Of a stretch of 62,362 nt of DNA, positions 1 through 62,362 are shown piece by piece. The notes beneath the pieces are model-generated. The model made no database searches. It saw only the letters and a program-made list of their open reading frames with translations, and was not told the DNA's origin. Each line of letters opens with the position of its first letter. Position 1 is the first letter of the stretch. The translations under genes were made by a program, and so were the position numbers. The stretch spans positions 1-62,362 of the forward strand of contig JAHHHZ010000002.1 of the NCBI GenBank assembly GCA_019359095.1, in the 5' to 3' direction. The DNA comes from Pleurocapsa minor HA4230-MV1. Its GTDB lineage: Bacteria > Cyanobacteriota > Cyanobacteriia > Cyanobacteriales > Xenococcaceae.

Positions 1-80
<80 letters not shown>

Positions 81-301
81 TAATTTCATCAATCACAAGG
101 TTGATTTTTCGCTCTTATTTAACTTTCACCAGCTCTTTTGTGAAGTTTTGATTAAGTTTACCAAAACTTGCTCTATCCTCTCACTTGGAGTGGTTTATAA
201 TTGACTTTTTATCCAAAAAACTTGGGGGCTTTAAAACTGTCAAACTATTGTATTGTCTTGGTTCTCACGCTTTGAGTGACCGAAGCCCCTCTCAACCGCG
301 C
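81..301 (-). other. 16S precursor leader
   Basis: This is the stretch between the mature 16S end and the promoter at 302-337, about 220 bases of untranslated leader. It has no reading frame of note. In cyanobacteria such leaders carry the upstream strand of the RNase III processing stem; the matching strand would be 3' of 16S and outside this window, so pairing cannot be checked. Confidence 0.6.
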
Positions 302-337
302 ATTTACCAATATAAGCAACATTTCTAATAAAGTCAA
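302..337 (-). promoter_or_regulatory. rRNA operon promoter
   Basis: On the minus strand there is TTGACT (337-332), exactly 17 bases, then TATATT (314-309). Transcription would start near 302 and run into 16S. The bases after the -10 are rich in G and C (TAAATGCGCGG), the discriminator type typical of growth-rate and ppGpp-controlled stable RNA promoters. The boxes are seen directly; the control mode is inference. Confidence 0.7.
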
Positions 338-437
338 CCCCCTTTTCCAACATTATTTGAGGATTTGAGTCCTTTTGGCTCTTAAAGTGTTTCCAGACTT
401 GACTTTAAGAGATTTGAAAAAAGTTGAAATTGTTATA

Positions 438-1694
438 TTAAACATTTTTAAATTGTTCTTTGGCGGAAGTAAATGATTCTTTCATCACAGACTGAATTTT
501 CTTGGGGTCAGGTTTTTTCCCTCCCATTAAATCGCCGAAATAGACACAAGCGCCTTCTCCAAGTGACCAAGTATAAGCTGCTGCCCAAGATGCTGCAATA
601 ACGCTACCAAAACCAGGAATGAATTTAACTAATTCCCGCCCGATCGCTTGAGCCAAAAAGCCACCCGCGATCGCACTAGCAATTCCTCCAGCCTGAGAAG
701 GGGATAAAGTCTGGCCATATAATTTGCCCAACAACCCAACTAGGGATATTTGCAAAGCAGTTAATACAGGCATTGTCGCAAAAGGCAAAGGAACAGCAGC
801 TAAAGTAGCAGCCATAGTGGAAAATGCAACTAGATAACGTCTAGCCGTATCACGGTAAAGATTACCCAGTTCATCACTCATGCTGTTGTCTAATAATTGA
901 GCAATCGTTCTCGATTCAGCTTCGGGAAGTAATTCTGCTATAGCTTCTGTGAATGCCTTTAAGCCATAGAAAGTAGGATTAAATTCATCTTCTTCAAGAG
1001 TAAAATCAATTAGGACAGAGCGATCGCAAAATTGCTTAAAGTCTTGTTGAATTGCCTGAAATGCTCGTTTAACTGCTTCATAGTTGGGTGGATATTCGGG
1101 GTGATCTGCCACGTCAGCAGGATAGATTTCATGTAGACAAGTAACTGTCAGCAAGCAAGGTATGTTGGGATAGTCTTGACGTAATTGTTTAGCTATCTGT
1201 TGCAAAGTGTCGGTAGCAAAGTCGTTGATTTTGACAGTGAGGATCAAAATTCGGGCGCGTTGAGTATCTTGCTCAAGTTCGGCTTTGAGTTCTTTAATAA
1301 TATTTTGAGTATCTTGATTAAGATCTCCCAAGCCTACTGTATCAGTGAAAATTAATAGGGGAAGATCTTCTGAAGGATAAGCGTATCTTTCAGTATTTTG
1401 AGTATGAGGACGAAAACCCTGACCAACAATTTCCGCCGCTACTCCTGTTAAACCTCGAACAATTGAACTTTTACCCGCTTGAGGCTTGCCAATTAATAAA
1501 GCCTCGGTTGTCGGTAACTTTTCTCTGACAGTAGTTAATATTTCCGCAACTTGCTCATCGCTGACATTAAACCAACTAGTAGCTTTTTTAGCCACACTAT
1601 CGGTAGGCAGCAATTTTTTTAAACGTCTTGTAGCATCATCTACATTTTTTGATGCTCGATCTTTCCAATCATTCAACCAGGAAAATTTGCTCAT
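438..1694 (-). CDS. Dynamin-like/Era-type GTPase with C-terminal membrane domain (DUF697-like)
   Basis: A 418-residue GTP-binding protein. The P-loop is GKPQAGKSS at residues 69-77 and the G3 motif DTVG at 118-121. The usual G4 motif NKxD is not seen; the corresponding strand reads LLTVTCLHE, so base recognition may differ. Residues about 290-400 form hydrophobic helices rich in Gly and Ala, ending in GFGSVIAASWAAAYTWSLGE, like the DUF697 (YcjF) membrane-associated domain. The protein probably acts at a membrane, in remodelling or stress response, but no substrate can be named. The small gene at 1715-2053 lies 20 bases upstream on the same strand, so the two are likely co-transcribed. The family call is firm, the cellular role unknown. 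Confidence 0.85.
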   Translation of the reverse strand: MSKFSWLNDWKDRASKNVDDATRRLKKLLPTDSVAKKATSWFNVSDEQVAEILTTVREKLPTTEALLIGKPQAGKSSIVRGLTGVAAEIVGQGFRPHTQNTERYAYPSEDLPLLIFTDTVGLGDLNQDTQNIIKELKAELEQDTQRARILILTVKINDFATDTLQQIAKQLRQDYPNIPCLLTVTCLHEIYPADVADHPEYPPNYEAVKRAFQAIQQDFKQFCDRSVLIDFTLEEDEFNPTFYGLKAFTEAIAELLPEAESRTIAQLLDNSMSDELGNLYRDTARRYLVAFSTMAATLAAVPLPFATMPVLTALQISLVGLLGKLYGQTLSPSQAGGIASAIAGGFLAQAIGRELVKFIPGFGSVIAASWAAAYTWSLGEGACVYFGDLMGGKKPDPKKIQSVMKESFTSAKEQFKNV

Positions 1695-1714
1695 CTTTCG
1701 CTAAGTTATAGAAA

Positions 1715-2053
1715 TTATGCGCCACAGCAACGATCTATACCTAGACTATCTAAAATTAAATCGCTGACGGCATTAGCAACAGCAAATTCGCTGTAAAAAC
1801 TTCGACTAAAATCAAAGGCTCGCATTTCAGCAATAATAGCTATTACTAGTGAACCTAAATCGTTTTCTCCTTCCATACGTTGACGAACAAATATTTTGGC
1901 TGCTCTTTCGGCTATTTTGCCATTAACTATTTCGGGTAAAAACTCTTCATCTAACCAGATACGTAGAGAATCCCTGAGCCATGCTTCCTCTTTCTCAGGA
2001 TGTTGTATGTCAGGTAAAGTTATAGGAGCGATTGGACTAGCAGAGTCTGTCAT
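1715..2053 (-). CDS. Conserved hypothetical protein
   Basis: About 112 residues from the ATG at 2053; the open frame extends upstream to a TTG at 2098, but the ATG gives MTDSASP, a more ordinary N-terminus. The body is mostly predicted helix with the segment AWLRDSLRIWLDEEFLPEI and ends in GIDRCCGA, a double-Cys tail. No signal peptide or membrane span. I do not recognise a named family. It precedes the GTPase at 438-1694 by 20 bases and is probably expressed with it, which makes a partner or regulator role possible but unproven. Confidence 0.6.
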   Translation of the reverse strand: MTDSASPIAPITLPDIQHPEKEEAWLRDSLRIWLDEEFLPEIVNGKIAERAAKIFVRQRMEGENDLGSLVIAIIAEMRAFDFSRSFYSEFAVANAVSDLILDSLGIDRCCGA

Positions 2054-2175
2054 GGTAGTTAGTTTAGTTAAATTGGTATTTAAAAAGTCAATAATCAACT
2101 ATGAGCTACTAATAGATTAATACAGGTAATTTTTAGTCTAAACATCTTTATTTAGAAATAGATGATTATAAAAGT

Positions 2176-2751
2176 ATGGAAATTGATATTCCTGTAATTG
2201 TGGAAGGATACAGTCAGGGTTATTTTTTAATGGCGGGCGATGAGGGTCAGTTGGACTGGTATTCTAGTCGTCAGCGTACCCTTATTCCCTTAGACGATCG
2301 CTTTCACTATCCAAAATCTTTACAAAGAGTACTTAATCAAGAACGTTTTACTGTAGCGATTAACCGTGATTTTCCAGCAGTTTGTGAAGGTTGTAGCGAT
2401 CGCGAGAGTACTTGGATTTCTGATGAGCTAATGGAGATTTATTTAGCTTTACATCAAGCTGGTTGGGCGCATAGTTTTGAGACTTGGCAGGGAGATGAGC
2501 TAGCAGGGGGAATATTGGGTATTGCGATCAAAGGCGCATTTATTGGCGAATCAATGTTTTATCGGATTACTGAAGGCTCGAAAGTGGCGATGGTAAAATT
2601 AGTTGAACATTTAAGGGCAAGAAAATATGTTGTATTTGATGCTCAATTACAAAACCCTCATTTAGAACGTTTCGGCTCGGTCATTGTTGCTTCAGAAGAT
2701 TATCAGAAAATGTTGCACCAGGCTTTGATACGAGATTGCATTTTCCCCTAA
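2176..2751 (+). CDS. aat: Leucyl/phenylalanyl-tRNA--protein transferase
   Basis: Transfers Leu or Phe from charged tRNA to proteins with N-terminal Arg or Lys, marking them for ClpS/ClpAP decay (N-degron pathway). The 191-residue product has the family signature TWISDELM (79-86), an HS pair at 99-100 with the following ETW, the GG of LAGG, GESMF at 124-128, and the late NPHLERFG. It is shorter than the E. coli enzyme (234 residues), mainly at the N-terminus. It is transcribed away from the gene at 1715-2053, with about 120 bases between the starts holding both promoters. Confidence 0.92.
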   Translation: MEIDIPVIVEGYSQGYFLMAGDEGQLDWYSSRQRTLIPLDDRFHYPKSLQRVLNQERFTVAINRDFPAVCEGCSDRESTWISDELMEIYLALHQAGWAHSFETWQGDELAGGILGIAIKGAFIGESMFYRITEGSKVAMVKLVEHLRARKYVVFDAQLQNPHLERFGSVIVASEDYQKMLHQALIRDCIFP

Positions 2752-3468
2752 GCTCATTAATTCTTTGCTCTACTTTTTATCTGCTATGGATATGTTGCCA
2801 AATACTAAAAAACGACCATGACATATGTGTCCATGAATCGCATCTTTCATTTAAATTCTTTGAAAATTTATTTAGTTTATTATTTAGTTTTTTTTAATTC
2901 TCTAAATTGGGTTGGAGAGGAGTAAATGTAGGCTAGGCTTTGATAGACCTCCTTTTTAGGACTTTAAAGACGTAAGTGTGAAACTAAACTAGCCTTCAAA
3001 ATACTCCTATCCATTGTCTTTTCGCAAACTTAACGAGACTTCCCAATAAACTTATCCGTAGCTTCAAATTCGAGAGCAAAATGTTCAAGTAGTTTTAAAT
3101 AGTTATAGTGTGAAGTTTATCGACCGCACAACAGCTTTTTTCAATATTCAGATTTTGGTAATTAGCCATATCTGGTAAAGATTGCGACTTGTACTAATGC
3201 TATTTACCTAGCAAATAAAGGATAATAGTTAGATAAGTCGACCTATTTATTCCCTTCAATCTGATGATACGCTATTGTGTAGATTCATAACGGGAGGTAC
3301 TTGCTAGAATCTATCTTGGAAAGAAGCTTGGTGTACTTCTTTGTACCTGCTGTTAACCTAACACTCTTGACTTTACAAAACAAGATATGTTTAGCAACAT
3401 TTACAGTATTTAATAAGCTGCAATATTGTCTTGATTTAACTAAATTTTTTCTGTTTTAAATTAATCAT
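2752..3468. other. 717-base spacer between aat and polA
   Basis: No convincing reading frame with a ribosome site on either strand and no tRNA. It is AT-rich in its first part and contains one foldable block at 3295-3348, listed separately. The polA start is preceded by an AT-rich stretch without an obvious Shine-Dalgarno sequence. Confidence 0.6.
3295..3348 (+). ncRNA. Candidate structured RNA or leader element upstream of polA
   Basis: AGGTAC (3295-3300) can pair with GTACCT (3343-3348), and just inside it AAAGAAG (3320-3326) pairs with CTTCTTT (3336-3342) around a 9-base loop. The two right-hand arms are directly adjacent, so the stems would stack. It ends 120 bases before the polA start on the same strand. 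There is no U-run after it, so it is not a simple terminator. I do not recognise it as a known cyanobacterial RNA family; it is a fold candidate only. Confidence 0.3.
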
Positions 3469-6396
3469 ATGTCATCTACTGTTGTAATCAATTCCACTTT
3501 CAATCAGATTAAACCACTGTTAATTTTGCTAGACGGGCATTCTTTAGCATTTCGTGCGTACTATGCTTTTAATAATTTGAGAAACGAGCCTTTGGTCACT
3601 TCCCAAGGTGTTCCTACTAGTATTTGTTTTGGTTTTATCAACTCTTTATTGCAGGTATTAGAAATAGAATCGCCTCAGTCTATGGCGATCGCCTTTGATT
3701 TAAGTGAAGCAACTTTCCGTCATCAAGCTGATGTGAACTATAAAAGCGATCGCCTTGAAACTCCCGCAGACTTTATTCTCGATCTGCAAAATCTGCAAAA
3801 GCTACTTCAAGGCTTTAACTTGCCGATGATTACTAAGGCGGGATACGAAGCCGATGATATTTTAGGCACGCTCGCCACCAAAGCCAGTCAGGCGGGGTAT
3901 AGAGTTAAGATTGTGACGGGCGATCGCGATTTATTTCAGATGGTAGATGATGACAAAGAAATTAGTGTTCTCTATCTCCACAATCAAGCTTTTCGGAAAT
4001 CAGCCAGCAGCTACACTGAATTTGATCGTGCCGGGGTAATTGACAAGATGGGGGTTACTCCCGAACAGATTGTAGATTATAAAGCCCTCTGTGGTGATAA
4101 ATCTGACTGTATCCCAGGTATAGCAGGAATTGGCCCTAAAACGGCAGTGAAGTTTTTACAGGAATATCAAACCTTATCTGGAGTATATGACAATCTAGAC
4201 AAGATTAAAGGAGCAAACCAGAAAAAACTAGCTGAGGGGAGAGAAGATGCTTTTCATTCTCAGTTTCTCGCCCAAATCGAGATTAATGCCCCAATTGAAA
4301 TTGAATTAAAAGACTGCGATTTGGTTGGCTTTGAGCCAGATAAGGTATTACCTCTTCTGGAAGAATTAGAACTAAAAAAAGTTATTAAAAATCTAAACAA
4401 GCTCCAGATCAAACTTGGTGGATTAGGGGAAATTAAACAAATCGATCTTATACCCTCTGCTGCTAAAAATGATAGCAGTGGTCAATTATCTCTGTTCGAT
4501 CGGATTGAGCCAGAAGCGCCACCAGAATTATTTAAGCCTGAGTTAAACACCCAGATTATTGATACCGAAGAGAAGCTAGAGCAGCTAGTTCAAACCTTAA
4601 AGCAGCATAGCGATCCCCAAAAGCCTGTCGCTTGGGATACAGAGACTACTTCTTTAGAAACTCATTTAGCCAAATTAGTGGGGATTGGCTGTTGCTGGGG
4701 CGATCGCGATACAGATATTGCCTATATTCCTCTGGCTCATATAGCAGGAACACAACTAGAGGCAAAGTTTGTTTTAGAGACTTTAAAGCCTATTCTAGAG
4801 AGCGATCGCTATCCCAAGGCTTTCCAAAATGCGAAGTTTGATCGTCTGGTACTAGATCATCAGGGAATTAAACTGGCAGGAGTGGTATTTGATACGATGC
4901 TAGCCAGCTATGTCTTAAATCCTGAAACAACTCATAATCTGGGAGATTTATCAGAGCGCTATGGGTTAGAAATTACGGCGAAAAGCTACAAAGATTTAGG
5001 TATACCCAAAGGTAAAACCATCGCTGATTTAGATATTGCGGTAGTTGCTGATTACTGTGGTTTAGATGCCTATGCAACCTACTATCTTGTAGGTAAACTT
5101 AAAGCTAAATTAAGCGAATTTCCCGAATTAGCCAAGCTGTTATTGGATGTAGAACTACCTTTAGAACCTGTGTTGGCGACAATGGAAAATACAGGTATTA
5201 GATTAGATATTAAATATCTCCAGCAGTTTGCGCGACAACTAAATCAAGACTTACAAAAGCTCGAACAAGATACTTATCAAGCAGCAGGAGAGGAATTTAA
5301 CTTAAGTTCTCCTAAACAACTGAGTGTAATTCTGTTTGAAAAACTAGGACTCGATCTGAAAAAATCGCGCAAAACCAAAACAGGTTATTCTACCAATCAA
5401 CAGGTATTAGAAAAGCTGCGGGGAGATCATCCCGTCATTGACAACATGCTAGAACATCGAACTTTAGCTAAACTTAAATCCACCTACGTTGACGCTTTAC
5501 CTGCTCTGGTAAGAAAGTCTACAGGAAGGTTGCATACAGATTTCAATCAATCAGTGGTAGCTACAGGTAGATTATCCTCTTCTAACCCAAATTTGCAAAA
5601 CATTCCCATCCGTACTGAGTTTTCTCGCCAGATTCGTCAGGCGTTTATTCCTCAAGAGGGTTGGTTGCTAGTGGCGGCTGACTATTCCCAAATTGAATTA
5701 AGAATTTTGGCTCATCTAAGTCAAGAGCCTGTGTTAGTAGATGCCTACCGTAATGGTAAAGATGTTCATCGCGTAACGGCACAACTGCTGTTTGATAAAT
5801 TAGAAATTACTTCAGAAGAAAGACGCTTAGGCAAAATTATTAACTTTGGCGTAATTTATGGCATGGGAGCGCAAAGATTTGCGCGTGAATCTGGTTTTAA
5901 CACGGATGTTGGCAAGCAGTTTATTGAAAAATACCGCGAGCAGTATGCTCAGGTGTTTGGATATCTAGAAAGCGTCAAAAAACAGGCGATCGCTTTAGGT
6001 TATGTCAATACAATTTTAGGTAGAAGGCGTTACGTGAATTTAGTTAGCGACAGTCTTAAATCATTGCGAGGAACTAATTCAGCAGCAATTAATTTGGATC
6101 ATCTCGATTACAGTTATACCGATGCTCAAACCCTTAGAGCAGCAGCTAATTCACCAATTCAGGGTTCTAGTGCAGACATTATTAAGCTAGCTATGATTAA
6201 GCTACAGGATATTTTAAAAGATTATCAAGCTAGATTATTGCTACAGGTTCATGACGAATTGGTACTAGAAGTTCCTCCTGAAGAATGGCAGGAATTACAG
6301 CCGATTATTAAAGCGACGATGGAAAATGCTGTCAAGTTGAGCATTCCTTTAGCCGTGGATATTAATGCTGGTAAAAATTGGATGGAAGCAAAATAG
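3469..6396 (+). CDS. polA: DNA polymerase I
   Basis: 975 residues with all three domains: 5'-3' exonuclease (about 15-320), 3'-5' exonuclease (about 370-550) and family A polymerase (about 570-975). The proofreading site looks intact: Exo I DTETTS near 389, Exo II NAKFD, Exo III YCGLD. Polymerase motif A is DYSQIELR at about 738, motif B KIINFGVIYGMG, and motif C VHDELVLE at about 928. It fills gaps in excision repair and removes Okazaki RNA primers. The length matches other cyanobacterial Pol I. The start is ATG at 3469, giving a slightly long N-terminus before the conserved LLILLDGHSLAFRAYYA. Confidence 0.97.
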   Translation: MSSTVVINSTFNQIKPLLILLDGHSLAFRAYYAFNNLRNEPLVTSQGVPTSICFGFINSLLQVLEIESPQSMAIAFDLSEATFRHQADVNYKSDRLETPADFILDLQNLQKLLQGFNLPMITKAGYEADDILGTLATKASQAGYRVKIVTGDRDLFQMVDDDKEISVLYLHNQAFRKSASSYTEFDRAGVIDKMGVTPEQIVDYKALCGDKSDCIPGIAGIGPKTAVKFLQEYQTLSGVYDNLDKIKGANQKKLAEGREDAFHSQFLAQIEINAPIEIELKDCDLVGFEPDKVLPLLEELELKKVIKNLNKLQIKLGGLGEIKQIDLIPSAAKNDSSGQLSLFDRIEPEAPPELFKPELNTQIIDTEEKLEQLVQTLKQHSDPQKPVAWDTETTSLETHLAKLVGIGCCWGDRDTDIAYIPLAHIAGTQLEAKFVLETLKPILESDRYPKAFQNAKFDRLVLDHQGIKLAGVVFDTMLASYVLNPETTHNLGDLSERYGLEITAKSYKDLGIPKGKTIADLDIAVVADYCGLDAYATYYLVGKLKAKLSEFPELAKLLLDVELPLEPVLATMENTGIRLDIKYLQQFARQLNQDLQKLEQDTYQAAGEEFNLSSPKQLSVILFEKLGLDLKKSRKTKTGYSTNQQVLEKLRGDHPVIDNMLEHRTLAKLKSTYVDALPALVRKSTGRLHTDFNQSVVATGRLSSSNPNLQNIPIRTEFSRQIRQAFIPQEGWLLVAADYSQIELRILAHLSQEPVLVDAYRNGKDVHRVTAQLLFDKLEITSEERRLGKIINFGVIYGMGAQRFARESGFNTDVGKQFIEKYREQYAQVFGYLESVKKQAIALGYVNTILGRRRYVNLVSDSLKSLRGTNSAAINLDHLDYSYTDAQTLRAAANSPIQGSSADIIKLAMIKLQDILKDYQARLLLQVHDELVLEVPPEEWQELQPIIKATMENAVKLSIPLAVDINAGKNWMEAK

Positions 6397-6433
6397 AAGA
6401 GCTATAAGCTATAAGTGAAGGCTAGTAAAACTC

Positions 6434-6457
6434 GCGCAAAGGCGCAAAGGCGCAAAG
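6434..6457. repeat. Three 8-bp tandem repeats (GCGCAAAG)
   Basis: GCGCAAAG occurs three times head to tail just after polA. This is an octamer, unlike the 7-bp arrays elsewhere in the window. The rest of the 6397-6644 spacer shows nothing else clear. Confidence 0.8.
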
Positions 6458-6644
6458 ATTTTAGAGAACCTATTTAAGATCTCGATCTCTAAGAAGCTAC
6501 TGCTAGTCTCCTAATCATTAGCCTAACGAAACATAAGATTGAGCTTGGTTGTTGCATTCGAGCTTATTTCTCTCAAAGTTGTCTATTGGTTGAACAAGCG
6601 ATCGCCAAAGCTCTGATATTTTTTTGGCTTAGAAGCACCAGGAT

Positions 6645-7823
6645 TTATTTTGTAATTAGCTGCTGAAAATACTCGACTTTATAATTTAAAGTCTTAGCTA
6701 ATTCTAAAGCCTGCTGAAAATACTGCTTCGCCTCCTTTTTTTGCTCTAGCTTCAAATATATTTTGCCTAGGGTATCGTAGGTATTAATTAAGCCATAGTG
6801 GTTATAAGACTGGCGTTGTACCTTCTCTAGCTGAGTAAAAGTGGCGATCGCCTTTTGTTCTTGTCCTTGTTTGAGATATAGTTTTCCCAGGCTCTCTAAG
6901 GCATCATTGGCGATCGCTAATTGTTGTGTTGCGGATGCTAAGGTAAACCCTCGCTCATAGGCTTCTCTAGCCTTTGTAGTTTGGTTAAGAGCTTCATAGT
7001 CGTGGGCGATCGCCAATTCTAATCCTGCTACTTGGTCTAGTTTGTTATTCTTGGTATAGTTTTTGATTAAACGTTTTCTCTCGGCTATGGCTGGTTTAGT
7101 TTGACCAGTGCGATCGTAGAGATCGATTAAAGTAGTGAGATAAAAATTAACTTGCTCTGAATTAGATTTTGATTCAGCCAAAGTTAATAATTCTTGATAG
7201 GTTTTGACAGCTGAAGAATAGTCAAAATTGGCTACATAGAGTTCAGCTAAAATTTGGAGATTTTCCGTAACCGCAGCTAAATTCTGTTGCTGCTTACTGT
7301 TGTTTAAGATTTGTTGCTCAATGGCGATCGCCTGCTCCAGATATCTAACCTGTTGATAGGCTGTGGCAAGGCTTTCTAGTAATTGAGGAGATAAATTGGC
7401 AATAGTTATTCCTTTTTCAATCGTAATTAAACGATTAGCAATATTGCGTAGATCTACAGCTCGATTTTCTTGCCAAGCGATCGCGCCAACTTTACCTAAA
7501 GCCTCAATTTCCACCTCGGTATTAATAGCACGAGCAAGTTTTAACTGACGATACCATAGTTCAAATGCTCTATTCGTATTACCTTGTTGCAACTCCTGCG
7601 ATGCCGTTTGCTGGAGTTGGTTAATTTTCTGCTCAAGGCGATAAATTTCAAAAGCAGATAACTTCCGTCTACCATAACCAGGTGGAATTACAGGATCGCG
7701 GCGATCTACTCCTGTTTGTAAAGGATTAGCTATTTGGCTTTGAGCTAATAATTGATGGTGAACACAAAAAAGATTAATACCTCCCGCTAATAAAACGCTC
7801 AATACAATCTTCCAACTATTCAC
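6645..7823 (-). CDS. Tetratricopeptide-repeat protein with signal sequence
   Basis: 392 residues. Residues 1-27 form a signal peptide or anchor (basic start, hydrophobic core VLSVLLAGGINLF, then LLAQS). From about residue 50 it is all helical, with TPR units clearest at the C-terminus, for example LAELYVANFDYSSAVKTYQE and LGKIYLKLEQKKEAKQYFQQ. Such proteins scaffold complexes, here on the periplasmic or thylakoid-lumen side. It begins 3 bases after the topoisomerase gene 7827-10370 ends, so the two are co-transcribed. No partner can be read from the sequence. Confidence 0.85.
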   Translation of the reverse strand: MNSWKIVLSVLLAGGINLFCVHHQLLAQSQIANPLQTGVDRRDPVIPPGYGRRKLSAFEIYRLEQKINQLQQTASQELQQGNTNRAFELWYRQLKLARAINTEVEIEALGKVGAIAWQENRAVDLRNIANRLITIEKGITIANLSPQLLESLATAYQQVRYLEQAIAIEQQILNNSKQQQNLAAVTENLQILAELYVANFDYSSAVKTYQELLTLAESKSNSEQVNFYLTTLIDLYDRTGQTKPAIAERKRLIKNYTKNNKLDQVAGLELAIAHDYEALNQTTKAREAYERGFTLASATQQLAIANDALESLGKLYLKQGQEQKAIATFTQLEKVQRQSYNHYGLINTYDTLGKIYLKLEQKKEAKQYFQQALELAKTLNYKVEYFQQLITK

Positions 7824-7826
7824 TCC

Positions 7827-10370
7827 TTACTCCTCATTTCCCGCAAATGGATATACTCCAGTAATAACCTCATTTGCTTTTAATTGACCAACTCTCGCTC
7901 CTGGATCATTTTTGTCTGCTTTGACGAGGCTTTCGACAGGTAAGACTAGCCTGCGATCGATACTCGTAGTGAGAACAATATTTTCTCTACCAGTAGTCGC
8001 GATAATTCCCACCAAGGTATCTTCTTTGGTCGTAAATTGAATTGCTTGAGTTCCAATATCCCCTCGATTACCCAATCTTAGGGAGTTAACGGGAATCTGT
8101 TTACCAAATCCTAACTGAGAAATGACAGCCAGAGAATCCTCGGATTGTACATTACAACAACCCGCCAGATTTTCTTTGACTCGTAAACGCATAACCCTAC
8201 TTCCCTGAGCATTTCTACCCATCAAAGGAATTTGCAGATCGTCAATCGGCAAACGTAAAATACGTCCTCCAGTAGTGGCGATCGCCATTTCTGTTTTAGT
8301 AGTAAAACCAAAATATTTAAGAGTATCTTTTTCTTTAAGCTTAATCAGAACTAATCCCCGATTGCCTAAAGCATCTAACTCTTGAGCAGCTAAACGTTTA
8401 ATAATGCCCTTTTCCGTCAGCATCATCAAGTCTAAATCCTGATAATTTTCAGGGAGAAAGAAATGTGCCACCGTAGTCTTGGCATCTCTTTGTGCTGCGG
8501 ATGATAGTAATTCTACAGCAGGTAATTCAGTAGTTTCCAAGCTGGAAGGGACTTCTTTAAGGGTTACGGGATAAGCTTTACCACTGTCAGTAACCACAAT
8601 TAACTGATCGCGATCGCCAATCGGCTCTTGATGGAGGAGAAAATCTTGACCTTTTTGGGGAATAGTCTGATTAGCTTCTGACTCTGTAGATGGGTTTGAC
8701 CAATAAATACAGCCAGAACTGGTCACCTTTAATTTAGCTTGAACAGAGCGTTCAAAACTAAGAGTCGGCGACACTGTTAAAGCGGGATTTGGGTCAACAG
8801 TTTGCTTCGCTGACTGAGCTGGAGATTTTTTCTGAGTAGGCGTACTAGGAAGATCTTCGCTAACTGCTACGTTAATAATGCGCGTGCGACGTCGATCGTT
8901 AAACTTGCGTTTGAGAGCGCGTAATTCTTTTTTAAGAGATTTCAACAGTTCATGGCGATCGCCTAAAATACTATTTAACTCGCTAATCCGTTCTTGAAGA
9001 TCTGCTGATTCTGTTTCCAGCTTCTGTCTCTCTAAGCCTGTTAAACGGCGCATCGGCATTGCCAAAATTGAATCTCCCTGAGTAGGGGACAAGTCCAGCT
9101 CATCCTGGAGCCGTAATTTGGCAGTAGTACCGTCAGGAGCGTGGCGGAGGATTTCGATTACTGCATCAATCTGGTTTAAAGCCAGTAATAATCCTTCTAC
9201 GAGATGCAGCCTTTGATTAGCCTGCTCTAATTCATGACTATATTGTCTTCTAAGAGTTGCTTCGCGGAATTTAAGGAATTCTTCCAGGATACCGCGTAAG
9301 GGTAGCTGAACTGGCTTATTATCCACCAATGCCAGCATAATTGTCCCAAAATTACTTTGTAATGCTGTCTGGCGATAAAGCTCATGCAATACTTTCTTAG
9401 CCGTAATGTCTTTTTTGAGTTCAATCACGACTCGCATCCCACTGCGATCGCTTTCATCTCGAATATCGGAAATTCCTTCAATTCTGCCTTGGTTAACTAA
9501 AGCTGCTACCTTTTCAATCCACCCCGCCTTATTTACTTGATAGGGTAGCTCGGTAATCACCAGCGCTTTTTTTTCTTTCCGACGTTTTTTCCCTGTGGCA
9601 ATCTGTTCAATTTGAGTAATACCCCGCATCTTAATGATGCCTTTTCCCGTGCGATAGGCATCCTGGATTCCCTGAACCTCAACAATTTCACCACCTGTCG
9701 GAAAATCGGGCCCAGGTATCAGTTCCCAGAGTTTTTCGTCGGTTACGGTAGGGCGATCTATCAGGGTAATTAGACCATCCACCACTTCACCTAAGTTGTG
9801 TGGCGGAATATTAGTTGCCATGCCGACGGCAATTCCCGAACAGCCATTAAGCAGCAGAATCGGCAGCTGAACGGGTAAAACAACAGGTTCGGTTTGAGAA
9901 CTATCAAAATTATCGCTAAAGTTAACCGTAGATTCCCCAATCTCCGTTAACATTGCCTCATAAGCGACAGGCGCTAATCTAGTCTCGGTATAACGCATTG
10001 CTGCGGGGGGATCGTTATCTACCGAGCCAAAGTTACCATGACCATCTAAAAGCGGATACCGAGTTGAAAAGCTCTGTACCAAACGAACTAAAGCATCATA
10101 CACCGACTGATCGCCGTGAGGATGATATTTACCTAAAACATCTCCCACAACACGAGCGCACTTACGATAAGGACGATCTGGAGTCAGTCCTAATTCATAC
10201 ATGGCATAGAGAATACGTCGATGTACAGGCTTTAATCCATCTCGTACATCGGGCAAGGCTCGCCCCACAATGACGCTCATGGCATATTCCAGATATGACC
10301 TCTCCATTTCCTGATGTAGAGGGGTAGGGATAATCTGACCATTTCCTAACAAATTAAGCTGCTGTGCCAT
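7827..10370 (-). CDS. Type IIA DNA topoisomerase, subunit A (GyrA/ParC family)
   Basis: 847 residues. The N-terminal breakage-reunion domain has the helix [20 protein letters not shown], the quinolone-region [20 protein letters not shown], and the DNA-attacking Tyr127 in AMRYTETR. A coiled-coil tower follows, then a six-blade-type C-terminal domain (about 560-847). The GyrA box (QRRGGxG), needed for DNA wrapping and supercoiling by gyrase, is missing: the matching place reads [14 protein letters not shown] charged, Pro- and Gln-rich linker lies at about 500-545. The missing box favours a decatenating ParC-like paralogue. Cyanobacteria commonly have two such A subunits sharing one GyrB; this looks like the second. 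The gene name is left open. Confidence 0.9.
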
Positions 10371-10608
10371 TCAAAATTCTCCAAAATTTACGGAAGAAGA
10401 TGCCTGAAAATTAAGTCTAAAAGAAAACAGAATCATAAAGATTTAAAAATATAACGTGGTTAGGCTTTGATTGTGTACGGTTAAACTTTGCGATCTCGTC
10501 TTTTTAAGCCACAATAAACAAAAGCTGATCTAATTTTTAGCAGTTTTGATCCTCATCGTTTTTAAGCTTAAGTTTCCCTAATTCAACCAGACTTTCTGAG
10601 TAACATCC

Positions 10609-11007
10609 ATGACAACGGTTTTGATTGTAGAAGATGATCCCATCAATTTGCGCGTTTTCTCCAAAATACTCGTAAAAAGAGGCGGTTTGCAAGTCAAAGG
10701 GACAGAAGTTGTCGAAGAAGTCTTACAATTTGCCCAATCTGGAGAAATAGATGCAATTTTAATGGATGTTGCTCTAGCGAATAGTTCTTATCAGGGTAAA
10801 CCAGTAGATGGCATCAAAATCACTCAAATGCTTAAGGCAAACGACAAAACTGCCAATTTACCCATAATTTTAGTGACGGCTCACGCCATGGAAGGCGATC
10901 GCGAAAACTTTCTCAAACAAAGTGGTGCAGACGGCTATATTTCTAAACCAGTAGTCGATCATGAAGCATTTATTCATCAAATCGTTTCTTTAATCAATAA
11001 AACATAA
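10609..11007 (+). CDS. Stand-alone response regulator receiver (CheY-like)
   Basis: 132 residues, a single receiver domain with no output domain. The acidic pair is Glu8-Asp9-Asp10, the phosphoacceptor Asp53 (LMDVAL), the switch Thr90 (LVTAHAM) and Lys113 (YISKP). Extra residues SSYQGKPVDG follow Asp53, as in the DivK/Rcp subset. It probably relays phosphate from a hybrid or orphan kinase; the orphan kinase at 21102 is a possible but unlinked source. It is transcribed away from the topoisomerase gene across a 238-base spacer in which I see nothing else. Confidence 0.92.
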   Translation: MTTVLIVEDDPINLRVFSKILVKRGGLQVKGTEVVEEVLQFAQSGEIDAILMDVALANSSYQGKPVDGIKITQMLKANDKTANLPIILVTAHAMEGDRENFLKQSGADGYISKPVVDHEAFIHQIVSLINKT

Positions 11008-11118
11008 TCTAAAATTTTGCAATCAAGCTTAATCGATCTTCTTTTTCTCTGGACTCTATCTTAGTACAATAGTTCTTTTACTTTGTTTTTGGCAACTCTG
11101 ATTGCGATCGGTTCGTAA

Positions 11119-11186
11119 GTAGGAAATAGGAAGTAGGAAGTAGGAAGTAGTATTTCAAATTATTGTCCTTTAACCTTTAACCTTTA
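11119..11186. repeat. Two short heptamer arrays (GTAGGAA and CCTTTAA)
   Basis: GTAGGAA-type units run from 11119 to 11150 (four and a half units, one variant ATAGGAA). A second array of CCTTTAA runs from 11167 to 11186. Both have period 7 and lie just past the end of the glycosyltransferase gene 11213-12358. Confidence 0.85.
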
Positions 11187-11212
11187 CCCTTTTCCCTGAT
11201 CCCACAAGTCAG

Positions 11213-12358
11213 TTACCGGTTAGGTGCAAGATCTGAGAATACCCGACAAACGCCTTTTGCTGTCTTATCCCAACTAAAAAGCTTGGCTCTGGCTAATCCC
11301 TGGTGGATCAGATTAGTTTTTAATTCCGTATTAGTTAATATTTGATACATTCCCTGAGCAATACTCTCCACATTCTCAGGAGCGACATACAATACGCTAT
11401 CTCCCGCGATTTCAGGAATAGATGTCACTTTAGAGGTAATCACAGGACAACCACAAGCCATTGCCTCTAATACAGGTAGTCCAAACCCTTCATACAGTGA
11501 GGCAAAAACTAATGCTTGAGCCATTGAATATAGGCTAGGAAGAACAGCGGTTGGGACATAATCGAGGAAGATAATCCGCTCTTTAGCAGCAAGTTTAGCG
11601 GTTTGACGCTCAATTTCGGGATAGAAAAAATTGTCTTTTTTTCCTGTAATCACAAACTGATAATCTTTGAAGGGTAAACTGTCAAAAGCTTCCAAACAGC
11701 GACTCAAATTTTTATAAAAGCGCATATCCCCCACATAAAGCAGGTATTTATTCAAGTTGTATTTCTGGAGAATTGCGCGATCGGGTTGAGGATAAAATAA
11801 ATCCTGAGCATAGCCATTGTAAACTACGTTAATCGAGTCAGGATTCAGCCGATAGTTTTTGACCAGATCTTGCTTAGTATATTCAGAAACACAGATAATG
11901 CCTTGAGACTGTTTTAGGAGAAAAGGTAGAGCGTAAAGATAATAATACTTCCACTTAGGACTTAGTTCGGGATACTGGAGGGGGATTAAATCATGAACAG
12001 TAACTATTTGCGGAATACGAGGAAAAAAAATCCCTTCAGCTACGGGAGAAAAAAATAAGTCGGCTTGCTGACGTTTAAGCTGTTGATTTAATCTGGTTTG
12101 ATACCAGAAAATCCGCTTAATGTGTCCTGACAAACCGCGATCGGGGGATAATGAGGGATCTACAGCAATAGTCTGCTGTGGATATTGAGATTTAAAGTAA
12201 TCTGCTTGAGAATACAGCTGAAAATCAAACTGGCGCTTGTCGAGTGAATCTTTTAGGCAATCACCATTCATTAATTTAGCAATTAAGTTTTGATTAACTA
12301 CCCCCAAACCACTACCTTGTTCTTGAATATAAGTGCCGTTGATAGCTATTTTGGGCAT
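11213..12358 (-). CDS. Glycosyltransferase, GT4 family
   Basis: 381 residues with the two Rossmann-like halves of GT-B enzymes. The N-terminal half opens with [15 protein letters not shown], and the donor-binding half has [20 protein letters not shown], then [18 protein letters not shown], the E-x7-E retaining GT4 signature. It will move a nucleotide-sugar unit to a lipid carrier or polysaccharide; the sugar cannot be read. It stands alone, so it is not evidently part of a polysaccharide cluster. The ATG at 12358 is followed upstream by one base and then the 7-bp array 12360-12411, which occupies the place of a ribosome site. Confidence 0.9.
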
Positions 12359-12359
12359 T

Positions 12360-12411
12360 TACTGATTACTAATTACTGATTACTGATTACTGATTACTGA
12401 TTATTAATTAC
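12360..12411. repeat. Heptamer array TACTGAT, seven units
   Basis: Seven 7-bp units (TACTGAT five times, with variants TACTAAT and TATTAAT) plus three bases. It directly abuts the start codon of the glycosyltransferase at 12358, so its copy number sets the 5' untranslated region of that gene. Confidence 0.92.
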
Positions 12412-12504
12412 TTTTCGTCTCAGCGTTGCTGGATCGATGTATAATTCTGCTTTTTTCTCTATGCAAGCAAATCAACTAAAAAGCTAAAGGCTAATAGCTA
12501 AGAG

Positions 12505-12540
12505 CTAAAAGCTATATGCGTAGCGGTATCCTTTAGGACG
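12505..12540. repeat. Copy of the CCTTTAGG palindromic repeat family
   Basis: The string ATGCGTAGCGGTATCCTTTA followed by GGACG matches, in reverse complement, the left arm of the element inside the NRPS gene at 49207-49310 (CCTAAAGG, then GTACCGCTTCGCGT). It is preceded by degenerate GCTAAAAG-type heptamers at about 12478-12514. Confidence 0.65.
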
Positions 12541-12546
12541 TACAGA

Positions 12547-13020
12547 TTACTTTTCGGTTTCATACTTCAAATCAGCAATGCCTTCGTCTCTTTTCATAAT
12601 TGCATATTCTTTAAATCGTTCCAGATCGGCCATCACTGTAGACTCCACTACATCGCCGATTAAACTATCCATCAGCTTGCCAATAATCCCAGGAACAGCA
12701 TAGGCAAAAGACATTTTAACAATACAACTATCTTTGCGATCGTAAAAGCGAATTGCACCTTTGTTAGGTAGACCATCTACAGATTGCCATTCGATTATTT
12801 GCTCAGGAACAATCTGAACAATACGAGACAGCCAAGAAAAGTTAAAACCTCCACTAGCTAGTTTCCAGCGCGATAGTTCGGGGTTTTCTTCTAAGATTTT
12901 GACCGACTCGATCCATTTCATCCAGATTGTCATCTGTTCGAGATCTGACCATAAACTCCAGGCTAATTGTATAGTTACGGGGACTTCAATTTGGACGGTA
13001 TGTTCAAGCCAATCAGTCAT
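12547..13020 (-). CDS. SRPBCC (START/polyketide-cyclase-like) protein, Zds-linked
   Basis: 157 residues with the helix-grip fold pattern: an opening strand LEHTVQIEVPVTIQLAWSLW, central beta strands around SRIVQIVPEQIIEWQSVDG, and a long closing helix GKLMDSLIGDVVESTVMADL. This fold holds hydrophobic ligands. It follows the carotene desaturase gene by about 110 bases on the same strand. The same pairing occurs in other cyanobacteria (slr0940/slr0941 in Synechocystis), so a role in handling carotenoid or quinone near Zds is a reasonable inference, not a demonstrated one. Confidence 0.82.
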   Translation of the reverse strand: MTDWLEHTVQIEVPVTIQLAWSLWSDLEQMTIWMKWIESVKILEENPELSRWKLASGGFNFSWLSRIVQIVPEQIIEWQSVDGLPNKGAIRFYDRKDSCIVKMSFAYAVPGIIGKLMDSLIGDVVESTVMADLERFKEYAIMKRDEGIADLKYETEK

Positions 13021-13129
13021 CGCACTTCTCCTTTAAAGATTGTCGGGTGGGCTAGACCCTGTTTTTAATTACCTAATGTTCTCACAACTCACAACAACTA
13101 TACCCACCCGATCTAAAAATGCGATCGCA

Positions 13130-14587
13130 CTATACAGCCACCGCTTTTAACTGTTCAGCATGGGCTAATATTGCTTTGGCAGCCTGTTTTCCCGACATAG
13201 TAGCACCTTCCATACTGTCGATATAATCTTGCTGAGTATAGCTCCCAGCCAAGAAGAAATTATCTATAGGAGTTTGCTGAGGCGGACGATAGGGATCCAT
13301 TCCTGGCGCTTCTCGATAGAGAGATTCTGCTAGCTTAACTACGCTGTACCAAGTCATGTTTAATTCTCTAGCAGAAGGAAATAGCTTGTGTACCTGCGCC
13401 AGTATTTGATGAGCAATATCTTCGTTCTTTTCCTTAATAAAAGGATCTCCTGGGGTTAAGACTAACTGGAGTAGTGAACCTTCCCCTGGTTTATAGTAAT
13501 CTGCTGGACTGGTTAAAGCTAAATCGGCAAAACAGGAAAAGTCCGCATCAGGAGTATAGAGTAGATTATCGATTCCTACTGCCTGTTGTAATTGCTGGCG
13601 ATTTTGCGCATCATTTAATTCTGTTACCCAACCATCGAAGCGCAACTGCACTGTGGCAACGGGAACGGCATCCAGCTTGTAGATGTTATCGAATTCTGGC
13701 CATTTACGCCAAGCTTGAGGAAGGACTTTTTTAATGCCAGGAACGTCACAGGCACAGACATAAGCATCTGCTCGGATAGTTTCGGTGGTTTCGCCATTGC
13801 TCACGACAATTCCTGTAACTTTCGTGATCTCGCCCGAATCTTCAAACAAGATTTCTTTAACTCGATGACGAGTATGAATTTTTGTACCTCGCGTTTCTAG
13901 ATAATCGACAATTGGCTTGTGAAGATACTCACTAGGAGAGCCTTCTAACATTCTTAAAACAGAGGCTTCAGTTTTGGTAGCGAAAAACTGAAAAATGGTT
14001 AACATACAGCGAGCAGAGATATTCTCTGTATCAATAAAGCCCAAAGCATAGGCAATCGGATCCCACATCTTTCTCAAGCTGCCGTTATTACCCCCATGAC
14101 TGCGAAACCAGTCAGCAAAGCTAATCGAATCGAGATTGCGAATTGTTTTCATTGCCCCTTCTGGGTCAATTAAAGCTCTGACAATGGGACTTGTACCTAA
14201 AGCTAGAGAGTTAGCTGCCTTATCAACTGTGGAGAGTTGCGAGGTAGTGAAAAAAGCCTTGAGACCGTTAAAAGGCGCTCCAGTCAGAAAGCGAAAATCT
14301 AGTTCGCCAATTTTCCCTCCTTCATTCACAAAAGTATGAGTGTGCTGCTTGAGACGTAGATTATCGATCGCACCGACCTTGGCCATTAAACCAAATAAAT
14401 TATAATAGCAGCCAAAAAAGACGTGCAGCCCCATTTCTAAATGATTGCCGTCTTTGTCGATCCAGCTACCGACTTTCCCGCCCACAAACGGACGAGCTTC
14501 AAATATTTCTACTTCAGCACCCGCATCAACTAAATCAATAGCTGTTGCCATGCCTGCTAATCCTGCACCAACAATTGCTACGCGCAT
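13130..14587 (-). CDS. zds: Zeta-carotene desaturase
   Basis: Converts 9,9'-di-cis-zeta-carotene via neurosporene to pro-lycopene, passing electrons to plastoquinone; membrane-associated flavoenzyme also called CrtQ. 485 residues, the usual length. The FAD site is [11 protein letters not shown] at the start and [15 protein letters not shown] after it. The segment [13 protein letters not shown] and the C-terminal [16 protein letters not shown] distinguish it from phytoene desaturase. The SRPBCC gene lies downstream and the hypothetical gene 14649-15263 upstream on the same strand, 61 bases away. Confidence 0.96.
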
Positions 14588-14648
14588 TAAATTTCCGATT
14601 TCTGAACAGCGGTTACTTTACATATTGTAATATAAATCGCTGCCCTGA

Positions 14649-15263
14649 TTATTTCTCTTCACCAAATGTTTTAAGCTTGGCGAAAAAAGAAGACATGTCG
14701 GGCAAAGGAATAAATTGATGAATGATCTTACTTTTTGCCGTAAAATCTGACCAAAGAGGATTGGAAGATAATCCCCAATTATAAATTAGGCACACATTCC
14801 CAGCTGAGGCTGAACTCTTCAATATTGGTGCTAAATTTAGATTATCTCTTGGTTTGGTGTCCCTCAGTGTTGGATTCTCTAATACTTGTGCTGAGGCTGA
14901 CATTTCAGATTTAGGCTGATATAAACTAATAGTGTCAGGTTCAAAGGTACTTGCATCTGAGTCTGACAGCTGGCAAAGATGTTTGGGCAATCTACGACAA
15001 ATCAATCGTTCAAATTCATAAGTAAAATGAGGATTGGGAGTGCCGATACGCAACCAAACATTTAAGATTTGCTCAATCGAAATTGCTTTATAGCGTCCTA
15101 AGTAGAGTGCTTCGATAGTTGCCAGTCTAATCCAGTTAGCATGATACATCTCTAGCCAATACTCTAGGAGTTTTTCGGCCTGCTCGCGCCCTAAATCAAA
15201 AGCATAACTATCAATCAAAGAGCGAGCTTGTGCCAAGGATAAATCTTGAGTTAGTTCAGTCAT
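14649..15263 (-). CDS. Conserved cyanobacterial hypothetical protein
   Basis: 204 residues. The first 100 are helical and conserved-looking: LSLAQARSLIDSYAFDLGRE, then IRLATIEALYLGRYKAISIE and the segment around YEFERLICRRLP. The remainder is low-complexity Ser- and Pro-rich, with a short conserved end QFIPLPDMSSFFAKLKT. I know similar arrangements in cyanobacteria only as hypothetical proteins. It lies 61 bases upstream of zds, same strand, and may be co-transcribed, but nothing in it suggests carotenoid chemistry. Confidence 0.75.
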   Translation of the reverse strand: MTELTQDLSLAQARSLIDSYAFDLGREQAEKLLEYWLEMYHANWIRLATIEALYLGRYKAISIEQILNVWLRIGTPNPHFTYEFERLICRRLPKHLCQLSDSDASTFEPDTISLYQPKSEMSASAQVLENPTLRDTKPRDNLNLAPILKSSASAGNVCLIYNWGLSSNPLWSDFTAKSKIIHQFIPLPDMSSFFAKLKTFGEEK

Positions 15264-15481
15264 TGATCTTTGTTAATTAAAGTTGCTTAAAAATACAGAT
15301 TTTTTGATTCGAGAAACTTAAAGTCAAGTCAGAAGTAAAACTTCGATCTATTCTAGCGACTAAATTAAAATCTATCTAGATTAAATGCGATCGCACTTAA
15401 TTTAATGAACAACTAGAATGCTTATTTAAGTTAAACGATTTATTTCAGCTTTATTTTGCCCCAAAATTATAATTAAATTAG

Positions 15482-15622
15482 CATAGCCCTCAAATAAAAT
15501 CGGCAGGAGCAGGTTTGGGTTTAGCAATTGTCAGAGCGATCGCCGAAGCCCATAAAAGTTCGATTCGTCTTGATTCCCATTTGAGTATGGGATGCTCCCG
15601 TTTCCGGTTGTCTTACCTTTAG
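15482..15622 (+). pseudogene. C-terminal remnant of a histidine kinase ATPase domain
   Basis: In frame 15482-15622 the translation contains SAGAGLGLAIVRAIAEAH and then SSIRLDSHLSMGCSRFRLSY before TAG. This is the G2-box end of a HATPase_c domain, normally GTGLGLAIVK.IVE.H with GKI.V.S..G.GS.F...LP. An in-frame stop (TAG) stands directly before it and nothing upstream continues the kinase. Only about 46 codons survive. A terminator follows 65 bases later, which is what one expects for the lost gene's own 3' end. Confidence 0.8.
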
Positions 15623-15654
15623 CAGCACAGAAGGTAATAGGGGAGAGATAGATA

Positions 15655-15682
15655 ACAATCAACAATTAACAATTAACAATTA
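15655..15682. repeat. Heptamer array ACAATTA, four units
   Basis: ACAATCA once and ACAATTA three times, head to tail, between the kinase remnant and its terminator. Confidence 0.88.
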
Positions 15683-15686
15683 ACAG

Positions 15687-15714
15687 AACCATGAAAAACT
15701 TCTCATGGTTTTTT
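15687..15714 (+). terminator. Rho-independent terminator
   Basis: AACCATGA (15687-15694) pairs with TCATGGTT (15703-15710) around an 8-base loop, followed by TTTT. It is placed to end the former histidine kinase gene on the plus strand. Confidence 0.75.
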
Positions 15715-15895
15715 AACAACACATTCATCAAGATTAATTTAAATAAAGTTTAAGCCAAGGTTAATAATTCAGATTCTTGAGAGGACTTTGAACTAGAAGC
15801 GGTTGAGAAAAGCGATTGGCTACGCAATGGTGTGGTGTAGCTGCCTTATGCATAGGCGATCATGCCTACCACCAGATGACTTAAATACTGAGGAA

Positions 15896-17332
15896 ATGAC
15901 CCCAAAAACTATATATCTAAGCAAATGTTTATTCAATCAATCAGCCTATTTCTGGCAGCGAAAAACTTTTTTAGTGCCTGTCTTAATTGCCATAGCGGGG
16001 ATTATTGTCAGCTTGCCTGATAGTTTACCAATTCAGGGACGTTTAGCCTTATTTATTTTTTTAGTGGCGACCATTTTTTGGTCAATTACCAGCATCAATG
16101 CAGCTTACGTTGCTGTGGGTTCAGCAATCATGCTGGTCTTAACAGGGGCAATATCCCAGGAACAGTTTTTTGCTTCCATGGGTTCAGATGTAGTTTGGTT
16201 AATGATTGGGGCGTTTATTTTGGGCTATGCGGTTAAAGAGACTGGTTTAGCAGCCAGGTTAACCCACATGGTAGTAGCCAAAGCTAATAATGTTGCTAAT
16301 CTTTTTTGGTTATTAACAACAGTCCTGATTCCTCTTTCTTTCCTAATTCCCTCAACTTCTGGTCGGGCGGCTGTAACCTATCCTGTCTTTCGTAGTATTA
16401 CGGGGGCGATCGCCGACAAGCAAATTAGACGCACTCTCTGTTTATTGATGCCTACCATTATTTTGGTTTCTACCATTGTTTCTTTAACAGGTGCAGGTTC
16501 TCATTTAGTTGCTAACGATCTTTTAGAACAGATTGCCCAACAGGAAATTTCTTTTGGTCAGTGGGTGCTTTATGGTTTGCCTTTTGGGGTAGTTGCTAGT
16601 TATATCTCTTGCTGGGTTATTTCGCGGATGTTTTTGAATCAAAAACAGTTACAGCAGCCATTGAGCCTACCACAATTACCAGCGCAATCTTTGTCGCTCA
16701 AAGAACGCCAAACCCTTGGCATTTCGTTACTGATGCTGATTTTTTGGTTAACAGAAGCTTGGCATGGACTAGAAATTGCCACCGTCACCATGATGGGAGC
16801 AGTATTACTGACAATGCCTAAATTTGGGGTAATTCAATGGAAGAACAGTGTTAAAGCTGTTGCTTGGAATTTGATTATGTTCGTCGCAGCTACTTTAGTT
16901 TTGGGACGTTCTCTAATTCAGTCTGGTGCATCTAAGTGGATTTTCGATCACATTTTTCACTGGAGTGACGTTCGTAGTACCCAATCTAGTTTGATTATTT
17001 TTGTCTTGCTGGCAATTATTTCTCTCACCTCTCATATTTATATGACTTCTCACACAGCTAGGGCAGCAGCTTTAGTGCCTCCTTTGCTTTATCTTGCTAG
17101 CAGTTTAAACCTTAATCCAGTAGCAGTGATGTTTCTCAGTACTTTAGGGATGGATTATTGTTTAACTTTTCCTGTCAGTTCTAAAGCTTTGCTGGTTTAT
17201 CAAGAGTTAGATGAAGGCGGTTTTAAACCCAAAGATTTGCTTCGTCTCAGTTCGGTGCTGATTGTAATTCATCTCGTCCTAATGGTCTTGTTTTATTACA
17301 CCTGGTGGCGATGGGTGGGGTTGTCGCTTTGA
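15896..17332 (+). CDS. SLC13/DASS-type anion permease
   Basis: 478 residues from ATG 15896, which has GAGGAA just upstream; a longer frame from TTG at 15803 would add a non-hydrophobic leader read through repeat-like DNA. About 11-12 membrane spans. Two half-repeats are visible, with PSTSGRAAVTYP and MTSHTARAAALVPPL, matching the two substrate/cation loops of the divalent anion:Na+ symporter family (sulfate, dicarboxylates). The substrate cannot be assigned. A glycerate kinase follows after a 139-base gap made almost wholly of heptamers, so organic acid uptake is a possible link. The stop codon's last base is the first base of the repeat array. Confidence 0.85.
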   Translation: MTPKTIYLSKCLFNQSAYFWQRKTFLVPVLIAIAGIIVSLPDSLPIQGRLALFIFLVATIFWSITSINAAYVAVGSAIMLVLTGAISQEQFFASMGSDVVWLMIGAFILGYAVKETGLAARLTHMVVAKANNVANLFWLLTTVLIPLSFLIPSTSGRAAVTYPVFRSITGAIADKQIRRTLCLLMPTIILVSTIVSLTGAGSHLVANDLLEQIAQQEISFGQWVLYGLPFGVVASYISCWVISRMFLNQKQLQQPLSLPQLPAQSLSLKERQTLGISLLMLIFWLTEAWHGLEIATVTMMGAVLLTMPKFGVIQWKNSVKAVAWNLIMFVAATLVLGRSLIQSGASKWIFDHIFHWSDVRSTQSSLIIFVLLAIISLTSHIYMTSHTARAAALVPPLLYLASSLNLNPVAVMFLSTLGMDYCLTFPVSSKALLVYQELDEGGFKPKDLLRLSSVLIVIHLVLMVLFYYTWWRWVGLSL

Positions 17333-17464
17333 AAAGTCAAAAGTCAAAAGTTAAAAGTTAAAAGTTAAAAGTTAAAAGTTAAAAGTTAAAAGTTAAAAGT
17401 TAAAAGTTAAAAGTTAAAAGTTAAAAGTTAAAAGTTAAAAGTTAAAAGTTAAAAGTTAAAAGTT
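17332..17464. repeat. 19-unit heptamer array (AAAAGTC x2, AAAAGTT x17)
   Basis: A perfect 7-bp tandem repeat fills the space between the permease stop and the glycerate kinase start, leaving only seven bases (AATAAAA) before the ATG at 17472. The two first units differ in the last base. There is no ordinary ribosome binding site. Short tandemly repeated heptanucleotides are a known class in filamentous and some unicellular cyanobacteria; this is a long, homogeneous example. Confidence 0.97.
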
Positions 17465-17471
17465 AATAAAA

Positions 17472-18647
17472 ATGACACTTAATATTTTAATTGCTCCCTC
17501 TGGATTTAAAGAAAGTATCGATGCCGAACAAGTTGCCGATTGTATTGCCAAAGGCATTGTCAGAGCTTTACCTGATGTCCGAATCCTCAAAGTACCTTTG
17601 GTAGATGGTGGAGAAGGCTTTACCAAAACCTTAGTTGCAGCTACGGGAGGGACGATACATCATCTGGAAGTAACTGGCCCTGTTGGCGAAAAAGTCACCG
17701 CTCATTTTGGCTTTCTGGGCAAAACTAAAGTTAAAACTGCGGTTTTAGAAATGGCAGCAGCAGCAGGCTTACGTCTTGTGCCTTCAGATTTGCGCAATCC
17801 TTTAATAACGACTACTTACGGTGTTGGCGAATTAATTAAAGCTGCTTTAGATGCTGGTGCGGAGAGAATTTTAGTTGGTTGTGGCGACTCTGGTACTAAT
17901 GATGGTGGTGCAGGAATGGCACAAGCCTTGGGAGTAAAATTATTAGATGAACATGGCAAAGAATTAGGTTTAGGTTGCAGTGAATTAATTAAACTCAGAC
18001 AAATTGACATTGACCAAAGAGATCCACGTCTCGATCGAGTACAAATTGATGTCGCTTGCAATTGGCATAATGTCTTGTGCGGATTTCAGGGAGTAGCAAG
18101 AGTCTTTGGCCCACAAAAAGGTGCATCTCCCGCAATTGTCGAACAGATGGAGTTAGCATTGGAACATTACGCTAGCGCGATCGCAACTCATTTAAATATC
18201 GATGTCAGAGAAATGTCTGGGAGTGGTGCATCTGGTGCTTTAGGAACTGGTTTACATGCTCTCATTGGAGCTAGATTATACCCCCGTTACGAAATTGTCA
18301 TGCAATATTTAGAGTTGGATAAATTAATCCCAGAAGTCGATTTAGTGATTACTGCTGAAGGGTGTATCGATTATCAAACACCACGGGGTAAAATTCCTGC
18401 CGAAGTTGCCAAGCGAGCTAAACTTTATGGACTGCCTGTAATTGCTTTAGTAGGGACAATTGGCGAAGGTGCAGATCTGAATTTACACCACGGCATCGAT
18501 CACTATACAAGTATTTTGAGCCATCCTTGTCAACTTAATGAAGCGATCGCTCAGACGGCAACTCTCCTAACCAATACTGCCGAACAAATTGCCCGTTTGC
18601 TTTTGGTAGGAAAACAAATTCGTCGTGCGACTTTCGCTGGATGGTAA
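17472..18647 (+). CDS. glxK: Glycerate 2-kinase, GlxK/GarK family
   Basis: 391 residues; phosphorylates D-glycerate with ATP, giving 2-phosphoglycerate in the characterised enterobacterial members. The N-terminus ILIAPSGFKESIDAEQVADC, PLVDGGEGFT, LVGCGDSGTNDGGAGMAQAL and ITAEGCIDYQTPRGKIP are the family hallmarks. It is not the GLYK type used in cyanobacterial and plant photorespiration, so the cell may have both. The start follows the heptamer array. It converges on trpE with ten bases between the stops. Confidence 0.92.
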   Translation: MTLNILIAPSGFKESIDAEQVADCIAKGIVRALPDVRILKVPLVDGGEGFTKTLVAATGGTIHHLEVTGPVGEKVTAHFGFLGKTKVKTAVLEMAAAAGLRLVPSDLRNPLITTTYGVGELIKAALDAGAERILVGCGDSGTNDGGAGMAQALGVKLLDEHGKELGLGCSELIKLRQIDIDQRDPRLDRVQIDVACNWHNVLCGFQGVARVFGPQKGASPAIVEQMELALEHYASAIATHLNIDVREMSGSGASGALGTGLHALIGARLYPRYEIVMQYLELDKLIPEVDLVITAEGCIDYQTPRGKIPAEVAKRAKLYGLPVIALVGTIGEGADLNLHHGIDHYTSILSHPCQLNEAIAQTATLLTNTAEQIARLLLVGKQIRRATFAGW

Positions 18648-18657
18648 AGTCACTGGC

Positions 18658-20193
18658 TTAATTGATACTTCTAATGGCTTCTAGTAACCCTCTGGCTTTG
18701 TTTAAGGTTTCTTGATATTCCGACTCAGGAACTGAATCCGCTACCATTCCCGCCCCTGACTGTACCGAAACTAGACATTGATTCTCGGAATCGGGGCGAA
18801 CAATCATCGTCCGAATAGTGATGGCACTATTAAGTTGTCCTTCAAAGTCATAATAGCCGTATACCCCAGAATAAGGCCCTCGTCTTTCTGGCTCTAATTC
18901 GTTAATAATTTCCATTGCCCTAATTTTAGGAGCGCCACTTACTGTCCCTGCGGGAAAGCAGGCCTTGAGTAAATCCCAGGCAGTTTTATCGGGTTCAACT
19001 TCACCCACTACGTTACTAACAATGTGCATGACATGGGAATAGCGTTCAATAACCATCAACTCATCTACAGTAACGCTACCCTTAACGCAAACTCGACCGA
19101 GATCATTCCGCCCAAGATCGACGAGCATGATATGTTCAGCAACTTCTTTGGGGTCAGCTAATAAGTCGGCTGCATAAGCTTGATCTTCTTGAGGCGTTTT
19201 GCCCCGAGGGCGAGTACCTGCAATGGGTCTTAGAGTAGCGGTGAGTTTACCGTTTTCGTTGAAATCCGCCTTCACCATAACTTCTGGAGACGAACCAATC
19301 AGCTGCCAGTCACCAAACTGGTAGTAGCTCATGTAGGGAGAGGGATTAACTAAACGGAGAGAGCGATATAAATTAAAAGGATGTCCTTGATAAACAGTAG
19401 AAAGTCTTTGGGAAAGGACAGCCTGAAAAATATCCCCTGCACGAATATATTCTTTTACCTGGTTAACATTATCGCAAAATAGCTGCTTATCAGTATTACT
19501 ACAGTAAACTATTCCTCCATCTTCTGAGGAACCGCTTTGATGGGGATTTTTCCAGGACAATACTTTAGCCTCGATTGGTAAAGGTAGCTGAAGCTTGAGC
19601 ATTAATTTAGTTACGCGATCGCCAGCTAACTGATAGGCTTGTTCTATGGTCTGCTCCTGATCCCGTAAATCAGCATAGGAAATTGCCCAGATTTTGCGCT
19701 TTACCTGGTCAAAAATAATCACATTATCTACCTGCATCCAGACTCCATCGGGTAAATCTTCAGGCTGGAGTTCCTTAATCGGCACTCGCGGTTCAATCCA
19801 GCGAATTAGTTCATAACCCCAGACACCAAATAAACCACCAATACCAGGAGGCAGTTCTGGTAGTTTGACAGGCTTAATGGACTCAAGACATTGATTACAA
19901 ATCTCAAACGGATTGCCTTTAAATGTATTAATAGAGCCATCGCGATGCGTCTGAGTCGTTGTTTCTCCTCTAGCTTCTAATACCCACATAGGGTCGCAAC
20001 CCAAAAAGCTATAGCGACCCAATTTTTCTTCTCCTTCAACGGATTCTAAAAGAAAGTTATATGGTTGACCCGCACATACCTTATACCAAGCCGACACAGG
20101 TGTTTCCAAATCAGCAACTAATTCTTGATATACAGGAACAAAATTACCTTGTTGCGCTAGTTCAGTAAACTGATCGAAATTGGGAAAGATCAT
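18658..20193 (-). CDS. trpE: Anthranilate synthase component I
   Basis: Makes anthranilate from chorismate with ammonia supplied by TrpG, first step of tryptophan synthesis. 511 residues. The N-terminal lobe has FLLESVEG, the LLES element of Trp feedback inhibition. The catalytic lobe has GRNDLGRV, the segment GTVSGAPKIRAMEIINELEP and VQSGAGMVADSVPE. Length and N-terminus (MIFPNFDQFTELA) are normal. trpG is not beside it. Five 7-bp repeats lie directly upstream of the ATG (20199-20233) where a leader would be, so the 5' region is unusual; no attenuator peptide is seen. Confidence 0.96.
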   Translation of the reverse strand: MIFPNFDQFTELAQQGNFVPVYQELVADLETPVSAWYKVCAGQPYNFLLESVEGEEKLGRYSFLGCDPMWVLEARGETTTQTHRDGSINTFKGNPFEICNQCLESIKPVKLPELPPGIGGLFGVWGYELIRWIEPRVPIKELQPEDLPDGVWMQVDNVIIFDQVKRKIWAISYADLRDQEQTIEQAYQLAGDRVTKLMLKLQLPLPIEAKVLSWKNPHQSGSSEDGGIVYCSNTDKQLFCDNVNQVKEYIRAGDIFQAVLSQRLSTVYQGHPFNLYRSLRLVNPSPYMSYYQFGDWQLIGSSPEVMVKADFNENGKLTATLRPIAGTRPRGKTPQEDQAYAADLLADPKEVAEHIMLVDLGRNDLGRVCVKGSVTVDELMVIERYSHVMHIVSNVVGEVEPDKTAWDLLKACFPAGTVSGAPKIRAMEIINELEPERRGPYSGVYGYYDFEGQLNSAITIRTMIVRPDSENQCLVSVQSGAGMVADSVPESEYQETLNKARGLLEAIRSIN

Positions 20194-20198
20194 ATTAG

Positions 20199-20233
20199 AG
20201 TAGGTGGGAAGTGGGAAGTAGGAAATAGGAAAT
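20199..20233. repeat. Heptamer array upstream of trpE (GGGAAGT/AGGAAAT)
   Basis: Five 7-bp units: AGTAGGT, GGGAAGT twice, AGGAAAT twice. It begins five bases upstream of the trpE start codon. Confidence 0.88.
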
Positions 20234-20234
20234 A

Positions 20235-20310
20235 GCGCGAAATTCCGTTGCCCTAAAGGACTAGCTTCGCGTCGCGCGGGTCTCCCGCGTTGAGGAAATT
20301 TCGTAAGACG
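20235..20310. repeat. Palindromic repeat element with CCCTAAAGGACTAGC core
   Basis: Imperfect outer arms GCGAAATTCCG (20236 on) and GGAAATTTCGT (ending near 20305) enclose CCCTAAAGGACTAGCTTCGC and a strong hairpin CGCGGG-TCT-CCCGCG (20275-20289). The core matches part of the NRPS-borne element (CCTAAAGGATTAGC at about 49231). Confidence 0.75.
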
Positions 20311-20440
20311 GAAGTATTATTTCAAAAATGCCCTAACGTTTTTGCGTATGGCTATATCTCTAAAAAGCTGATAGCTGATAACTTAAAACAGTATTACTAA
20401 AGATTTTATATTTAGACTAGCAACACCAGAAAACTGCCAT

Positions 20441-20489
20441 AAAAAAGAAGGATAAGTCAGAAACATCATTTGTTTTTGCTTGATCCTTC
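20441..20489 (-). terminator. psaD terminator
   Basis: On the minus strand GAAGGAT (20489-20483) pairs with ATCCTTC (20453-20447), extended by AAG/CTT after a one-base bulge, and is followed by TTTTTT (20446-20441). It lies 20 bases past the psaD stop. Confidence 0.8.
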
Positions 20490-20509
20490 CTCAAGTTATC
20501 TGCTGTGGG

Positions 20510-20944
20510 CTATACCTCGTAAGGTGCTTTCCCAGAAAACTTAATTGTAGCTGGCTGAGGGTTTTTACCAATTCCACGGTCTATTTTGCCGTGATATTCC
20601 CGTCCCTCATTCACTTTTTCAGGGAATACACCATCTGCGGGGTGCAAATATTGGATTTCTCCACTGGGGAAGACGCGATATATTTTGTAGTCCAGAATTT
20701 TTGGCTTAAATTTATTGCGCAATTGTGACCCTAAAGCCAAACACTGTTCTTTGCGCGCTAAATAAAGCAGATTCTCTCCTTCATTCATAATCGCTGCACC
20801 ACCAGTAGGCATTTCAAAAACTTGCTCTTTACTGCTTGTCCAGGTAATAGCGTATTTTTCTTCTACTTCTGCCTTGGTTAGTAAGCCGCCTGTACTACCA
20901 CCAAACTGGGGAGTTTTCCCAGAAAGCTTCATCTCTTGTGCCAT
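20510..20944 (-). CDS. psaD: Photosystem I subunit II
   Basis: 144-residue stromal subunit that docks ferredoxin on photosystem I and holds PsaC. Recognisable by [20 protein letters not shown] at the start and by [20 protein letters not shown], then [20 protein letters not shown] and [17 protein letters not shown]. Length is typical. The ribosome site TTGAGGA lies about 10 bases before the ATG. It has its own terminator downstream (20441-20489) and is a single-gene unit. Confidence 0.98.
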
Positions 20945-21017
20945 GTTAATAAAATCCTCAATTAAAGGTATTTAGCGCATCCTATCATTCACTTCGGGGC
21001 AATATTGTGAGTGTGTC

Positions 21018-21036
21018 AAAAACTGTAACAGTTTTT
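21018..21036 (-). terminator. Terminator of the DICT-GAF kinase gene
   Basis: AAAAACTG (21018-21025), TAA, CAGTTTTT (21029-21036): a perfect 8-bp hairpin with U-run on either strand. It lies between the kinase stop (21102) and the psaD promoter, so it shields psaD from read-through. Confidence 0.75.
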
Positions 21037-21101
21037 AGCAGCGCTAGCTCACAGCACTGGAAATCATTTTCAAGTGACCGAGTTAGTTGTGTTGCCTTTT
21101 C

Positions 21102-23141
21102 TTACTTTTTATTACTTTTCTTAATGCTTTTTTGATATTTAGCAGAGAGAGAATTTTTGATTGGTTGCTTGTGTTTAGTTGCCTTGAGGGGAATGGTGAA
21201 ATGAAAGATACTACCTTGCTCTTTGCCTGGGGATTCTGCCCAAATTTCGCCACCCCAGTTTTTAACCACCTGGCGACAGATTGCTAAACCTAATCCTGTT
21301 CCGCCAGCACTACGACGTAAAGCCCCTTCTTCTTGATAGAAACGGTCGAAAACAGTTTCTAAACTGCCAGGTTCAATACCTCTGCCTGTATCAGACACCG
21401 TAACTTCTAAGGTTTTAGCACCATTTGTTTTAACAGCGATCGCAATTGTGCCGTCAGCCTGAGTAAATTTGCAGGCATTATCTAGCAGCTTGGCTAATAC
21501 TTCGACTAACCATTCACCGTCAATCTCAATTAGAGGCAGATCTCCTGGAGATGTGAGATTTTGGATTTTGGGCAGAGACTGTTCTAGTTTGCGCGCCTTA
21601 ACATTACTAATTGCCAAGTCAATACATTCAGTAATAGACAAAGTTTCAATATTCCATTCCACTCCACCCCCTTCTAGGCGAGAAAGAGTGAGGAAATCTT
21701 GAACTAAGTTACGCATTCTTTCTGCATCTTTTAGGGCTGTATCCAGCATAATCTGGCTCAATTCTGAGTCCATATCTGGTTCACTCGCTAGACTCTCCAA
21801 ACAGACTTGAATCGTTGACAGGGGAGTACGTAGCTCATGACCGACGATCGCGACTAAGTTAGAGCGGGTACGATCTAAGGCTTCTAGCTGTTCGTTCAGG
21901 TGTTCCAAGTCAGCATAGGCTTCTGCTTGAATCAGTGCTACCCCTACCTGAGTGGCGATCGCATCTACCAAGGCGATATCATCTGGTTTCCAGGCAATTG
22001 GCTCTTGGGCGCAATGGTGAAGTTCCATGACACCTAATAGTTTACCGTGATAAAAAATTGGTACTAATAGACAGGAACAAAGAGAGTAATTTTGAATTAG
22101 ATTTTGAAAAAATTCTCCCGTACCTTTCTCCCAAGCTACTGTAGTTAGCCGTCGATCTTCCAGGGTATTATCAACGCTAACAGTTTCGGTTGTGGCGATC
22201 GCTTCTTCAAATAACGGATTATTGGCTAACTGCCACTTTTGCCCCTTAACCGATTTAATACCAGGACTAGTAAACTCTCGGTCAATGGTAGCTATAGCAT
22301 CATTTTCGTGACAGCGATAGACAATACAGCGACAGACTTCTATCCCTTCTCCGAGTTTTTGTACCGCTACCTGCAAAATTTGCTTGGTATTGAGCGATCG
22401 CCTAACGGCATCAGTTACCGAATTTAACAGTTGTTCTTTTTGTTGCTTGACTGCCAGGGATTTATTAGCCTTAAGTAATTTATATTGGCTAGCCTGAAGA
22501 TAAGTTACTAGCCTTTGGACAAAAGGATCGGGGTTAGCTAGGGGAGATTCTATTTGCACTGTCGCTTGAGTGATTGATGAATCGCTAATATATAAATTCT
22601 GAGCTTGGGCAATCTTATCTGCTAACTCTGGTCGATATACACCAATCCTCTCCAGCATGATTTTTCCTGCCTTCATCGTCACGGAGCGATCGAATGTCCA
22701 GATTCCTTCAAAGCGACGATTGGTATCCATTGCCGAAACGTATTTGTTATCGGTAACAGGCACATTGCGCTCACGACAGATCAAGCAACTAGCATAGTGC
22801 TGTCCAATAATTACCAAATGCCACTCTTGAGCCAGCGCATCATCCGATTCAAATGCCACGGTTTCATATTCTCCAGATCCGTTACTAAACTCTGTTTCTG
22901 GAGCAGCTAAAACATATACTTGATTTGATTTATGGGCGATTCGCCGATAACGATGGGATTCTTGACGATAAAAACGCTCTCTTTGAAAGCTCGCAATTAC
23001 TAGAGGGGTATCAAAATCATTTAATACCAAATCCTCCATCGCATGAGATAGAGCGGTTAAGGAGGACTTAAAGTACATTTGTGGTCGCCAACCCGTACAA
23101 TTATCAAGCAGCTGCTGCACCACAGATTTAGAAATACTCAT
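21102..23141 (-). CDS. DICT-GAF sensor histidine kinase
   Basis: 679 residues, soluble. Residues 1-135 fit the DICT domain (start MSISKSVVQQLLDNCTGWRP, later AQEWHLVIIGQHYASCLICR). A GAF domain runs about 236-405 (SVTDAVRRSLNTKQILQVAV to IATQVGVALIQA). The HisKA box is VGHELRTPLSTI with phospho-His435. The ATPase domain has the N box LLDNACKF (Asn555), DTGRGIEPG and GTGLGLAI. DICT domains usually accompany light- or nucleotide-signalling proteins in cyanobacteria. No response regulator is adjacent, so the target is unknown. A highly basic tail (KYQKSIKKSNKK) ends the protein. Confidence 0.9.
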   Translation of the reverse strand: MSISKSVVQQLLDNCTGWRPQMYFKSSLTALSHAMEDLVLNDFDTPLVIASFQRERFYRQESHRYRRIAHKSNQVYVLAAPETEFSNGSGEYETVAFESDDALAQEWHLVIIGQHYASCLICRERNVPVTDNKYVSAMDTNRRFEGIWTFDRSVTMKAGKIMLERIGVYRPELADKIAQAQNLYISDSSITQATVQIESPLANPDPFVQRLVTYLQASQYKLLKANKSLAVKQQKEQLLNSVTDAVRRSLNTKQILQVAVQKLGEGIEVCRCIVYRCHENDAIATIDREFTSPGIKSVKGQKWQLANNPLFEEAIATTETVSVDNTLEDRRLTTVAWEKGTGEFFQNLIQNYSLCSCLLVPIFYHGKLLGVMELHHCAQEPIAWKPDDIALVDAIATQVGVALIQAEAYADLEHLNEQLEALDRTRSNLVAIVGHELRTPLSTIQVCLESLASEPDMDSELSQIMLDTALKDAERMRNLVQDFLTLSRLEGGGVEWNIETLSITECIDLAISNVKARKLEQSLPKIQNLTSPGDLPLIEIDGEWLVEVLAKLLDNACKFTQADGTIAIAVKTNGAKTLEVTVSDTGRGIEPGSLETVFDRFYQEEGALRRSAGGTGLGLAICRQVVKNWGGEIWAESPGKEQGSIFHFTIPLKATKHKQPIKNSLSAKYQKSIKKSNKK

Positions 23142-23379
23142 CTATAATCTATAAAAATTTTTAGTTAAAAACCATTCCCGCAGGAATCATGGTAGCTTCG
23201 CTGGTCTTGAGTGGCGAAGATAGGCGACGAAAACTGCCCTACATCAATATCCTACAAAAAACTTGTTACCTTGCTGCGATTCGCAATCATAATTCGCAAC
23301 AATCCAGCTAAATTGGCAAAAGCTAAAATAAACTCTAAATTAAATTTACATCTACCCCTAAGCGCTTCCATAAATTAAT

Positions 23380-24234
23380 ATGTTTGATCGTTTTCGACCC
23401 ACCCTAACAGGAATTGCTGCCACTTTACTATGGGCGATCGCTTCACCCTCTAAAGCTCTAGAAGTCAAGATTTCACCCCAAGCTCCTCAGTTGGGAGATA
23501 CGATTTCGGTGATGGTGACAACCGATGATCCCACCAGCAAACCAACTGTTAAAGTCAATCAACAAGAGCAACCCCTGTTTAAAATCAACGACCAATATCG
23601 CGCTTTTATTCCGACTTCACCTCTCAATTCCCCAGGAAAAATGACGGTAGAAGTGGCGGGAGACAATAGCACCAGTAATGTTGGGGTCTGGTTGAAAAAT
23701 CGAGTTTTTCCCGTACAGCGAATCACGCTAACTGGCAGTGCTGCTCGCCCAGCAACTCAACTAGAATTAGATCGGGTTACGGCATTTAAAAATTTGGTTA
23801 CTCCGCAAAAATTTTGGCAAGGAGCTTTCTTGCGCCCCAATGCCAGTCGAATTTCTACAGGTTTTGGTGTTCGTCGTTACTACAATAATGTTTTTGCCGA
23901 AGATTATTATCACAAAGGTGTTGATTATGCTGGGGGATATGGTTCTCCTGTAGTTGCTCCCGCAGCAGGTCAAGTTCGTCTCGTTGGTCGAGAAGATGAA
24001 GGCTTTCACGTTCACGGCAATGTAATTGGGATCGACCATGGACAAGGGGTCTTAAGTATTTTTCTGCATCTCCAAGATCTTGAAGTTACAGAAGGAGAAA
24101 TGGTTAAGGCAGGACAGCGTATTGGCACAATTGGTGATACTGGAGCTTCCGCAGGGCCACACCTACATTGGGGTCTATATGTTAACCAGGTGTCGGTAGA
24201 CCCTGTACCCTGGAGATTTGGCGCGATCGAATAA
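23380..24234 (+). CDS. M23 (LytM-type) metallopeptidase, exported
   Basis: 284 residues. Residues 1-27 are a signal peptide (LLWAIASPSKALE). An all-beta Ig-like segment (about 28-110) precedes the peptidase domain. The zinc site is HKGVD (His178, Asp182) and HLHWG (His261, His263), so the catalytic set is complete. It should cut peptidoglycan cross-links in the periplasm during growth or division. It is transcribed away from the kinase at 21102; the spacer shows only weak repeat-like sequence. Confidence 0.9.
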   Translation: MFDRFRPTLTGIAATLLWAIASPSKALEVKISPQAPQLGDTISVMVTTDDPTSKPTVKVNQQEQPLFKINDQYRAFIPTSPLNSPGKMTVEVAGDNSTSNVGVWLKNRVFPVQRITLTGSAARPATQLELDRVTAFKNLVTPQKFWQGAFLRPNASRISTGFGVRRYYNNVFAEDYYHKGVDYAGGYGSPVVAPAAGQVRLVGREDEGFHVHGNVIGIDHGQGVLSIFLHLQDLEVTEGEMVKAGQRIGTIGDTGASAGPHLHWGLYVNQVSVDPVPWRFGAIE

Positions 24235-24318
24235 ATATGCTGTGGTAATACTTAAATAATTTATACTACTTGAGTAATAATGTACTAAAAAGTTATCGAT
24301 AATTGAAGCAGAAAAAAA

Positions 24319-27300
24319 ATGCAACGATTGATTTCCCTGGATGCTAATACTTTAAAGTCTTTTGGCGATCGCCCTGAAACGATCCTAACTGAAAATCTAG
24401 CATTGCAAATTGCGATCGCTACTCATCCCGACACTCCCCCTCATGTTTTGGAGGTATTGGCAAACAGCGACCAGCCAGAAGTAGCCGAAGCTGCACGACT
24501 GCACGTTAATTACGCAGGGGAATTAGCAGGTAATTGGCAAGATGTAGTTGATGAACTCTTTAAAAATCGTTATTTAGGGCAAAACGACAGATTAGCCGTT
24601 GAATTACTCAAAATCGCCCCTGTACCTGCTTATTTCTTCAGCGAATACGTTCCTCCAGAGTATCTAATTCAAGGTTTAAACAATCCTTACTTACCCTTAC
24701 GCTACCGATTACAACTACTAACTAGATTGGCACAAGAACCCACTTTAGAACCCCGTCTAGAGGTAGCAGAATCTCCCGATGCTCCATTACCAGTTTTAAA
24801 ACAGTTAATCGGCGATTTAGAATTACCCATCCGCATCGCCGTACAATACAACCCCCATTGTCCCCCAGAGTTGGTTCAGTTAGTTACAGGACAACATGAG
24901 GTAGCCAGTAATTGGGATACGGATACACAACAGCTAGATAATTTAAGCAATAGTAATTGGGATTGGATTAGACTGGCTGTAGCGCAAAACCCCTCAGCTT
25001 CTGAAGCAACGTTATTAAAATTAGCAGGGGATCGAGCATTTAAGATTCAATTAGCAGTAGCCAAAAATCCTGTTACTCCTGCCAATATTTTAGTAGTATT
25101 AGCTCAACATTCTAGTCAAGAAATACAGGCAGAAGTAGCCAAACATCTCAAGGCGACGGAAGAGATTTTACATAGTTTATTCGATACTCAACAAGGAGTT
25201 ATTAAGAGTCGCCAAGATTTACCAGCGAGTATATTAGAAAGAGTTTTTAATAATAGGAATACGAATTTTTCTGTATGGAAAGACACAAATATTAGAGATT
25301 TTTTATTGAAACAATCTAATACGCCTAATTGGATTTTAGCCGAATTTGCTGATGTGGATTTGGATGAAATGAGAACAGCTAAGTTAGCTAAACGCAGTCG
25401 TCAACCTAAACCAGAAGTTTTAGAAAAGTGGATTCAAGACGATCTGAAATTCTTAATTGATATTGCCAAGCATCCTCAAGTGTCGGTGGAAATCATAGAA
25501 CAAATAATTCCGTATCCCAATTTCGGAATTAAACTAGCTGCTGCTCAAAATCAAAAAACTCCTGAAGCTATTAGAATACAGTTGCTAAATAACTTAATTC
25601 AAAGTGAATGTAAAGAGCGCATTTTAATGCAAATTTTGATGGAGATTGCAGGAGACTCTAATACCCCTATTCCTATTTTAGAAGAGCTAGCAGGAGAATT
25701 ATTTTCAATCGGTAAAGTTATAAATACACTAAGTAATATTGTCCCTATTACTTCCCAATCCTTATTGGACAAAATTGTTAATTTTATCGATAAACATCAA
25801 TCTCCAGACCAAATATTGTTTTGGTTAAGACAAGATTCAGTATTTTGCAATCCTATTTTGCAAGACTGGAATCAAATTGTAAATTCTCTAGATGAAGCTG
25901 AAATTCTGCAATTAAATGTGATGTCGATGATGATGATGCCAGCGATAGGACTCAATGGAGGTGTTCCTAGTCATGATAAACGTTGGTTAGATAGAGGCTT
26001 AAATAATTCTTCAGTAAACCCAGCCGACTTGTTGGAGAATTTACCACCAACTTATAGCCTTTATGGTCTATTAATATTAGCTGGAATGTCACACCAAAGT
26101 GATAGACGTACTCAAGGAATTATAATTGGCTTGTTAAGAAATCCATCTACTCCAAATGATATACGAAATAACTTATGGGAAAGATATCAAGAACAATCTG
26201 ATGACTTAAACTGCTATCGTCATGATGCTTTCCTACGATTTTCACTTGGTTGTAATCCCGCAGTAGAGGAAAATAAACGATATGAATATCTAGAACAAGC
26301 TCTTAGTTCTGGTTATAGCAATGTTATTGAAGCAATTGTTCTACATTGTGGAACACCAGTAGAAATATTAGAAAAAATTGCTAACAGAAGAGTAGGTGGA
26401 TTACAACAAGTTGTTAAAAATCCTAATTGTCCCGTTCATCTTCTCAGACAAACTGTTGAAGAAATAGAAAATAATTCTGGACTTTCTCATACATTAGTAG
26501 ATGTTGCGAAAAACCCTAACACACCTATCGATTTACTAGAAAAACTTGCTTTAAACAAAGGTAACTATGGAGTACGGGAAGCAGTCCTAAAAAACCCTAA
26601 TATTGATTATTTAACTCTATATAAAATTAAATTACAAATACAAGAAAAAGAAGAAAATGATAAAGCAAATCAAATATTAGCAAAAAGAACAGATAGTCCT
26701 TACGCTTTAGCCAGGGTTTTAGAAACAGGCGATCGCAATGTCAAAATCTCCGCAGCTAGAAACCCTAAAACTCCCATCCAAGTATTAGAACAATTAGCTA
26801 AAGATCAAGATGAAACAGTGCGTTCAGTTATGGCACAAAATCAGAATTTACCTTTAAACATCTTATTGGAACTAGCAGAAGATTCTAGTGTCAGAATTCG
26901 ATTAAATCTTGCACATAAAAATAATTACAGCAAAATTAAAACTCCTGTTCAATTACTAGAAAAACTAGCCAAAGATGAATTAGAAAAAGTTAGAGCTAAA
27001 GTAGCAGAACATTCTGATACACCAGAAGAACTTTTAGTGCAATTAGCGAACGATTCGAGTATTGAAGTTAAAAGAAAACTGGCTACTAATTTAAATACTC
27101 CTGCAACTGTTCTTAATCGTTTGGGGTTGAAAGACAACATCGTTAATAAACGCAATCCTAATACACCCCCGATGGTGCTTGCTCAAGCAGTAAAAAGAAT
27201 AAATAGTAAAGCTTTAGCTGAATTTATTAAGCACCCTGTCAAAGGTACGCAAATGCCTGGTGAGACTTTAGCTGAATTAGCAAATCATCAAGACGCTTCT

Positions 27301-28500
27301 GTTCGTTATCGCGTTGCTGTTCATCCAAATACTCCTACTAGGATTTTAGAACAACTAGCTCGCGATTCTTATATTGCAACAATTCGAGCCGTCGCTAGTA
27401 ACCCCAACACCCCACCTAGCGCACTAGAATACTTAGCTGATAATCCCGATCTCACTACTCGCCTGAGTATTGTACGTCATCCTAATACTCCCGCTAAAGT
27501 TTTAAGGCAAATCGTCGAAAATGCTCAAAGATCGGCTAATGCACCAAATACAACCAAAGATAGCCTGAAAAGTGGCTTATTCGGAGATGCTTACGATTTA
27601 TTAATTGCGATCGCGTCTAATCCCAAAACTCCTATTGACGCATTAGAAATTATTGCCCGAAGAGAGTTTGTTAGTCCAACACGCGATCCTAAATCTATTT
27701 TGCCACCCAGAACGGATAATGATGTAATCAAATCTTTAGTTTATAATCCTAGTTTAACTCCAGAACTACTTAATATTCTCACTCAAGATCCCTGTCTTGA
27801 TGTGCGAGTAGCTTTAACTCGTCATCCTAATCTAATTGAAGAATTATGGATAAAACTAACTGAAGATCAAAATATTTCTGTGAGAAAAGCTGTAGCATCT
27901 AAAATTAACGCGCCTATTAATATTTTAGAAACCATCGCACAAGATAACGTGACAGATGTTCGATTAGAAGTAGCGGGAAATAACAAAACTCCCAGTCAAG
28001 TTTTAGAACAATTATCACAAGACACAGAAGCAAAAGTAAGAACAAAAGTTGCAGCTAATCCTAATACTTCCATTAATATTCTAGAAATTTTAGCAGAAGA
28101 TGAATCAGTAGAAGTACGTCGCGCTGTAGCTAATAATTTTAATACTCCTAAAGTAATTAAGAATTCTTTAAAAGATTTATTACCAACAACTAAAAGTAAT
28201 AATCAAACAATTAGTCCTACTTTACGAGGACTTAGCCGTATTTACAACCACGCTACTGATGATTTACCTTCTCTATTATCAGAATATGTAGAACCAGAAG
28301 TTCCTTTTGTCCGTTTTATTTCTTTATTACATCCTTTAACGCCAATAGAAATATTAGAAAATGGTGCAAATTCTGTATCTTGGATCGAACGTTATGCAGT
28401 AGCAAATAATCCTGCTACACCTACAGAAATCAAACAACAACTTATCCAAGATAGTAATCAAATTGTTAGAGCAGTTGCTCTTAATAATTTACTTTTGTAG
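24319..28500 (+). CDS. Giant leucine-rich-repeat-variant (LRV)/HEAT-like protein
   Basis: 1393 residues made almost wholly of repeats of about 26 residues. The consensus, clearest in the C-terminal 700 residues, is NPNTPxxxLExLAxDxxxxV then RxxVAxNPNTP, for example NPKTPIQVLEQLAKDQDETV and NNKTPSQVLEQLSQDTEAKV. This matches the LRV fold of alternating short helices. The middle (about 430-640) is more diverged and the N-terminus (RLISLDANTLKSFGDRPETI) still carries a repeat. No FeS-binding Cys cluster, enzymatic domain, signal peptide or membrane span. It is likely a protein-binding superhelix. The gene 28554-29498 follows 54 bases later on the same strand and may be its partner. Start ATG 24319. 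Confidence 0.85.
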   Translation: MQRLISLDANTLKSFGDRPETILTENLALQIAIATHPDTPPHVLEVLANSDQPEVAEAARLHVNYAGELAGNWQDVVDELFKNRYLGQNDRLAVELLKIAPVPAYFFSEYVPPEYLIQGLNNPYLPLRYRLQLLTRLAQEPTLEPRLEVAESPDAPLPVLKQLIGDLELPIRIAVQYNPHCPPELVQLVTGQHEVASNWDTDTQQLDNLSNSNWDWIRLAVAQNPSASEATLLKLAGDRAFKIQLAVAKNPVTPANILVVLAQHSSQEIQAEVAKHLKATEEILHSLFDTQQGVIKSRQDLPASILERVFNNRNTNFSVWKDTNIRDFLLKQSNTPNWILAEFADVDLDEMRTAKLAKRSRQPKPEVLEKWIQDDLKFLIDIAKHPQVSVEIIEQIIPYPNFGIKLAAAQNQKTPEAIRIQLLNNLIQSECKERILMQILMEIAGDSNTPIPILEELAGELFSIGKVINTLSNIVPITSQSLLDKIVNFIDKHQSPDQILFWLRQDSVFCNPILQDWNQIVNSLDEAEILQLNVMSMMMMPAIGLNGGVPSHDKRWLDRGLNNSSVNPADLLENLPPTYSLYGLLILAGMSHQSDRRTQGIIIGLLRNPSTPNDIRNNLWERYQEQSDDLNCYRHDAFLRFSLGCNPAVEENKRYEYLEQALSSGYSNVIEAIVLHCGTPVEILEKIANRRVGGLQQVVKNPNCPVHLLRQTVEEIENNSGLSHTLVDVAKNPNTPIDLLEKLALNKGNYGVREAVLKNPNIDYLTLYKIKLQIQEKEENDKANQILAKRTDSPYALARVLETGDRNVKISAARNPKTPIQVLEQLAKDQDETVRSVMAQNQNLPLNILLELAEDSSVRIRLNLAHKNNYSKIKTPVQLLEKLAKDELEKVRAKVAEHSDTPEELLVQLANDSSIEVKRKLATNLNTPATVLNRLGLKDNIVNKRNPNTPPMVLAQAVKRINSKALAEFIKHPVKGTQMPGETLAELANHQDASVRYRVAVHPNTPTRILEQLARDSYIATIRAVASNPNTPPSALEYLADNPDLTTRLSIVRHPNTPAKVLRQIVENAQRSANAPNTTKDSLKSGLFGDAYDLLIAIASNPKTPIDALEIIARREFVSPTRDPKSILPPRTDNDVIKSLVYNPSLTPELLNILTQDPCLDVRVALTRHPNLIEELWIKLTEDQNISVRKAVASKINAPINILETIAQDNVTDVRLEVAGNNKTPSQVLEQLSQDTEAKVRTKVAANPNTSINILEILAEDESVEVRRAVANNFNTPKVIKNSLKDLLPTTKSNNQTISPTLRGLSRIYNHATDDLPSLLSEYVEPEVPFVRFISLLHPLTPIEILENGANSVSWIERYAVANNPATPTEIKQQLIQDSNQIVRAVALNNLLL

Positions 28501-28553
28501 AGATATTTATGTAACTTTTAACTTTTTTTTAAAATAGTAATTTGGTACAAATA

Positions 28554-29498
28554 ATGCATCCTGAAACCGAACAACGTTTAGCTACTTTGGAAGTAATTTT
28601 ACAAAAAAATATAAGATATTATCTTCCTTGTCATGAAAATGGTGCTAACTTACAACCCTATGTTTGGAATACAAATATACAAGATAAATTCACGTCATTA
28701 AACCTAATTACATCTGAAGGCTGGATAAAAGAAACAGATCCCGAAGTTATATTTACAAACTGGCTATGGTCAGAACAAAATGGTTTGGCATCTCAAATTA
28801 TTTATCTTTACAAAAAAGATAAAGCAAATATTTTGTTAGACGAAATTACTAAAAATACAAGATATCAACATTATTATAATTTATTATCATTATTAATCGA
28901 CAACCTAGAAAATTTAAAAGCATTTAATATTAGCTGCAATGACAATTACTCTTTATCGCTTGTCGTTGGCAAAATTCCTGATCGTCAACGATGGATTTGT
29001 CTTTCTACAACTGTTCCTCAAGAAACACCTGAATTTATTAAAGATCTAATTCAGTGTTCGCCATTGATCGAAGAAGTAAGCTCTGATTTAAAAATAGAAA
29101 ACCTTTCAAAAGTAGAAACTCAAATTAATGATATTTTAATGCAATTAGATACTATTAATATATATGGATATTATGATGGTGGTTACTGTCACACCCATAA
29201 GTTCAAAGTAATTTGTACATCAGAAATTACTCAAGAGGCTGCCGTCAACAAAGCTTTATTATCATCAGGTTTAGTAGAAATATACAATTTTGAAAAATTT
29301 ACTATACAAGGAAGAGGAGGATGGGGTTTTGATAATTATGAAGAAAGTTTGACTAAATTTTTAAATGCTGTATTTCCTGATCTATTACTCTATCGTTTTT
29401 GTTTTTGGGATTACGAGCATCTTTATCTCTTAGGAAAAACAGGCGATCGCGATTTTGTTGGTGTTGCTCTCCATAGTCAGTTTACTTACAATCCTTAA
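28554..29498 (+). CDS. Hypothetical protein, two NuiA-like halves
   Basis: 314 residues from ATG 28554; a TTG at 28542 is also in frame. Two segments look alike: SLSLVVGKIPDRQRWICLST near residue 130 and LYLLGKTGDRDFVGVALHSQ at the C-terminus, each preceded by a helix (NLLSLLIDNLENLKAF; LTKFLNAVFPDLLLY). Both resemble the end of the nuclease A inhibitor of Anabaena (helix, then YVIGE..AGNLAGISTKV). So the protein may be a duplicated NuiA-type domain. The resemblance is from memory and by eye, so it is an inference. AT-rich codons match the LRV gene just upstream, supporting joint expression or transfer. Confidence 0.5.
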   Translation: MHPETEQRLATLEVILQKNIRYYLPCHENGANLQPYVWNTNIQDKFTSLNLITSEGWIKETDPEVIFTNWLWSEQNGLASQIIYLYKKDKANILLDEITKNTRYQHYYNLLSLLIDNLENLKAFNISCNDNYSLSLVVGKIPDRQRWICLSTTVPQETPEFIKDLIQCSPLIEEVSSDLKIENLSKVETQINDILMQLDTINIYGYYDGGYCHTHKFKVICTSEITQEAAVNKALLSSGLVEIYNFEKFTIQGRGGWGFDNYEESLTKFLNAVFPDLLLYRFCFWDYEHLYLLGKTGDRDFVGVALHSQFTYNP

Positions 29499-29686
29499 TC
29501 GAACTTGCCAACATCAAATACTCAAGAAAGTGCGATCGCCACTTCGGCAAAATCTAGTAGTTAACAACGATCCAGAGGAAGTAAGATTTTTAGCCAAACT
29601 ATTGTGCCGATTCAGGAAAATAGAGATTAAGATAGTGCGAAGGATTAGCTTGATTTGCATTTATCTATCACTATTTAATTTTAACT

Positions 29687-30235
29687 ATGGGAATTAATTC
29701 AATTGTTGAACAAGCTCTACAAGACGGCTATCTGACTCCGAGTATGGAAGCTGAAGTCGGCAGAATTTGTGATACAGCAGCCGAGTTATCAGTAGAAGAA
29801 TACATGGCTCTAGACAAGCTTATGGGTTCTCTACTCACAGGAGAAGTGGTAGCTGTGCCTCGTAAGCAATTTATTAACGTCATGGAAGAATTAGTTCTCA
29901 GTGAAGCGATCGCCCGTGTAGCCGAAATTGAACAAACCAGCGATTCTTCTCTAGATGTCGGGGATATTGCTGCTTATGCCCTAAACCGTTTACCTCCTCT
30001 ATATGCTACCACCGAAGAAGGGGCTAGTTATCAGCGTCAAAGAGCTAGGCAAGAACTACAAAATCTGATTCAAAAACAGGTTAACGAAGCGATCGCTCGC
30101 TATTTGGATCGCCCAGAATTCTTCCCCGAAAGACAGGCAATTAGCCAGAAAAACGATTCTCAAGTGGCAAGCCAACTCAGCAGCCTTTTAAAAGACTATG
30201 CCCCCAGCTACGAACAAAATAATAACTTCTCTTAA
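29687..30235 (+). CDS. ComFB-family second-messenger receptor
   Basis: 182 residues. The core around 55-135 matches the ComFB domain: FINVMEELVLSEAIARVAEI followed by LDVGDIAAYALNRLPPLYAT and TEEGASYQRQRARQEL. ComFB proteins of cyanobacteria bind cyclic di-nucleotides (the Synechocystis homologue Slr1970 has been described as such a receptor affecting cell size and motility). The paired Cys seen in Bacillus ComFB are absent here. The gene stands alone, 120 bases before sigG on the same strand. Confidence 0.8.
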   Translation: MGINSIVEQALQDGYLTPSMEAEVGRICDTAAELSVEEYMALDKLMGSLLTGEVVAVPRKQFINVMEELVLSEAIARVAEIEQTSDSSLDVGDIAAYALNRLPPLYATTEEGASYQRQRARQELQNLIQKQVNEAIARYLDRPEFFPERQAISQKNDSQVASQLSSLLKDYAPSYEQNNNFS

Positions 30236-30358
30236 ACTTTAGTTTGCTCAGTTCGATCGCGATTAAAATAACTGAACCAGCGCTCTTGGAACTTTTGTAG
30301 TTATTTTTTAGTCTAAAATAAGCATCCAGAAAGTCTATACTGAGGTTTATTTAAGTAC

Positions 30359-31015
30359 ATGAGTCTATCTCTTTCTGCATCCTGGTCAAAAGCTAAGATG
30401 AGCAATCAAAGCTTAGTGTCTCCTGAAAAACTTTCTAATTACGAGCTTATTGTTTTTTGCCAAGCAGGTGCCCAGCCAGATAAGGCAGCTTTTGCGGAAT
30501 TGCTGAAAAGATATCAGTCTCATCTCAATCGCCTGTTCTATCATTTAGCTCCAGATTGGCAAGAACGAGCCGATTTAGCCCAAGAAGTATGGATTCGAGT
30601 TTATCGTAATCTCCACCGTTTACAAGAACCTGCCAAGTTTCGTGGTTGGTTAAGCCGCATCGCCACTAATCTTTTTTACGATGAATTACGTAAACGTAAG
30701 CGTGTTAATCCTCCCCTATCTTTAGACGCACCTCGATATGTTGAAGATGGTGAGATGAGTTGGGAACTTCCTGATGAGGCTCCCAGTCCTAGTGATGATC
30801 TTGCAACCCAAGAGTTCTATGAGCATTTACGAACAGCAATATCTCAGCTTCCTGAAACTTTTAGAACTACAATTGTATTAAGAGAAATTGAAGGATTGCC
30901 TTATGAAGAAATTGCTGAAATGACAGGGGTATCTCTAGGAACAGTAAAATCTAGAATTGCTAGAGCTAGATTAAAACTTCAGTCGGTATTGCAAAAATAT
31001 ATTGATGAAGAGTAG
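30359..31015 (+). CDS. sigG: ECF-type RNA polymerase sigma factor, SigG group
   Basis: 218 residues with two sigma domains: region 2 (ADLAQEVWIRVYRNLHRLQE, FRGWLSRIATNLFYDELRKR) binding the -10 element, and region 4 (LPETFRTTIVLREIEGLPYE, then SLGTVKSRIARARLKL) binding -35. The linker between them is acidic and variable. An anti-sigma gene follows 150 bases later, the slr1545/slr1546 arrangement of Synechocystis. It will drive a stress regulon released by the anti-sigma. The ATG at 30359 is used; an internal Met14 (30398) would also start a normal protein. Confidence 0.92.
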   Translation: MSLSLSASWSKAKMSNQSLVSPEKLSNYELIVFCQAGAQPDKAAFAELLKRYQSHLNRLFYHLAPDWQERADLAQEVWIRVYRNLHRLQEPAKFRGWLSRIATNLFYDELRKRKRVNPPLSLDAPRYVEDGEMSWELPDEAPSPSDDLATQEFYEHLRTAISQLPETFRTTIVLREIEGLPYEEIAEMTGVSLGTVKSRIARARLKLQSVLQKYIDEE

Positions 31016-31165
31016 ATTAGTAAAGATAAGCAGATTATAGATAGCTGAGATCAAATCAATTAAATCAAATTGAATTGAAAAAGTTTTTGCTGTTTATAAC
31101 TAAAGATGATGCTGTGAATTAGTTAAAGATTATTTTTAACATTTTTTTATAACGGTGATGCCAAA

Positions 31166-31672
31166 ATGACATCCAAATTTGAAGATTTAAAACAGGATAA
31201 ATCTATGGCCAGCTTAAATAAAATGGAATTACCGAGCGATAGTTTTGAGCTGCTCAGTGCCTATCTTGACGGAGAGCTATCCCCAACAGAAAGACATCAA
31301 GTACAAACCTGGATCGATCGAGATCCTCAGACCAAGGCGCTTTATTTTAAACTATTAGCTTTACAAAGTCAAATGCAGGGTTTAGAAGCACCTCCTAGTC
31401 AAATAACTGTAGGAGAAATGACAGAGCAAGTATTCCAAGCTCTAGATCGTCAACATCATCAGCGCAGACTAGTTTTAAGTGGAAGTGCGATCGCTGTATC
31501 TTGTCTAGCTACCATAACAGGCTTAATCTTCGGAATTACGTCTCCAGGCTTAAAAGTAGCTCAGTCTCCCAACTCAGGCGAAAATCTCTCTGATAATGTC
31601 ATGTTAGCTGTAGCTCTAAACAAGCCTACCATTAACATTCCTAAGTCAGTAGATGGTTACAGTACCCAATAG
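31166..31672 (+). CDS. Membrane-anchored anti-sigma factor, SigG partner
   Basis: 168 residues. The cytoplasmic part has the anti-sigma fold signature FELLSAYLDGELSPTERHQV followed by WIDRDPQTKALYF (about 27-70). It lacks the His-Cys-Cys zinc motif of ZAS proteins. One membrane span lies at about 108-128 (LVLSGSAIAVSCLATITGLI), leaving a short outer tail. It should hold SigG inactive at the membrane. Position right after sigG supports this. Confidence 0.85.
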   Translation: MTSKFEDLKQDKSMASLNKMELPSDSFELLSAYLDGELSPTERHQVQTWIDRDPQTKALYFKLLALQSQMQGLEAPPSQITVGEMTEQVFQALDRQHHQRRLVLSGSAIAVSCLATITGLIFGITSPGLKVAQSPNSGENLSDNVMLAVALNKPTINIPKSVDGYSTQ

Positions 31673-31699
31673 CCAAACTCGCTCAAAAATCAAATCTAG

Positions 31700-32098
31700 C
31701 TATTTGAATTCAAAAGGAATTTCTAGTTCCAACACAATTTCATTATTATTATTGGACATAACAGAAGAATAATAGCGATCGCTGTCTATGCCGACAAAAT
31801 AAGTTGTCTGATCGGCTTGAGCTTGAAAAACACTGCCCCGAACAACAGCTTCAGCAGGAACCAAGATATTATTGGCATTCGCCTTAGATTGACGATAATA
31901 GTAAAATTTGTTGCCCAACTGGCAAATATTTATGTGATGGTTTTCTGTTTCAAAACCATATACTTTTTGATAAGCAGTATTAATATTGCTACATTCAGCT
32001 TTCGTGACTATACTGTCAGCAACATCAGATGATTGTCCACTCCAAAAATAGGAAGTTATCAGCAACAATAAAGTATTTTGTTTGCACCAATTAATCAT
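31700..32098 (-). CDS. Small secreted protein, unknown
   Basis: 132 residues. N-terminal hydrophobic stretch NTLLLLITSYFW suggests export. The mature part is a beta-rich domain with two Cys (AECSNIN, INICQLGNKFYYYR) that could bridge, and many aromatic residues. I do not recognise the family. It converges with the anti-sigma gene with 27 bases between stops. Confidence 0.6.
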   Translation of the reverse strand: MINWCKQNTLLLLITSYFWSGQSSDVADSIVTKAECSNINTAYQKVYGFETENHHINICQLGNKFYYYRQSKANANNILVPAEAVVRGSVFQAQADQTTYFVGIDSDRYYSSVMSNNNNEIVLELEIPFEFK

Positions 32099-32511
32099 GG
32101 CAAAGCTAAGTGTTTTAAAATGTAAAAATATTTTAAGATTTATTAAATAATTGAAAAAATATTCTGATACATTATCAACATTATTTAAGAAGAAAATTAT
32201 CAGTTATTTGTCTGATTATATTTCCTCAGCTTAAACTTAAAGAGTTAAGAGTTGGACAACGCCACAATATTGTAAAGATAATTGTATAAGTCCAGTCAGT
32301 TACTAGTTCGATTAGCGCTAAAGAATCAATTGGATTAATTCAGCGTAGAGAATTTTAACAAAAGGCTGTTGGGAAACCAGTATGCTAAACGTAAAAATTC
32401 TTAATAACAATTGTCATTAATTCGGTTTACGCTAACAAACTAGGTAGTTTTTTGAATCTTTGGTTACAGAATAAGATTTAGTACGTTAATCATAAAAATA
32501 AGGAATTTAGT
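32099..32511. other. 413-base spacer upstream of heme oxygenase
   Basis: Very AT-rich, no reading frame of note. The only element picked out is the 18-bp near-palindrome at 32402-32419. AAGGAA precedes the heme oxygenase ATG. Confidence 0.6.
32402..32419. promoter_or_regulatory. Possible Fur-type operator at the heme oxygenase promoter
   Basis: TAATAACAATTGTCATTA is an 18-bp palindrome with one mismatched pair, AT-rich and with ACAATTGT at its centre. Size and composition fit an iron-box style site, about 93 bases before the heme oxygenase start. Heme oxygenase is iron-responsive in several cyanobacteria. The match to a Fur consensus is only partial. Confidence 0.35.
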
Positions 32512-33228
32512 ATGAGCGTTAATTTAGCCACAATGTTGCGCGAGGGGACAAAAAAGTCTCACACCATGGCAGAAAACGTTGGTTTTGTAAAATGTTTTCT
32601 CAAAGGAGTAGTTGAAAAAAAATCTTATCGCAAGCTAGTGACTAGTCTTTATTTCGTCTATTCCGCCATGGAAGAAGAGATGGAACGACTAAAAGACCAT
32701 CCAGTATTGTCTAAAATTTATTTTTCTGAACTTAACCGTAAACAAAGTTTGGAACAAGATTTGCATTTTTATTATGGTGCTAACTGGCGCGAAGAAGCAA
32801 AAAACACCAAAGCAGGTAAAGCTTACGTGGCACGCATTCGCGAAATAGCTCAGACTGAACCCGAATTACTAGTCGCTCATTGCTATACTCGCTACTTGGG
32901 TGACTTGTCTGGGGGACAAATTTTGAAGAAGATTTCTCAAAGAGCCATGAATCTTACCGACGGTGAGGGAACAGCTTTTTATGAATTTCATGATATTGCC
33001 GATGAGAAAGCTTTTAAAAACAAGTATCGTGCAGCAATGGATGAGCTACCTATCGATCAGGCTACCGCCGAGAAAATTGTTGATGAAGCTAATGCAGCTT
33101 TTGGCAAAAACATGGAATTGTTCCAAGAACTTGAAGGTAACTTGGTTAAGGCGATCGGCGTAATGCTGTTTAATACTTTAACTCGTCGCCGTACTCGTGG
33201 CAGCACAGAATTAGCTACTGCTGAGTAA
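32512..33228 (+). CDS. ho1: Heme oxygenase (biliverdin-forming)
   Basis: Opens heme at the alpha-meso carbon to biliverdin, CO and Fe2+ using ferredoxin; first step to phycobilins. 238 residues. The proximal heme ligand is His17 in KKSHTMAEN. The distal helix is YLGDLSGGQILKK, where the Gly residues make room for O2. The final TRRRTRGSTELATAE is a variable tail. PcyA, the next enzyme in phycocyanobilin synthesis, is at 42822 in this window. ATAAGGA sits just before the ATG. Confidence 0.97.
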   Translation: MSVNLATMLREGTKKSHTMAENVGFVKCFLKGVVEKKSYRKLVTSLYFVYSAMEEEMERLKDHPVLSKIYFSELNRKQSLEQDLHFYYGANWREEAKNTKAGKAYVARIREIAQTEPELLVAHCYTRYLGDLSGGQILKKISQRAMNLTDGEGTAFYEFHDIADEKAFKNKYRAAMDELPIDQATAEKIVDEANAAFGKNMELFQELEGNLVKAIGVMLFNTLTRRRTRGSTELATAE

Positions 33229-33367
33229 ATGATCGAGTAAATGATAAATGGGTGGATAAAATCAAATATAAGATGCTTAAATCACTGATTTATCAGTAAA
33301 ACTAGAGATATCAAAGCTAATTACTACACTCTAGCTTTAAGTTACACAAAGATTAATATAGACAAAA

Positions 33368-33442
33368 ACAATCCTGAAAGTTGGGTTGCGGTTAGAACTA
33401 GGTTTAGACTTAGCTTAATCGCTTACTGACTCTCAGGATTGT
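33368..33442. terminator. Long inverted repeat between convergent ho1 and psb35
   Basis: ACAATCCTGA (33368-33377) and TCAGGATTGT (33433-33442) are perfect 10-bp complements, 55 bases apart. In RNA they could form a long stem between the 3' ends of the two converging genes. No clear U-run follows on the plus strand. A two-way terminator or a 3'-end stabilising structure is the likely meaning. Confidence 0.4.
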
Positions 33443-33486
33443 CTGCTTTTGAGGCAAATTATGGAATTTGAGACTTTTTTATACTT

Positions 33487-33720
33487 TTATGCTTTAGGGA
33501 GATTGTTGCTGGCGTAAGTATCTAAAGAAAAAGCAGGGATGCGCTCGCCATAATCAGTATCTTGTCCTGTAAATGATTTGGCTAGTAGTTCAAAGGATTC
33601 AGATTTTAGGTTGCGCTCATGAATGGGCTTAGTTTGTTCTCCGCGAAAATAAGCTTGAGTACCAATCACTGCTGCTGCTGTCCAACCAATCAAGATTACG
33701 GCAATTAATAGGGTTATCAT
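33487..33720 (-). CDS. psb35: Photosystem II accessory protein Psb35
   Basis: 77 residues with one N-terminal membrane span (LLIAVILIGWTAAAVIGTQA), then a conserved FRGEQTKPIHERNLKSESFE and DTDYGERIPAFSLDTYASNN. This is the pattern I know from cyanobacterial Ssl2148/Psb35, a small thylakoid protein found with CP47 and high-light-inducible proteins in PSII. The call rests on recall of the family pattern. It converges with ho1. Confidence 0.7.
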   Translation of the reverse strand: MITLLIAVILIGWTAAAVIGTQAYFRGEQTKPIHERNLKSESFELLAKSFTGQDTDYGERIPAFSLDTYASNNLPKA

Positions 33721-33959
33721 AACTGACCTCTACTTTGTTATTTTTTTAAGTTTTTTATCCTTATGTAAAATAATGTAACAAAAACTTGATTTATAAACAA
33801 GATGCAACAATTACGGTTTTCACTACCAATATTAATTCCAGCTAACATCGGCGATCGCTTCGGTGACAGTTGAAGGGTTGATGTTAGCCATAAGCTCTAG
33901 TCTTTTTAGGTAGTTTCTCCGCTTTGTTGGTAATTCAACGAGATTGACTGTTTGGCAGG

Positions 33960-34616
33960 CTAGCGGTTTTGTAAAATTGCTTTCATAACTGCTTTTGATC
34001 TTTCAATTTCTTCTGAAGAAGGTGCTGTTTGTTGCCAACTAGAACGTTGATTTAAATTTTCAAGCCATTTAGTTACTTTAGGATATGGTTCTAAACTAAT
34101 TCCGAGATTAGGAATTGCTGCGACTGCTGTTCCTGCGACGATATCGGCATAGGTTAATTTTTCTTGGACAAAATAAGCTCGATCTTTTGGTAAACTAACT
34201 TCAAAATATTGCAATACTGTCGCCATACTTTGTCTAGCTTGTTTAATTTTCTGCTCTTCAACTGCTATGTCTAACATTTCTTTCATCAACACAATCGAAG
34301 CAGGTGGCAGTTCATTTATGGTTATTAATTCAATCATGCGTACCTTAGCTATATCCTCAGCATTGGCAGGCATAAAAGAAGGATCGGGAAATTTAGCTTC
34401 GAGATAATCTAAGATTGCTAAAGACTCAAAAATTTTGAAGTTTCGATCTATTAAGACGGGAATATGATGAAAAGGATTAAGTTCCAAAAAATCTGGCTGG
34501 AACTGATCGCCATTGAGTTTTAATAAAATTGGTTCAAACTCTAGTTTTTTTTCTAATAGAGTTACCCAAACTCGACGGGCATTGATTGAAAGACGAGAAT
34601 AGTAAAATTTCAGCAT
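33960..34616 (-). CDS. Glutathione S-transferase family protein
   Basis: 218 residues from ATG 34616; the open frame extends 12 codons upstream to 34652 but MLKFYYSRLSINARRVW is the normal GST beginning. The thioredoxin-like domain has the cis-Pro HIPVLIDRN and the glutathione-contacting FESLAILDYLE; an all-helical domain follows, with the capping region YFVQEKLTYADIVAGTAVAA. The catalytic residue is probably the Ser at the start (YSRLS). Substrate unknown; stress defence is the usual role. Confidence 0.88.
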   Translation of the reverse strand: MLKFYYSRLSINARRVWVTLLEKKLEFEPILLKLNGDQFQPDFLELNPFHHIPVLIDRNFKIFESLAILDYLEAKFPDPSFMPANAEDIAKVRMIELITINELPPASIVLMKEMLDIAVEEQKIKQARQSMATVLQYFEVSLPKDRAYFVQEKLTYADIVAGTAVAAIPNLGISLEPYPKVTKWLENLNQRSSWQQTAPSSEEIERSKAVMKAILQNR

Positions 34617-34712
34617 GATTAAAACCTCATAATTACGACCAAAACTTTTCATTTACAATTTACAGCAATTGAAGCAAAGAGGAGGCGCTGAAAAATTAAT
34701 CATTGCTCGACG

Positions 34713-35618
34713 CTATGATTTGATACGCTGCTTTTCAATCTCGTTCCAAATCAGCTTGGCAGCACCCAACATTCCTGCTTGATTACCCAACTGAGCAGGA
34801 ATCAACTGTAGACCAACACGAGAAGGAGAAACCACTCGTTGCTTAATTTCAGCTAAAGTACTGGTAAGAAAAAATTCACAGCTAGCACTAATTCCCCCGC
34901 CAATAATTATCGCTTCAGGGGTGAGTATGTACACTAAGCTAGCCAGTCCTGCTCCCAAAACTCTGCCATAGTCCTGCCAAAACTCAAGAGCTGCGGTGTC
35001 TCCTGCTTGAGCTAACCATCCTATTTCTGCGGGTTCTTTGCCTGTTCGACGCTGAATTGCGCCAATCGAAGCATACTGCTCCAATGAACCTTGGTTACCA
35101 CTACGACAGGGATAACCATCAGGATTTAAGGTAATTAAACCCAATTCCCCTGCTGCACCGTCGCGACCTGTAAACAATTTACCGTCGATAAAAATTCCCC
35201 CGCCGACACCAGTTCCCAAAGTTAATAAAATAAAATCTTTAAATGCTCTACCTGCACCTAACCAAGCTTCGCCGATCGCCGCACAGTTAGCATCATTTTC
35301 TAAGACAGTAGGCAATCCTGTCTGCGCTTCCAGCCAGTCAGCAACGGGAATATTGTCCCAACCAGGTAGATTGATTGATTTTCTGGCAATACGTCGGGCT
35401 TTATCTGTAGGGCCAGGCATCCCTAACCCGATCGCCCTACAGGTATAATTTAGATTAAGTTGTTTAACTCCTTGAGCGATCGCCTTTACTACAGCTTGTG
35501 GATTAGCAGGTTGAGGAGTAGTCAGAGAAATCGTTTCCAGACAAGTGCCATCCTCTAAAAAACGCCCCAGCTTAATCGCTGTTCCCCCCAAATCTATGCC
35601 GATTACCTGCTCGATCAT
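34713..35618 (-). CDS. ROK-family sugar kinase (glucokinase-like) lacking the zinc site
   Basis: 301 residues from ATG 35618; a longer frame reaches 35675 but MIEQVIGIDLGGTAIKLG is the natural start. Phosphate motifs are GIDLGGTAIKLG and LTLGTGVGGGI, with the catalytic-region ENDANCAAIGEAWLG. The ROK zinc motif normally reads GExGH then CxCGxxGC; here it is GELGL and CRSGNQGS, so the His and two of three Cys are gone. No DNA-binding domain, so it is a kinase and not a repressor. Likely glucokinase, as in other cyanobacteria. Confidence 0.88.
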   Translation of the reverse strand: MIEQVIGIDLGGTAIKLGRFLEDGTCLETISLTTPQPANPQAVVKAIAQGVKQLNLNYTCRAIGLGMPGPTDKARRIARKSINLPGWDNIPVADWLEAQTGLPTVLENDANCAAIGEAWLGAGRAFKDFILLTLGTGVGGGIFIDGKLFTGRDGAAGELGLITLNPDGYPCRSGNQGSLEQYASIGAIQRRTGKEPAEIGWLAQAGDTAALEFWQDYGRVLGAGLASLVYILTPEAIIIGGGISASCEFFLTSTLAEIKQRVVSPSRVGLQLIPAQLGNQAGMLGAAKLIWNEIEKQRIKS

Positions 35619-35771
35619 TTGATTAATATTTATCTCAGTTAACTTAATAGTTAGTTGTACAGCTTTTTCGGGCAAGATTAAACTATGAACGATTAGTACT
35701 TAATTGTCTATAAATATCTAAATAGTTGAGTTGTTAGACAACGAATTACCTTTAGGAGTTAATTGTTAACT

Positions 35772-36572
35772 ATGAAACCTTTAAGTGTGGGAAATATTGT
35801 TAGTGCTGGGTTAAGAATTTATCGTGATAATTTTAAAAACTATTTCAAGTCGGCATTTTTAGGCTATTTGTGGATTCTTGTCCCAGTTTATGGCTGGGCA
35901 AAATATTCAGCTATGATGGGCATGATTGCCCGTTTAGCATATCAAGAAGTTGCCGAACAGCCAGAAACAATCACAGAAGCACAACGTCATGTCAAGCGAA
36001 GAATGTGGGATTTTTTGGTTGCGGGTATATTTGTCGGTCTAATCATATTTGTCGCCATTATTCCCTTTTCCATCATTGCGGGTATTGTAGGTGCGTTAGC
36101 AGGTTTTGTGCTGGATCGAGATTCGGCAATTGGCATGATAGCGGGTATCTTATTGATTATTGTTGCTCTACTGTTATTTATATTTGGCTTGTTATGGCTT
36201 ATTTCTCGGTTATTTCTGGTGGAATTGCCTTTGGCGGTAGAAGAAAATATAACTGCTACTAGTACCATTCGTAGAAGCTGGGACTTAACTAAAGGTTCTG
36301 TTGGTCGAATTCAATTAGTCGTATTAATTGGATTTTTAATTAGCGTGCCAATTCTATTAGTAACCAATATAGCCAGCCTAATTTTCCAAACATTGATTGG
36401 TGCAGGACTAGAGAATGCCCCCAGTCTTGCAGCTATCGGCACAATATTATACCTATTGCTAGCTTTTGCAGGAGGAGCCTTGATGATTCCTTTCTGGCAG
36501 GCAATTAAGGCTGTGGTTTATTACGATCTGCGTATCCGTCGTGAAGGTCTAGGCATGAACTTAAGAAAATAA
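35772..36572 (+). CDS. Polytopic membrane protein, unknown
   Basis: 266 residues with about five or six membrane spans, among them IFVGLIIFVAIIPFSIIAGI and GILLIIVALLLFIFGLLWLI. The opening LSVGNIVSAGLRIYRDNFKN resembles the start of DUF975/GDPD-membrane-type proteins, which are otherwise uncharacterised. An AGGAG at 35754-35758 is four bases before a TTG (35763) and 13 before the ATG (35772), so either could be used; the ATG is listed. It converges with the gene at 36595. Confidence 0.7.
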   Translation: MKPLSVGNIVSAGLRIYRDNFKNYFKSAFLGYLWILVPVYGWAKYSAMMGMIARLAYQEVAEQPETITEAQRHVKRRMWDFLVAGIFVGLIIFVAIIPFSIIAGIVGALAGFVLDRDSAIGMIAGILLIIVALLLFIFGLLWLISRLFLVELPLAVEENITATSTIRRSWDLTKGSVGRIQLVVLIGFLISVPILLVTNIASLIFQTLIGAGLENAPSLAAIGTILYLLLAFAGGALMIPFWQAIKAVVYYDLRIRREGLGMNLRK

Positions 36573-36594
36573 ATTATTGGTTTAAATTACTGGT

Positions 36595-38634
36595 TTAGTT
36601 TTCCTCTTCTCGCTCTTTTTCGAGCTTATCTAACTTAAAGGTAGGCGGTAATGCTTCTGGTTGAGGAGGATTAAGTCTGATTTGCCAAATTTTAATTTCT
36701 TTTTGGGCGGGAGTATAGCTGTCTGTACCAGAAGGGACTTGTTGGGCGATCGCGATCGCTCTTTCTAGAGAATCATCCGAAGCCTGTCTGGCAATAGCCA
36801 AGATTTGCGCCGACCATTCGTTGATATCCTGCACCATTTGAAAACCAACTGAACTTCTAGTGGAGGCTTGCCTAGCAATTCTAATCGCTCTGGCTAGATC
36901 TTCTGGCGTACCTTGACTAGCTAGTTCTGTAGCTTCTCGTAAATATCTTTGTCCGTCTATTTCCCGTTGCCAAGTGGCAATTTCAGTTTGAGCTTCCGAG
37001 TATAACGATCGACCAGAACCAATCCTTTTAGCTGCGGCAATGGCAGCAGGATAATTATTAGCATTAGCGAAAGATTGCGCTTCATCCAGAATAGGTCGAT
37101 CTTCAACCCGCTCAATATTAGCGCGCCAAGATCTAACATCTCTTTGAGCTTCATCGTATAGAGGGCTATTGCTCGCAATCAATCTTGCTTCAGCGATCGC
37201 TCTACGCCAAGCACTAATACTGTTGCCATAGGATAGTTCTCTGGCTCGGCTTAAAATGGGTTGATCTTCAATCGTCTGGATTTGTCCACGCCAATCGGAT
37301 ATTTCTCGACGCGCATCACCATAGCGAGGATTACCGCTAGGAATCAATTCTGCTTCGGCGATCGCCTCCCTAAGATTAGAGATCGTGCCTACTCTGGCTA
37401 AATCTCTTGCTTGAGACAGATGAACAATATCTTTAGTTTCCAGCTGCCAACGATTTGTTAAAGTTTGTCTTAGCTGATAATATTCACTCTTCTTGTCTAT
37501 TTTTTTAATTTCTTCAATTGCTTCTTCCATGCCAAATACCGTATCCAGTTTGGCGCTAGAACCCGCATTGGCTAAAATCTGCCAATCTTGACGACGCTTT
37601 TCTAGTTTGAGGCTTTTGGGAATACGACCTGTTACCTGAAGTAATTCTTGCCATTGTCTTTGCTCAATTAGTTGTTCAATAATAGCAACGAGCTTTTCTT
37701 TACCTTGAGCAATCACTGCTTGAGCTTGTTGATAGGCATAGCTGTTTGGCTTAATATTATCGGCTTTATCAATTGCTAAGAGCAGCTCGTCAATGTTGCC
37801 ATTGGAAACCTGAGTTTGCGCTTTGGTGATGCTGGCGTTTTCTTCTTGAGCAATGTTAATGTGATCGACGCTCTCTTCATATTTTGTCGTTGCCCAATAT
37901 TCATTCGAGCTATCAGTCAGACGAACCGCCCAGGTAAAGGCACCGTTCCAATCAGCTTCCCGCAGCTTTTGCTCTACCTGTTGATAAATTTCCTCTGCTT
38001 CTGACCAAATTGATTTCCACTCAGTAATTTTCGTTTCTACGATTTTCTGTGCCGAGACATTATTGGGAATTCTTCTGGCAGTGGCGATCGCTGTATCTAA
38101 TTTTCCTGACTGAAACTGAGCTTCTCCCAGTTCCAGAATTGAAGTTGCCCAGCGATCGATATTGCGGTCAATTTCTGGTCTGAGGGGATGGTCTTTTGGT
38201 AAACTTGCCACTAATCTAATGGCTGAGAGCAAACCTTCAAGTTCTTTATCTTCAGCAGCGGATTGAGCGCAGTAAAGGCGCACTGATGCTGAAGCAAACG
38301 GCCAAAAGACTCGATCGCAGCTTTGGGTCTTAGGTAGCTTTAAAAGCATTGAGGTCGCACTGTAACCAATGACCCCAGAACACAACACCAGCAAAATACC
38401 CCAAAGTTGCCAGATCTGCCATAACTGTCTTTTTGGGCGCTGAACTTGAACAGTTGATTGACGAGCTGTATGACTAGAAGTTTGAGCAGTCACTGGAATC
38501 AAAACATTCTCGGAAAAATCTGGCAGATTGTTTTTCAAATCCGATCGTCGCAATTTTTCACTATTTGCTTTACGCTCTGAGTCTTTGCCTGCTGCATCTG
38601 AGCCAGAGTTTTGTGGTTCTTGATTTATCGCCAT
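36595..38634 (-). CDS. Membrane-anchored helical repeat protein
   Basis: 679 residues. The first 70 are polar and cytoplasmic; one span lies at about 75-97 (LWQIWQLWGILLVLCSGVIG); the rest is outside and helical. Residues about 405-620 contain at least three repeats of around 55-60 residues, each with AxxLSxGxxxxxxxAIAEAxLIxSxxxxYxEAQxxI followed by W and an Asp-rich turn (EDQPILSRAREL, EDRPILDEAQSF). Such proteins are labelled chromosome-segregation ATPase-like in some cyanobacteria, but no ATP site is present here. Function unknown. Confidence 0.7.
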   Translation of the reverse strand: MAINQEPQNSGSDAAGKDSERKANSEKLRRSDLKNNLPDFSENVLIPVTAQTSSHTARQSTVQVQRPKRQLWQIWQLWGILLVLCSGVIGYSATSMLLKLPKTQSCDRVFWPFASASVRLYCAQSAAEDKELEGLLSAIRLVASLPKDHPLRPEIDRNIDRWATSILELGEAQFQSGKLDTAIATARRIPNNVSAQKIVETKITEWKSIWSEAEEIYQQVEQKLREADWNGAFTWAVRLTDSSNEYWATTKYEESVDHINIAQEENASITKAQTQVSNGNIDELLLAIDKADNIKPNSYAYQQAQAVIAQGKEKLVAIIEQLIEQRQWQELLQVTGRIPKSLKLEKRRQDWQILANAGSSAKLDTVFGMEEAIEEIKKIDKKSEYYQLRQTLTNRWQLETKDIVHLSQARDLARVGTISNLREAIAEAELIPSGNPRYGDARREISDWRGQIQTIEDQPILSRARELSYGNSISAWRRAIAEARLIASNSPLYDEAQRDVRSWRANIERVEDRPILDEAQSFANANNYPAAIAAAKRIGSGRSLYSEAQTEIATWQREIDGQRYLREATELASQGTPEDLARAIRIARQASTRSSVGFQMVQDINEWSAQILAIARQASDDSLERAIAIAQQVPSGTDSYTPAQKEIKIWQIRLNPPQPEALPPTFKLDKLEKEREEEN

Positions 38635-38914
38635 AAATTATCTGAATGTGATGCCAGTAACTTTCTGTTTGATTTAGCCATCGCGACGGTTAAATCGTAA
38701 CTCATCTTATCATCTGATTTTGTTGAGTATATATCGTGAATGCATCAAGTCAATGAAGTTTTACTTAAGGAAATATTTCAAGCTCTGTGGTTTGGGCCAT
38801 AGAAGCAATTGATTCGATCATTACAGTTTTTTACACCCAACTTGTACTTGGCTTTTAAATGATCAACTGATTGTAAGAGTAATTTTCTTCAATCCACAAC
38901 TTTTAGACTGACTT

Positions 38915-39808
38915 TTATTCGCTTTTTAAGTCAGCGATCAATTGAGTTAGTTGAGTTTCATCAGCTTGATAGACTTCACCACAAAACTGACAGATTGCTT
39001 CTGCACCCTCGTCTTTTTCGATCATATCCTGTAGCTCCGCTGCTCCCAGCATTTTGAGTGCGCCCAATACTCTTTTCCAGGAACAGCCACAGTAAAAACT
39101 GACGGGATGAGATTCAGGAAAGATAAATAAATTTAAATCCCCCAATAACTCCCGCATCATTTCTTGCAGACTTTTACCCGCCTGTAATAAGGGCGTAAAT
39201 CCCGATAGTTGAGATACACGCGACTCTAGTAGTTCAACCAAAGATTGATCTCTGGCTGCCTTGGGCATAATTTGGAGTAGGATCCCCCCAGCTGCGGTAA
39301 CGCCCATATCGCCTACAAATACCCCAACCAAAAGAGCTGAAGGGGTTTGTTCAGAAGTAACTAAATAGCTAGCAACGTCTTCTCCTACTTCACCAGAAAC
39401 CAAACTCACAGTGCTGGAGTAGGGCTGCCCGTAACCCACATCTCGAACTACATGTAAATAGCCATTGTGACCTACTGCTTTACCTACATCTAGCTTACCA
39501 CGGTCATTTGGCGGCAGTTCAACACTGGGATTCTGAACGTAGCCCCGTACCGTACCATCCAATCCTGCATCAGCTAAAATTGTTCCTAATGGGCCGTCGC
39601 CTTTGACGTGAATATTGACTCTAGAGCCTTCCTTTTTCATGCTCGAAGCTAACAATAACCCTGATGCCATCGATCTGCCTAAAGCGGCAGTAGCAACGTA
39701 GGACAGTTTATGTCTGCGTCTGGCTTCTTCAGTAAGATTAGTCGTAATTACGCCAACTGCTTTGATTCCGCCGTCTGCTGCCACGGCTCTAATTAATTTA
39801 TCTGTCAT
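38915..39808 (-). CDS. hslO: Redox-regulated chaperone Hsp33
   Basis: 297 residues. Hsp33 holds unfolding proteins after oxidative stress. The zinc-binding redox switch is near the C-terminus: CGCSW and then CQFCGEVY, the CxC and CxxC pairs. The N-terminal domain begins DKLIRAVAADGGIKAVGVIT and includes GPLGTILADAGLDGTVRGYV. Length is normal. It stands alone, with a 280-base upstream spacer shared with nothing obvious. Confidence 0.95.
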   Translation of the reverse strand: MTDKLIRAVAADGGIKAVGVITTNLTEEARRRHKLSYVATAALGRSMASGLLLASSMKKEGSRVNIHVKGDGPLGTILADAGLDGTVRGYVQNPSVELPPNDRGKLDVGKAVGHNGYLHVVRDVGYGQPYSSTVSLVSGEVGEDVASYLVTSEQTPSALLVGVFVGDMGVTAAGGILLQIMPKAARDQSLVELLESRVSQLSGFTPLLQAGKSLQEMMRELLGDLNLFIFPESHPVSFYCGCSWKRVLGALKMLGAAELQDMIEKDEGAEAICQFCGEVYQADETQLTQLIADLKSE

Positions 39809-40295
39809 GGAAATTAAAATTGATCGCTATATTGTTATTGTTATTTGTTGTCCTGTCTAAAGTTTAACTATCTGTAACTGATAATTTAAACGGCAGTAGT
39901 CAGATAAAAATCAACTAGAGAAACAAGAAAAATTGCTAGAAATGCAGTTGCTGCTTTCTACTTGCTTTGTCGTCTGACGGTAATTTCAGCGAAAGCTATG
40001 ATTATGCTAGCGCGAGAAAGATACTTTTTTCAAATTCTAGTTTAATAGTTAGTTTTTAAAGTTTTTTTTGACCGCACTAACTATCAATCTTGAGCCAGAA
40101 ATTATAGTCTTGATAATTTTATTTTAGTTAATTTTTAGTGATTAAATAAGGTTTGATTAGTTGTCTCTATTCAATGTTAAGATTAAGAATAAGTTAATAA
40201 TATTAACAAGTAGCATTTGCTTCATCTGAATTAAAAAAATAAAGCTGCTTTTTAATCAGACTAAAATTGATATTTATAATGGCTAACCATAGTTT
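39809..40295. other. 487-base spacer between hslO and the HEAT-repeat gene
   Basis: Holds both promoters for the divergent genes. AT-rich, no tRNA, no repeat array. I see no further element I would defend. Confidence 0.5.
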
Positions 40296-41426
40296 ATGAT
40301 TTGCGGTCGTTTTGCTTGTCTTATTATTTATTTTACATTATTTGGTTTTAACCCTGGGTACAGTTGGGCAGCAAAATCAAGTTTATCAAACACAAACATG
40401 ATTAAAGAAAAAACGCTGCTTAATCAAAATGCAATTAATAGTCTAGAACAAAATTATTCTCAGGTTCAATCTACTCCAGCAAAAATAGCTAGTCCCTGGT
40501 TGCAATCAAAGCTAACTGAAAAAGCGATCGCTCAAAACCGTTCCCTCAATCCAAAGCCACCAACGGAAAATGAGCGCCTTTGGTCTTTGGGGGGAATGGC
40601 TCTTACCTCGACAATTGCGCTGTTTTTAATCTGGACTCTGTTTAGTAAGCCCAAGCAAAAAGAAACTTTCATAGATTTATCTTCTGCCAACAAGCAATCC
40701 AACTGGAGTAAGGTTGCGGGATTATCTACCGAAACATCAGCAGCTCAATCTTATTCGAGAAAAAATGATTTGCTCCAAGACGTAGTGGTCACAAAATTAG
40801 ATCCAGATACACCTGTTGAGAATACTTGGGAAGTAAAAAAATCAGCAGTCCAGGATGAAGTAGACCCAGTAAATATTCCGCCTAATCTCGATCTGGTTCA
40901 AGAATTTATTAATTACCTCAAGCATTTAAACAATTGTAATGATTCCGCCTCAGTGCAAACTACTCTTAAACGCCGAGCAATTTGGAGATTAGCCAAGGCT
41001 GAAGAGTATTACAGTGTTGAACCGTTACTAAAAGTTATTTCTCAAGTTGGAGCAGAGGATCAAAACCTAATCCTCCAAGCAGTTACACAAATTAATCAGC
41101 GAAGTTACCAGTCGATTAACAATGAACTATTTACTGCTCTACAGCACGAAAATCCTGAAGTCAGACTTAAGGCGTTACGAGACTTAAAAAACTTATATCA
41201 ATTTGTTTCTCCTGTAATTACCAAAATAGCGCAAATGCATTCAGACCAAGACTATGAAGTAAGACAGACTGCCATTAATATCTTACGGCAGCTTAATGCT
41301 AGCCCGTTACCTACGTTTTATAATTACTCTGATGATGAAGTCGGGGATTTAATTGTGGGGCAAGAAAGCGCAGCAAATCTACATTTAGTTGCTTATTTGT
41401 TAGCAGAGTTAGATGCTGAAAAATAA
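40296..41426 (+). CDS. HEAT-repeat protein with signal and membrane span
   Basis: 376 residues. An N-terminal signal-like stretch (ACLIIYFTLFGFNPGYSWAA) is followed by a polar segment and one span at about 98-115 (GGMALTSTIALFLIWTLF). The C-terminal 180 residues form HEAT-type helices: RRAIWRLAKAEEYYSVEPLL, LFTALQHENPEVRLKALRDL and MHSDQDYEVRQTAINILRQL. It probably binds another protein on one side of a membrane. The glycosyltransferase gene follows 12 bases later, so the two are an operon. Confidence 0.75.
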   Translation: MICGRFACLIIYFTLFGFNPGYSWAAKSSLSNTNMIKEKTLLNQNAINSLEQNYSQVQSTPAKIASPWLQSKLTEKAIAQNRSLNPKPPTENERLWSLGGMALTSTIALFLIWTLFSKPKQKETFIDLSSANKQSNWSKVAGLSTETSAAQSYSRKNDLLQDVVVTKLDPDTPVENTWEVKKSAVQDEVDPVNIPPNLDLVQEFINYLKHLNNCNDSASVQTTLKRRAIWRLAKAEEYYSVEPLLKVISQVGAEDQNLILQAVTQINQRSYQSINNELFTALQHENPEVRLKALRDLKNLYQFVSPVITKIAQMHSDQDYEVRQTAINILRQLNASPLPTFYNYSDDEVGDLIVGQESAANLHLVAYLLAELDAEK

Positions 41427-41438
41427 TGTTAAAAATTC

Positions 41439-42497
41439 ATGTTAAAAATTCTTTTTCTATCTACTTCAGTGGGTTCTCTGGGTTCAGGACAAGGGGGTGG
41501 AGTGGAGTTAACGATCCAAAATTTAGCCCAAGAGTTAGTTAATCGTGGTCATCAATTAGAAGTAGTTGCCCCTCAAGAATCTTGGTTAACGGATATTGCG
41601 GTAACTACCATCCAGGGTAATCTACAAGTTCCCGTGCAGACTCAAAACAGAGACATGACCATCTGTATGCCTGCAAATTCAGTTCTGGCAAATATGTGGG
41701 AGTATGCCAGACTAGTACAAAATAAATACGATTTGATCGTTAATTTCGCCTTTGACTGGCTGCCTTTTTATCTCACACCTTTTTTTACTACTCCTATTGC
41801 CCACTTTATCAGTATGGGTTCAATGACGAATGCTAGCGATCGCATGATGGAGCAGATTATCACTCAGTACCCTGGTACTTTTGGCGTTTATACTCAGTCC
41901 CAGGCTGATACTTTTACTTTTGGTCACCAGTGCCAAATCTTGGGTAGTGCTGTTGATTTATCACTTTATCAATTTAATCCTCATCCAGGTACGAGCCTTG
42001 CCTGGTTGGGGCGGATTGCCCCCGAAAAAGCTTTAGAAGATGCAGTGGCAGCCGTTAATCTGACCAAAACTCCCTTGAAGATTATGGGTAGAATTCAGGA
42101 TCGAGATTACTGGGACAAGATCTGTGATGATTTCCCCGACGCACCAATGGAATATCTAGGGTTTTTAGATACCAATAAATTACAGCAAGAATTGGGCAAA
42201 TGTCGCGCCTTACTAATGACTCCCCGTTGGCTGGAAGCGTTTGGCAATGTGGCGATCGAAGCTTTAGCCTGCGGTGTACCAATCATTGCCTATCGTCGTG
42301 GTGGCCCTTCGGAGATTGTCAAAGATGGTCAGACTGGCTTTTTGGTTGAACCAGATAATGTGCCAGAATTAGCCCATGCTATTACTAAAATCTCCCAGAT
42401 CGATCGCCTTGCCTGCCGGCAACAGGCGGAAACAGAATACTCTTTGGCAGCTTTAGGCGATCGCTTTGAAGCCTGGTTTCAGCAAATAATTAGTTAA
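41439..42497 (+). CDS. Glycosyltransferase, GT4 family
   Basis: 352 residues. N-terminal GGGVELTIQNLAQELVNRGH is the typical acceptor-domain opening. The donor domain has LAWLGRIAPEKALEDAVAAV and EAFGNVAIEALACGVPIIAY followed by RRGGPSEIV, the GT4 EX7E region. Sugar and acceptor unknown. It follows the HEAT-repeat gene closely and ends 13 bases before the stop of the convergent TatA-type gene. Confidence 0.88.
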   Translation: MLKILFLSTSVGSLGSGQGGGVELTIQNLAQELVNRGHQLEVVAPQESWLTDIAVTTIQGNLQVPVQTQNRDMTICMPANSVLANMWEYARLVQNKYDLIVNFAFDWLPFYLTPFFTTPIAHFISMGSMTNASDRMMEQIITQYPGTFGVYTQSQADTFTFGHQCQILGSAVDLSLYQFNPHPGTSLAWLGRIAPEKALEDAVAAVNLTKTPLKIMGRIQDRDYWDKICDDFPDAPMEYLGFLDTNKLQQELGKCRALLMTPRWLEAFGNVAIEALACGVPIIAYRRGGPSEIVKDGQTGFLVEPDNVPELAHAITKISQIDRLACRQQAETEYSLAALGDRFEAWFQQIIS

Positions 42498-42510
42498 ACA
42501 ATTATTTGGT

Positions 42511-42684
42511 TTATTCTCGCTCCCTGTCTTGTGGTTCATCCAACTGAGGCTTATCCATTTCCTCTTTAAAACCTTTAATAGTTTTGCCTAAAGCACTACC
42601 AATTTCGGGAATTTTTTTAGGGCCAAACACAAGTACCGCAACTAGACCAATGATCGCGACTTCAGGTATACCTAAACCGAACAT
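42511..42684 (-). CDS. tatA: TatA/E-type twin-arginine translocase subunit
   Basis: A 57-residue frame, reading MFGLGIPEVAIIGLVAVLVF then GPKKIPEIGSALGKTIKGFK. This is the TatA/TatE pattern: a short membrane helix, the FGP hinge (FGPKKIPEIG) and an amphipathic helix, followed by a charged tail (EEMDKPQLDEPQDRERE). It forms the pore-like oligomer for folded Tat substrates such as Rieske proteins. Not adjacent to tatC. Length is typical for cyanobacterial TatA. Confidence 0.93.
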   Translation of the reverse strand: MFGLGIPEVAIIGLVAVLVFGPKKIPEIGSALGKTIKGFKEEMDKPQLDEPQDRERE

Positions 42685-42821
42685 AATTAAATCTCCTGCA
42701 CTAAAATCTATTACGATTAATAGCTATATATATCTATAAAGTCTGTCTCAGTATATCGTTAAACATAGAGACATCTGTGGCTATCAGTATAATTGCCTAG
42801 ATCGAGTATTTTAATAACCTA

Positions 42822-43598
42822 ATGTTAGAAACTTCCCAACCTTCACTACGCCAAGAACAACATCCTTTAATTCATCGACTAGCAGAGAGGATTCTCAATT
42901 ATTGGCAAAAATATTTAGAACTCTCGGCTTATAATTTGCCTGAAGGATTGGGTTATGTCGAAGGCAAGCTAGAGGGAGAAAGATTGCGGATTGAAAATCG
43001 TTGCTATCAAACGCCTCAATTTCGCAAAATGCACTTGGAGTTAGCCAAAGTAGGCAACAACCTCGATATTCTCCATTGTGTCATGTTTCCGCGCTCTGAA
43101 TATCCTTTACCAATGTTTGGCTGCGATCTAGTTGCTGGTCGAGGAGGCATTAGTGCAGCGATCGCCGATTTATCCCCCACTAGCCCCGATAAAACTCTCT
43201 CCCCTGGATATATTAAGTCTCTCAGGGATTTACCTCAGCTAGAGTTTAGCGAAGTCAGAGAATTACCACCTTGGGCAGATATTTTTTCTGATTTTTGTTT
43301 GTTTGTGCGACCTCATAATGCAGAAGAAGAACAAAACTTTCTTGATTTGGCTGCTAATTATTTACGGGTTCACTGTCAACAAGCGATCGCCTCAAATCCT
43401 GTTTCACCCTCAGAACAAAAACTGTATTTGGCAGGACAGAGGTATTACTGTAGTAAGCAGCAGCAAAACGATAAAACCCGTCGTGTTTTGGAGAAAGCTT
43501 TTGGCGAAACTTGGGCAGAAAACTACATGACTAACGTGTTATTTGATGTGCCAGAAGCAGTCATAACAGTTGAGAAAGTAGCAGGTTTAGAACCATAA
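42822..43598 (+). CDS. pcyA: Phycocyanobilin:ferredoxin oxidoreductase
   Basis: Reduces biliverdin by four electrons to phycocyanobilin, the phycobilisome and phytochrome pigment. 258 residues. The catalytic residues of the Synechocystis enzyme (Glu76, His88, Asp105) correspond here to Glu73 (HLELA), His85 (DILHCVMFP) and Asp102 ([11 protein letters not shown]). Ends with the conserved [20 protein letters not shown]. It works directly after heme oxygenase (32512). It converges with the TPR gene at 43610. Confidence 0.97.
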
Positions 43599-43609
43599 TT
43601 TCCTTAATG

Positions 43610-44905
43610 TTAGTTATTCATAATATTTTGGATATTATTCTGGATTTCTGCCCATTGACGGGGAAAACGATCTTTGCTGTAGATCAGCAAGGCTTTATTC
43701 AGAAAAGCGATCGCCTGTCGTTTATTTTCGGCTGGCTCACCCTTGACTCGATGACGATAAGCCCCACCGATATTGTTGTTGAGCATTGCCCAGTTGTAGG
43801 GAAATCTTTCTAAACTATGAATCGATAAAGCATTTTCATAGTGAGAGATCGAGCGCTCAATATTATTAGCTTTTTCGCCCTTAATACGGAATTGAAAAGC
43901 ATTGCCTAAATTATTTTGCAACATTGCCCAACGATTAGGGTCATTTGCTAGGGTATAAATAGTTAAAGCTTTTTCCAAATGATTAATCGCAATTTCGATA
44001 TTTTCGGCTTTTTCTCCCTCCAGACGGTTGGGGTAAATATCGCCCAAGTTATTTTGAGATGCTGCCCAATCTTGGGGATATTCGGCGAGACTATGTACTG
44101 ATAAAGCTCGATTGTAGCAAGCGATCGCCGTTTCAATGTTTTTAGCTCGTTCTCCTGTTATGCGATAAGAATAAGCGATCCCTAGATTACGCTGAATGTT
44201 ACCCCAAATGTAGGCATATTTTTCGCGGGTAATCACTTCTAGCGCCAGTTGATAGGTGGCAATTGCCTGTTCGACGTTTTCTTGACGACTACCTAAAACG
44301 CGATCGCGATAAACATTGCCTAAGTTTAACTGAATTATCGCCCAATCTTTAACATAAAGGGTTGGCAGATAAACTTTTAAAGCTGCTTGATAAGCGACAA
44401 TCGCCAGTTCAATATTGTTGGATTTATCACCTGCGGGATAGCCACTAATCAAATTACCAAAATTAATTAGATCATTGGCGATCGCTTTGCCCTGATTTGG
44501 CTCAACCGAGATAATTGTTTCCTTTGCCCAGTTTTCCAGAATCTTGGTGGTATTATGGTCAAACCGATCCTGATTATCGCGAATTAAAGCATAAACTTCA
44601 GCTACTGGTAGACGATTGGAGATCTGCTGTAGCAAATTCATTAAAAACTCAAAATACTCTTTACGTCGATTGTTAAAAGTATTAGTTTTTTCTAACTGTA
44701 GTAACTTTCCTGCTAGATTAAGCAAACGTTCGGCAGCATTAAGATCTCCCGTCTGCCTGAGTGTTTCACCCACAGACATTAAACGGCTAATAAAATCTTG
44801 ATTGACTAACTGAGGATGAGCATTGAGAATACTAATCTCCTGCTCTTGAGGATTGCTGAGTAAAGCATCAATTAATTTGAGGTAGTGAGATTCCAGCTTG
44901 CTCAT
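43610..44905 (-). CDS. Tetratricopeptide-repeat protein of the CHAT-associated type
   Basis: 431 residues from ATG 44905 (a longer frame reaches 44926). From about residue 165 it contains six repeats of around 45 residues with WAxxQxNLGxAYxxRxxGxxAxNIExAIxxYxxALxxx, for example DWAASQNNLGDIYPNRLEGE. This TPR type usually precedes a CHAT caspase-like peptidase domain; no CHAT domain is present here and the protein ends after the last repeat. It may be a truncated or stand-alone sensor arm. No other caspase-like gene is nearby. Confidence 0.82.
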   Translation of the reverse strand: MSKLESHYLKLIDALLSNPQEQEISILNAHPQLVNQDFISRLMSVGETLRQTGDLNAAERLLNLAGKLLQLEKTNTFNNRRKEYFEFLMNLLQQISNRLPVAEVYALIRDNQDRFDHNTTKILENWAKETIISVEPNQGKAIANDLINFGNLISGYPAGDKSNNIELAIVAYQAALKVYLPTLYVKDWAIIQLNLGNVYRDRVLGSRQENVEQAIATYQLALEVITREKYAYIWGNIQRNLGIAYSYRITGERAKNIETAIACYNRALSVHSLAEYPQDWAASQNNLGDIYPNRLEGEKAENIEIAINHLEKALTIYTLANDPNRWAMLQNNLGNAFQFRIKGEKANNIERSISHYENALSIHSLERFPYNWAMLNNNIGGAYRHRVKGEPAENKRQAIAFLNKALLIYSKDRFPRQWAEIQNNIQNIMNN

Positions 44906-44993
44906 GGGGATAAAGACTAATTGCACCTTATTTTATTCTACAGCCGTATAATGTATCGGACTCTATCCCTATATATATATTCATTCTGCAACC

Positions 44994-46592
44994 GTGACTG
45001 CAAATAAAAAATCATCTCCTTCTATAGGTAGTATTGCTAAGTTAGTCGCGATCACCACTTTGGCAAGTAAACTATTTGGTTTTGTCCGTCAGATCGCGAT
45101 TACTGCCGCCTTTGGTATTGGTGCTGTCAGCAATGCCTATGCCTATGCCTATATTATTCCTAGCTTTTTTCTGGTGATTTTAGGCGGAATTAATGGCCCT
45201 TTTCACAGTGCTTTACTCAGTGTTTTAGCCAAAAAAGAGAAATCAGCAGCAGCACCGATTGTGGAAACTGTAAGTACTCTAGTCAGTCTTGCTTTATTAG
45301 TATTAACCTTATTAATCATCATTTTCGCCAGTAACCTAATCGATTTATCTGGCTCAAACTTAGCCCTAGAAACCAAAGAATTAGCCGTACTACAACTACG
45401 AATTATGGCACCTTTGGCTCTACTGGCAGGATTAATTGGTATTGGTTTTGGCACCTTAAGCGCCGTTGATAGTTATTTGCTCCCCAGTATTAGCCCTCTA
45501 CTATCAAGCCTGACTCTGATTTTGGGAGTGGGCTACATTCTCTGGAGATTTGGCGAACAGATTAACACTCCTCAGTATTATCAATTAGGGGCGATCGTCC
45601 TGGCGGGGGGAACTCTGGCAGGGGGATTATTACAGTGGCTGTCCCAACTTATTTTGCAGTGGCGCTTGGATATGGGAACCTTGCGACTAAGATTTAACTG
45701 GCGTTTGCCTGGAGTTATGGAAGTTTTTCGCCTCATGGCACCAGCGATCCTCTCTTCAGGAATGGCGACGGTTAGTTTAACGGTTGATTTACAATTTGTT
45801 TCGGGAATTGAAGGAGCAGCTTTTGCCATCAGCAGTGCCAATTTTATTATGTTGACTCCTTTAGGGATTATTTCCAACATGATTTTGGTACCTTTTTTAC
45901 CGATCTTTTCTCGTTTAGCTGCTCCAGAAAACTGGAGTGAATTAAAAGTTAAAATTCGCCAAGGATTGTTTTTGGGTGCATTGAGCTTGCTACCTTTAAG
46001 TGCCATTTTTATCTCTTTAGCTTTACCGATCGTCAGACTAGCCTTTGAGCGAGGTCAATTTGATGCCGATGCTTCCCAGTTTGTAGCTTCTTTGCTCATG
46101 GTCTATGGTTTTGGGATGGTTTTTTATATGGCGCGGGATGTACTAGTGAGAGTGTTTTATGGTTTGGGAGACGCTCAGACACCATTTAAAATAAGCATTG
46201 TCAATGTTCTCTTAAATGCTTTATTAGATTATCTCTTGGTCAATATTTGGGGTGCGCCAGGAATCCTCATGGCAACTATTGGGGTAAATATGATGGCGAC
46301 GATCGCTTTTTTGTGGATCTTGAATCGTCGTTTAAATGGCTTGCCCTTATTACAGTGGAGTAAAGATCTGGCAGGTTTATTTATTGCTACAACGGTGGCG
46401 GGTGTTGCTAGTTATGGAGTCAGTCAAGGATTAGAAAAGGCGATCGGTCATGGTAATCTCTTATTACTGTTGCTAGAATTAAGTCTAGCTAGCGGTGTGG
46501 CGATCATTATTTTTAGTCTAATCGCGATGCAGCTTAAATTACCTGAGTTGAATATTTTAACGAGTAGGATTAGACAGAAGTTGGGGAGATAA
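44994..46592 (+). CDS. murJ: Lipid II flippase MurJ
   Basis: 532 residues with about 14 membrane spans; flips the peptidoglycan precursor lipid II across the inner membrane. MOP-family features: LASKLFGFVRQIAITAAFGI near the start with the key Arg, GGINGPFHSALLSVLAKKEK, and APAILSSGMATVSLTVDLQF. The start is GTG at 44994 (GTGACTGCAAAT). Its upstream region is shared with the divergent TPR gene. Length normal. Confidence 0.95.
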   Translation: MTANKKSSPSIGSIAKLVAITTLASKLFGFVRQIAITAAFGIGAVSNAYAYAYIIPSFFLVILGGINGPFHSALLSVLAKKEKSAAAPIVETVSTLVSLALLVLTLLIIIFASNLIDLSGSNLALETKELAVLQLRIMAPLALLAGLIGIGFGTLSAVDSYLLPSISPLLSSLTLILGVGYILWRFGEQINTPQYYQLGAIVLAGGTLAGGLLQWLSQLILQWRLDMGTLRLRFNWRLPGVMEVFRLMAPAILSSGMATVSLTVDLQFVSGIEGAAFAISSANFIMLTPLGIISNMILVPFLPIFSRLAAPENWSELKVKIRQGLFLGALSLLPLSAIFISLALPIVRLAFERGQFDADASQFVASLLMVYGFGMVFYMARDVLVRVFYGLGDAQTPFKISIVNVLLNALLDYLLVNIWGAPGILMATIGVNMMATIAFLWILNRRLNGLPLLQWSKDLAGLFIATTVAGVASYGVSQGLEKAIGHGNLLLLLLELSLASGVAIIIFSLIAMQLKLPELNILTSRIRQKLGR

Positions 46593-46878
46593 ATATATCA
46601 ATGCAGGACAAGTTTTTTGCCTAAATTGCCACGCAAACGCGATCGGAGTTGGCGATCCGCCCTGTATCTCCAGATCTCGAGCAATTCTGTTATATAATGC
46701 AATCCCAAGATTATTAGCGCCCTCAATTTTAAATTTTAAAAATACAAACAAATGATAAATTTAATGTAAAGAAATAGTAAATAGATTGCTTTGAAGCTGC
46801 TAATCTTTGACAATTTTTAGTGTAATCCGATGTTAAAATTTTTGGTCACAGAAATCTTAAACATCCTCGCGATCGATT
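46593..46878. other. 286-base spacer before the NRPS gene
   Basis: The first 150 bases include a small open frame on the minus strand and a CxxCH-like string on the plus strand, neither convincing. A TTGACA at 46807-46812 may be a -35 for the NRPS gene, but no good -10 stands at the right distance. Confidence 0.4.
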
Positions 46879-49800
46879 ATGCCAGAACAAAATAGACAAG
46901 GAACAATATGTTGGCTGGATTTTAACCTCTGTGCCACCGAATTAGATTCTGGTTTTGCCCCCAATCATCCGAGGGTAGCAAAGTTGGCGATCGACGGTAA
47001 CTTTATGCTTGCTTCAATTGAAGTATTAGACGAACTGTCACAATCCCTTCCTGGAACAATAACAGCTATAGAGCCAAACTTAGTGCGCGTTTCTGGCATA
47101 AGTTACGAGATTGCTCTGCGCCAAATACAAACTTTAGAGGGTCAACCTTTGTCAATTCCCGATCTAAGCAAAAGATTTGGACTACAGGTTGGTTATCAGT
47201 TTCAGGGGATCGATCCTCAGATAGTTCAGCAGGTTGAGGCGTTTAATAGTTCGATTGCCAAGCATGAAGCATTTTGGGTCGAGAAACTAGAAAATTTACA
47301 GCCCATCACTATTCCTTATGCAGATCGAACAGTATCCCACTTTAAAAAACAATTTAAAAGTGTCACAATTCCAATCCACGACGAAATTAGATCTTTTTTG
47401 AAAGGTCGAAACTCAAACTGGAATCTAGGCAATTTTCTCTGTGCTGCTTTTATCGGTTATCTGGCTCGTATTGGCGGAACAAATAGTTTTGATCTTGGAT
47501 TTAGAGATATCAAATTAGCACAAGAACTAAATAATAGCGCAGGTTTTTTTGCAGCCTACGTACCTTGCCATTTAGACATAAATCTTGAGCAAAGTTTTGA
47601 GGAGTTTTTTGCAGCCATAAGAGTACAGATAGAGCTAACCAAACAGCACAAAACTTATGCACGGGATGTTGTGGTGAGAGATCCTACGCTGCGGAAAATA
47701 CCATTAGCTAGCCCAGATATATTTCCCGTAGCGATCGAATGGGTAGAAAAAATAGCCGAACAACAAGGTAACCCTGGCAATGAGCTTACTTTGATCATTT
47801 CAGCGGATGAGACGGAATGCCTTTGGCTTTATAACACTGAAGCTTTTGATGCTAATAGCATTACTAGGATGTTGGAGCAATTTACGATTTTTCTCCAAGG
47901 TATTGCTACGAACTCTACTCAATCTCTGGCTCATCTACCACTGTTATCTGAGTGGGAACGCCAGACAATCCTGGTGGAGTGGAACGATACGGCAATTGAC
48001 TATCCCCTCGACCAATGTATTCATCAGTTATTTGAAGATCGGGTAGAGAAAACACCAGATGCTTTGGCAGTAGTGTTTGAAGAACAGCAACTAACCTACC
48101 AAGAGTTAAATGAGCGAGCCAATCAATTTGCTGCCTATTTACAGGAGTTGGGAGTAAAGCCAGAAACCCTAGTGGGTATTTTTGTCGAACGCTCTCTAGA
48201 AATGATTATTGCTAATTTAGCCATTCTTAAGGCTGGTGGTGCATATCTGCCCTTAGATTCAACTTATCCTCAAGAACGCTTAGATTATATTATTCAAGAT
48301 GCCCAAATCTCTCTGATACTGACCCAGAATCATTTACAAGCCAAAATTGCATCTTGTGTCACCGTAAGTCAAAACAACATACAAATAATTTCCCTCAATA
48401 GTAATCTTCCATCTAGCCCGACATCCCTACAGTCCCATACATCTAATCCCAGCAATCTAGCTTACGTAATCTACACCTCTGGTTCTACAGGAAAACCCAA
48501 AGGAGTGGAGATCCCTCATCGAGCTTTAGTGAATTTTGCTCAAGCAGCAGTGCAAGAATATGAAATTACTCAAAGCGATCGCATTTTACAATTCGCCTCG
48601 ATTAGTTTTGATGCCTCAATTGAAGAAATCTATCCCTGTCTGATCGCGGGAGGGACATTAGTTTTACGTAGTGAAGAAATGAGCTATTCGCCCTCATTGT
48701 TACTAGAAAAATCTGGTGACTATGGCATTACGATTTTAGATTTACCCACCGCTTTTTGGCATTTACTCACGGCGGAATTAGCCAACAACCTGCAATTACA
48801 ATTACCCCCATCAATTCGTTTAGTAATTATTGGTGGCGAAGCAGTCAATCCCAAGCAAGTAACAATTTGGAATCGATTAGTCGGAACTTGTCAGCTAATT
48901 AATACTTATGGCCCTACAGAAACCACTGTTGTGGCTACCAGTTATAAAATTCCTCATCAGCTCGATCACCTATCTACCATCCCAATTGGTAGACCATTGC
49001 CCAATCTCCAGACTTATATTTTAGATCAAAACTTACACCCAGTTCCTGTGGGAGTTCCAGGAGAAATCTATATAGGTGGTGCAGGTTTAGCCCGAGGTTA
49101 TTTAAATCGTCCTGAGTTAACCGCTGAAAAATTTGTGGACAATCCCTTTGCTCAGGATCAAAAGTCAAAATTATATAAAACAGGAGATTTAGCCCGTTAT
49201 CTAGCCACCCTAAAGGGTACCGCTTCGCGTCCTAAAGGATTAGCTCCTAACGTCGCGTCACACGAAGTTAGTGCTAAAGCATACCGCTCCGCATATCCTT
49301 TAGGGCATAATGCTAAAATTGAATATCTGGGACGAATCGATAATCAGGTAAAAATTCGTGGCTTTCGCATTGAGCTGGGTGAAATTAAAGCTACGATCAC
49401 ACTACATCAAAACATACACCAAACAGTCGTCATAGCTAAAGAAGACAACTTAGGAGACAAGCGCCTAGTCGCCTACATTGTTCCCCAGCCAGAACAAACA
49501 GTTACCACCGAAGAAATACGCGGATTCCTTAAGGAAAAACTACCGCACTACATGATACCAAGTACATTCATTTTTATAGAGGCTTTACCCTTAACTACTA
49601 ATGGCAAAATAGACCATCGCGCTCTACCCGCACCTGAGCAAGCTAGATCTGAACCAAAAGAAACCTTTGTCGCTCCCAGGAATCAATTGGAACTGCAACT
49701 GGCAACAATTTGGCAAAACGTTTTGGGCATCCAGAATATTGGCATCCATGATAATTTCTTCGATCTTGGTGGACAATCTCTGCTGGCAGTACGATTATTT

Positions 49801-50769
49801 GCTGAAATTCATAAATCATTCAATCAGAAATTAACTTTATCCACTGTATTGCAAGCATCTACTATTGAGCAATTAGCAAAAGTTATAAGTCAAAAAGAAT
49901 ACTTGCCCGATTCATCGTATCTTGTACCAATTCAACCCCATGGGTCTAAAATCCCGTTTTTTTGTATTCATGGCGCGCAAGGTGAAGTTCTCTTTTTAAA
50001 AAGTTTAGCTAACCATCTCAATCGGGATCAGCCTTTTTATGCCATAAGATCACCAGGACAAAATGGAGAAACTGCCCCTCTAACCTGCATTGAAGAGATG
50101 GCAAAGCTTTATATTAAGGAAATAAAAACCATACAACCGCAGGGCCCTTATTTACTAGGTGGTTATTCTTTTGGAGGACTTGTGGCTTTTGAAATGGCTC
50201 GACAGTTTAAAGAACAAAGTCAAGAGGTTTCATTATTGGCATTATTAGACTGTTATGCTCCAGAAAGCCTCAAATATTTACCGTTACATAATAGATTGTT
50301 GCAACATTTTCGCAATTTTCTATCGATTGGGCCTGATTATCTTTTCAACAAATTCAAGACATTACGCACCAGAATCATGTATCGTCTGCTTAAGGATGAA
50401 GCTATGAGAAATAATTATTTTTATCACTTAACTAGTACTAAATATTTTTATAATTTAATTAATGAGTTTCCTAACTATACTGTTGAAGATTTAAAATTGT
50501 GGGAAAATCTTTATAAAGCTAATTTACAAGCAAGTTCAAATTATATCCCCTCAGTTTATGAGGGAAAAATTACTCTTTTTAGAGTCAAAACCGATCCTAC
50601 TAAGAATTTTTATCAGCCAGTAGCAAAATGTGGATGGAGCAAACTATCTAATCAAGAAATAGAAGTATATGATTGCACTGGTGATCACTATACTTTTATA
50701 GAAGAACCTCATGTCCAAAGTTTAGCTAGACAATTACAGTCTTGCCTTGTTTTAGCTACAGAATTATAA
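46879..50769 (+). CDS. Single-module nonribosomal peptide synthetase (half-C, A, PCP, TE)
   Basis: 1296 residues. Residues about 110-360 match only the C-terminal lobe of a condensation domain; the HHxxxDG motif is absent. The adenylation domain (about 380-920) has LTYQELNERAN, YTSGSTGKPKG (532-542), NTYGPTE and YKTGD, and closes with A10 NGKIDHRAL. Specificity positions by alignment with GrsA are D578, A579, E582, D621, I650, G652, T676, V684, V685, K910. The carrier serine is Ser967 (LGGQSLL) and the thioesterase nucleophile Ser1097 (GGYSFGG). Between A7 and A8 there is an extra segment (about 776-813) encoded by a repeat element. With a TE but no complete C domain it may make a single activated amino acid product or work with another acceptor. 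Small gene 51184 follows. Confidence 0.9.
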   Translation: MPEQNRQGTICWLDFNLCATELDSGFAPNHPRVAKLAIDGNFMLASIEVLDELSQSLPGTITAIEPNLVRVSGISYEIALRQIQTLEGQPLSIPDLSKRFGLQVGYQFQGIDPQIVQQVEAFNSSIAKHEAFWVEKLENLQPITIPYADRTVSHFKKQFKSVTIPIHDEIRSFLKGRNSNWNLGNFLCAAFIGYLARIGGTNSFDLGFRDIKLAQELNNSAGFFAAYVPCHLDINLEQSFEEFFAAIRVQIELTKQHKTYARDVVVRDPTLRKIPLASPDIFPVAIEWVEKIAEQQGNPGNELTLIISADETECLWLYNTEAFDANSITRMLEQFTIFLQGIATNSTQSLAHLPLLSEWERQTILVEWNDTAIDYPLDQCIHQLFEDRVEKTPDALAVVFEEQQLTYQELNERANQFAAYLQELGVKPETLVGIFVERSLEMIIANLAILKAGGAYLPLDSTYPQERLDYIIQDAQISLILTQNHLQAKIASCVTVSQNNIQIISLNSNLPSSPTSLQSHTSNPSNLAYVIYTSGSTGKPKGVEIPHRALVNFAQAAVQEYEITQSDRILQFASISFDASIEEIYPCLIAGGTLVLRSEEMSYSPSLLLEKSGDYGITILDLPTAFWHLLTAELANNLQLQLPPSIRLVIIGGEAVNPKQVTIWNRLVGTCQLINTYGPTETTVVATSYKIPHQLDHLSTIPIGRPLPNLQTYILDQNLHPVPVGVPGEIYIGGAGLARGYLNRPELTAEKFVDNPFAQDQKSKLYKTGDLARYLATLKGTASRPKGLAPNVASHEVSAKAYRSAYPLGHNAKIEYLGRIDNQVKIRGFRIELGEIKATITLHQNIHQTVVIAKEDNLGDKRLVAYIVPQPEQTVTTEEIRGFLKEKLPHYMIPSTFIFIEALPLTTNGKIDHRALPAPEQARSEPKETFVAPRNQLELQLATIWQNVLGIQNIGIHDNFFDLGGQSLLAVRLFAEIHKSFNQKLTLSTVLQASTIEQLAKVISQKEYLPDSSYLVPIQPHGSKIPFFCIHGAQGEVLFLKSLANHLNRDQPFYAIRSPGQNGETAPLTCIEEMAKLYIKEIKTIQPQGPYLLGGYSFGGLVAFEMARQFKEQSQEVSLLALLDCYAPESLKYLPLHNRLLQHFRNFLSIGPDYLFNKFKTLRTRIMYRLLKDEAMRNNYFYHLTSTKYFYNLINEFPNYTVEDLKLWENLYKANLQASSNYIPSVYEGKITLFRVKTDPTKNFYQPVAKCGWSKLSNQEIEVYDCTGDHYTFIEEPHVQSLARQLQSCLVLATEL
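49207..49310. repeat. Palindromic repeat element inserted inside the NRPS coding sequence
   Basis: Starts CCCTAAAGGGTACCGCTTCG and ends CATATCCTTTAGGGC; the arms CCCTAAAGG and CCTTTAGGG are exact complements. Inside are CCTAAAGGATTAGC and CTAAC/GTTAG. It adds about 34 residues to the adenylation domain and keeps the frame open. Related copies lie at 12505-12540 and 20235-20310. Confidence 0.85.
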
Positions 50770-51183
50770 CTCTTTATCTGAAGATATTGTTCATTCTTTG
50801 ACTGGCTGGGACTATATTTTAGATGCCTTATCTCTCTAGCCACTTTTGAGAATTGGTATAAATTTGGAATTGCTTGCTTTTTTTTTTAGGTGGTGTGGCG
50901 ATCGCCTTAATTCTCCAATCCAAATATTGGTAATTGCTAATTAATTTAATTAAGTGAATTCGCCTAAGTAAATACAACTAAGTCTACCCAATATTCATAT
51001 GTAATATAATTATTTGTTAAGCTTATTAATCATTATTTTGTTCTTATCTAATGGCGACAAAACCTACAGTAACTAGATTATTTAATATTGACAAAATATT
51101 GACATAAAAATAACACAAGAAAGTCATATTTGGACATTAGCTTGGACAAACATTTTCACAATTGACTCTAAGAGGACAAAAAA
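50770..51183. other. 414-base spacer between the NRPS and a small secreted protein
   Basis: AT-rich. One HIP1-like site and no reading frame, tRNA or tandem array. AAGAGGA lies about 10 bases before the ATG at 51184, a plausible ribosome site. Confidence 0.5.
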
Positions 51184-51411
51184 ATGGAAAGATCTGTACA
51201 AGCTTTAAAAGTATTTAGCAGTTTTGCAGTGAGTACTCTTGCCTTAATTTATATTCCTTTTGTAGCTGCATCCGTAGATGCGGCTGAAGACAGCTCTAAA
51301 TTTAGTTCTGGTTTTCTATCATCTCAAAATAATTCAACCAAAATTGAGATGACATCTGAAGATGCTGAGTATATTGAAAAAATACGCGAACATTATGGTT
51401 TAGATTTATAG
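51184..51411 (+). CDS. Small secreted protein, unknown
   Basis: 75 residues. An export signal covers about residues 1-34 (VFSSFAVSTLALIYIPFVAA, then SVDAAED). The mature part is about 40 residues, polar, without Cys, ending EYIEKIREHYGLDL as a likely helix. A strong ribosome site (AGAGGACA) precedes it. No known family is recognised. It lies 415 bases after the NRPS on the same strand; a link is possible but there is no direct evidence. Confidence 0.6.
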   Translation: MERSVQALKVFSSFAVSTLALIYIPFVAASVDAAEDSSKFSSGFLSSQNNSTKIEMTSEDAEYIEKIREHYGLDL

Positions 51412-51414
51412 TAC

Positions 51415-51487
51415 GTAAGGGCGAATGGCAAGGCGGAGCTAGTTCTACGGTCACAAAGCTTACCCTTTAGAGCTATTCGCCCCTACC
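51415..51487. repeat. Imperfect inverted repeat (GTAAGGGCGAATGGC)
   Basis: GTAAGGGCGAATGGC at 51416 and GCTATTCGCCCCTAC ending at about 51486 are complements with two mismatches, enclosing about 40 bases that include CTTACCCTTTAGAGC. It lies between two converging genes and resembles a small non-coding mobile repeat. Confidence 0.7.
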
Positions 51488-51530
51488 CAAAAAGCATCCG
51501 TTACAAACCTTAATTGAATTGGTATCACTT

Positions 51531-52592
51531 TTATATAGTTAGACAATAGGTAGCTAAAATCTCAATACAGTTGGCGATCGCTCCTAAATGAGCAATTTCA
51601 TAACCGTGGGTATTTTGGGTAGGGAAACTCAGACAAGCACCCCGAGAAACATGACCAAATTTCATCGCAATTGAAGCATCACTGCCAAAACCATCAATTA
51701 CCGCTAGCTGAAGGGGAACTTCGGCTAATTCGGCTGCGGTACGAATTTCCGCGTTGAGCAATTCATCATAAACACCATAGTTATCCTGAGAGAGCAAGAC
51801 AGGAGCAACACCAGACTCTATGGGATATTCATCTGCTAGAGGACAAATTTCTAAAGCAATCAAGGATTCTAAAGTCTGATTTTGAGTAAAGTATAGTGCG
51901 CCAATTGCACCGACTTCTTCTTTGGCTGAGGCGACTAAATAAATATCAACAGGAGGATTTTGCACTCGTTCAGCAAGAGCTAAAAGAATAGCCACTGAAG
52001 CTTTATTATCTAAAGTGTAGCTAGCAATATAGTCTTTGAGACGAAATGGCTGTTTACGATGTTTGCCAATCACTACCCGAGTACCAGGGCGCACGCCTAA
52101 AGTAGTTAACTCAGATAAACTACACTTAGTTTCTACCCAAGCATCCTCCCACATCAAAGGTGTATCAATCTGCTGGGCTTTTTGTGGTGATTCATGGGAA
52201 ACATGACGCGAACCAAAAGAGAGAATACCGCTAATAACCTTTTGATCTCCTAAAATATCAACGACCCCTTCACCGTATACCCAAGGAAACGAACCCCCCA
52301 AACGACGTACCTGAAGGCAGCCATCATCATCAATAGATTTAACGATCATGCCGATTTCGTCTTTATGAGCCGTAATAGCGATCGCTCTTGCAGAATCTTG
52401 TCCACGAATTTTAGCAATTACGTTGCCTGCTCGATCCTGCCAAGCCTCTACCTCAAACTCTTGAAACTGTTTTAACAAAAGGTCATCAATTTCTGTTTCT
52501 AACCCACTAGGTGAATGACACAAAACTAACTCTTGGATTTGAGCGAACAGGCGATCGCCTTCTTTGGTGTCTTTACTGCCGTTACTTTCCAT
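51531..52592 (-). CDS. M42-family metal-dependent aminopeptidase
   Basis: 353 residues, co-catalytic zinc or cobalt aminopeptidase of the tetrahedral TET/FrvX type. Metal ligands and catalytic residues can be followed: His in AITAHKDEIGM, Asp in LDNKASVA, Glu pair in SAKEEVGAIGA, Asp in GFGSDASIAM, His in TQNTHGYEIAH. It degrades short peptides in the cytosol. Length is usual. It stands alone. Confidence 0.93.
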   Translation of the reverse strand: MESNGSKDTKEGDRLFAQIQELVLCHSPSGLETEIDDLLLKQFQEFEVEAWQDRAGNVIAKIRGQDSARAIAITAHKDEIGMIVKSIDDDGCLQVRRLGGSFPWVYGEGVVDILGDQKVISGILSFGSRHVSHESPQKAQQIDTPLMWEDAWVETKCSLSELTTLGVRPGTRVVIGKHRKQPFRLKDYIASYTLDNKASVAILLALAERVQNPPVDIYLVASAKEEVGAIGALYFTQNQTLESLIALEICPLADEYPIESGVAPVLLSQDNYGVYDELLNAEIRTAAELAEVPLQLAVIDGFGSDASIAMKFGHVSRGACLSFPTQNTHGYEIAHLGAIANCIEILATYCLTI

Positions 52593-52674
52593 GTTTCTGA
52601 CAATCTGGCTTAATCAGCATGACTATATCATCAAAAAGTAGGTAAAAATGTCTTGGATGCGATCGCTAGTGCAA

Positions 52675-53976
52675 TTAACAGTTAAGTGTATGATCTAATT
52701 CCCAATGAGAAATATGATCGCTGTATTGATTCCACTGTTGGTATTTTAGTTTTAGGTAAGAATCAACAAATGATTCTCACAAAGATTTTCGGAAAACTGA
52801 ATTGGTTTCTAAGCAGCGCAGGGCATCTAATAAATTACCAGGAAGACGTTTTACTCCCTCTGATAGGGTTTCAGTATAGCTATTGTAGTTAGCGCGATCG
52901 CCTGGATCTAGCTTCCGTTCAATACCATCTAATTCTGCGGCAATAATTGCTGCTGGCAGTAAATAGGGATTGGCAGCGCCATCAGCTAGACGAAATTCAA
53001 ATCGGCCGCGATCGGGAATACGAATCATATGGGTGCGATTGTTACCAGCATAGCTAATGGTATTAGGCGACCAAGTTGCACCCGACACTGTGTTTAAGGC
53101 ATGAATACGTTTATAAGAGTTGACCGCAGGATTAGTAAAGGCACACAAAGCAGCAGCCGACTCCAGAATTCCGCCAATAAATTGATATCCTAACGTTGAA
53201 AGTTCTGATTCTCCCTGTTCGTCTTTAAACAAATTGGTCATGCCTACGTTGTCCCAAACTGAGAGATGAGTATGACAACCGTTACCTGTTAAATTGGCAA
53301 AAGGCTTGGGCATAAAAGTAGCCCGAAATCCGTATTTCTCGGCAATACTTTTAGTCATGTACTTGAAAAAAGCATGGCGATCGGCTGTAATTAAGGCATC
53401 ATCATAAGTCCAGTTCATTTCAAACTGTCCGTTACCATCCTCATGATCGTTCTGATATGGTTTCCAGCCTAAAGACAACATCCCATCACAAATTTCACTA
53501 ATCACGTCATAACGACGCATCAATGCCTGTTGATTGTAGCAAGGTTTAGCAGCGCGATCGCGACTGTCGGCAATTTCCAGTTCATCTGCCGATAAGAGAA
53601 AATATTCGCATTCAACTCCAGTTTTGATAGTATAGCCTCGTTGTTCGGCTGTTTCGAGCATTTGCTTTAATACTACCCTAGGAGTCTGCATGATGGGATT
53701 TCCATCTATACCATAGAGATCGGCGGGAATCCATGCTACATCTGGTTGCCAAGGTAGTTGAAATACGCTGTTGCGATCGGGGATTGCTAAGATATCAGGA
53801 TCGGCAGGAGTCATATCTAACCAGGCAGCAAAGCCAGCAAATCCAGCCCCATTTTCCGCCATCTCATCAATACTTTGAGCAGGAACAAGTTTTGCTCTTT
53901 GTACCCCAAATAAATCGGTAAAAGAAATAAGAAAATAACGGATTTGGCGATCGCCAGCTAGTTCTGATAATAACAT
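52675..53976 (-). pseudogene. Type III glutamine synthetase-like enzyme interrupted by one in-frame TGA
   Basis: The frame from 53976 encodes 399 residues up to a TGA at 52779-52777. In the same frame, with no frameshift, the sequence continues ESFVDSYLKLKYQQWNQYSD and then HISHWELDHTLNC to a TAA at 52677-52675. That is the expected C-terminus of this family (ALGxxFxxxYLxLKxxEWxxY), so the TGA most likely replaces a Gly codon (GGA). The rest looks intact: QNDHEDGNGQFEMNW and TGNGCHTHLSVW bind glutamate and metal, NNRTHMIRIPDRGRFEFRL binds ATP. Relatives are GlnT/gamma-glutamylmethylamide synthetase types of about 435 residues, which is the full-length value here (433). Either a fresh pseudogene, a slightly shortened working enzyme, or UGA read-through. 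Confidence 0.9.
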
Positions 53977-54020
53977 CGTCGTTAATAGTACCTGATAAAA
54001 TAAACTGCTGCGCCTTTTTT

Positions 54021-54083
54021 AGCTTTTAGCTTTTAGCTTTTAGCTTTTAGTAATTAGTAATTAGTAATCAGTAATTAGTAATC
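54021..54083. repeat. Heptamer array, AGCTTTT x4 then AGTAATT/AGTAATC x5
   Basis: Nine units of 7 bp in one phase but with two unrelated monomer sequences. It runs into the desaturase stop codon (54082-54084) by two bases and lies about 45 bases upstream of the synthetase start. Confidence 0.93.
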
Positions 54084-54999
54084 AAAAAGAAGCCCTAATA
54101 TCTCGATGTACATTTACATAACCCCGATCGACTACCGTAAAATGTTCCTTTAACTGCTGATGTGCTTGGGGTAGCGCATGAAAGGGAATCGAAGGATAAA
54201 GATGGTGTTCGGCATGAAAGGGAATGTTCCATACTATTACGGGAAACCAGGTTAAAGTAGTGCGGGTATTGGTTAAAGGATTGTCGTTGTTACTGCACCC
54301 TGTATGTTCGGCCAATAAAATAAAGCGTAAAATCGGCTGTCCTACAGCTAAAGGTAGCAACCACATGGTAAAAAACCAAGGCTGTTTAAAGATTAGAGAA
54401 ATAGCGATCGCAGCAACATAGAAAGCTAGTTGCAGGCGAGTCGATCTGATTACTTCGTCGCGCGCATCTTCAGCGATAAAAGCATAATCTTCTAGCTTAC
54501 CTGTGGCTACTTGATAGTGAGTTTTAAATTTGCCAATCCACCAGTTGAAACCGCTTAACTCTACTAAATATTCCCCAATGTTACTTGGTTTGGGGTCGTC
54601 TAGTTCGGGATCTTTGCCATTAACTTGAGCATAGCGATGATGCCATTTGTGATAGCGACGGTAAAAATCACTGTTATAAAAGGAAAAGAGTCCCGCTATC
54701 CAAGCCACAAGATCGTTGAGACGATTGCTAGCAAAAGCTGTTCGATGAGAACTTTCATGTAAGGGTGCAAACATGGCAGCAAAACTGAAGCCATAGATCA
54801 TTAATGCTGGTATTTTAATTACCCAACTATCAACCGCGATCCACAAGTAACCACTACATACCATCACCAACAGATGTCCTGCTAGCTGGATTAACCCTCG
54901 CCGATTAGAACGAGCATTCAGAGTCTTTAACTCTAATGAAGCTAGAATTTGTTTTGGCTGATGACCAAATGCCGATCTGGTCTTGACTTGAGTGTTCAT
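54082..54999 (-). CDS. Membrane fatty acid desaturase
   Basis: 305 residues with the three His boxes of di-iron desaturases: HESSH, HKWHH and HAEHH. About four membrane spans, e.g. GLIQLAGHLLVMVCSGYLWI and PALMIYGFSFAAMFAPLHES. The region before the last box (TLTWFPVIVWNIPFHAEHHL) is conserved in the desA/omega group, though the product could equally act on another hydrophobic chain. It is divergent from the GntR gene across an inverted repeat that spans its likely promoter, so GntR control is probable. Confidence 0.88.
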   Translation of the reverse strand: MNTQVKTRSAFGHQPKQILASLELKTLNARSNRRGLIQLAGHLLVMVCSGYLWIAVDSWVIKIPALMIYGFSFAAMFAPLHESSHRTAFASNRLNDLVAWIAGLFSFYNSDFYRRYHKWHHRYAQVNGKDPELDDPKPSNIGEYLVELSGFNWWIGKFKTHYQVATGKLEDYAFIAEDARDEVIRSTRLQLAFYVAAIAISLIFKQPWFFTMWLLPLAVGQPILRFILLAEHTGCSNNDNPLTNTRTTLTWFPVIVWNIPFHAEHHLYPSIPFHALPQAHQQLKEHFTVVDRGYVNVHRDIRASF

Positions 55000-55018
55000 G
55001 ACTAGCTTTTTAATTCAC

Positions 55019-55069
55019 TTATTATAACAAGTCCTAAATTAACACAATCATACCAACTTGTTATAATAA
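55019..55069. promoter_or_regulatory. Divergent promoter with GntR-type operator
   Basis: A perfect 14-bp inverted repeat: TTATTATAACAAGT (55019-55032) and ACTTGTTATAATAA (55056-55069), 23 bases apart. Each arm contains a -10 hexamer: TATAAT at 55062-55067 for the GntR gene, and TATAAT on the minus strand at 55026-55021 for the desaturase gene. For the plus-strand gene TTAACA stands at 55039-55044, exactly 17 bases before its -10. A dimer on the arms would cover both -10 boxes at once. Confidence 0.8.
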
Positions 55070-55095
55070 TTTGGTCACATAAGTTACCAATTGCC

Positions 55096-55830
55096 TTGAA
55101 TTTGGTGAGATCGCAAAAACAAATACCACTTCATTTAGATATTTCCGAACAGATCCACCAACAAATTATTAGTGGTCGTTATTCACCAGGGGCTAAATTA
55201 CCCAGTGAAAGAGAACTAATTAAAGAATGGCAAGTCAGCCGAATTACCATCAGAAGAGCGATCGCCAATTTAGTTCAGCAAGGTTTAGTGACTACCCATC
55301 AGGGGAAAGGAGTGTTTGTTACTCAAAAGCGCAAAGTAATTTATACTCTTTCCAATCCCCTCACGTTTCTAGAAGAAGATCTAGCCAATCAGGGCATCGA
55401 ACTATATTTGCAAAATATAACTTTTGAACTGGTTACAGCACCACAACAAGTACAGGTAATGCTGCAATTACCCTCAGATAATCCGACTGCTTATTTACAA
55501 AAAAAAATCTTACTAGTAGATCGAGAACCTGGATGTGTCGATCTTACTTATATTCTGCCAGAGATAGGTTCTAAACTAGAATCAGAGTTAAAGCAAAATA
55601 TGACCTTTCCTGTTTTAGAACGTAATAACTATCAGATCGAGCGGGTCGAAGCAATTATTGAATGTACTAATGCTAGTTTAGAACTGAGTGAATATCTAGA
55701 TGTACCTCTGGGTCATCCTTTATTAGTTTATCGTCACACTGCCTATGCTCATAATCGCCCCGTAGTTCATGGAGAATCAATTTCTAGAGGCGATCGCTTC
55801 TGCTATTCAGTCAATCAAAATAATTATTGA
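55096..55830 (+). CDS. GntR-family regulator with UTRA domain (HutC type)
   Basis: 244 residues. N-terminal winged helix: ISEQIHQQIISGRYSPGAKL, then SRITIRRAIANLVQQGLVTT and HQGKGVFV. The C-terminal half is a UTRA ligand-binding domain (LQKKILLVDREPGCVDLTYI). Start is probably TTG 55096 or the GTG at 55105; no ATG. The divergent desaturase gene, and the pentapeptide gene 21 bases downstream, are likely targets. The ligand may be a lipid-derived molecule or a small metabolite; unknown. Confidence 0.88.
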   Translation: MNLVRSQKQIPLHLDISEQIHQQIISGRYSPGAKLPSERELIKEWQVSRITIRRAIANLVQQGLVTTHQGKGVFVTQKRKVIYTLSNPLTFLEEDLANQGIELYLQNITFELVTAPQQVQVMLQLPSDNPTAYLQKKILLVDREPGCVDLTYILPEIGSKLESELKQNMTFPVLERNNYQIERVEAIIECTNASLELSEYLDVPLGHPLLVYRHTAYAHNRPVVHGESISRGDRFCYSVNQNNY

Positions 55831-55851
55831 TAATCTAAACCATTTTAAACC

Positions 55852-56685
55852 ATGCCGACTACAACCTCTAGTAATAAATCTCCTCATGCTGCTAAGATCG
55901 CTGCCAAAATTAAGACAGGAGAAAGTTTAGCCCATGCCGACTTTAATAACCAAGATTTATATGCGATCGCTCTTAGTCAAGTTAACTTAGAGCAGGTTAA
56001 TTTTTCTGGCAGTGTTTTGACTAATGCCGATCTGGTGGAAGCAAATCTCCAAGGAGCAAACCTGAAAAATACAGATTTAAGAGGAGCAGATTTAACCAGA
56101 GCAAATCTAACAGGAGCAGATTTAACAGGGGCATATTTGAGTCGTGCCGATCTGCGAGGTGCTAATTTAAGCGGTGCTAATTTAACTAATACTCAGTTTC
56201 AAGTAACCATTTACGATCTCCAAACGGCTTTTCCTGAAGGGTTTGACTATCAAAGTTCGGGTGCAGTAGGGCCAGGAGCAAAATTGACTGGAGCTTATCT
56301 GAATACTGCTAATCTGCGTGGAGTAGATTTAACAGGGGCAAAAATGATTGGCGCTTATTTGAGCGGAACAGATTTTACTGGCGCAATTTTAGATGATGTT
56401 TCCTTTAGTGGCGCGATTTTGCAAAAAGCCATCATGACAGGAGCAAGTTTACGTAATGCTCGCTTAGGCAATACCGAACTAAAAGGAGTGGATTTGAGAG
56501 GCGCAGATTTGACAGGGGCAAACTTAGATAATCTACAAAATATTGCTGGGGCAGATTTTAGCTTTGTCAAAGGCTTAAGCGAGCAAGCTCGTTCAGCTAT
56601 TTTAAATTTTCCTGCACCAGATCTAACTACCTGGAATGCTTATACACGCTGTAACACCAAAGATAGTTTGGCAAGACAAGCGTAA
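55852..56685 (+). CDS. Pentapeptide-repeat protein
   Basis: 277 residues. From about residue 50 there are around 30 pentapeptides of the A(D/N)LxG form, e.g. LKNTDLRGADLTRANLTGAD, broken once by about 25 non-repeat residues near 120 (QVTIYDLQTAFPEGFDYQSS) and continuing after it. They form a right-handed beta helix. No membrane signal. These proteins in cyanobacteria are abundant and mostly of unknown role. It follows the GntR gene by 21 bases in the same direction, so the regulator and this gene are probably one transcript. Confidence 0.88.
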   Translation: MPTTTSSNKSPHAAKIAAKIKTGESLAHADFNNQDLYAIALSQVNLEQVNFSGSVLTNADLVEANLQGANLKNTDLRGADLTRANLTGADLTGAYLSRADLRGANLSGANLTNTQFQVTIYDLQTAFPEGFDYQSSGAVGPGAKLTGAYLNTANLRGVDLTGAKMIGAYLSGTDFTGAILDDVSFSGAILQKAIMTGASLRNARLGNTELKGVDLRGADLTGANLDNLQNIAGADFSFVKGLSEQARSAILNFPAPDLTTWNAYTRCNTKDSLARQA

Positions 56686-56716
56686 AAAGGCGAGCGCATT
56701 TTTTTACTTAATAAAT

Positions 56717-57352
56717 TTACGTTGGTTGAGATTTACTTCTTAACAGATTCAAACCTAATCCAATATATACACAACCTGTAATTCGCTCTAACCAACCTGA
56801 AAATTGCTTATTTTCTCTAACCGTATTGGTTGCTATTGCAGCAAATCCAGCTAGTAGCAAGCACCATACTGTACCACCAGTCACAAACAAAATACCTAAC
56901 AATAAAAACGGTAATGCTCCAAAACCTGCTGTTGGTTCAACAAATTGTGGAAGGAAGGCGAGAAAGAAGATTGCCACTTTAGGGTTGAGAACATTCGTTA
57001 CAACTCCCTGACGATAAATTTGCCAGCTACTCATTGAGTTTATTTCTGGAGTAGATAGAGGTGAAGACTTTCTCAACCAAGCTTGAAGACCAAGATAAAT
57101 AAGATATATAGCCCCAGCAATCTTGATGGTTGTAAATGCCCAAGCAGAAGTCGCTAAAATCGCTGATAATCCAAACGCAGCAAATGTCGTATGAACCAAA
57201 ATGCCACTACTAATACCCAACACTGAGATTAATCCAGCTTGACGACCTTGGGATATACTTCGAGCTAGGATGTACATTGTATCTGTACCAGGCGTAATCC
57301 AGAGTAAAAAACTTGACAGAAGAAAAGCCGACAGATTGTGAGTTCCAAACAT
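56717..57352 (-). CDS. LysE/RhtB-family exporter
   Basis: 211 residues from ATG 57352 (frame opens at 57373). About six membrane spans; starts HNLSAFLLSSFLLWITPGTD, with the family PGPDTxY-like PGTDTMYIL, and GVVTNVLNPKVAIFFLAFLP in the middle. Exports amino acids or homoserine lactone in characterised members. It converges with the pentapeptide gene. Confidence 0.88.
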   Translation of the reverse strand: MFGTHNLSAFLLSSFLLWITPGTDTMYILARSISQGRQAGLISVLGISSGILVHTTFAAFGLSAILATSAWAFTTIKIAGAIYLIYLGLQAWLRKSSPLSTPEINSMSSWQIYRQGVVTNVLNPKVAIFFLAFLPQFVEPTAGFGALPFLLLGILFVTGGTVWCLLLAGFAAIATNTVRENKQFSGWLERITGCVYIGLGLNLLRSKSQPT

Positions 57353-57446
57353 TTTCTTGCTGATTAAAAACAAAACTTAAACGATATTATCAGTCTAGTT
57401 TTTAGTTTGATGAGAATACAAGCTATTTAGTTACTTATTAACACCT

Positions 57447-57575
57447 TTAAAGTTCAAATGGAACTACGTCATCTTCTTCAGCAACATCAGTAAAAATATC
57501 CCGATCTCCATTCTTCTTTCTAGCAATGATTTTTGATCGGGATATTCTCTCAATTTTTAACCTAATAGTCTCTGG
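57447..57575 (-). other. In-frame extension behind the stop of the small gene 57576-57788
   Basis: Directly after the TAA of that gene the same frame stays open for 42 codons to a TAA at 57449-57447: PETIRLKIERISRSKIIARK, then KNGDRDIFTDVAEEDDVVPF and EL. No start codon lies in it. The end EEDDVVPFEL is acidic with a PF, like the tail of single-stranded DNA-binding proteins. An inverted repeat AATATCCCGATC/GATCGGGATATT (57495-57506, 57535-57546) lies inside. Confidence 0.45.
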
Positions 57576-57788
57576 TTAACTTAACTTGGCAGTTTTTTTG
57601 CGCCAAAAGATAAAATTTTCAATTACAGACTTGCCTTTTTCCATCGCAGCTTGAGGACTGGAATAAACACCCTCAAAATGATGTACTTGATCTTCAGGAT
57701 CGACAATGTTTAAGTGATATAGGTTATTTGCCAAATGCTGTACAAACAGATTATAGCCGTTGATATTTGAGCTTGAATTAGTTTCCAT
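57576..57788 (-). CDS. Small hypothetical protein beside CyRepA
   Basis: 70 residues: METNSSSNINGYNLFVQHLA, then NNLYHLNIVDPEDQVHHFEG and a helical end FWRKKTAKLS. No signal or Cys. I do not recognise the family. It lies 81 bases after the CyRepA gene on the same strand, and so is probably part of the same imported unit. The reading frame continues past its stop codon for 42 more codons (57447-57575). Confidence 0.55.
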   Translation of the reverse strand: METNSSSNINGYNLFVQHLANNLYHLNIVDPEDQVHHFEGVYSSPQAAMEKGKSVIENFIFWRKKTAKLS

Positions 57789-57869
57789 GAATAATCTTAA
57801 GGTGAGAAGGAGTTATTTACAGACTTAATTAGCTGCTTTATTTAAAAAGTTAAATTAAGTTACTGCCCT

Positions 57870-60869
57870 TTAAACATCTAAACTTAATTGGAGATAATTG
57901 TCATCAGTATTTTGAGCAGCAATTTTATTCTGAGAACTTACATGGCGATCGCCTGACCAAAATAAGGAATTACCTGGGCGTTGTCGATCTATGTTGAGCC
58001 ATTGAGTAAATACCTGTTCTCGTCGATCTTCTGGAGCAAGAATTTGATATATTCTAACTCTTTTTTGGTTCTGACTTTCGTAACGCAGACATTTAATTTT
58101 GCAGCCAATTTTAGCCAAAAGACGACTGATAATAGTTATGGGACTATAGTTTTTAGCCAGAGTTAAATTGAGCATAGTTTTAATTTCACGACGGTTACTC
58201 AGGGCGATCGCTGCTAGAGACTGCAAGTCAGCATCAGCGTTACGTAATTCTCTAGCCTGTTGCTGGAGCAAGACAGGAATGCCTAAAATTTCTAACGAGC
58301 CGACAATTGCCCCCAATTGAGAACTGTTAAAGTCAGGTAAGAACAGGCTTCCATTCCCTTGCTGCATTAGTTGACGAACAGCTTTGGTGTCGCGATCTGC
58401 TAGGTAAGGACGACCAATCGTCAGAAAATAATGGAGTCTAATTTTTTGATACCAGCCTCGATCGTCTAGAGATACTAACTCTGGCGTAATTGGTAGATGA
58501 TAACGCTGCTGAAGCTCATATTTGCGGAGTTGACGGCGATCGCCTAATGATTTAATTAGCTGTTTTTTTAAGTACCGATACTGTGACTCATCTAAACTAG
58601 GCGCACAGGCGATCGCGGCACATTCTGCCAGATAGTTTTGGCTACTAATTTCCGTGATTGCAGCCACGAGGGAATTATCCGTAGTTGATTTAGTCGGGAC
58701 TTCAGGTTGATACTTAGCAGCATCAATAATCTGATGTCCTTCGGCTTTTAATCCCGCTACAATCGAGTTGCGATAGTTAACTGCTCCCGCATTGTATCTA
58801 ACCGCCATTTTTGCCCAGCACAACAGAGATTCGGCTTGAAAACCAGTATCTAAATCGTCTAAATAGGCAAAGTCGGACTGCTGTAATAAACGGATGTTTA
58901 ACTGAGTAAAGCGCTGATTGGAGCTAAGTAAGGCGGGAATGGAAGTTGAACCATTACCAATTTTGTTATAGCTATAATTAGCACACCACAGATGACGAGG
59001 GACATTCTGACGTATTCTTGCCAAGGTTTGGCGCACGGCGTTTTCGGCTTGAATTCCTTGAGCGATCGCCCAGACCGAAGTAAAGTGCTTTAGTTCAATG
59101 GAGATACCTGTTTCAATCGAGGGACTGGCGAGAACAATATCATATTGACTGAGAACCTGCTCTAAGTTGGAGATGCAGTTGTAGGCTGGATGTTGATGAT
59201 CCGTAAGGGATTGGGAATCAATTCTCAAAATTTTGCGTTCGGGAAATTGCTGTTTTAAATAGGCTTCAAGGTTTTGTGTTCCCCATTTACTGGTGAGCTT
59301 CTGCGCCGATAAACAAATAAACGGCTTTCCCCCTTGCTTAATATCTGCTTCTAAATTGTTAACCAGTTTTTTAGGCGTTTTACCCTGGTAGTTATATACT
59401 TGCCATGACTGGGTACGATCGCTTTGCCAAGTATTGTGGACGATACAGGGTTTGAGATCTAGTCCTGATAAAGAAATTAGATAATCTAGCGCAATATCAC
59501 TGAGATCCGCATCGGCTATATATAGCTGTCCTTGGTTACCCAAGACATTCTGCATCAAGGTTTTAAAGCACTTGAGGATTTCTACCCGACGATCTTTACA
59601 GGTACTAGAATTAAGCGCGTGCCAGAGTACTTGTTCCACTTCGTCAATAATTACCAAACTGTCGTGCCACTCATTTGGGTCAAACTGCGCCTGAGATAGA
59701 CCATGTAGAGAATCAATACACAAACCATAACCCAGATTAGATCGATCACAGCGATCGCTCACTTCGGTAATATAGTTCAAACCAAAACGCTGACATAATT
59801 CTTTGACTAACTGTACCCGATGTCCGATTACCAAAACTTTTTGCGATTTGGCGATCGCCTGTTCCACAACTTTAACTAAAGACTGAGTTTTCCCTGTCCC
59901 TTTAGGAGATTTGATCCCAACCAGCTTAGTTTGAGGCGAGATCTTTAATTCGGGAAGATAGCGACTATTAAGCTGAATCTCAGCAGGATAGGTTAGTTTT
60001 GTCCAAGACTTTGCCTTCCAGCTTTCCAAATCTAAAGCATCATCATATGCCTGAGTAAAACATGCTTGACCTTGACTAGCGATTAAATCATCAACCCCTT
60101 TCCCCAATGCACTATCCCAGGTAACCACCTTCACTTGGCAACCAGCTTTTTGGAATAGATACCCTGTTTTTTTGATCGCTGCGTTAACTGCATTAACTGC
60201 CGTTGGCTTGACATCTCGATCGAACACTAAATATATTTCTCGCCCAGATGCAGCTAATTTGGCGAGTTGAGGGATTAAATGAGACTTGCCAATTCTTTTT
60301 CCTTGGTCATCTTTAGGGGTACGGTAACCATTATTAATCCCTGGTAATGCCACTGTGCCATAGCCAGCCGATAATAAAGCTCCCGCTTTTTTTGCTCCCT
60401 CAGTAATACACAAAGGAACTTCAGGGTGATCGATTAACCACTGCCAAAAGCCTAAATCAGCACTTTGCTCATTAATTGCTGCCGAGTCTATCTTAATGCC
60501 AGCACGATCGGCAATTTGATGCCAAAGATTCAGCGTAACTTTAAGCGCAAACAAGCCTGTAGCAGCTTTTGGAGGATGCTCATATTTAATTACCTTGTTA
60601 TCCCGATTAAGAGGTTGATTTGGTTTAAAACACCCCCAAATATCTTCATCTCCATTAAGAACATCGATCCCAGAACACCACCAGCCTCCTGCATCTGTAT
60701 GGGCATAACGCTGAAGAAATCCTTCACTAATTCTGCCGTCATTTCTTCTGGGGATAGAATTAGAATAGAGTAAATACTGGGCGGGAGAAGTGCCTTGAAG
60801 ATCGACTACGTTGAGATTAGTTAGCTCTTCGTCTACACCACTTGCCTGCCATTCCCGTAAATAATCCAT
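57870..60869 (-). CDS. Plasmid replication protein, CyRepA family
   Basis: 999 residues. N-terminal YLREWQASGVDEELTNLNVV and RRYAHTDAGGWWCSG-like segment (FLQRYAHTDAGGWWCSGIDV) are the CyRepA opening. A TOPRIM-like DUF3854 domain follows (LCITEGAKKAG 153-163, YLVFDRDVKP 213-222, GKGVDDL). A helicase domain has Walker A SPKGTGKT (321-328), Walker B VIIDEVE (403-409) and the late arginine motif near ENAVRQTLARIRQ. It combines primase-like and helicase domains and initiates replication of small cyanobacterial plasmids. Here it stands among chromosomal genes, so it is either an integrated plasmid or a chromosomal relative. A promoter-proximal inverted repeat region (60911-60972) lies upstream. 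Confidence 0.88.
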   Translation of the reverse strand: MDYLREWQASGVDEELTNLNVVDLQGTSPAQYLLYSNSIPRRNDGRISEGFLQRYAHTDAGGWWCSGIDVLNGDEDIWGCFKPNQPLNRDNKVIKYEHPPKAATGLFALKVTLNLWHQIADRAGIKIDSAAINEQSADLGFWQWLIDHPEVPLCITEGAKKAGALLSAGYGTVALPGINNGYRTPKDDQGKRIGKSHLIPQLAKLAASGREIYLVFDRDVKPTAVNAVNAAIKKTGYLFQKAGCQVKVVTWDSALGKGVDDLIASQGQACFTQAYDDALDLESWKAKSWTKLTYPAEIQLNSRYLPELKISPQTKLVGIKSPKGTGKTQSLVKVVEQAIAKSQKVLVIGHRVQLVKELCQRFGLNYITEVSDRCDRSNLGYGLCIDSLHGLSQAQFDPNEWHDSLVIIDEVEQVLWHALNSSTCKDRRVEILKCFKTLMQNVLGNQGQLYIADADLSDIALDYLISLSGLDLKPCIVHNTWQSDRTQSWQVYNYQGKTPKKLVNNLEADIKQGGKPFICLSAQKLTSKWGTQNLEAYLKQQFPERKILRIDSQSLTDHQHPAYNCISNLEQVLSQYDIVLASPSIETGISIELKHFTSVWAIAQGIQAENAVRQTLARIRQNVPRHLWCANYSYNKIGNGSTSIPALLSSNQRFTQLNIRLLQQSDFAYLDDLDTGFQAESLLCWAKMAVRYNAGAVNYRNSIVAGLKAEGHQIIDAAKYQPEVPTKSTTDNSLVAAITEISSQNYLAECAAIACAPSLDESQYRYLKKQLIKSLGDRRQLRKYELQQRYHLPITPELVSLDDRGWYQKIRLHYFLTIGRPYLADRDTKAVRQLMQQGNGSLFLPDFNSSQLGAIVGSLEILGIPVLLQQQARELRNADADLQSLAAIALSNRREIKTMLNLTLAKNYSPITIISRLLAKIGCKIKCLRYESQNQKRVRIYQILAPEDRREQVFTQWLNIDRQRPGNSLFWSGDRHVSSQNKIAAQNTDDNYLQLSLDV

Positions 60870-60910
60870 TGCTGCTAATTTCTTGCTCTTTAAGGATTAG
60901 TATCATACCA

Positions 60911-60972
60911 CTATATGTAGCGTAGATAAGCGAATAATTCCCACGCAAACACTACATATAGAATTATTAGCG
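60911..60972. repeat. Overlapping inverted repeats upstream of CyRepA, origin- or operator-like
   Basis: CTATATGTAG (60911-60920) and CTACATATAG (60952-60961) are perfect 10-bp complements. A second pair, GCGAATAATTC (60930-60940) and GAATTATTAGCG (60961-60972), interlocks with it. They occupy the space immediately upstream of the CyRepA start (minus strand), where a Rep protein would bind its own promoter or origin. Confidence 0.55.
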
Positions 60973-61089
60973 CTCGGGTGCGACCAAACTATATTTGAGG
61001 GTAGTCGATCTAGGCAAATATGAGTCAGAATCTGGATGCAGACTTAATATTAGTGGCTGTATTCCAATACTTTTATCAATTTAAAAATA

Positions 61090-61794
61090 GTGAAACCTTA
61101 TCATCAGATCCCGATTAAAGACTGTGGCGAACGGTTGATTGCTATTCCCACAAATAGTTTGTCCGTAGAACTACCCCATCCTTATGTCAAATTAGGGGCA
61201 GAATATGGCAATAAATCTCCCTACTGCTTACGTCAAGGAGTGGTACGGGCATTGCTAGAAGCACAGTTTTTGCTGGAAAAACGCTATCCTGGCTGGAAAA
61301 TTAAGGTCTATGATGCTTATCGTCCTGTAGGGGTACAGCAACATATGGTCAACTATACCTTCAATTCCTTAGTCAAAGAACTCGATCTTCATGAGCATCA
61401 ACTATCTGCTCAACAACGACAAGACTTGTGGAGTAAAGTCTATCAACTGTGGGCAGCACCTAGCTTAGATCGAACCATGCCCCCTCCTCATAGTACAGGA
61501 GCAGCAGTTGACGTAACGATCGTGAACGATTTGGGAGAAGCGTTAGATATGGGAGGCGAAATTGATGAACTTTCCGCGCGATCGCACCCAGATTACTATG
61601 TCAGCGATCAGGATGGCGAGAGTCAGCAGTATCAATTTAATCGTCAGTTATTAGCGAGAATAATGACTAATTCTGGTTTCATCAGACATCCTCAAGAATG
61701 GTGGCATTTTTCTTTAGGCGATCAAATGTGGGCTTGGTTACATAATCAGCAAAATCCTGCCAATACTGCGATCGCCCGTTATGGTCGAGTTTAA
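61090..61794 (+). CDS. M15 D-alanyl-D-alanine dipeptidase (VanX/DdpX-like)
   Basis: 234 residues, start GTG 61090. Hydrolyses D-Ala-D-Ala; seen in vancomycin resistance clusters (VanX) and in cell-wall recycling (DdpX). Motifs: VYDAYRPVGVQQHM (Arg of the family), HSTGAAVDVT giving zinc ligands His and Asp, and HPQEWWHFS giving the catalytic Glu and third ligand His. No vanA/vanH partners nearby, so recycling is more likely than resistance. Divergent from CyRepA. Confidence 0.88.
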   Translation: MKPYHQIPIKDCGERLIAIPTNSLSVELPHPYVKLGAEYGNKSPYCLRQGVVRALLEAQFLLEKRYPGWKIKVYDAYRPVGVQQHMVNYTFNSLVKELDLHEHQLSAQQRQDLWSKVYQLWAAPSLDRTMPPPHSTGAAVDVTIVNDLGEALDMGGEIDELSARSHPDYYVSDQDGESQQYQFNRQLLARIMTNSGFIRHPQEWWHFSLGDQMWAWLHNQQNPANTAIARYGRV

Positions 61795-61825
61795 TTAATC
61801 TTAGATTAATATTTTATCGAGGATA

Positions 61826-61846
61826 TATATCTATTTATTAGATATA
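61826..61846. promoter_or_regulatory. PadR promoter/operator candidate
   Basis: TATATCT (61826-61832) and AGATATA (61840-61846) form a perfect inverted repeat with a 7-base spacer, 47 bases before the PadR start. The right arm overlaps a -10 hexamer TATAAT (61843-61848). A self-repressing PadR site is a reasonable reading; there is no consensus match to prove it. Confidence 0.4.
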
Positions 61847-61892
61847 ATGTTATATATGTATATATAGCTTTCAAGAATAGCAGTCAAATAAT

Positions 61893-62222
61893 ATGAGCAA
61901 CCTAGATTTGAGTCTTACCCCTAATCAGGAAGTCATCCTGTCAGCACTTCGTTTCAGAAAACGTTATGGATTGGAAATTCTCGAAGCAATACAGCAAAGT
62001 GGTGGTAAGCAAATTAGGTTTAATTCTCTCTATCCCAACTTGAAAAAGCTGGAGAAAAAATGCTTTGTTAAGTCGGAATGGGGTAATGAAGCACCTGAAA
62101 AGCATACTGGAGCTAGACGAAAATACTACCAAATTACAGGAGCTGGTACCAAAGCTCTGGAAGCGAAACAACAGTTATTAGAAAGCGTAGCTTATTGGAT
62201 ATCTGAGCCAGAGGTAGTGTGA
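61893..62222 (+). CDS. PadR-family transcriptional regulator
   Basis: 109 residues, a compact winged-helix repressor. It begins LSLTPNQEVILSALRFRKRY and has the recognition-helix and wing region FNSLYPNLKKLEKKCFVKSE and then RRKYYQITGAG. The dimer helix at the end is short (AKQQLLESVAYW). PadR proteins respond to phenolics, drugs or metals; ligand unknown. An ATG overlaps after its TGA (62223) and opens only a 22-codon frame. Possible operator at 61826-61846. Confidence 0.85.
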   Translation: MSNLDLSLTPNQEVILSALRFRKRYGLEILEAIQQSGGKQIRFNSLYPNLKKLEKKCFVKSEWGNEAPEKHTGARRKYYQITGAGTKALEAKQQLLESVAYWISEPEVV

Positions 62223-62240
62223 ATGAACGATCGGGATTTA

Positions 62241-62287
62241 GCTTCCACCCGTGAAGCCCCGCGTTGTACCGATAGGTCAACGTCGGG
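62241..62287. repeat. Two stacked hairpins, IS200/IS605-like end
   Basis: Hairpin 1: GCTTC (62241-62245) with GAAGC (62253-62257). Hairpin 2: CCCCGCGTTG (62257-62266) with CAACGTCGGG (62278-62287), extended inward by ACC/GGT with a GATA tetraloop. Such subterminal hairpins, in cyanobacteria often written GGATTTAGCTTCCACCCGTGAAGC, are found at ends of IS200/IS605-type elements. No transposase or TnpB gene is in the window; it may lie past the right edge. Confidence 0.5.
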
Positions 62288-62362
62288 ATGAGAGGGTGGG
62301 CAGGGTTTAAATTGGTGTATTTTGATTCTCAATATATTTCTTCAGCACAGATATTGTAACTC

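Follow-up and report, generated by a model that had tools for sequence, protein, structure and literature searches.

Selfish repeats lodged within genes are known, best of all from Rickettsia. MITEs span 70-300 bp and carry the terminal inverted repeats of a parent transposon. Small dispersed repeats (SDRs) have units of about 21-27 nt, occur in many dispersed copies, and are found inside tandem heptamers and inside themselves; a shared secondary structure is true of some SDR families only. They were reportedly described from Nostoc by Elhai et al. in 2008. This SDR work is cited in three later papers (PMC4390886, PMC3116915, PMC3733652). According to the last of these, Rickettsia palindromic elements (RPEs) are palindrome-rich and lie in frame in genes whose function is probably kept, while GTAG/CGTC-tagged REPs are short dispersed repeats, some of them intragenic, that occur in cyanobacteria too (PMC3733652). 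A literature search lying mostly outside the subscription literature found no paper on inserts of the kind described here in NRPS genes, nor on recurrent entry at one codon followed by nested growth.

The window, the 62,362-nt stretch of Pleurocapsa minor HA4230-MV1 DNA analysed here, belongs to a genome of 36 contigs and 5,636,891 bases. It contains an NRPS gene of 1296 codons (46879..50769, + strand), in which Pfam detects the C-terminal part of a condensation domain followed by adenylation (A), carrier (T), and thioesterase domains. The gene opens (46879-47973) with just this C-terminal part (positions 190-456 of the 456-position profile); a homologue (G058) nevertheless aligns from residue 11, over residues 11-776 and at 57% identity. 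The A domain occupies 48031..49608 (+ strand), with AMP-binding at residues 385-742 and AMP-binding_C at residues 836-910, and the solved structures that match it best are NRPS A domains (4d4i, 4d56, 4d4g, and then PheA, 1amu). The closest named relative found is a protein in Pleurocapsa sp. CCALA 161, whose A domain is 82% identical.

Between motifs A7 and A8, the gene carries an in-frame insert of 102 bp, or 34 codons (49207..49308, + strand), that is missing from the orthologues L004 and L008. The block can equally be placed at 49208-49309, within the Asn/Asp codon. The spacer from YKTGDL to GRIDNQVKIR is 46 residues long in the window NRPS and 12 residues in 29 of the 35 matches of a first loop scan, in which the window gene was counted both under L001 and as the window. 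A motif-pattern scan of the + strand alone of each of 77 named loci gave the standard 12-residue spacer in 142 of 142 matched A domains. A preliminary description of this DNA had put about 38 residues here against about four in homologues; the extra block is there, but its size is 34 residues, and the spacers compare as 46 to 12. The same description read the block as a repeat taken up as coding sequence in the turn before A8, and this agrees with the open frame and with its absence from all 142 of these domains. The same peptide was thus met in no homologue from unrelated species among them, and the homologues within the family that have it also have the same DNA element.

The arms and core reported earlier are all present. 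The arms CCCTAAAGG and CCTTTAGGG lie at 49208-49216 and 49297-49305, and the core CCTAAAGGATTAGC is exact at 49231-49244. Both window occurrences of the motif TACCGCTYCGC are within the insert (49207..49308), against an expected mean of 0.00. The insert had been described as a single palindromic element, which does not hold; as read from its sequence, it is a nested composite of 24 + 54 + 24 bp whose building block is a 24-bp unit. By comparison with the +24 bp loops of L018, L032, L140, L144, and L145, the stretch 49208..49228 (+ strand) holds the left 21 nt of the first such element (CCCTAAAGGGTACCGCTTCGC), and its last three nucleotides (ATA) are at 49307-49309. Nested within it, the second insertion is a 54-bp composite (49229..49306, + strand) that holds the core and is itself interrupted by the third; the same block sits in the same place in L031, a locus on contig C36 of the same genome at about 526.3 kb. 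The third and innermost insertion is the 24-bp GCTAAAGCATACCGCTCCGCATAT (49273..49296, + strand), which the L031 insert lacks and which has related copies elsewhere in the genome.

The repeat origin of this sequence goes beyond chance. Within the window, matches to the core at up to three mismatches number 18, against 7.63 expected and 16 in the highest of 100 shuffles, so the window alone is weak evidence for such an origin. The whole-genome count is strong evidence: 94 exact copies of the core, all retrieved and read, against 0 for the reversed control. As the preliminary description had supposed, the repeat is therefore found elsewhere in the genome, and six of the 94 copies are interior to genes. 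A DNA search with the insert as query listed at least 55 matches in the same genome, query included, with 40 of 294 candidates scored. The two intergenic copies named earlier exist, but neither is exact: at 12515..12538 on the minus strand lies TCCTAAAGGATACCGCTACGCATA, which differs from the 24-bp element by one base, and the core with one mismatch (CCTAAAGGACTAGC), followed by TTCGCGTC, lies at 20252..20265 on the plus strand.

The recurrent unit, YCCTAAAGGATACCGCTTCGCATA, is 24 bp long. Tandem heptamers of the GGGATGA, GGAACAA, and GGTAGTA types host it and run on unbroken on either side of the 24 extra bases; these are clean 24-bp insertions, and target duplication is not evident. The same genome holds 48 copies with CTAAAGGATACCGCTYCGCAT in 43 distinct contexts, six copies sharing one context. 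Of the 27 genomes of the family, 17 contain the exact 24-mer CCTAAAGGATACCGCTTCGCATAA, and none of 361 further genomes sampled from the same order does. In all 38 own-genome contexts with T as the next host base the element starts with T, and in the single context with C as the first element base the next host base is A, a hint at the joining chemistry. The window itself contains a tandem AAAAGTT array (17332-17480), and heptamer arrays of this sort host the 24-bp element elsewhere.

These elements look more like cyanobacterial SDRs than RPEs. The comparison with SDRs, taken from their description, rests on the length class (24 nt), the dispersed copies in 43 contexts of one genome, the occurrence within GGGATGA-, GGAACAA-, and GGTAGTA-type heptamers, the nesting, and the restriction to one clade. 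In contrast to SDRs as described, the present element sits in frame within conserved domains and repeatedly at one position of the NRPS A domain. The parallel with Rickettsia drawn in the preliminary description holds for the in-frame insertion into protein-coding genes, a feature that the 24-bp element shares with RPEs, but the overall likeness is closer to SDRs. Compared with RPEs by description, the element differs in its lineage, its modular and nested 24-bp unit, its short target preference, and its one shared site. The unit, at just 24 bp, does not fit a MITE. Unlike GTAG/CGTC-tagged REPs, which have a stem of at least 6 bp with a terminal GTAG or CGTC, the three 24-bp units that were folded have no predicted stem of that length, and their folding (z between -1.56 and 0.95) is not clearly better than that of shuffles, which lends no clear support to a hairpin in the 24-bp unit.

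Nor was a RAYT association like that of the GTAG/CGTC-tagged REPs seen. A Y1_Tnp search of the same genome gave eight matches and identified no mobilising enzyme for the 24-bp element: neither the core nor the 24-mer is present at any of the eight loci, searched to about 1.5 kb on each side, and a general link to these transposases was rejected. IS200-like genes are present, and two of the loci (L135 and L136) appear RAYT-like by eye. Short motifs do occur around them, with a single GCTAAAGC at each of L131, L132, and L136, one CCTAAAGG at L132, and one TTCGCGTC at L135. Several more lie about 65-1300 bp downstream of the IS200-like gene of L134 (40936), and a copy of the 24-mer on contig C3 (39363) lies about 1.6 kb upstream of it. 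A link between the 24-bp element and this gene is weakly possible.

The window insert is one of a ladder. Related inserts occur in nine A domains from six of the 27 genomes, representing three genera of one family, and measure +24 bp (five domains), +33, +48, +78, and +102 bp. Three are in the same genome (window, +102 bp; C36 near 526.3 kb, +78 bp; near 549.7 kb, +24 bp); the others are in G004, G007, and G018 (+24 bp each), G019 (+24 and +48 bp), and G012 (+33 bp). In all nine, the insert starts between the first and second bases of the codon that stands at the Asp/Asn position of a Pro-Asp-Gly turn, and eight end in GCATA ahead of the second base of that codon, the G012 insert ending otherwise. 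Five of the loops came from the spacer-length scan and three from a census of the 24-mer, neither of which fixes the position, and L139 alone rests on a position-specific pattern search. Every insert is a multiple of three and open (9/9); the spacer-length scan demanded an open frame and the position-pattern search did not. Removal of the inserts in silico restores a D/N-G turn in six of the nine domains (PDGN, PDGN, PDGS, ADGS, PNGN, PNGA) and leaves none in L145 (PDRN), the window (Ala-Asn-Ala-Lys, ANAK), or G012 (PRGN). The steps of the ladder are related: the window insert equals the 78-bp insert of C36 plus the inner 24-bp unit, and the C36 insert in turn is a 24-bp unit split by 54 bp. 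The +48 bp insert of G019 is nested differently. A pattern for a T-first variant of the element at the same loop offset gave nine matches, none of them in an A-domain loop, and the reverse orientation is absent at this offset from all 27 family genomes.

One element is thus seen at 24-, 48-, 78-, and 102-bp stages at one position of an enzyme fold, with empty-site orthologues at hand. This makes several matters testable: the passage from repeat to protein, the choice of site by DNA target or by protein tolerance, and the way in which so small an element moves. The position is also one where NRPS adenylation domains tolerate insertions in nature.

The 24-bp element prefers G^NNG targets, which GAYGG codons match. 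In the 43 distinct own-genome contexts, G stands at -1 in 35 and at +3 in 31; this set was used because the +1 base from one set of heptamer hosts is biased by the search pattern. The Pro-Asp-Gly turn is coded CCN GAY GGN, and its G^AYG fits the preference. Across the 36-nt A7-A8 spacers of 31 insert-free A domains, GANG falls at the Asp codon in 23 and elsewhere on the coding strand three times, and occurs eight times on the reverse strand. Among 115 A domains from named loci, 106 have GANG on the Asp codon and 48 have another at offset 4. Some loops run counter to the preference: A rather than G precedes the element in four of the nine, including all three of the own genome, and L145 has no G at +3. 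Moreover, a whole A domain holds about 41 GANG sites on both strands, 29 of which would stay open after insertion (mean of 26 domains), so the target preference is not enough to single out this one, and tolerance of the turn must add to it. A census of CCTAAAGGATACCGCTTCGCATAA, in which the site was not preselected, saw 86 of 92 places and gave 80 distinct contexts. Seven of these were recognised in NRPS A-domain loops, four at this same nucleotide (L160, L170, L182, L229) and three in the A6-A7 loop (L176, L222, L223), and one further context is in a related AMP-ligase domain (L161).

Repeats are also found in the A6-A7 loop of L031, at about 6.0-6.3 kb. Together with L176, L222, and L223, this loop takes a AAGGGGGG-type repeat as well as the 24-bp element in either orientation.

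We consider it fairly probable that the insert consists of cyanobacterial SDRs and that such a repeat repeatedly entered a tolerant turn, kept the frame, and grew by nesting. The 24-bp element would insert without evident target duplication and with a preference for G^NNG. The CCN GAY GGN turn would offer it G^AYG, and a tight surface turn should accept eight extra residues; since the target fits the preference and the turn would tolerate the residues, the same turn could be entered repeatedly in different A domains. Some inserts would then have been lengthened by the nesting of further repeats, in the window by 24, then 54, then 24 bp. Translation of the insert would give a loop that is probably unstructured and of next to no consequence for catalysis. 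On a bolder version of this account, for which the chances seem to us close to balanced, an eight-codon repeat whose preferred target coincides with the Asp-Gly codons has independently and repeatedly entered the same Asp-Gly codon in one family and has ratcheted the loop longer by nesting, making it a recurrent landing pad inside an enzyme.

The alternative that survives best is that one insertion, made once or a few times, spread from module to module among NRPS genes through short gene conversion or recombination of modules. NRPS genes do recombine, and a 78-nt stretch of the window insert is matched at 94% by the C36 insert despite only 43% protein identity between the window NRPS and its C36 match; no other match listed covers this stretch whole (40 of 294 candidates scored). 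Because they have this composite in common, these two inserts are not independent. The bases beside the window insert bear on the same pair: the six nucleotides to its left (CTAGCC) are identical to those of the insert-free orthologue L004, but the six to its right (AATGCT) share two of six with L004 (GACGGA) and four of six with the C36 module (AATGGC), as though copying had extended beyond the insert. Together, the right-hand bases and the shared 78-bp composite suggest that sequence was copied to some extent between the window gene and C36 or that both drew on a recent common source, and judged by sequence the 78-bp core of the window insert was probably copied from the C36 module or derives from such a source.

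For the nine inserts taken together, the flanks and the tree argue against copying as the general explanation. The A7 and A8 flanks of the window match those of the insert-free L004 (G005) and L008 (G002) at 98.6% over 69 nt, a comparison that omits the codons adjoining the insert. Across the 42 nt to the right of the insert, insert-bearing pairs are no more alike (0.687) than mixed (0.688) or insert-free pairs (0.696). Identity in insert-bearing pairs is slightly higher over the 27 nt to the left (0.745, against 0.727 mixed and 0.708 insert-free), and over the 45 nt further right it is 0.705, against 0.679 mixed and 0.648 insert-free. No local similarity peak that would mark a gene-conversion tract lies near the inserts among the A-domain pairs compared, and copying would require tracts that take in the insert and no more than a few bases beside it. 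A tree was built from 36 of 40 A domains, without L058, L223, and two partial sequences; the insert-bearing domains are scattered on it, with six changes, at least four of them forced by well-supported branches, and a single change in 0% of 200 bootstrap trees. Each change could be a gain or a loss, and insert-bearing domains group mildly on the tree (20 of 500 shuffles are as low), a point that counts for copying. We regard copying as a rather unlikely source of the whole set, and infer that most of the insertions outside the window and C36 pair were independent.

In an AlphaFold model of the A domain (mean pLDDT 86.9, from a 42-row alignment), strands 389-399 and 439-444 flank the insert segment, whose successive ten-residue pLDDT means are 53, 38, 48, and 68 and which includes a short helix of low confidence. 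The 34 residues would accordingly form a mostly disordered, presumably surface-exposed loop on an intact A-domain fold, and the earlier suggestion of a loop agrees with this prediction of a low-confidence segment between confident strands. Domestication of the loop, with selection acting on its extra residues, perhaps because they serve as a linker or docking surface, would accord with nine A domains hit at one position and open in all nine. It is improbable, however, given the low confidence of the predicted loop, the spacers of 46, 38, 28, 23, and 20 residues that coexist among insert-bearing domains, and the presence of the same element peptides in unrelated proteins (P450, GAF, intein, PKS, transposase).

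Equally improbable is that the insert has damaged the enzyme and the gene is decaying, which the partial condensation match (190-456 of 456) might suggest. All 1296 codons are free of stops, the carrier and thioesterase domains are detected, and the alignment of the G058 homologue over residues 11-776 at 57% identity argues that the unusual N-terminus is no local ruin. Damage had been raised as a possibility in the preliminary description and finds no support in the predicted fold, whose strands on either side of the insert are modelled with confidence. That the 34 codons are cut out of the message or passed over by the ribosome, for which translational bypassing elements are a known precedent, is very unlikely: the 102-nt block does fold as RNA better than shuffles (z -3.48), and the 78- and 102-nt composites fold well, but the single 24-bp units do not clearly do so, and all nine inserts are divisible by three and stop-free, a partly circular point since the spacer-length scan required an open frame.

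The entry of a short repeat into coding sequence extends beyond NRPS genes. Ten of the 43 own-genome contexts of the 24-mer were judged to be inside genes and in frame, with genes called from stop-free frames and Pfam, so that "in frame" is partly built into the counts, and orthologue comparison made for the NRPS only. These genes encode a P450, a glucosamine-isomerase-like protein, a 23S rRNA IVP protein, a GAF protein, a DnaE intein, two DUF5906 proteins, a PKS, a DUF4351 protein, and an IS110-type transposase. The six intragenic core copies are in two NRPS genes and in genes for PriA, an HD-domain protein, a P450, and a glycosyltransferase. Because ORFs of at least 150 aa give the window a coding fraction of about 82% and few copies are intragenic, the repeats strongly avoid genes. 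The proportions of 10/43 for the 24-mer and 6/94 for the core differ (Fisher P 0.008), with different cut-offs and the P450 in both counts, and the difference would fit a better tolerance of the 24-bp unit, which is divisible by three.

Several of these copies deserve mention in their own right. On contig C17 at about 17 kb (L204), a 24-bp copy lies in frame in an intein of the DNA polymerase III alpha subunit, with LAGLIDADG_3 and intein-splicing matches. The IS110-type transposase ORF (L344:787-1299) apparently contains two in-frame element peptides, PKGYRFAY and PKGYRYAY. In the PriA helicase gene (L056:1452-4097, minus strand), an in-frame repeat-derived stretch follows the DEAD domain. 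Finally, in the P450 (L073) and glucosamine-isomerase-like (L128) genes the 24-bp unit is embedded in a larger composite repeat that is similar in the two.
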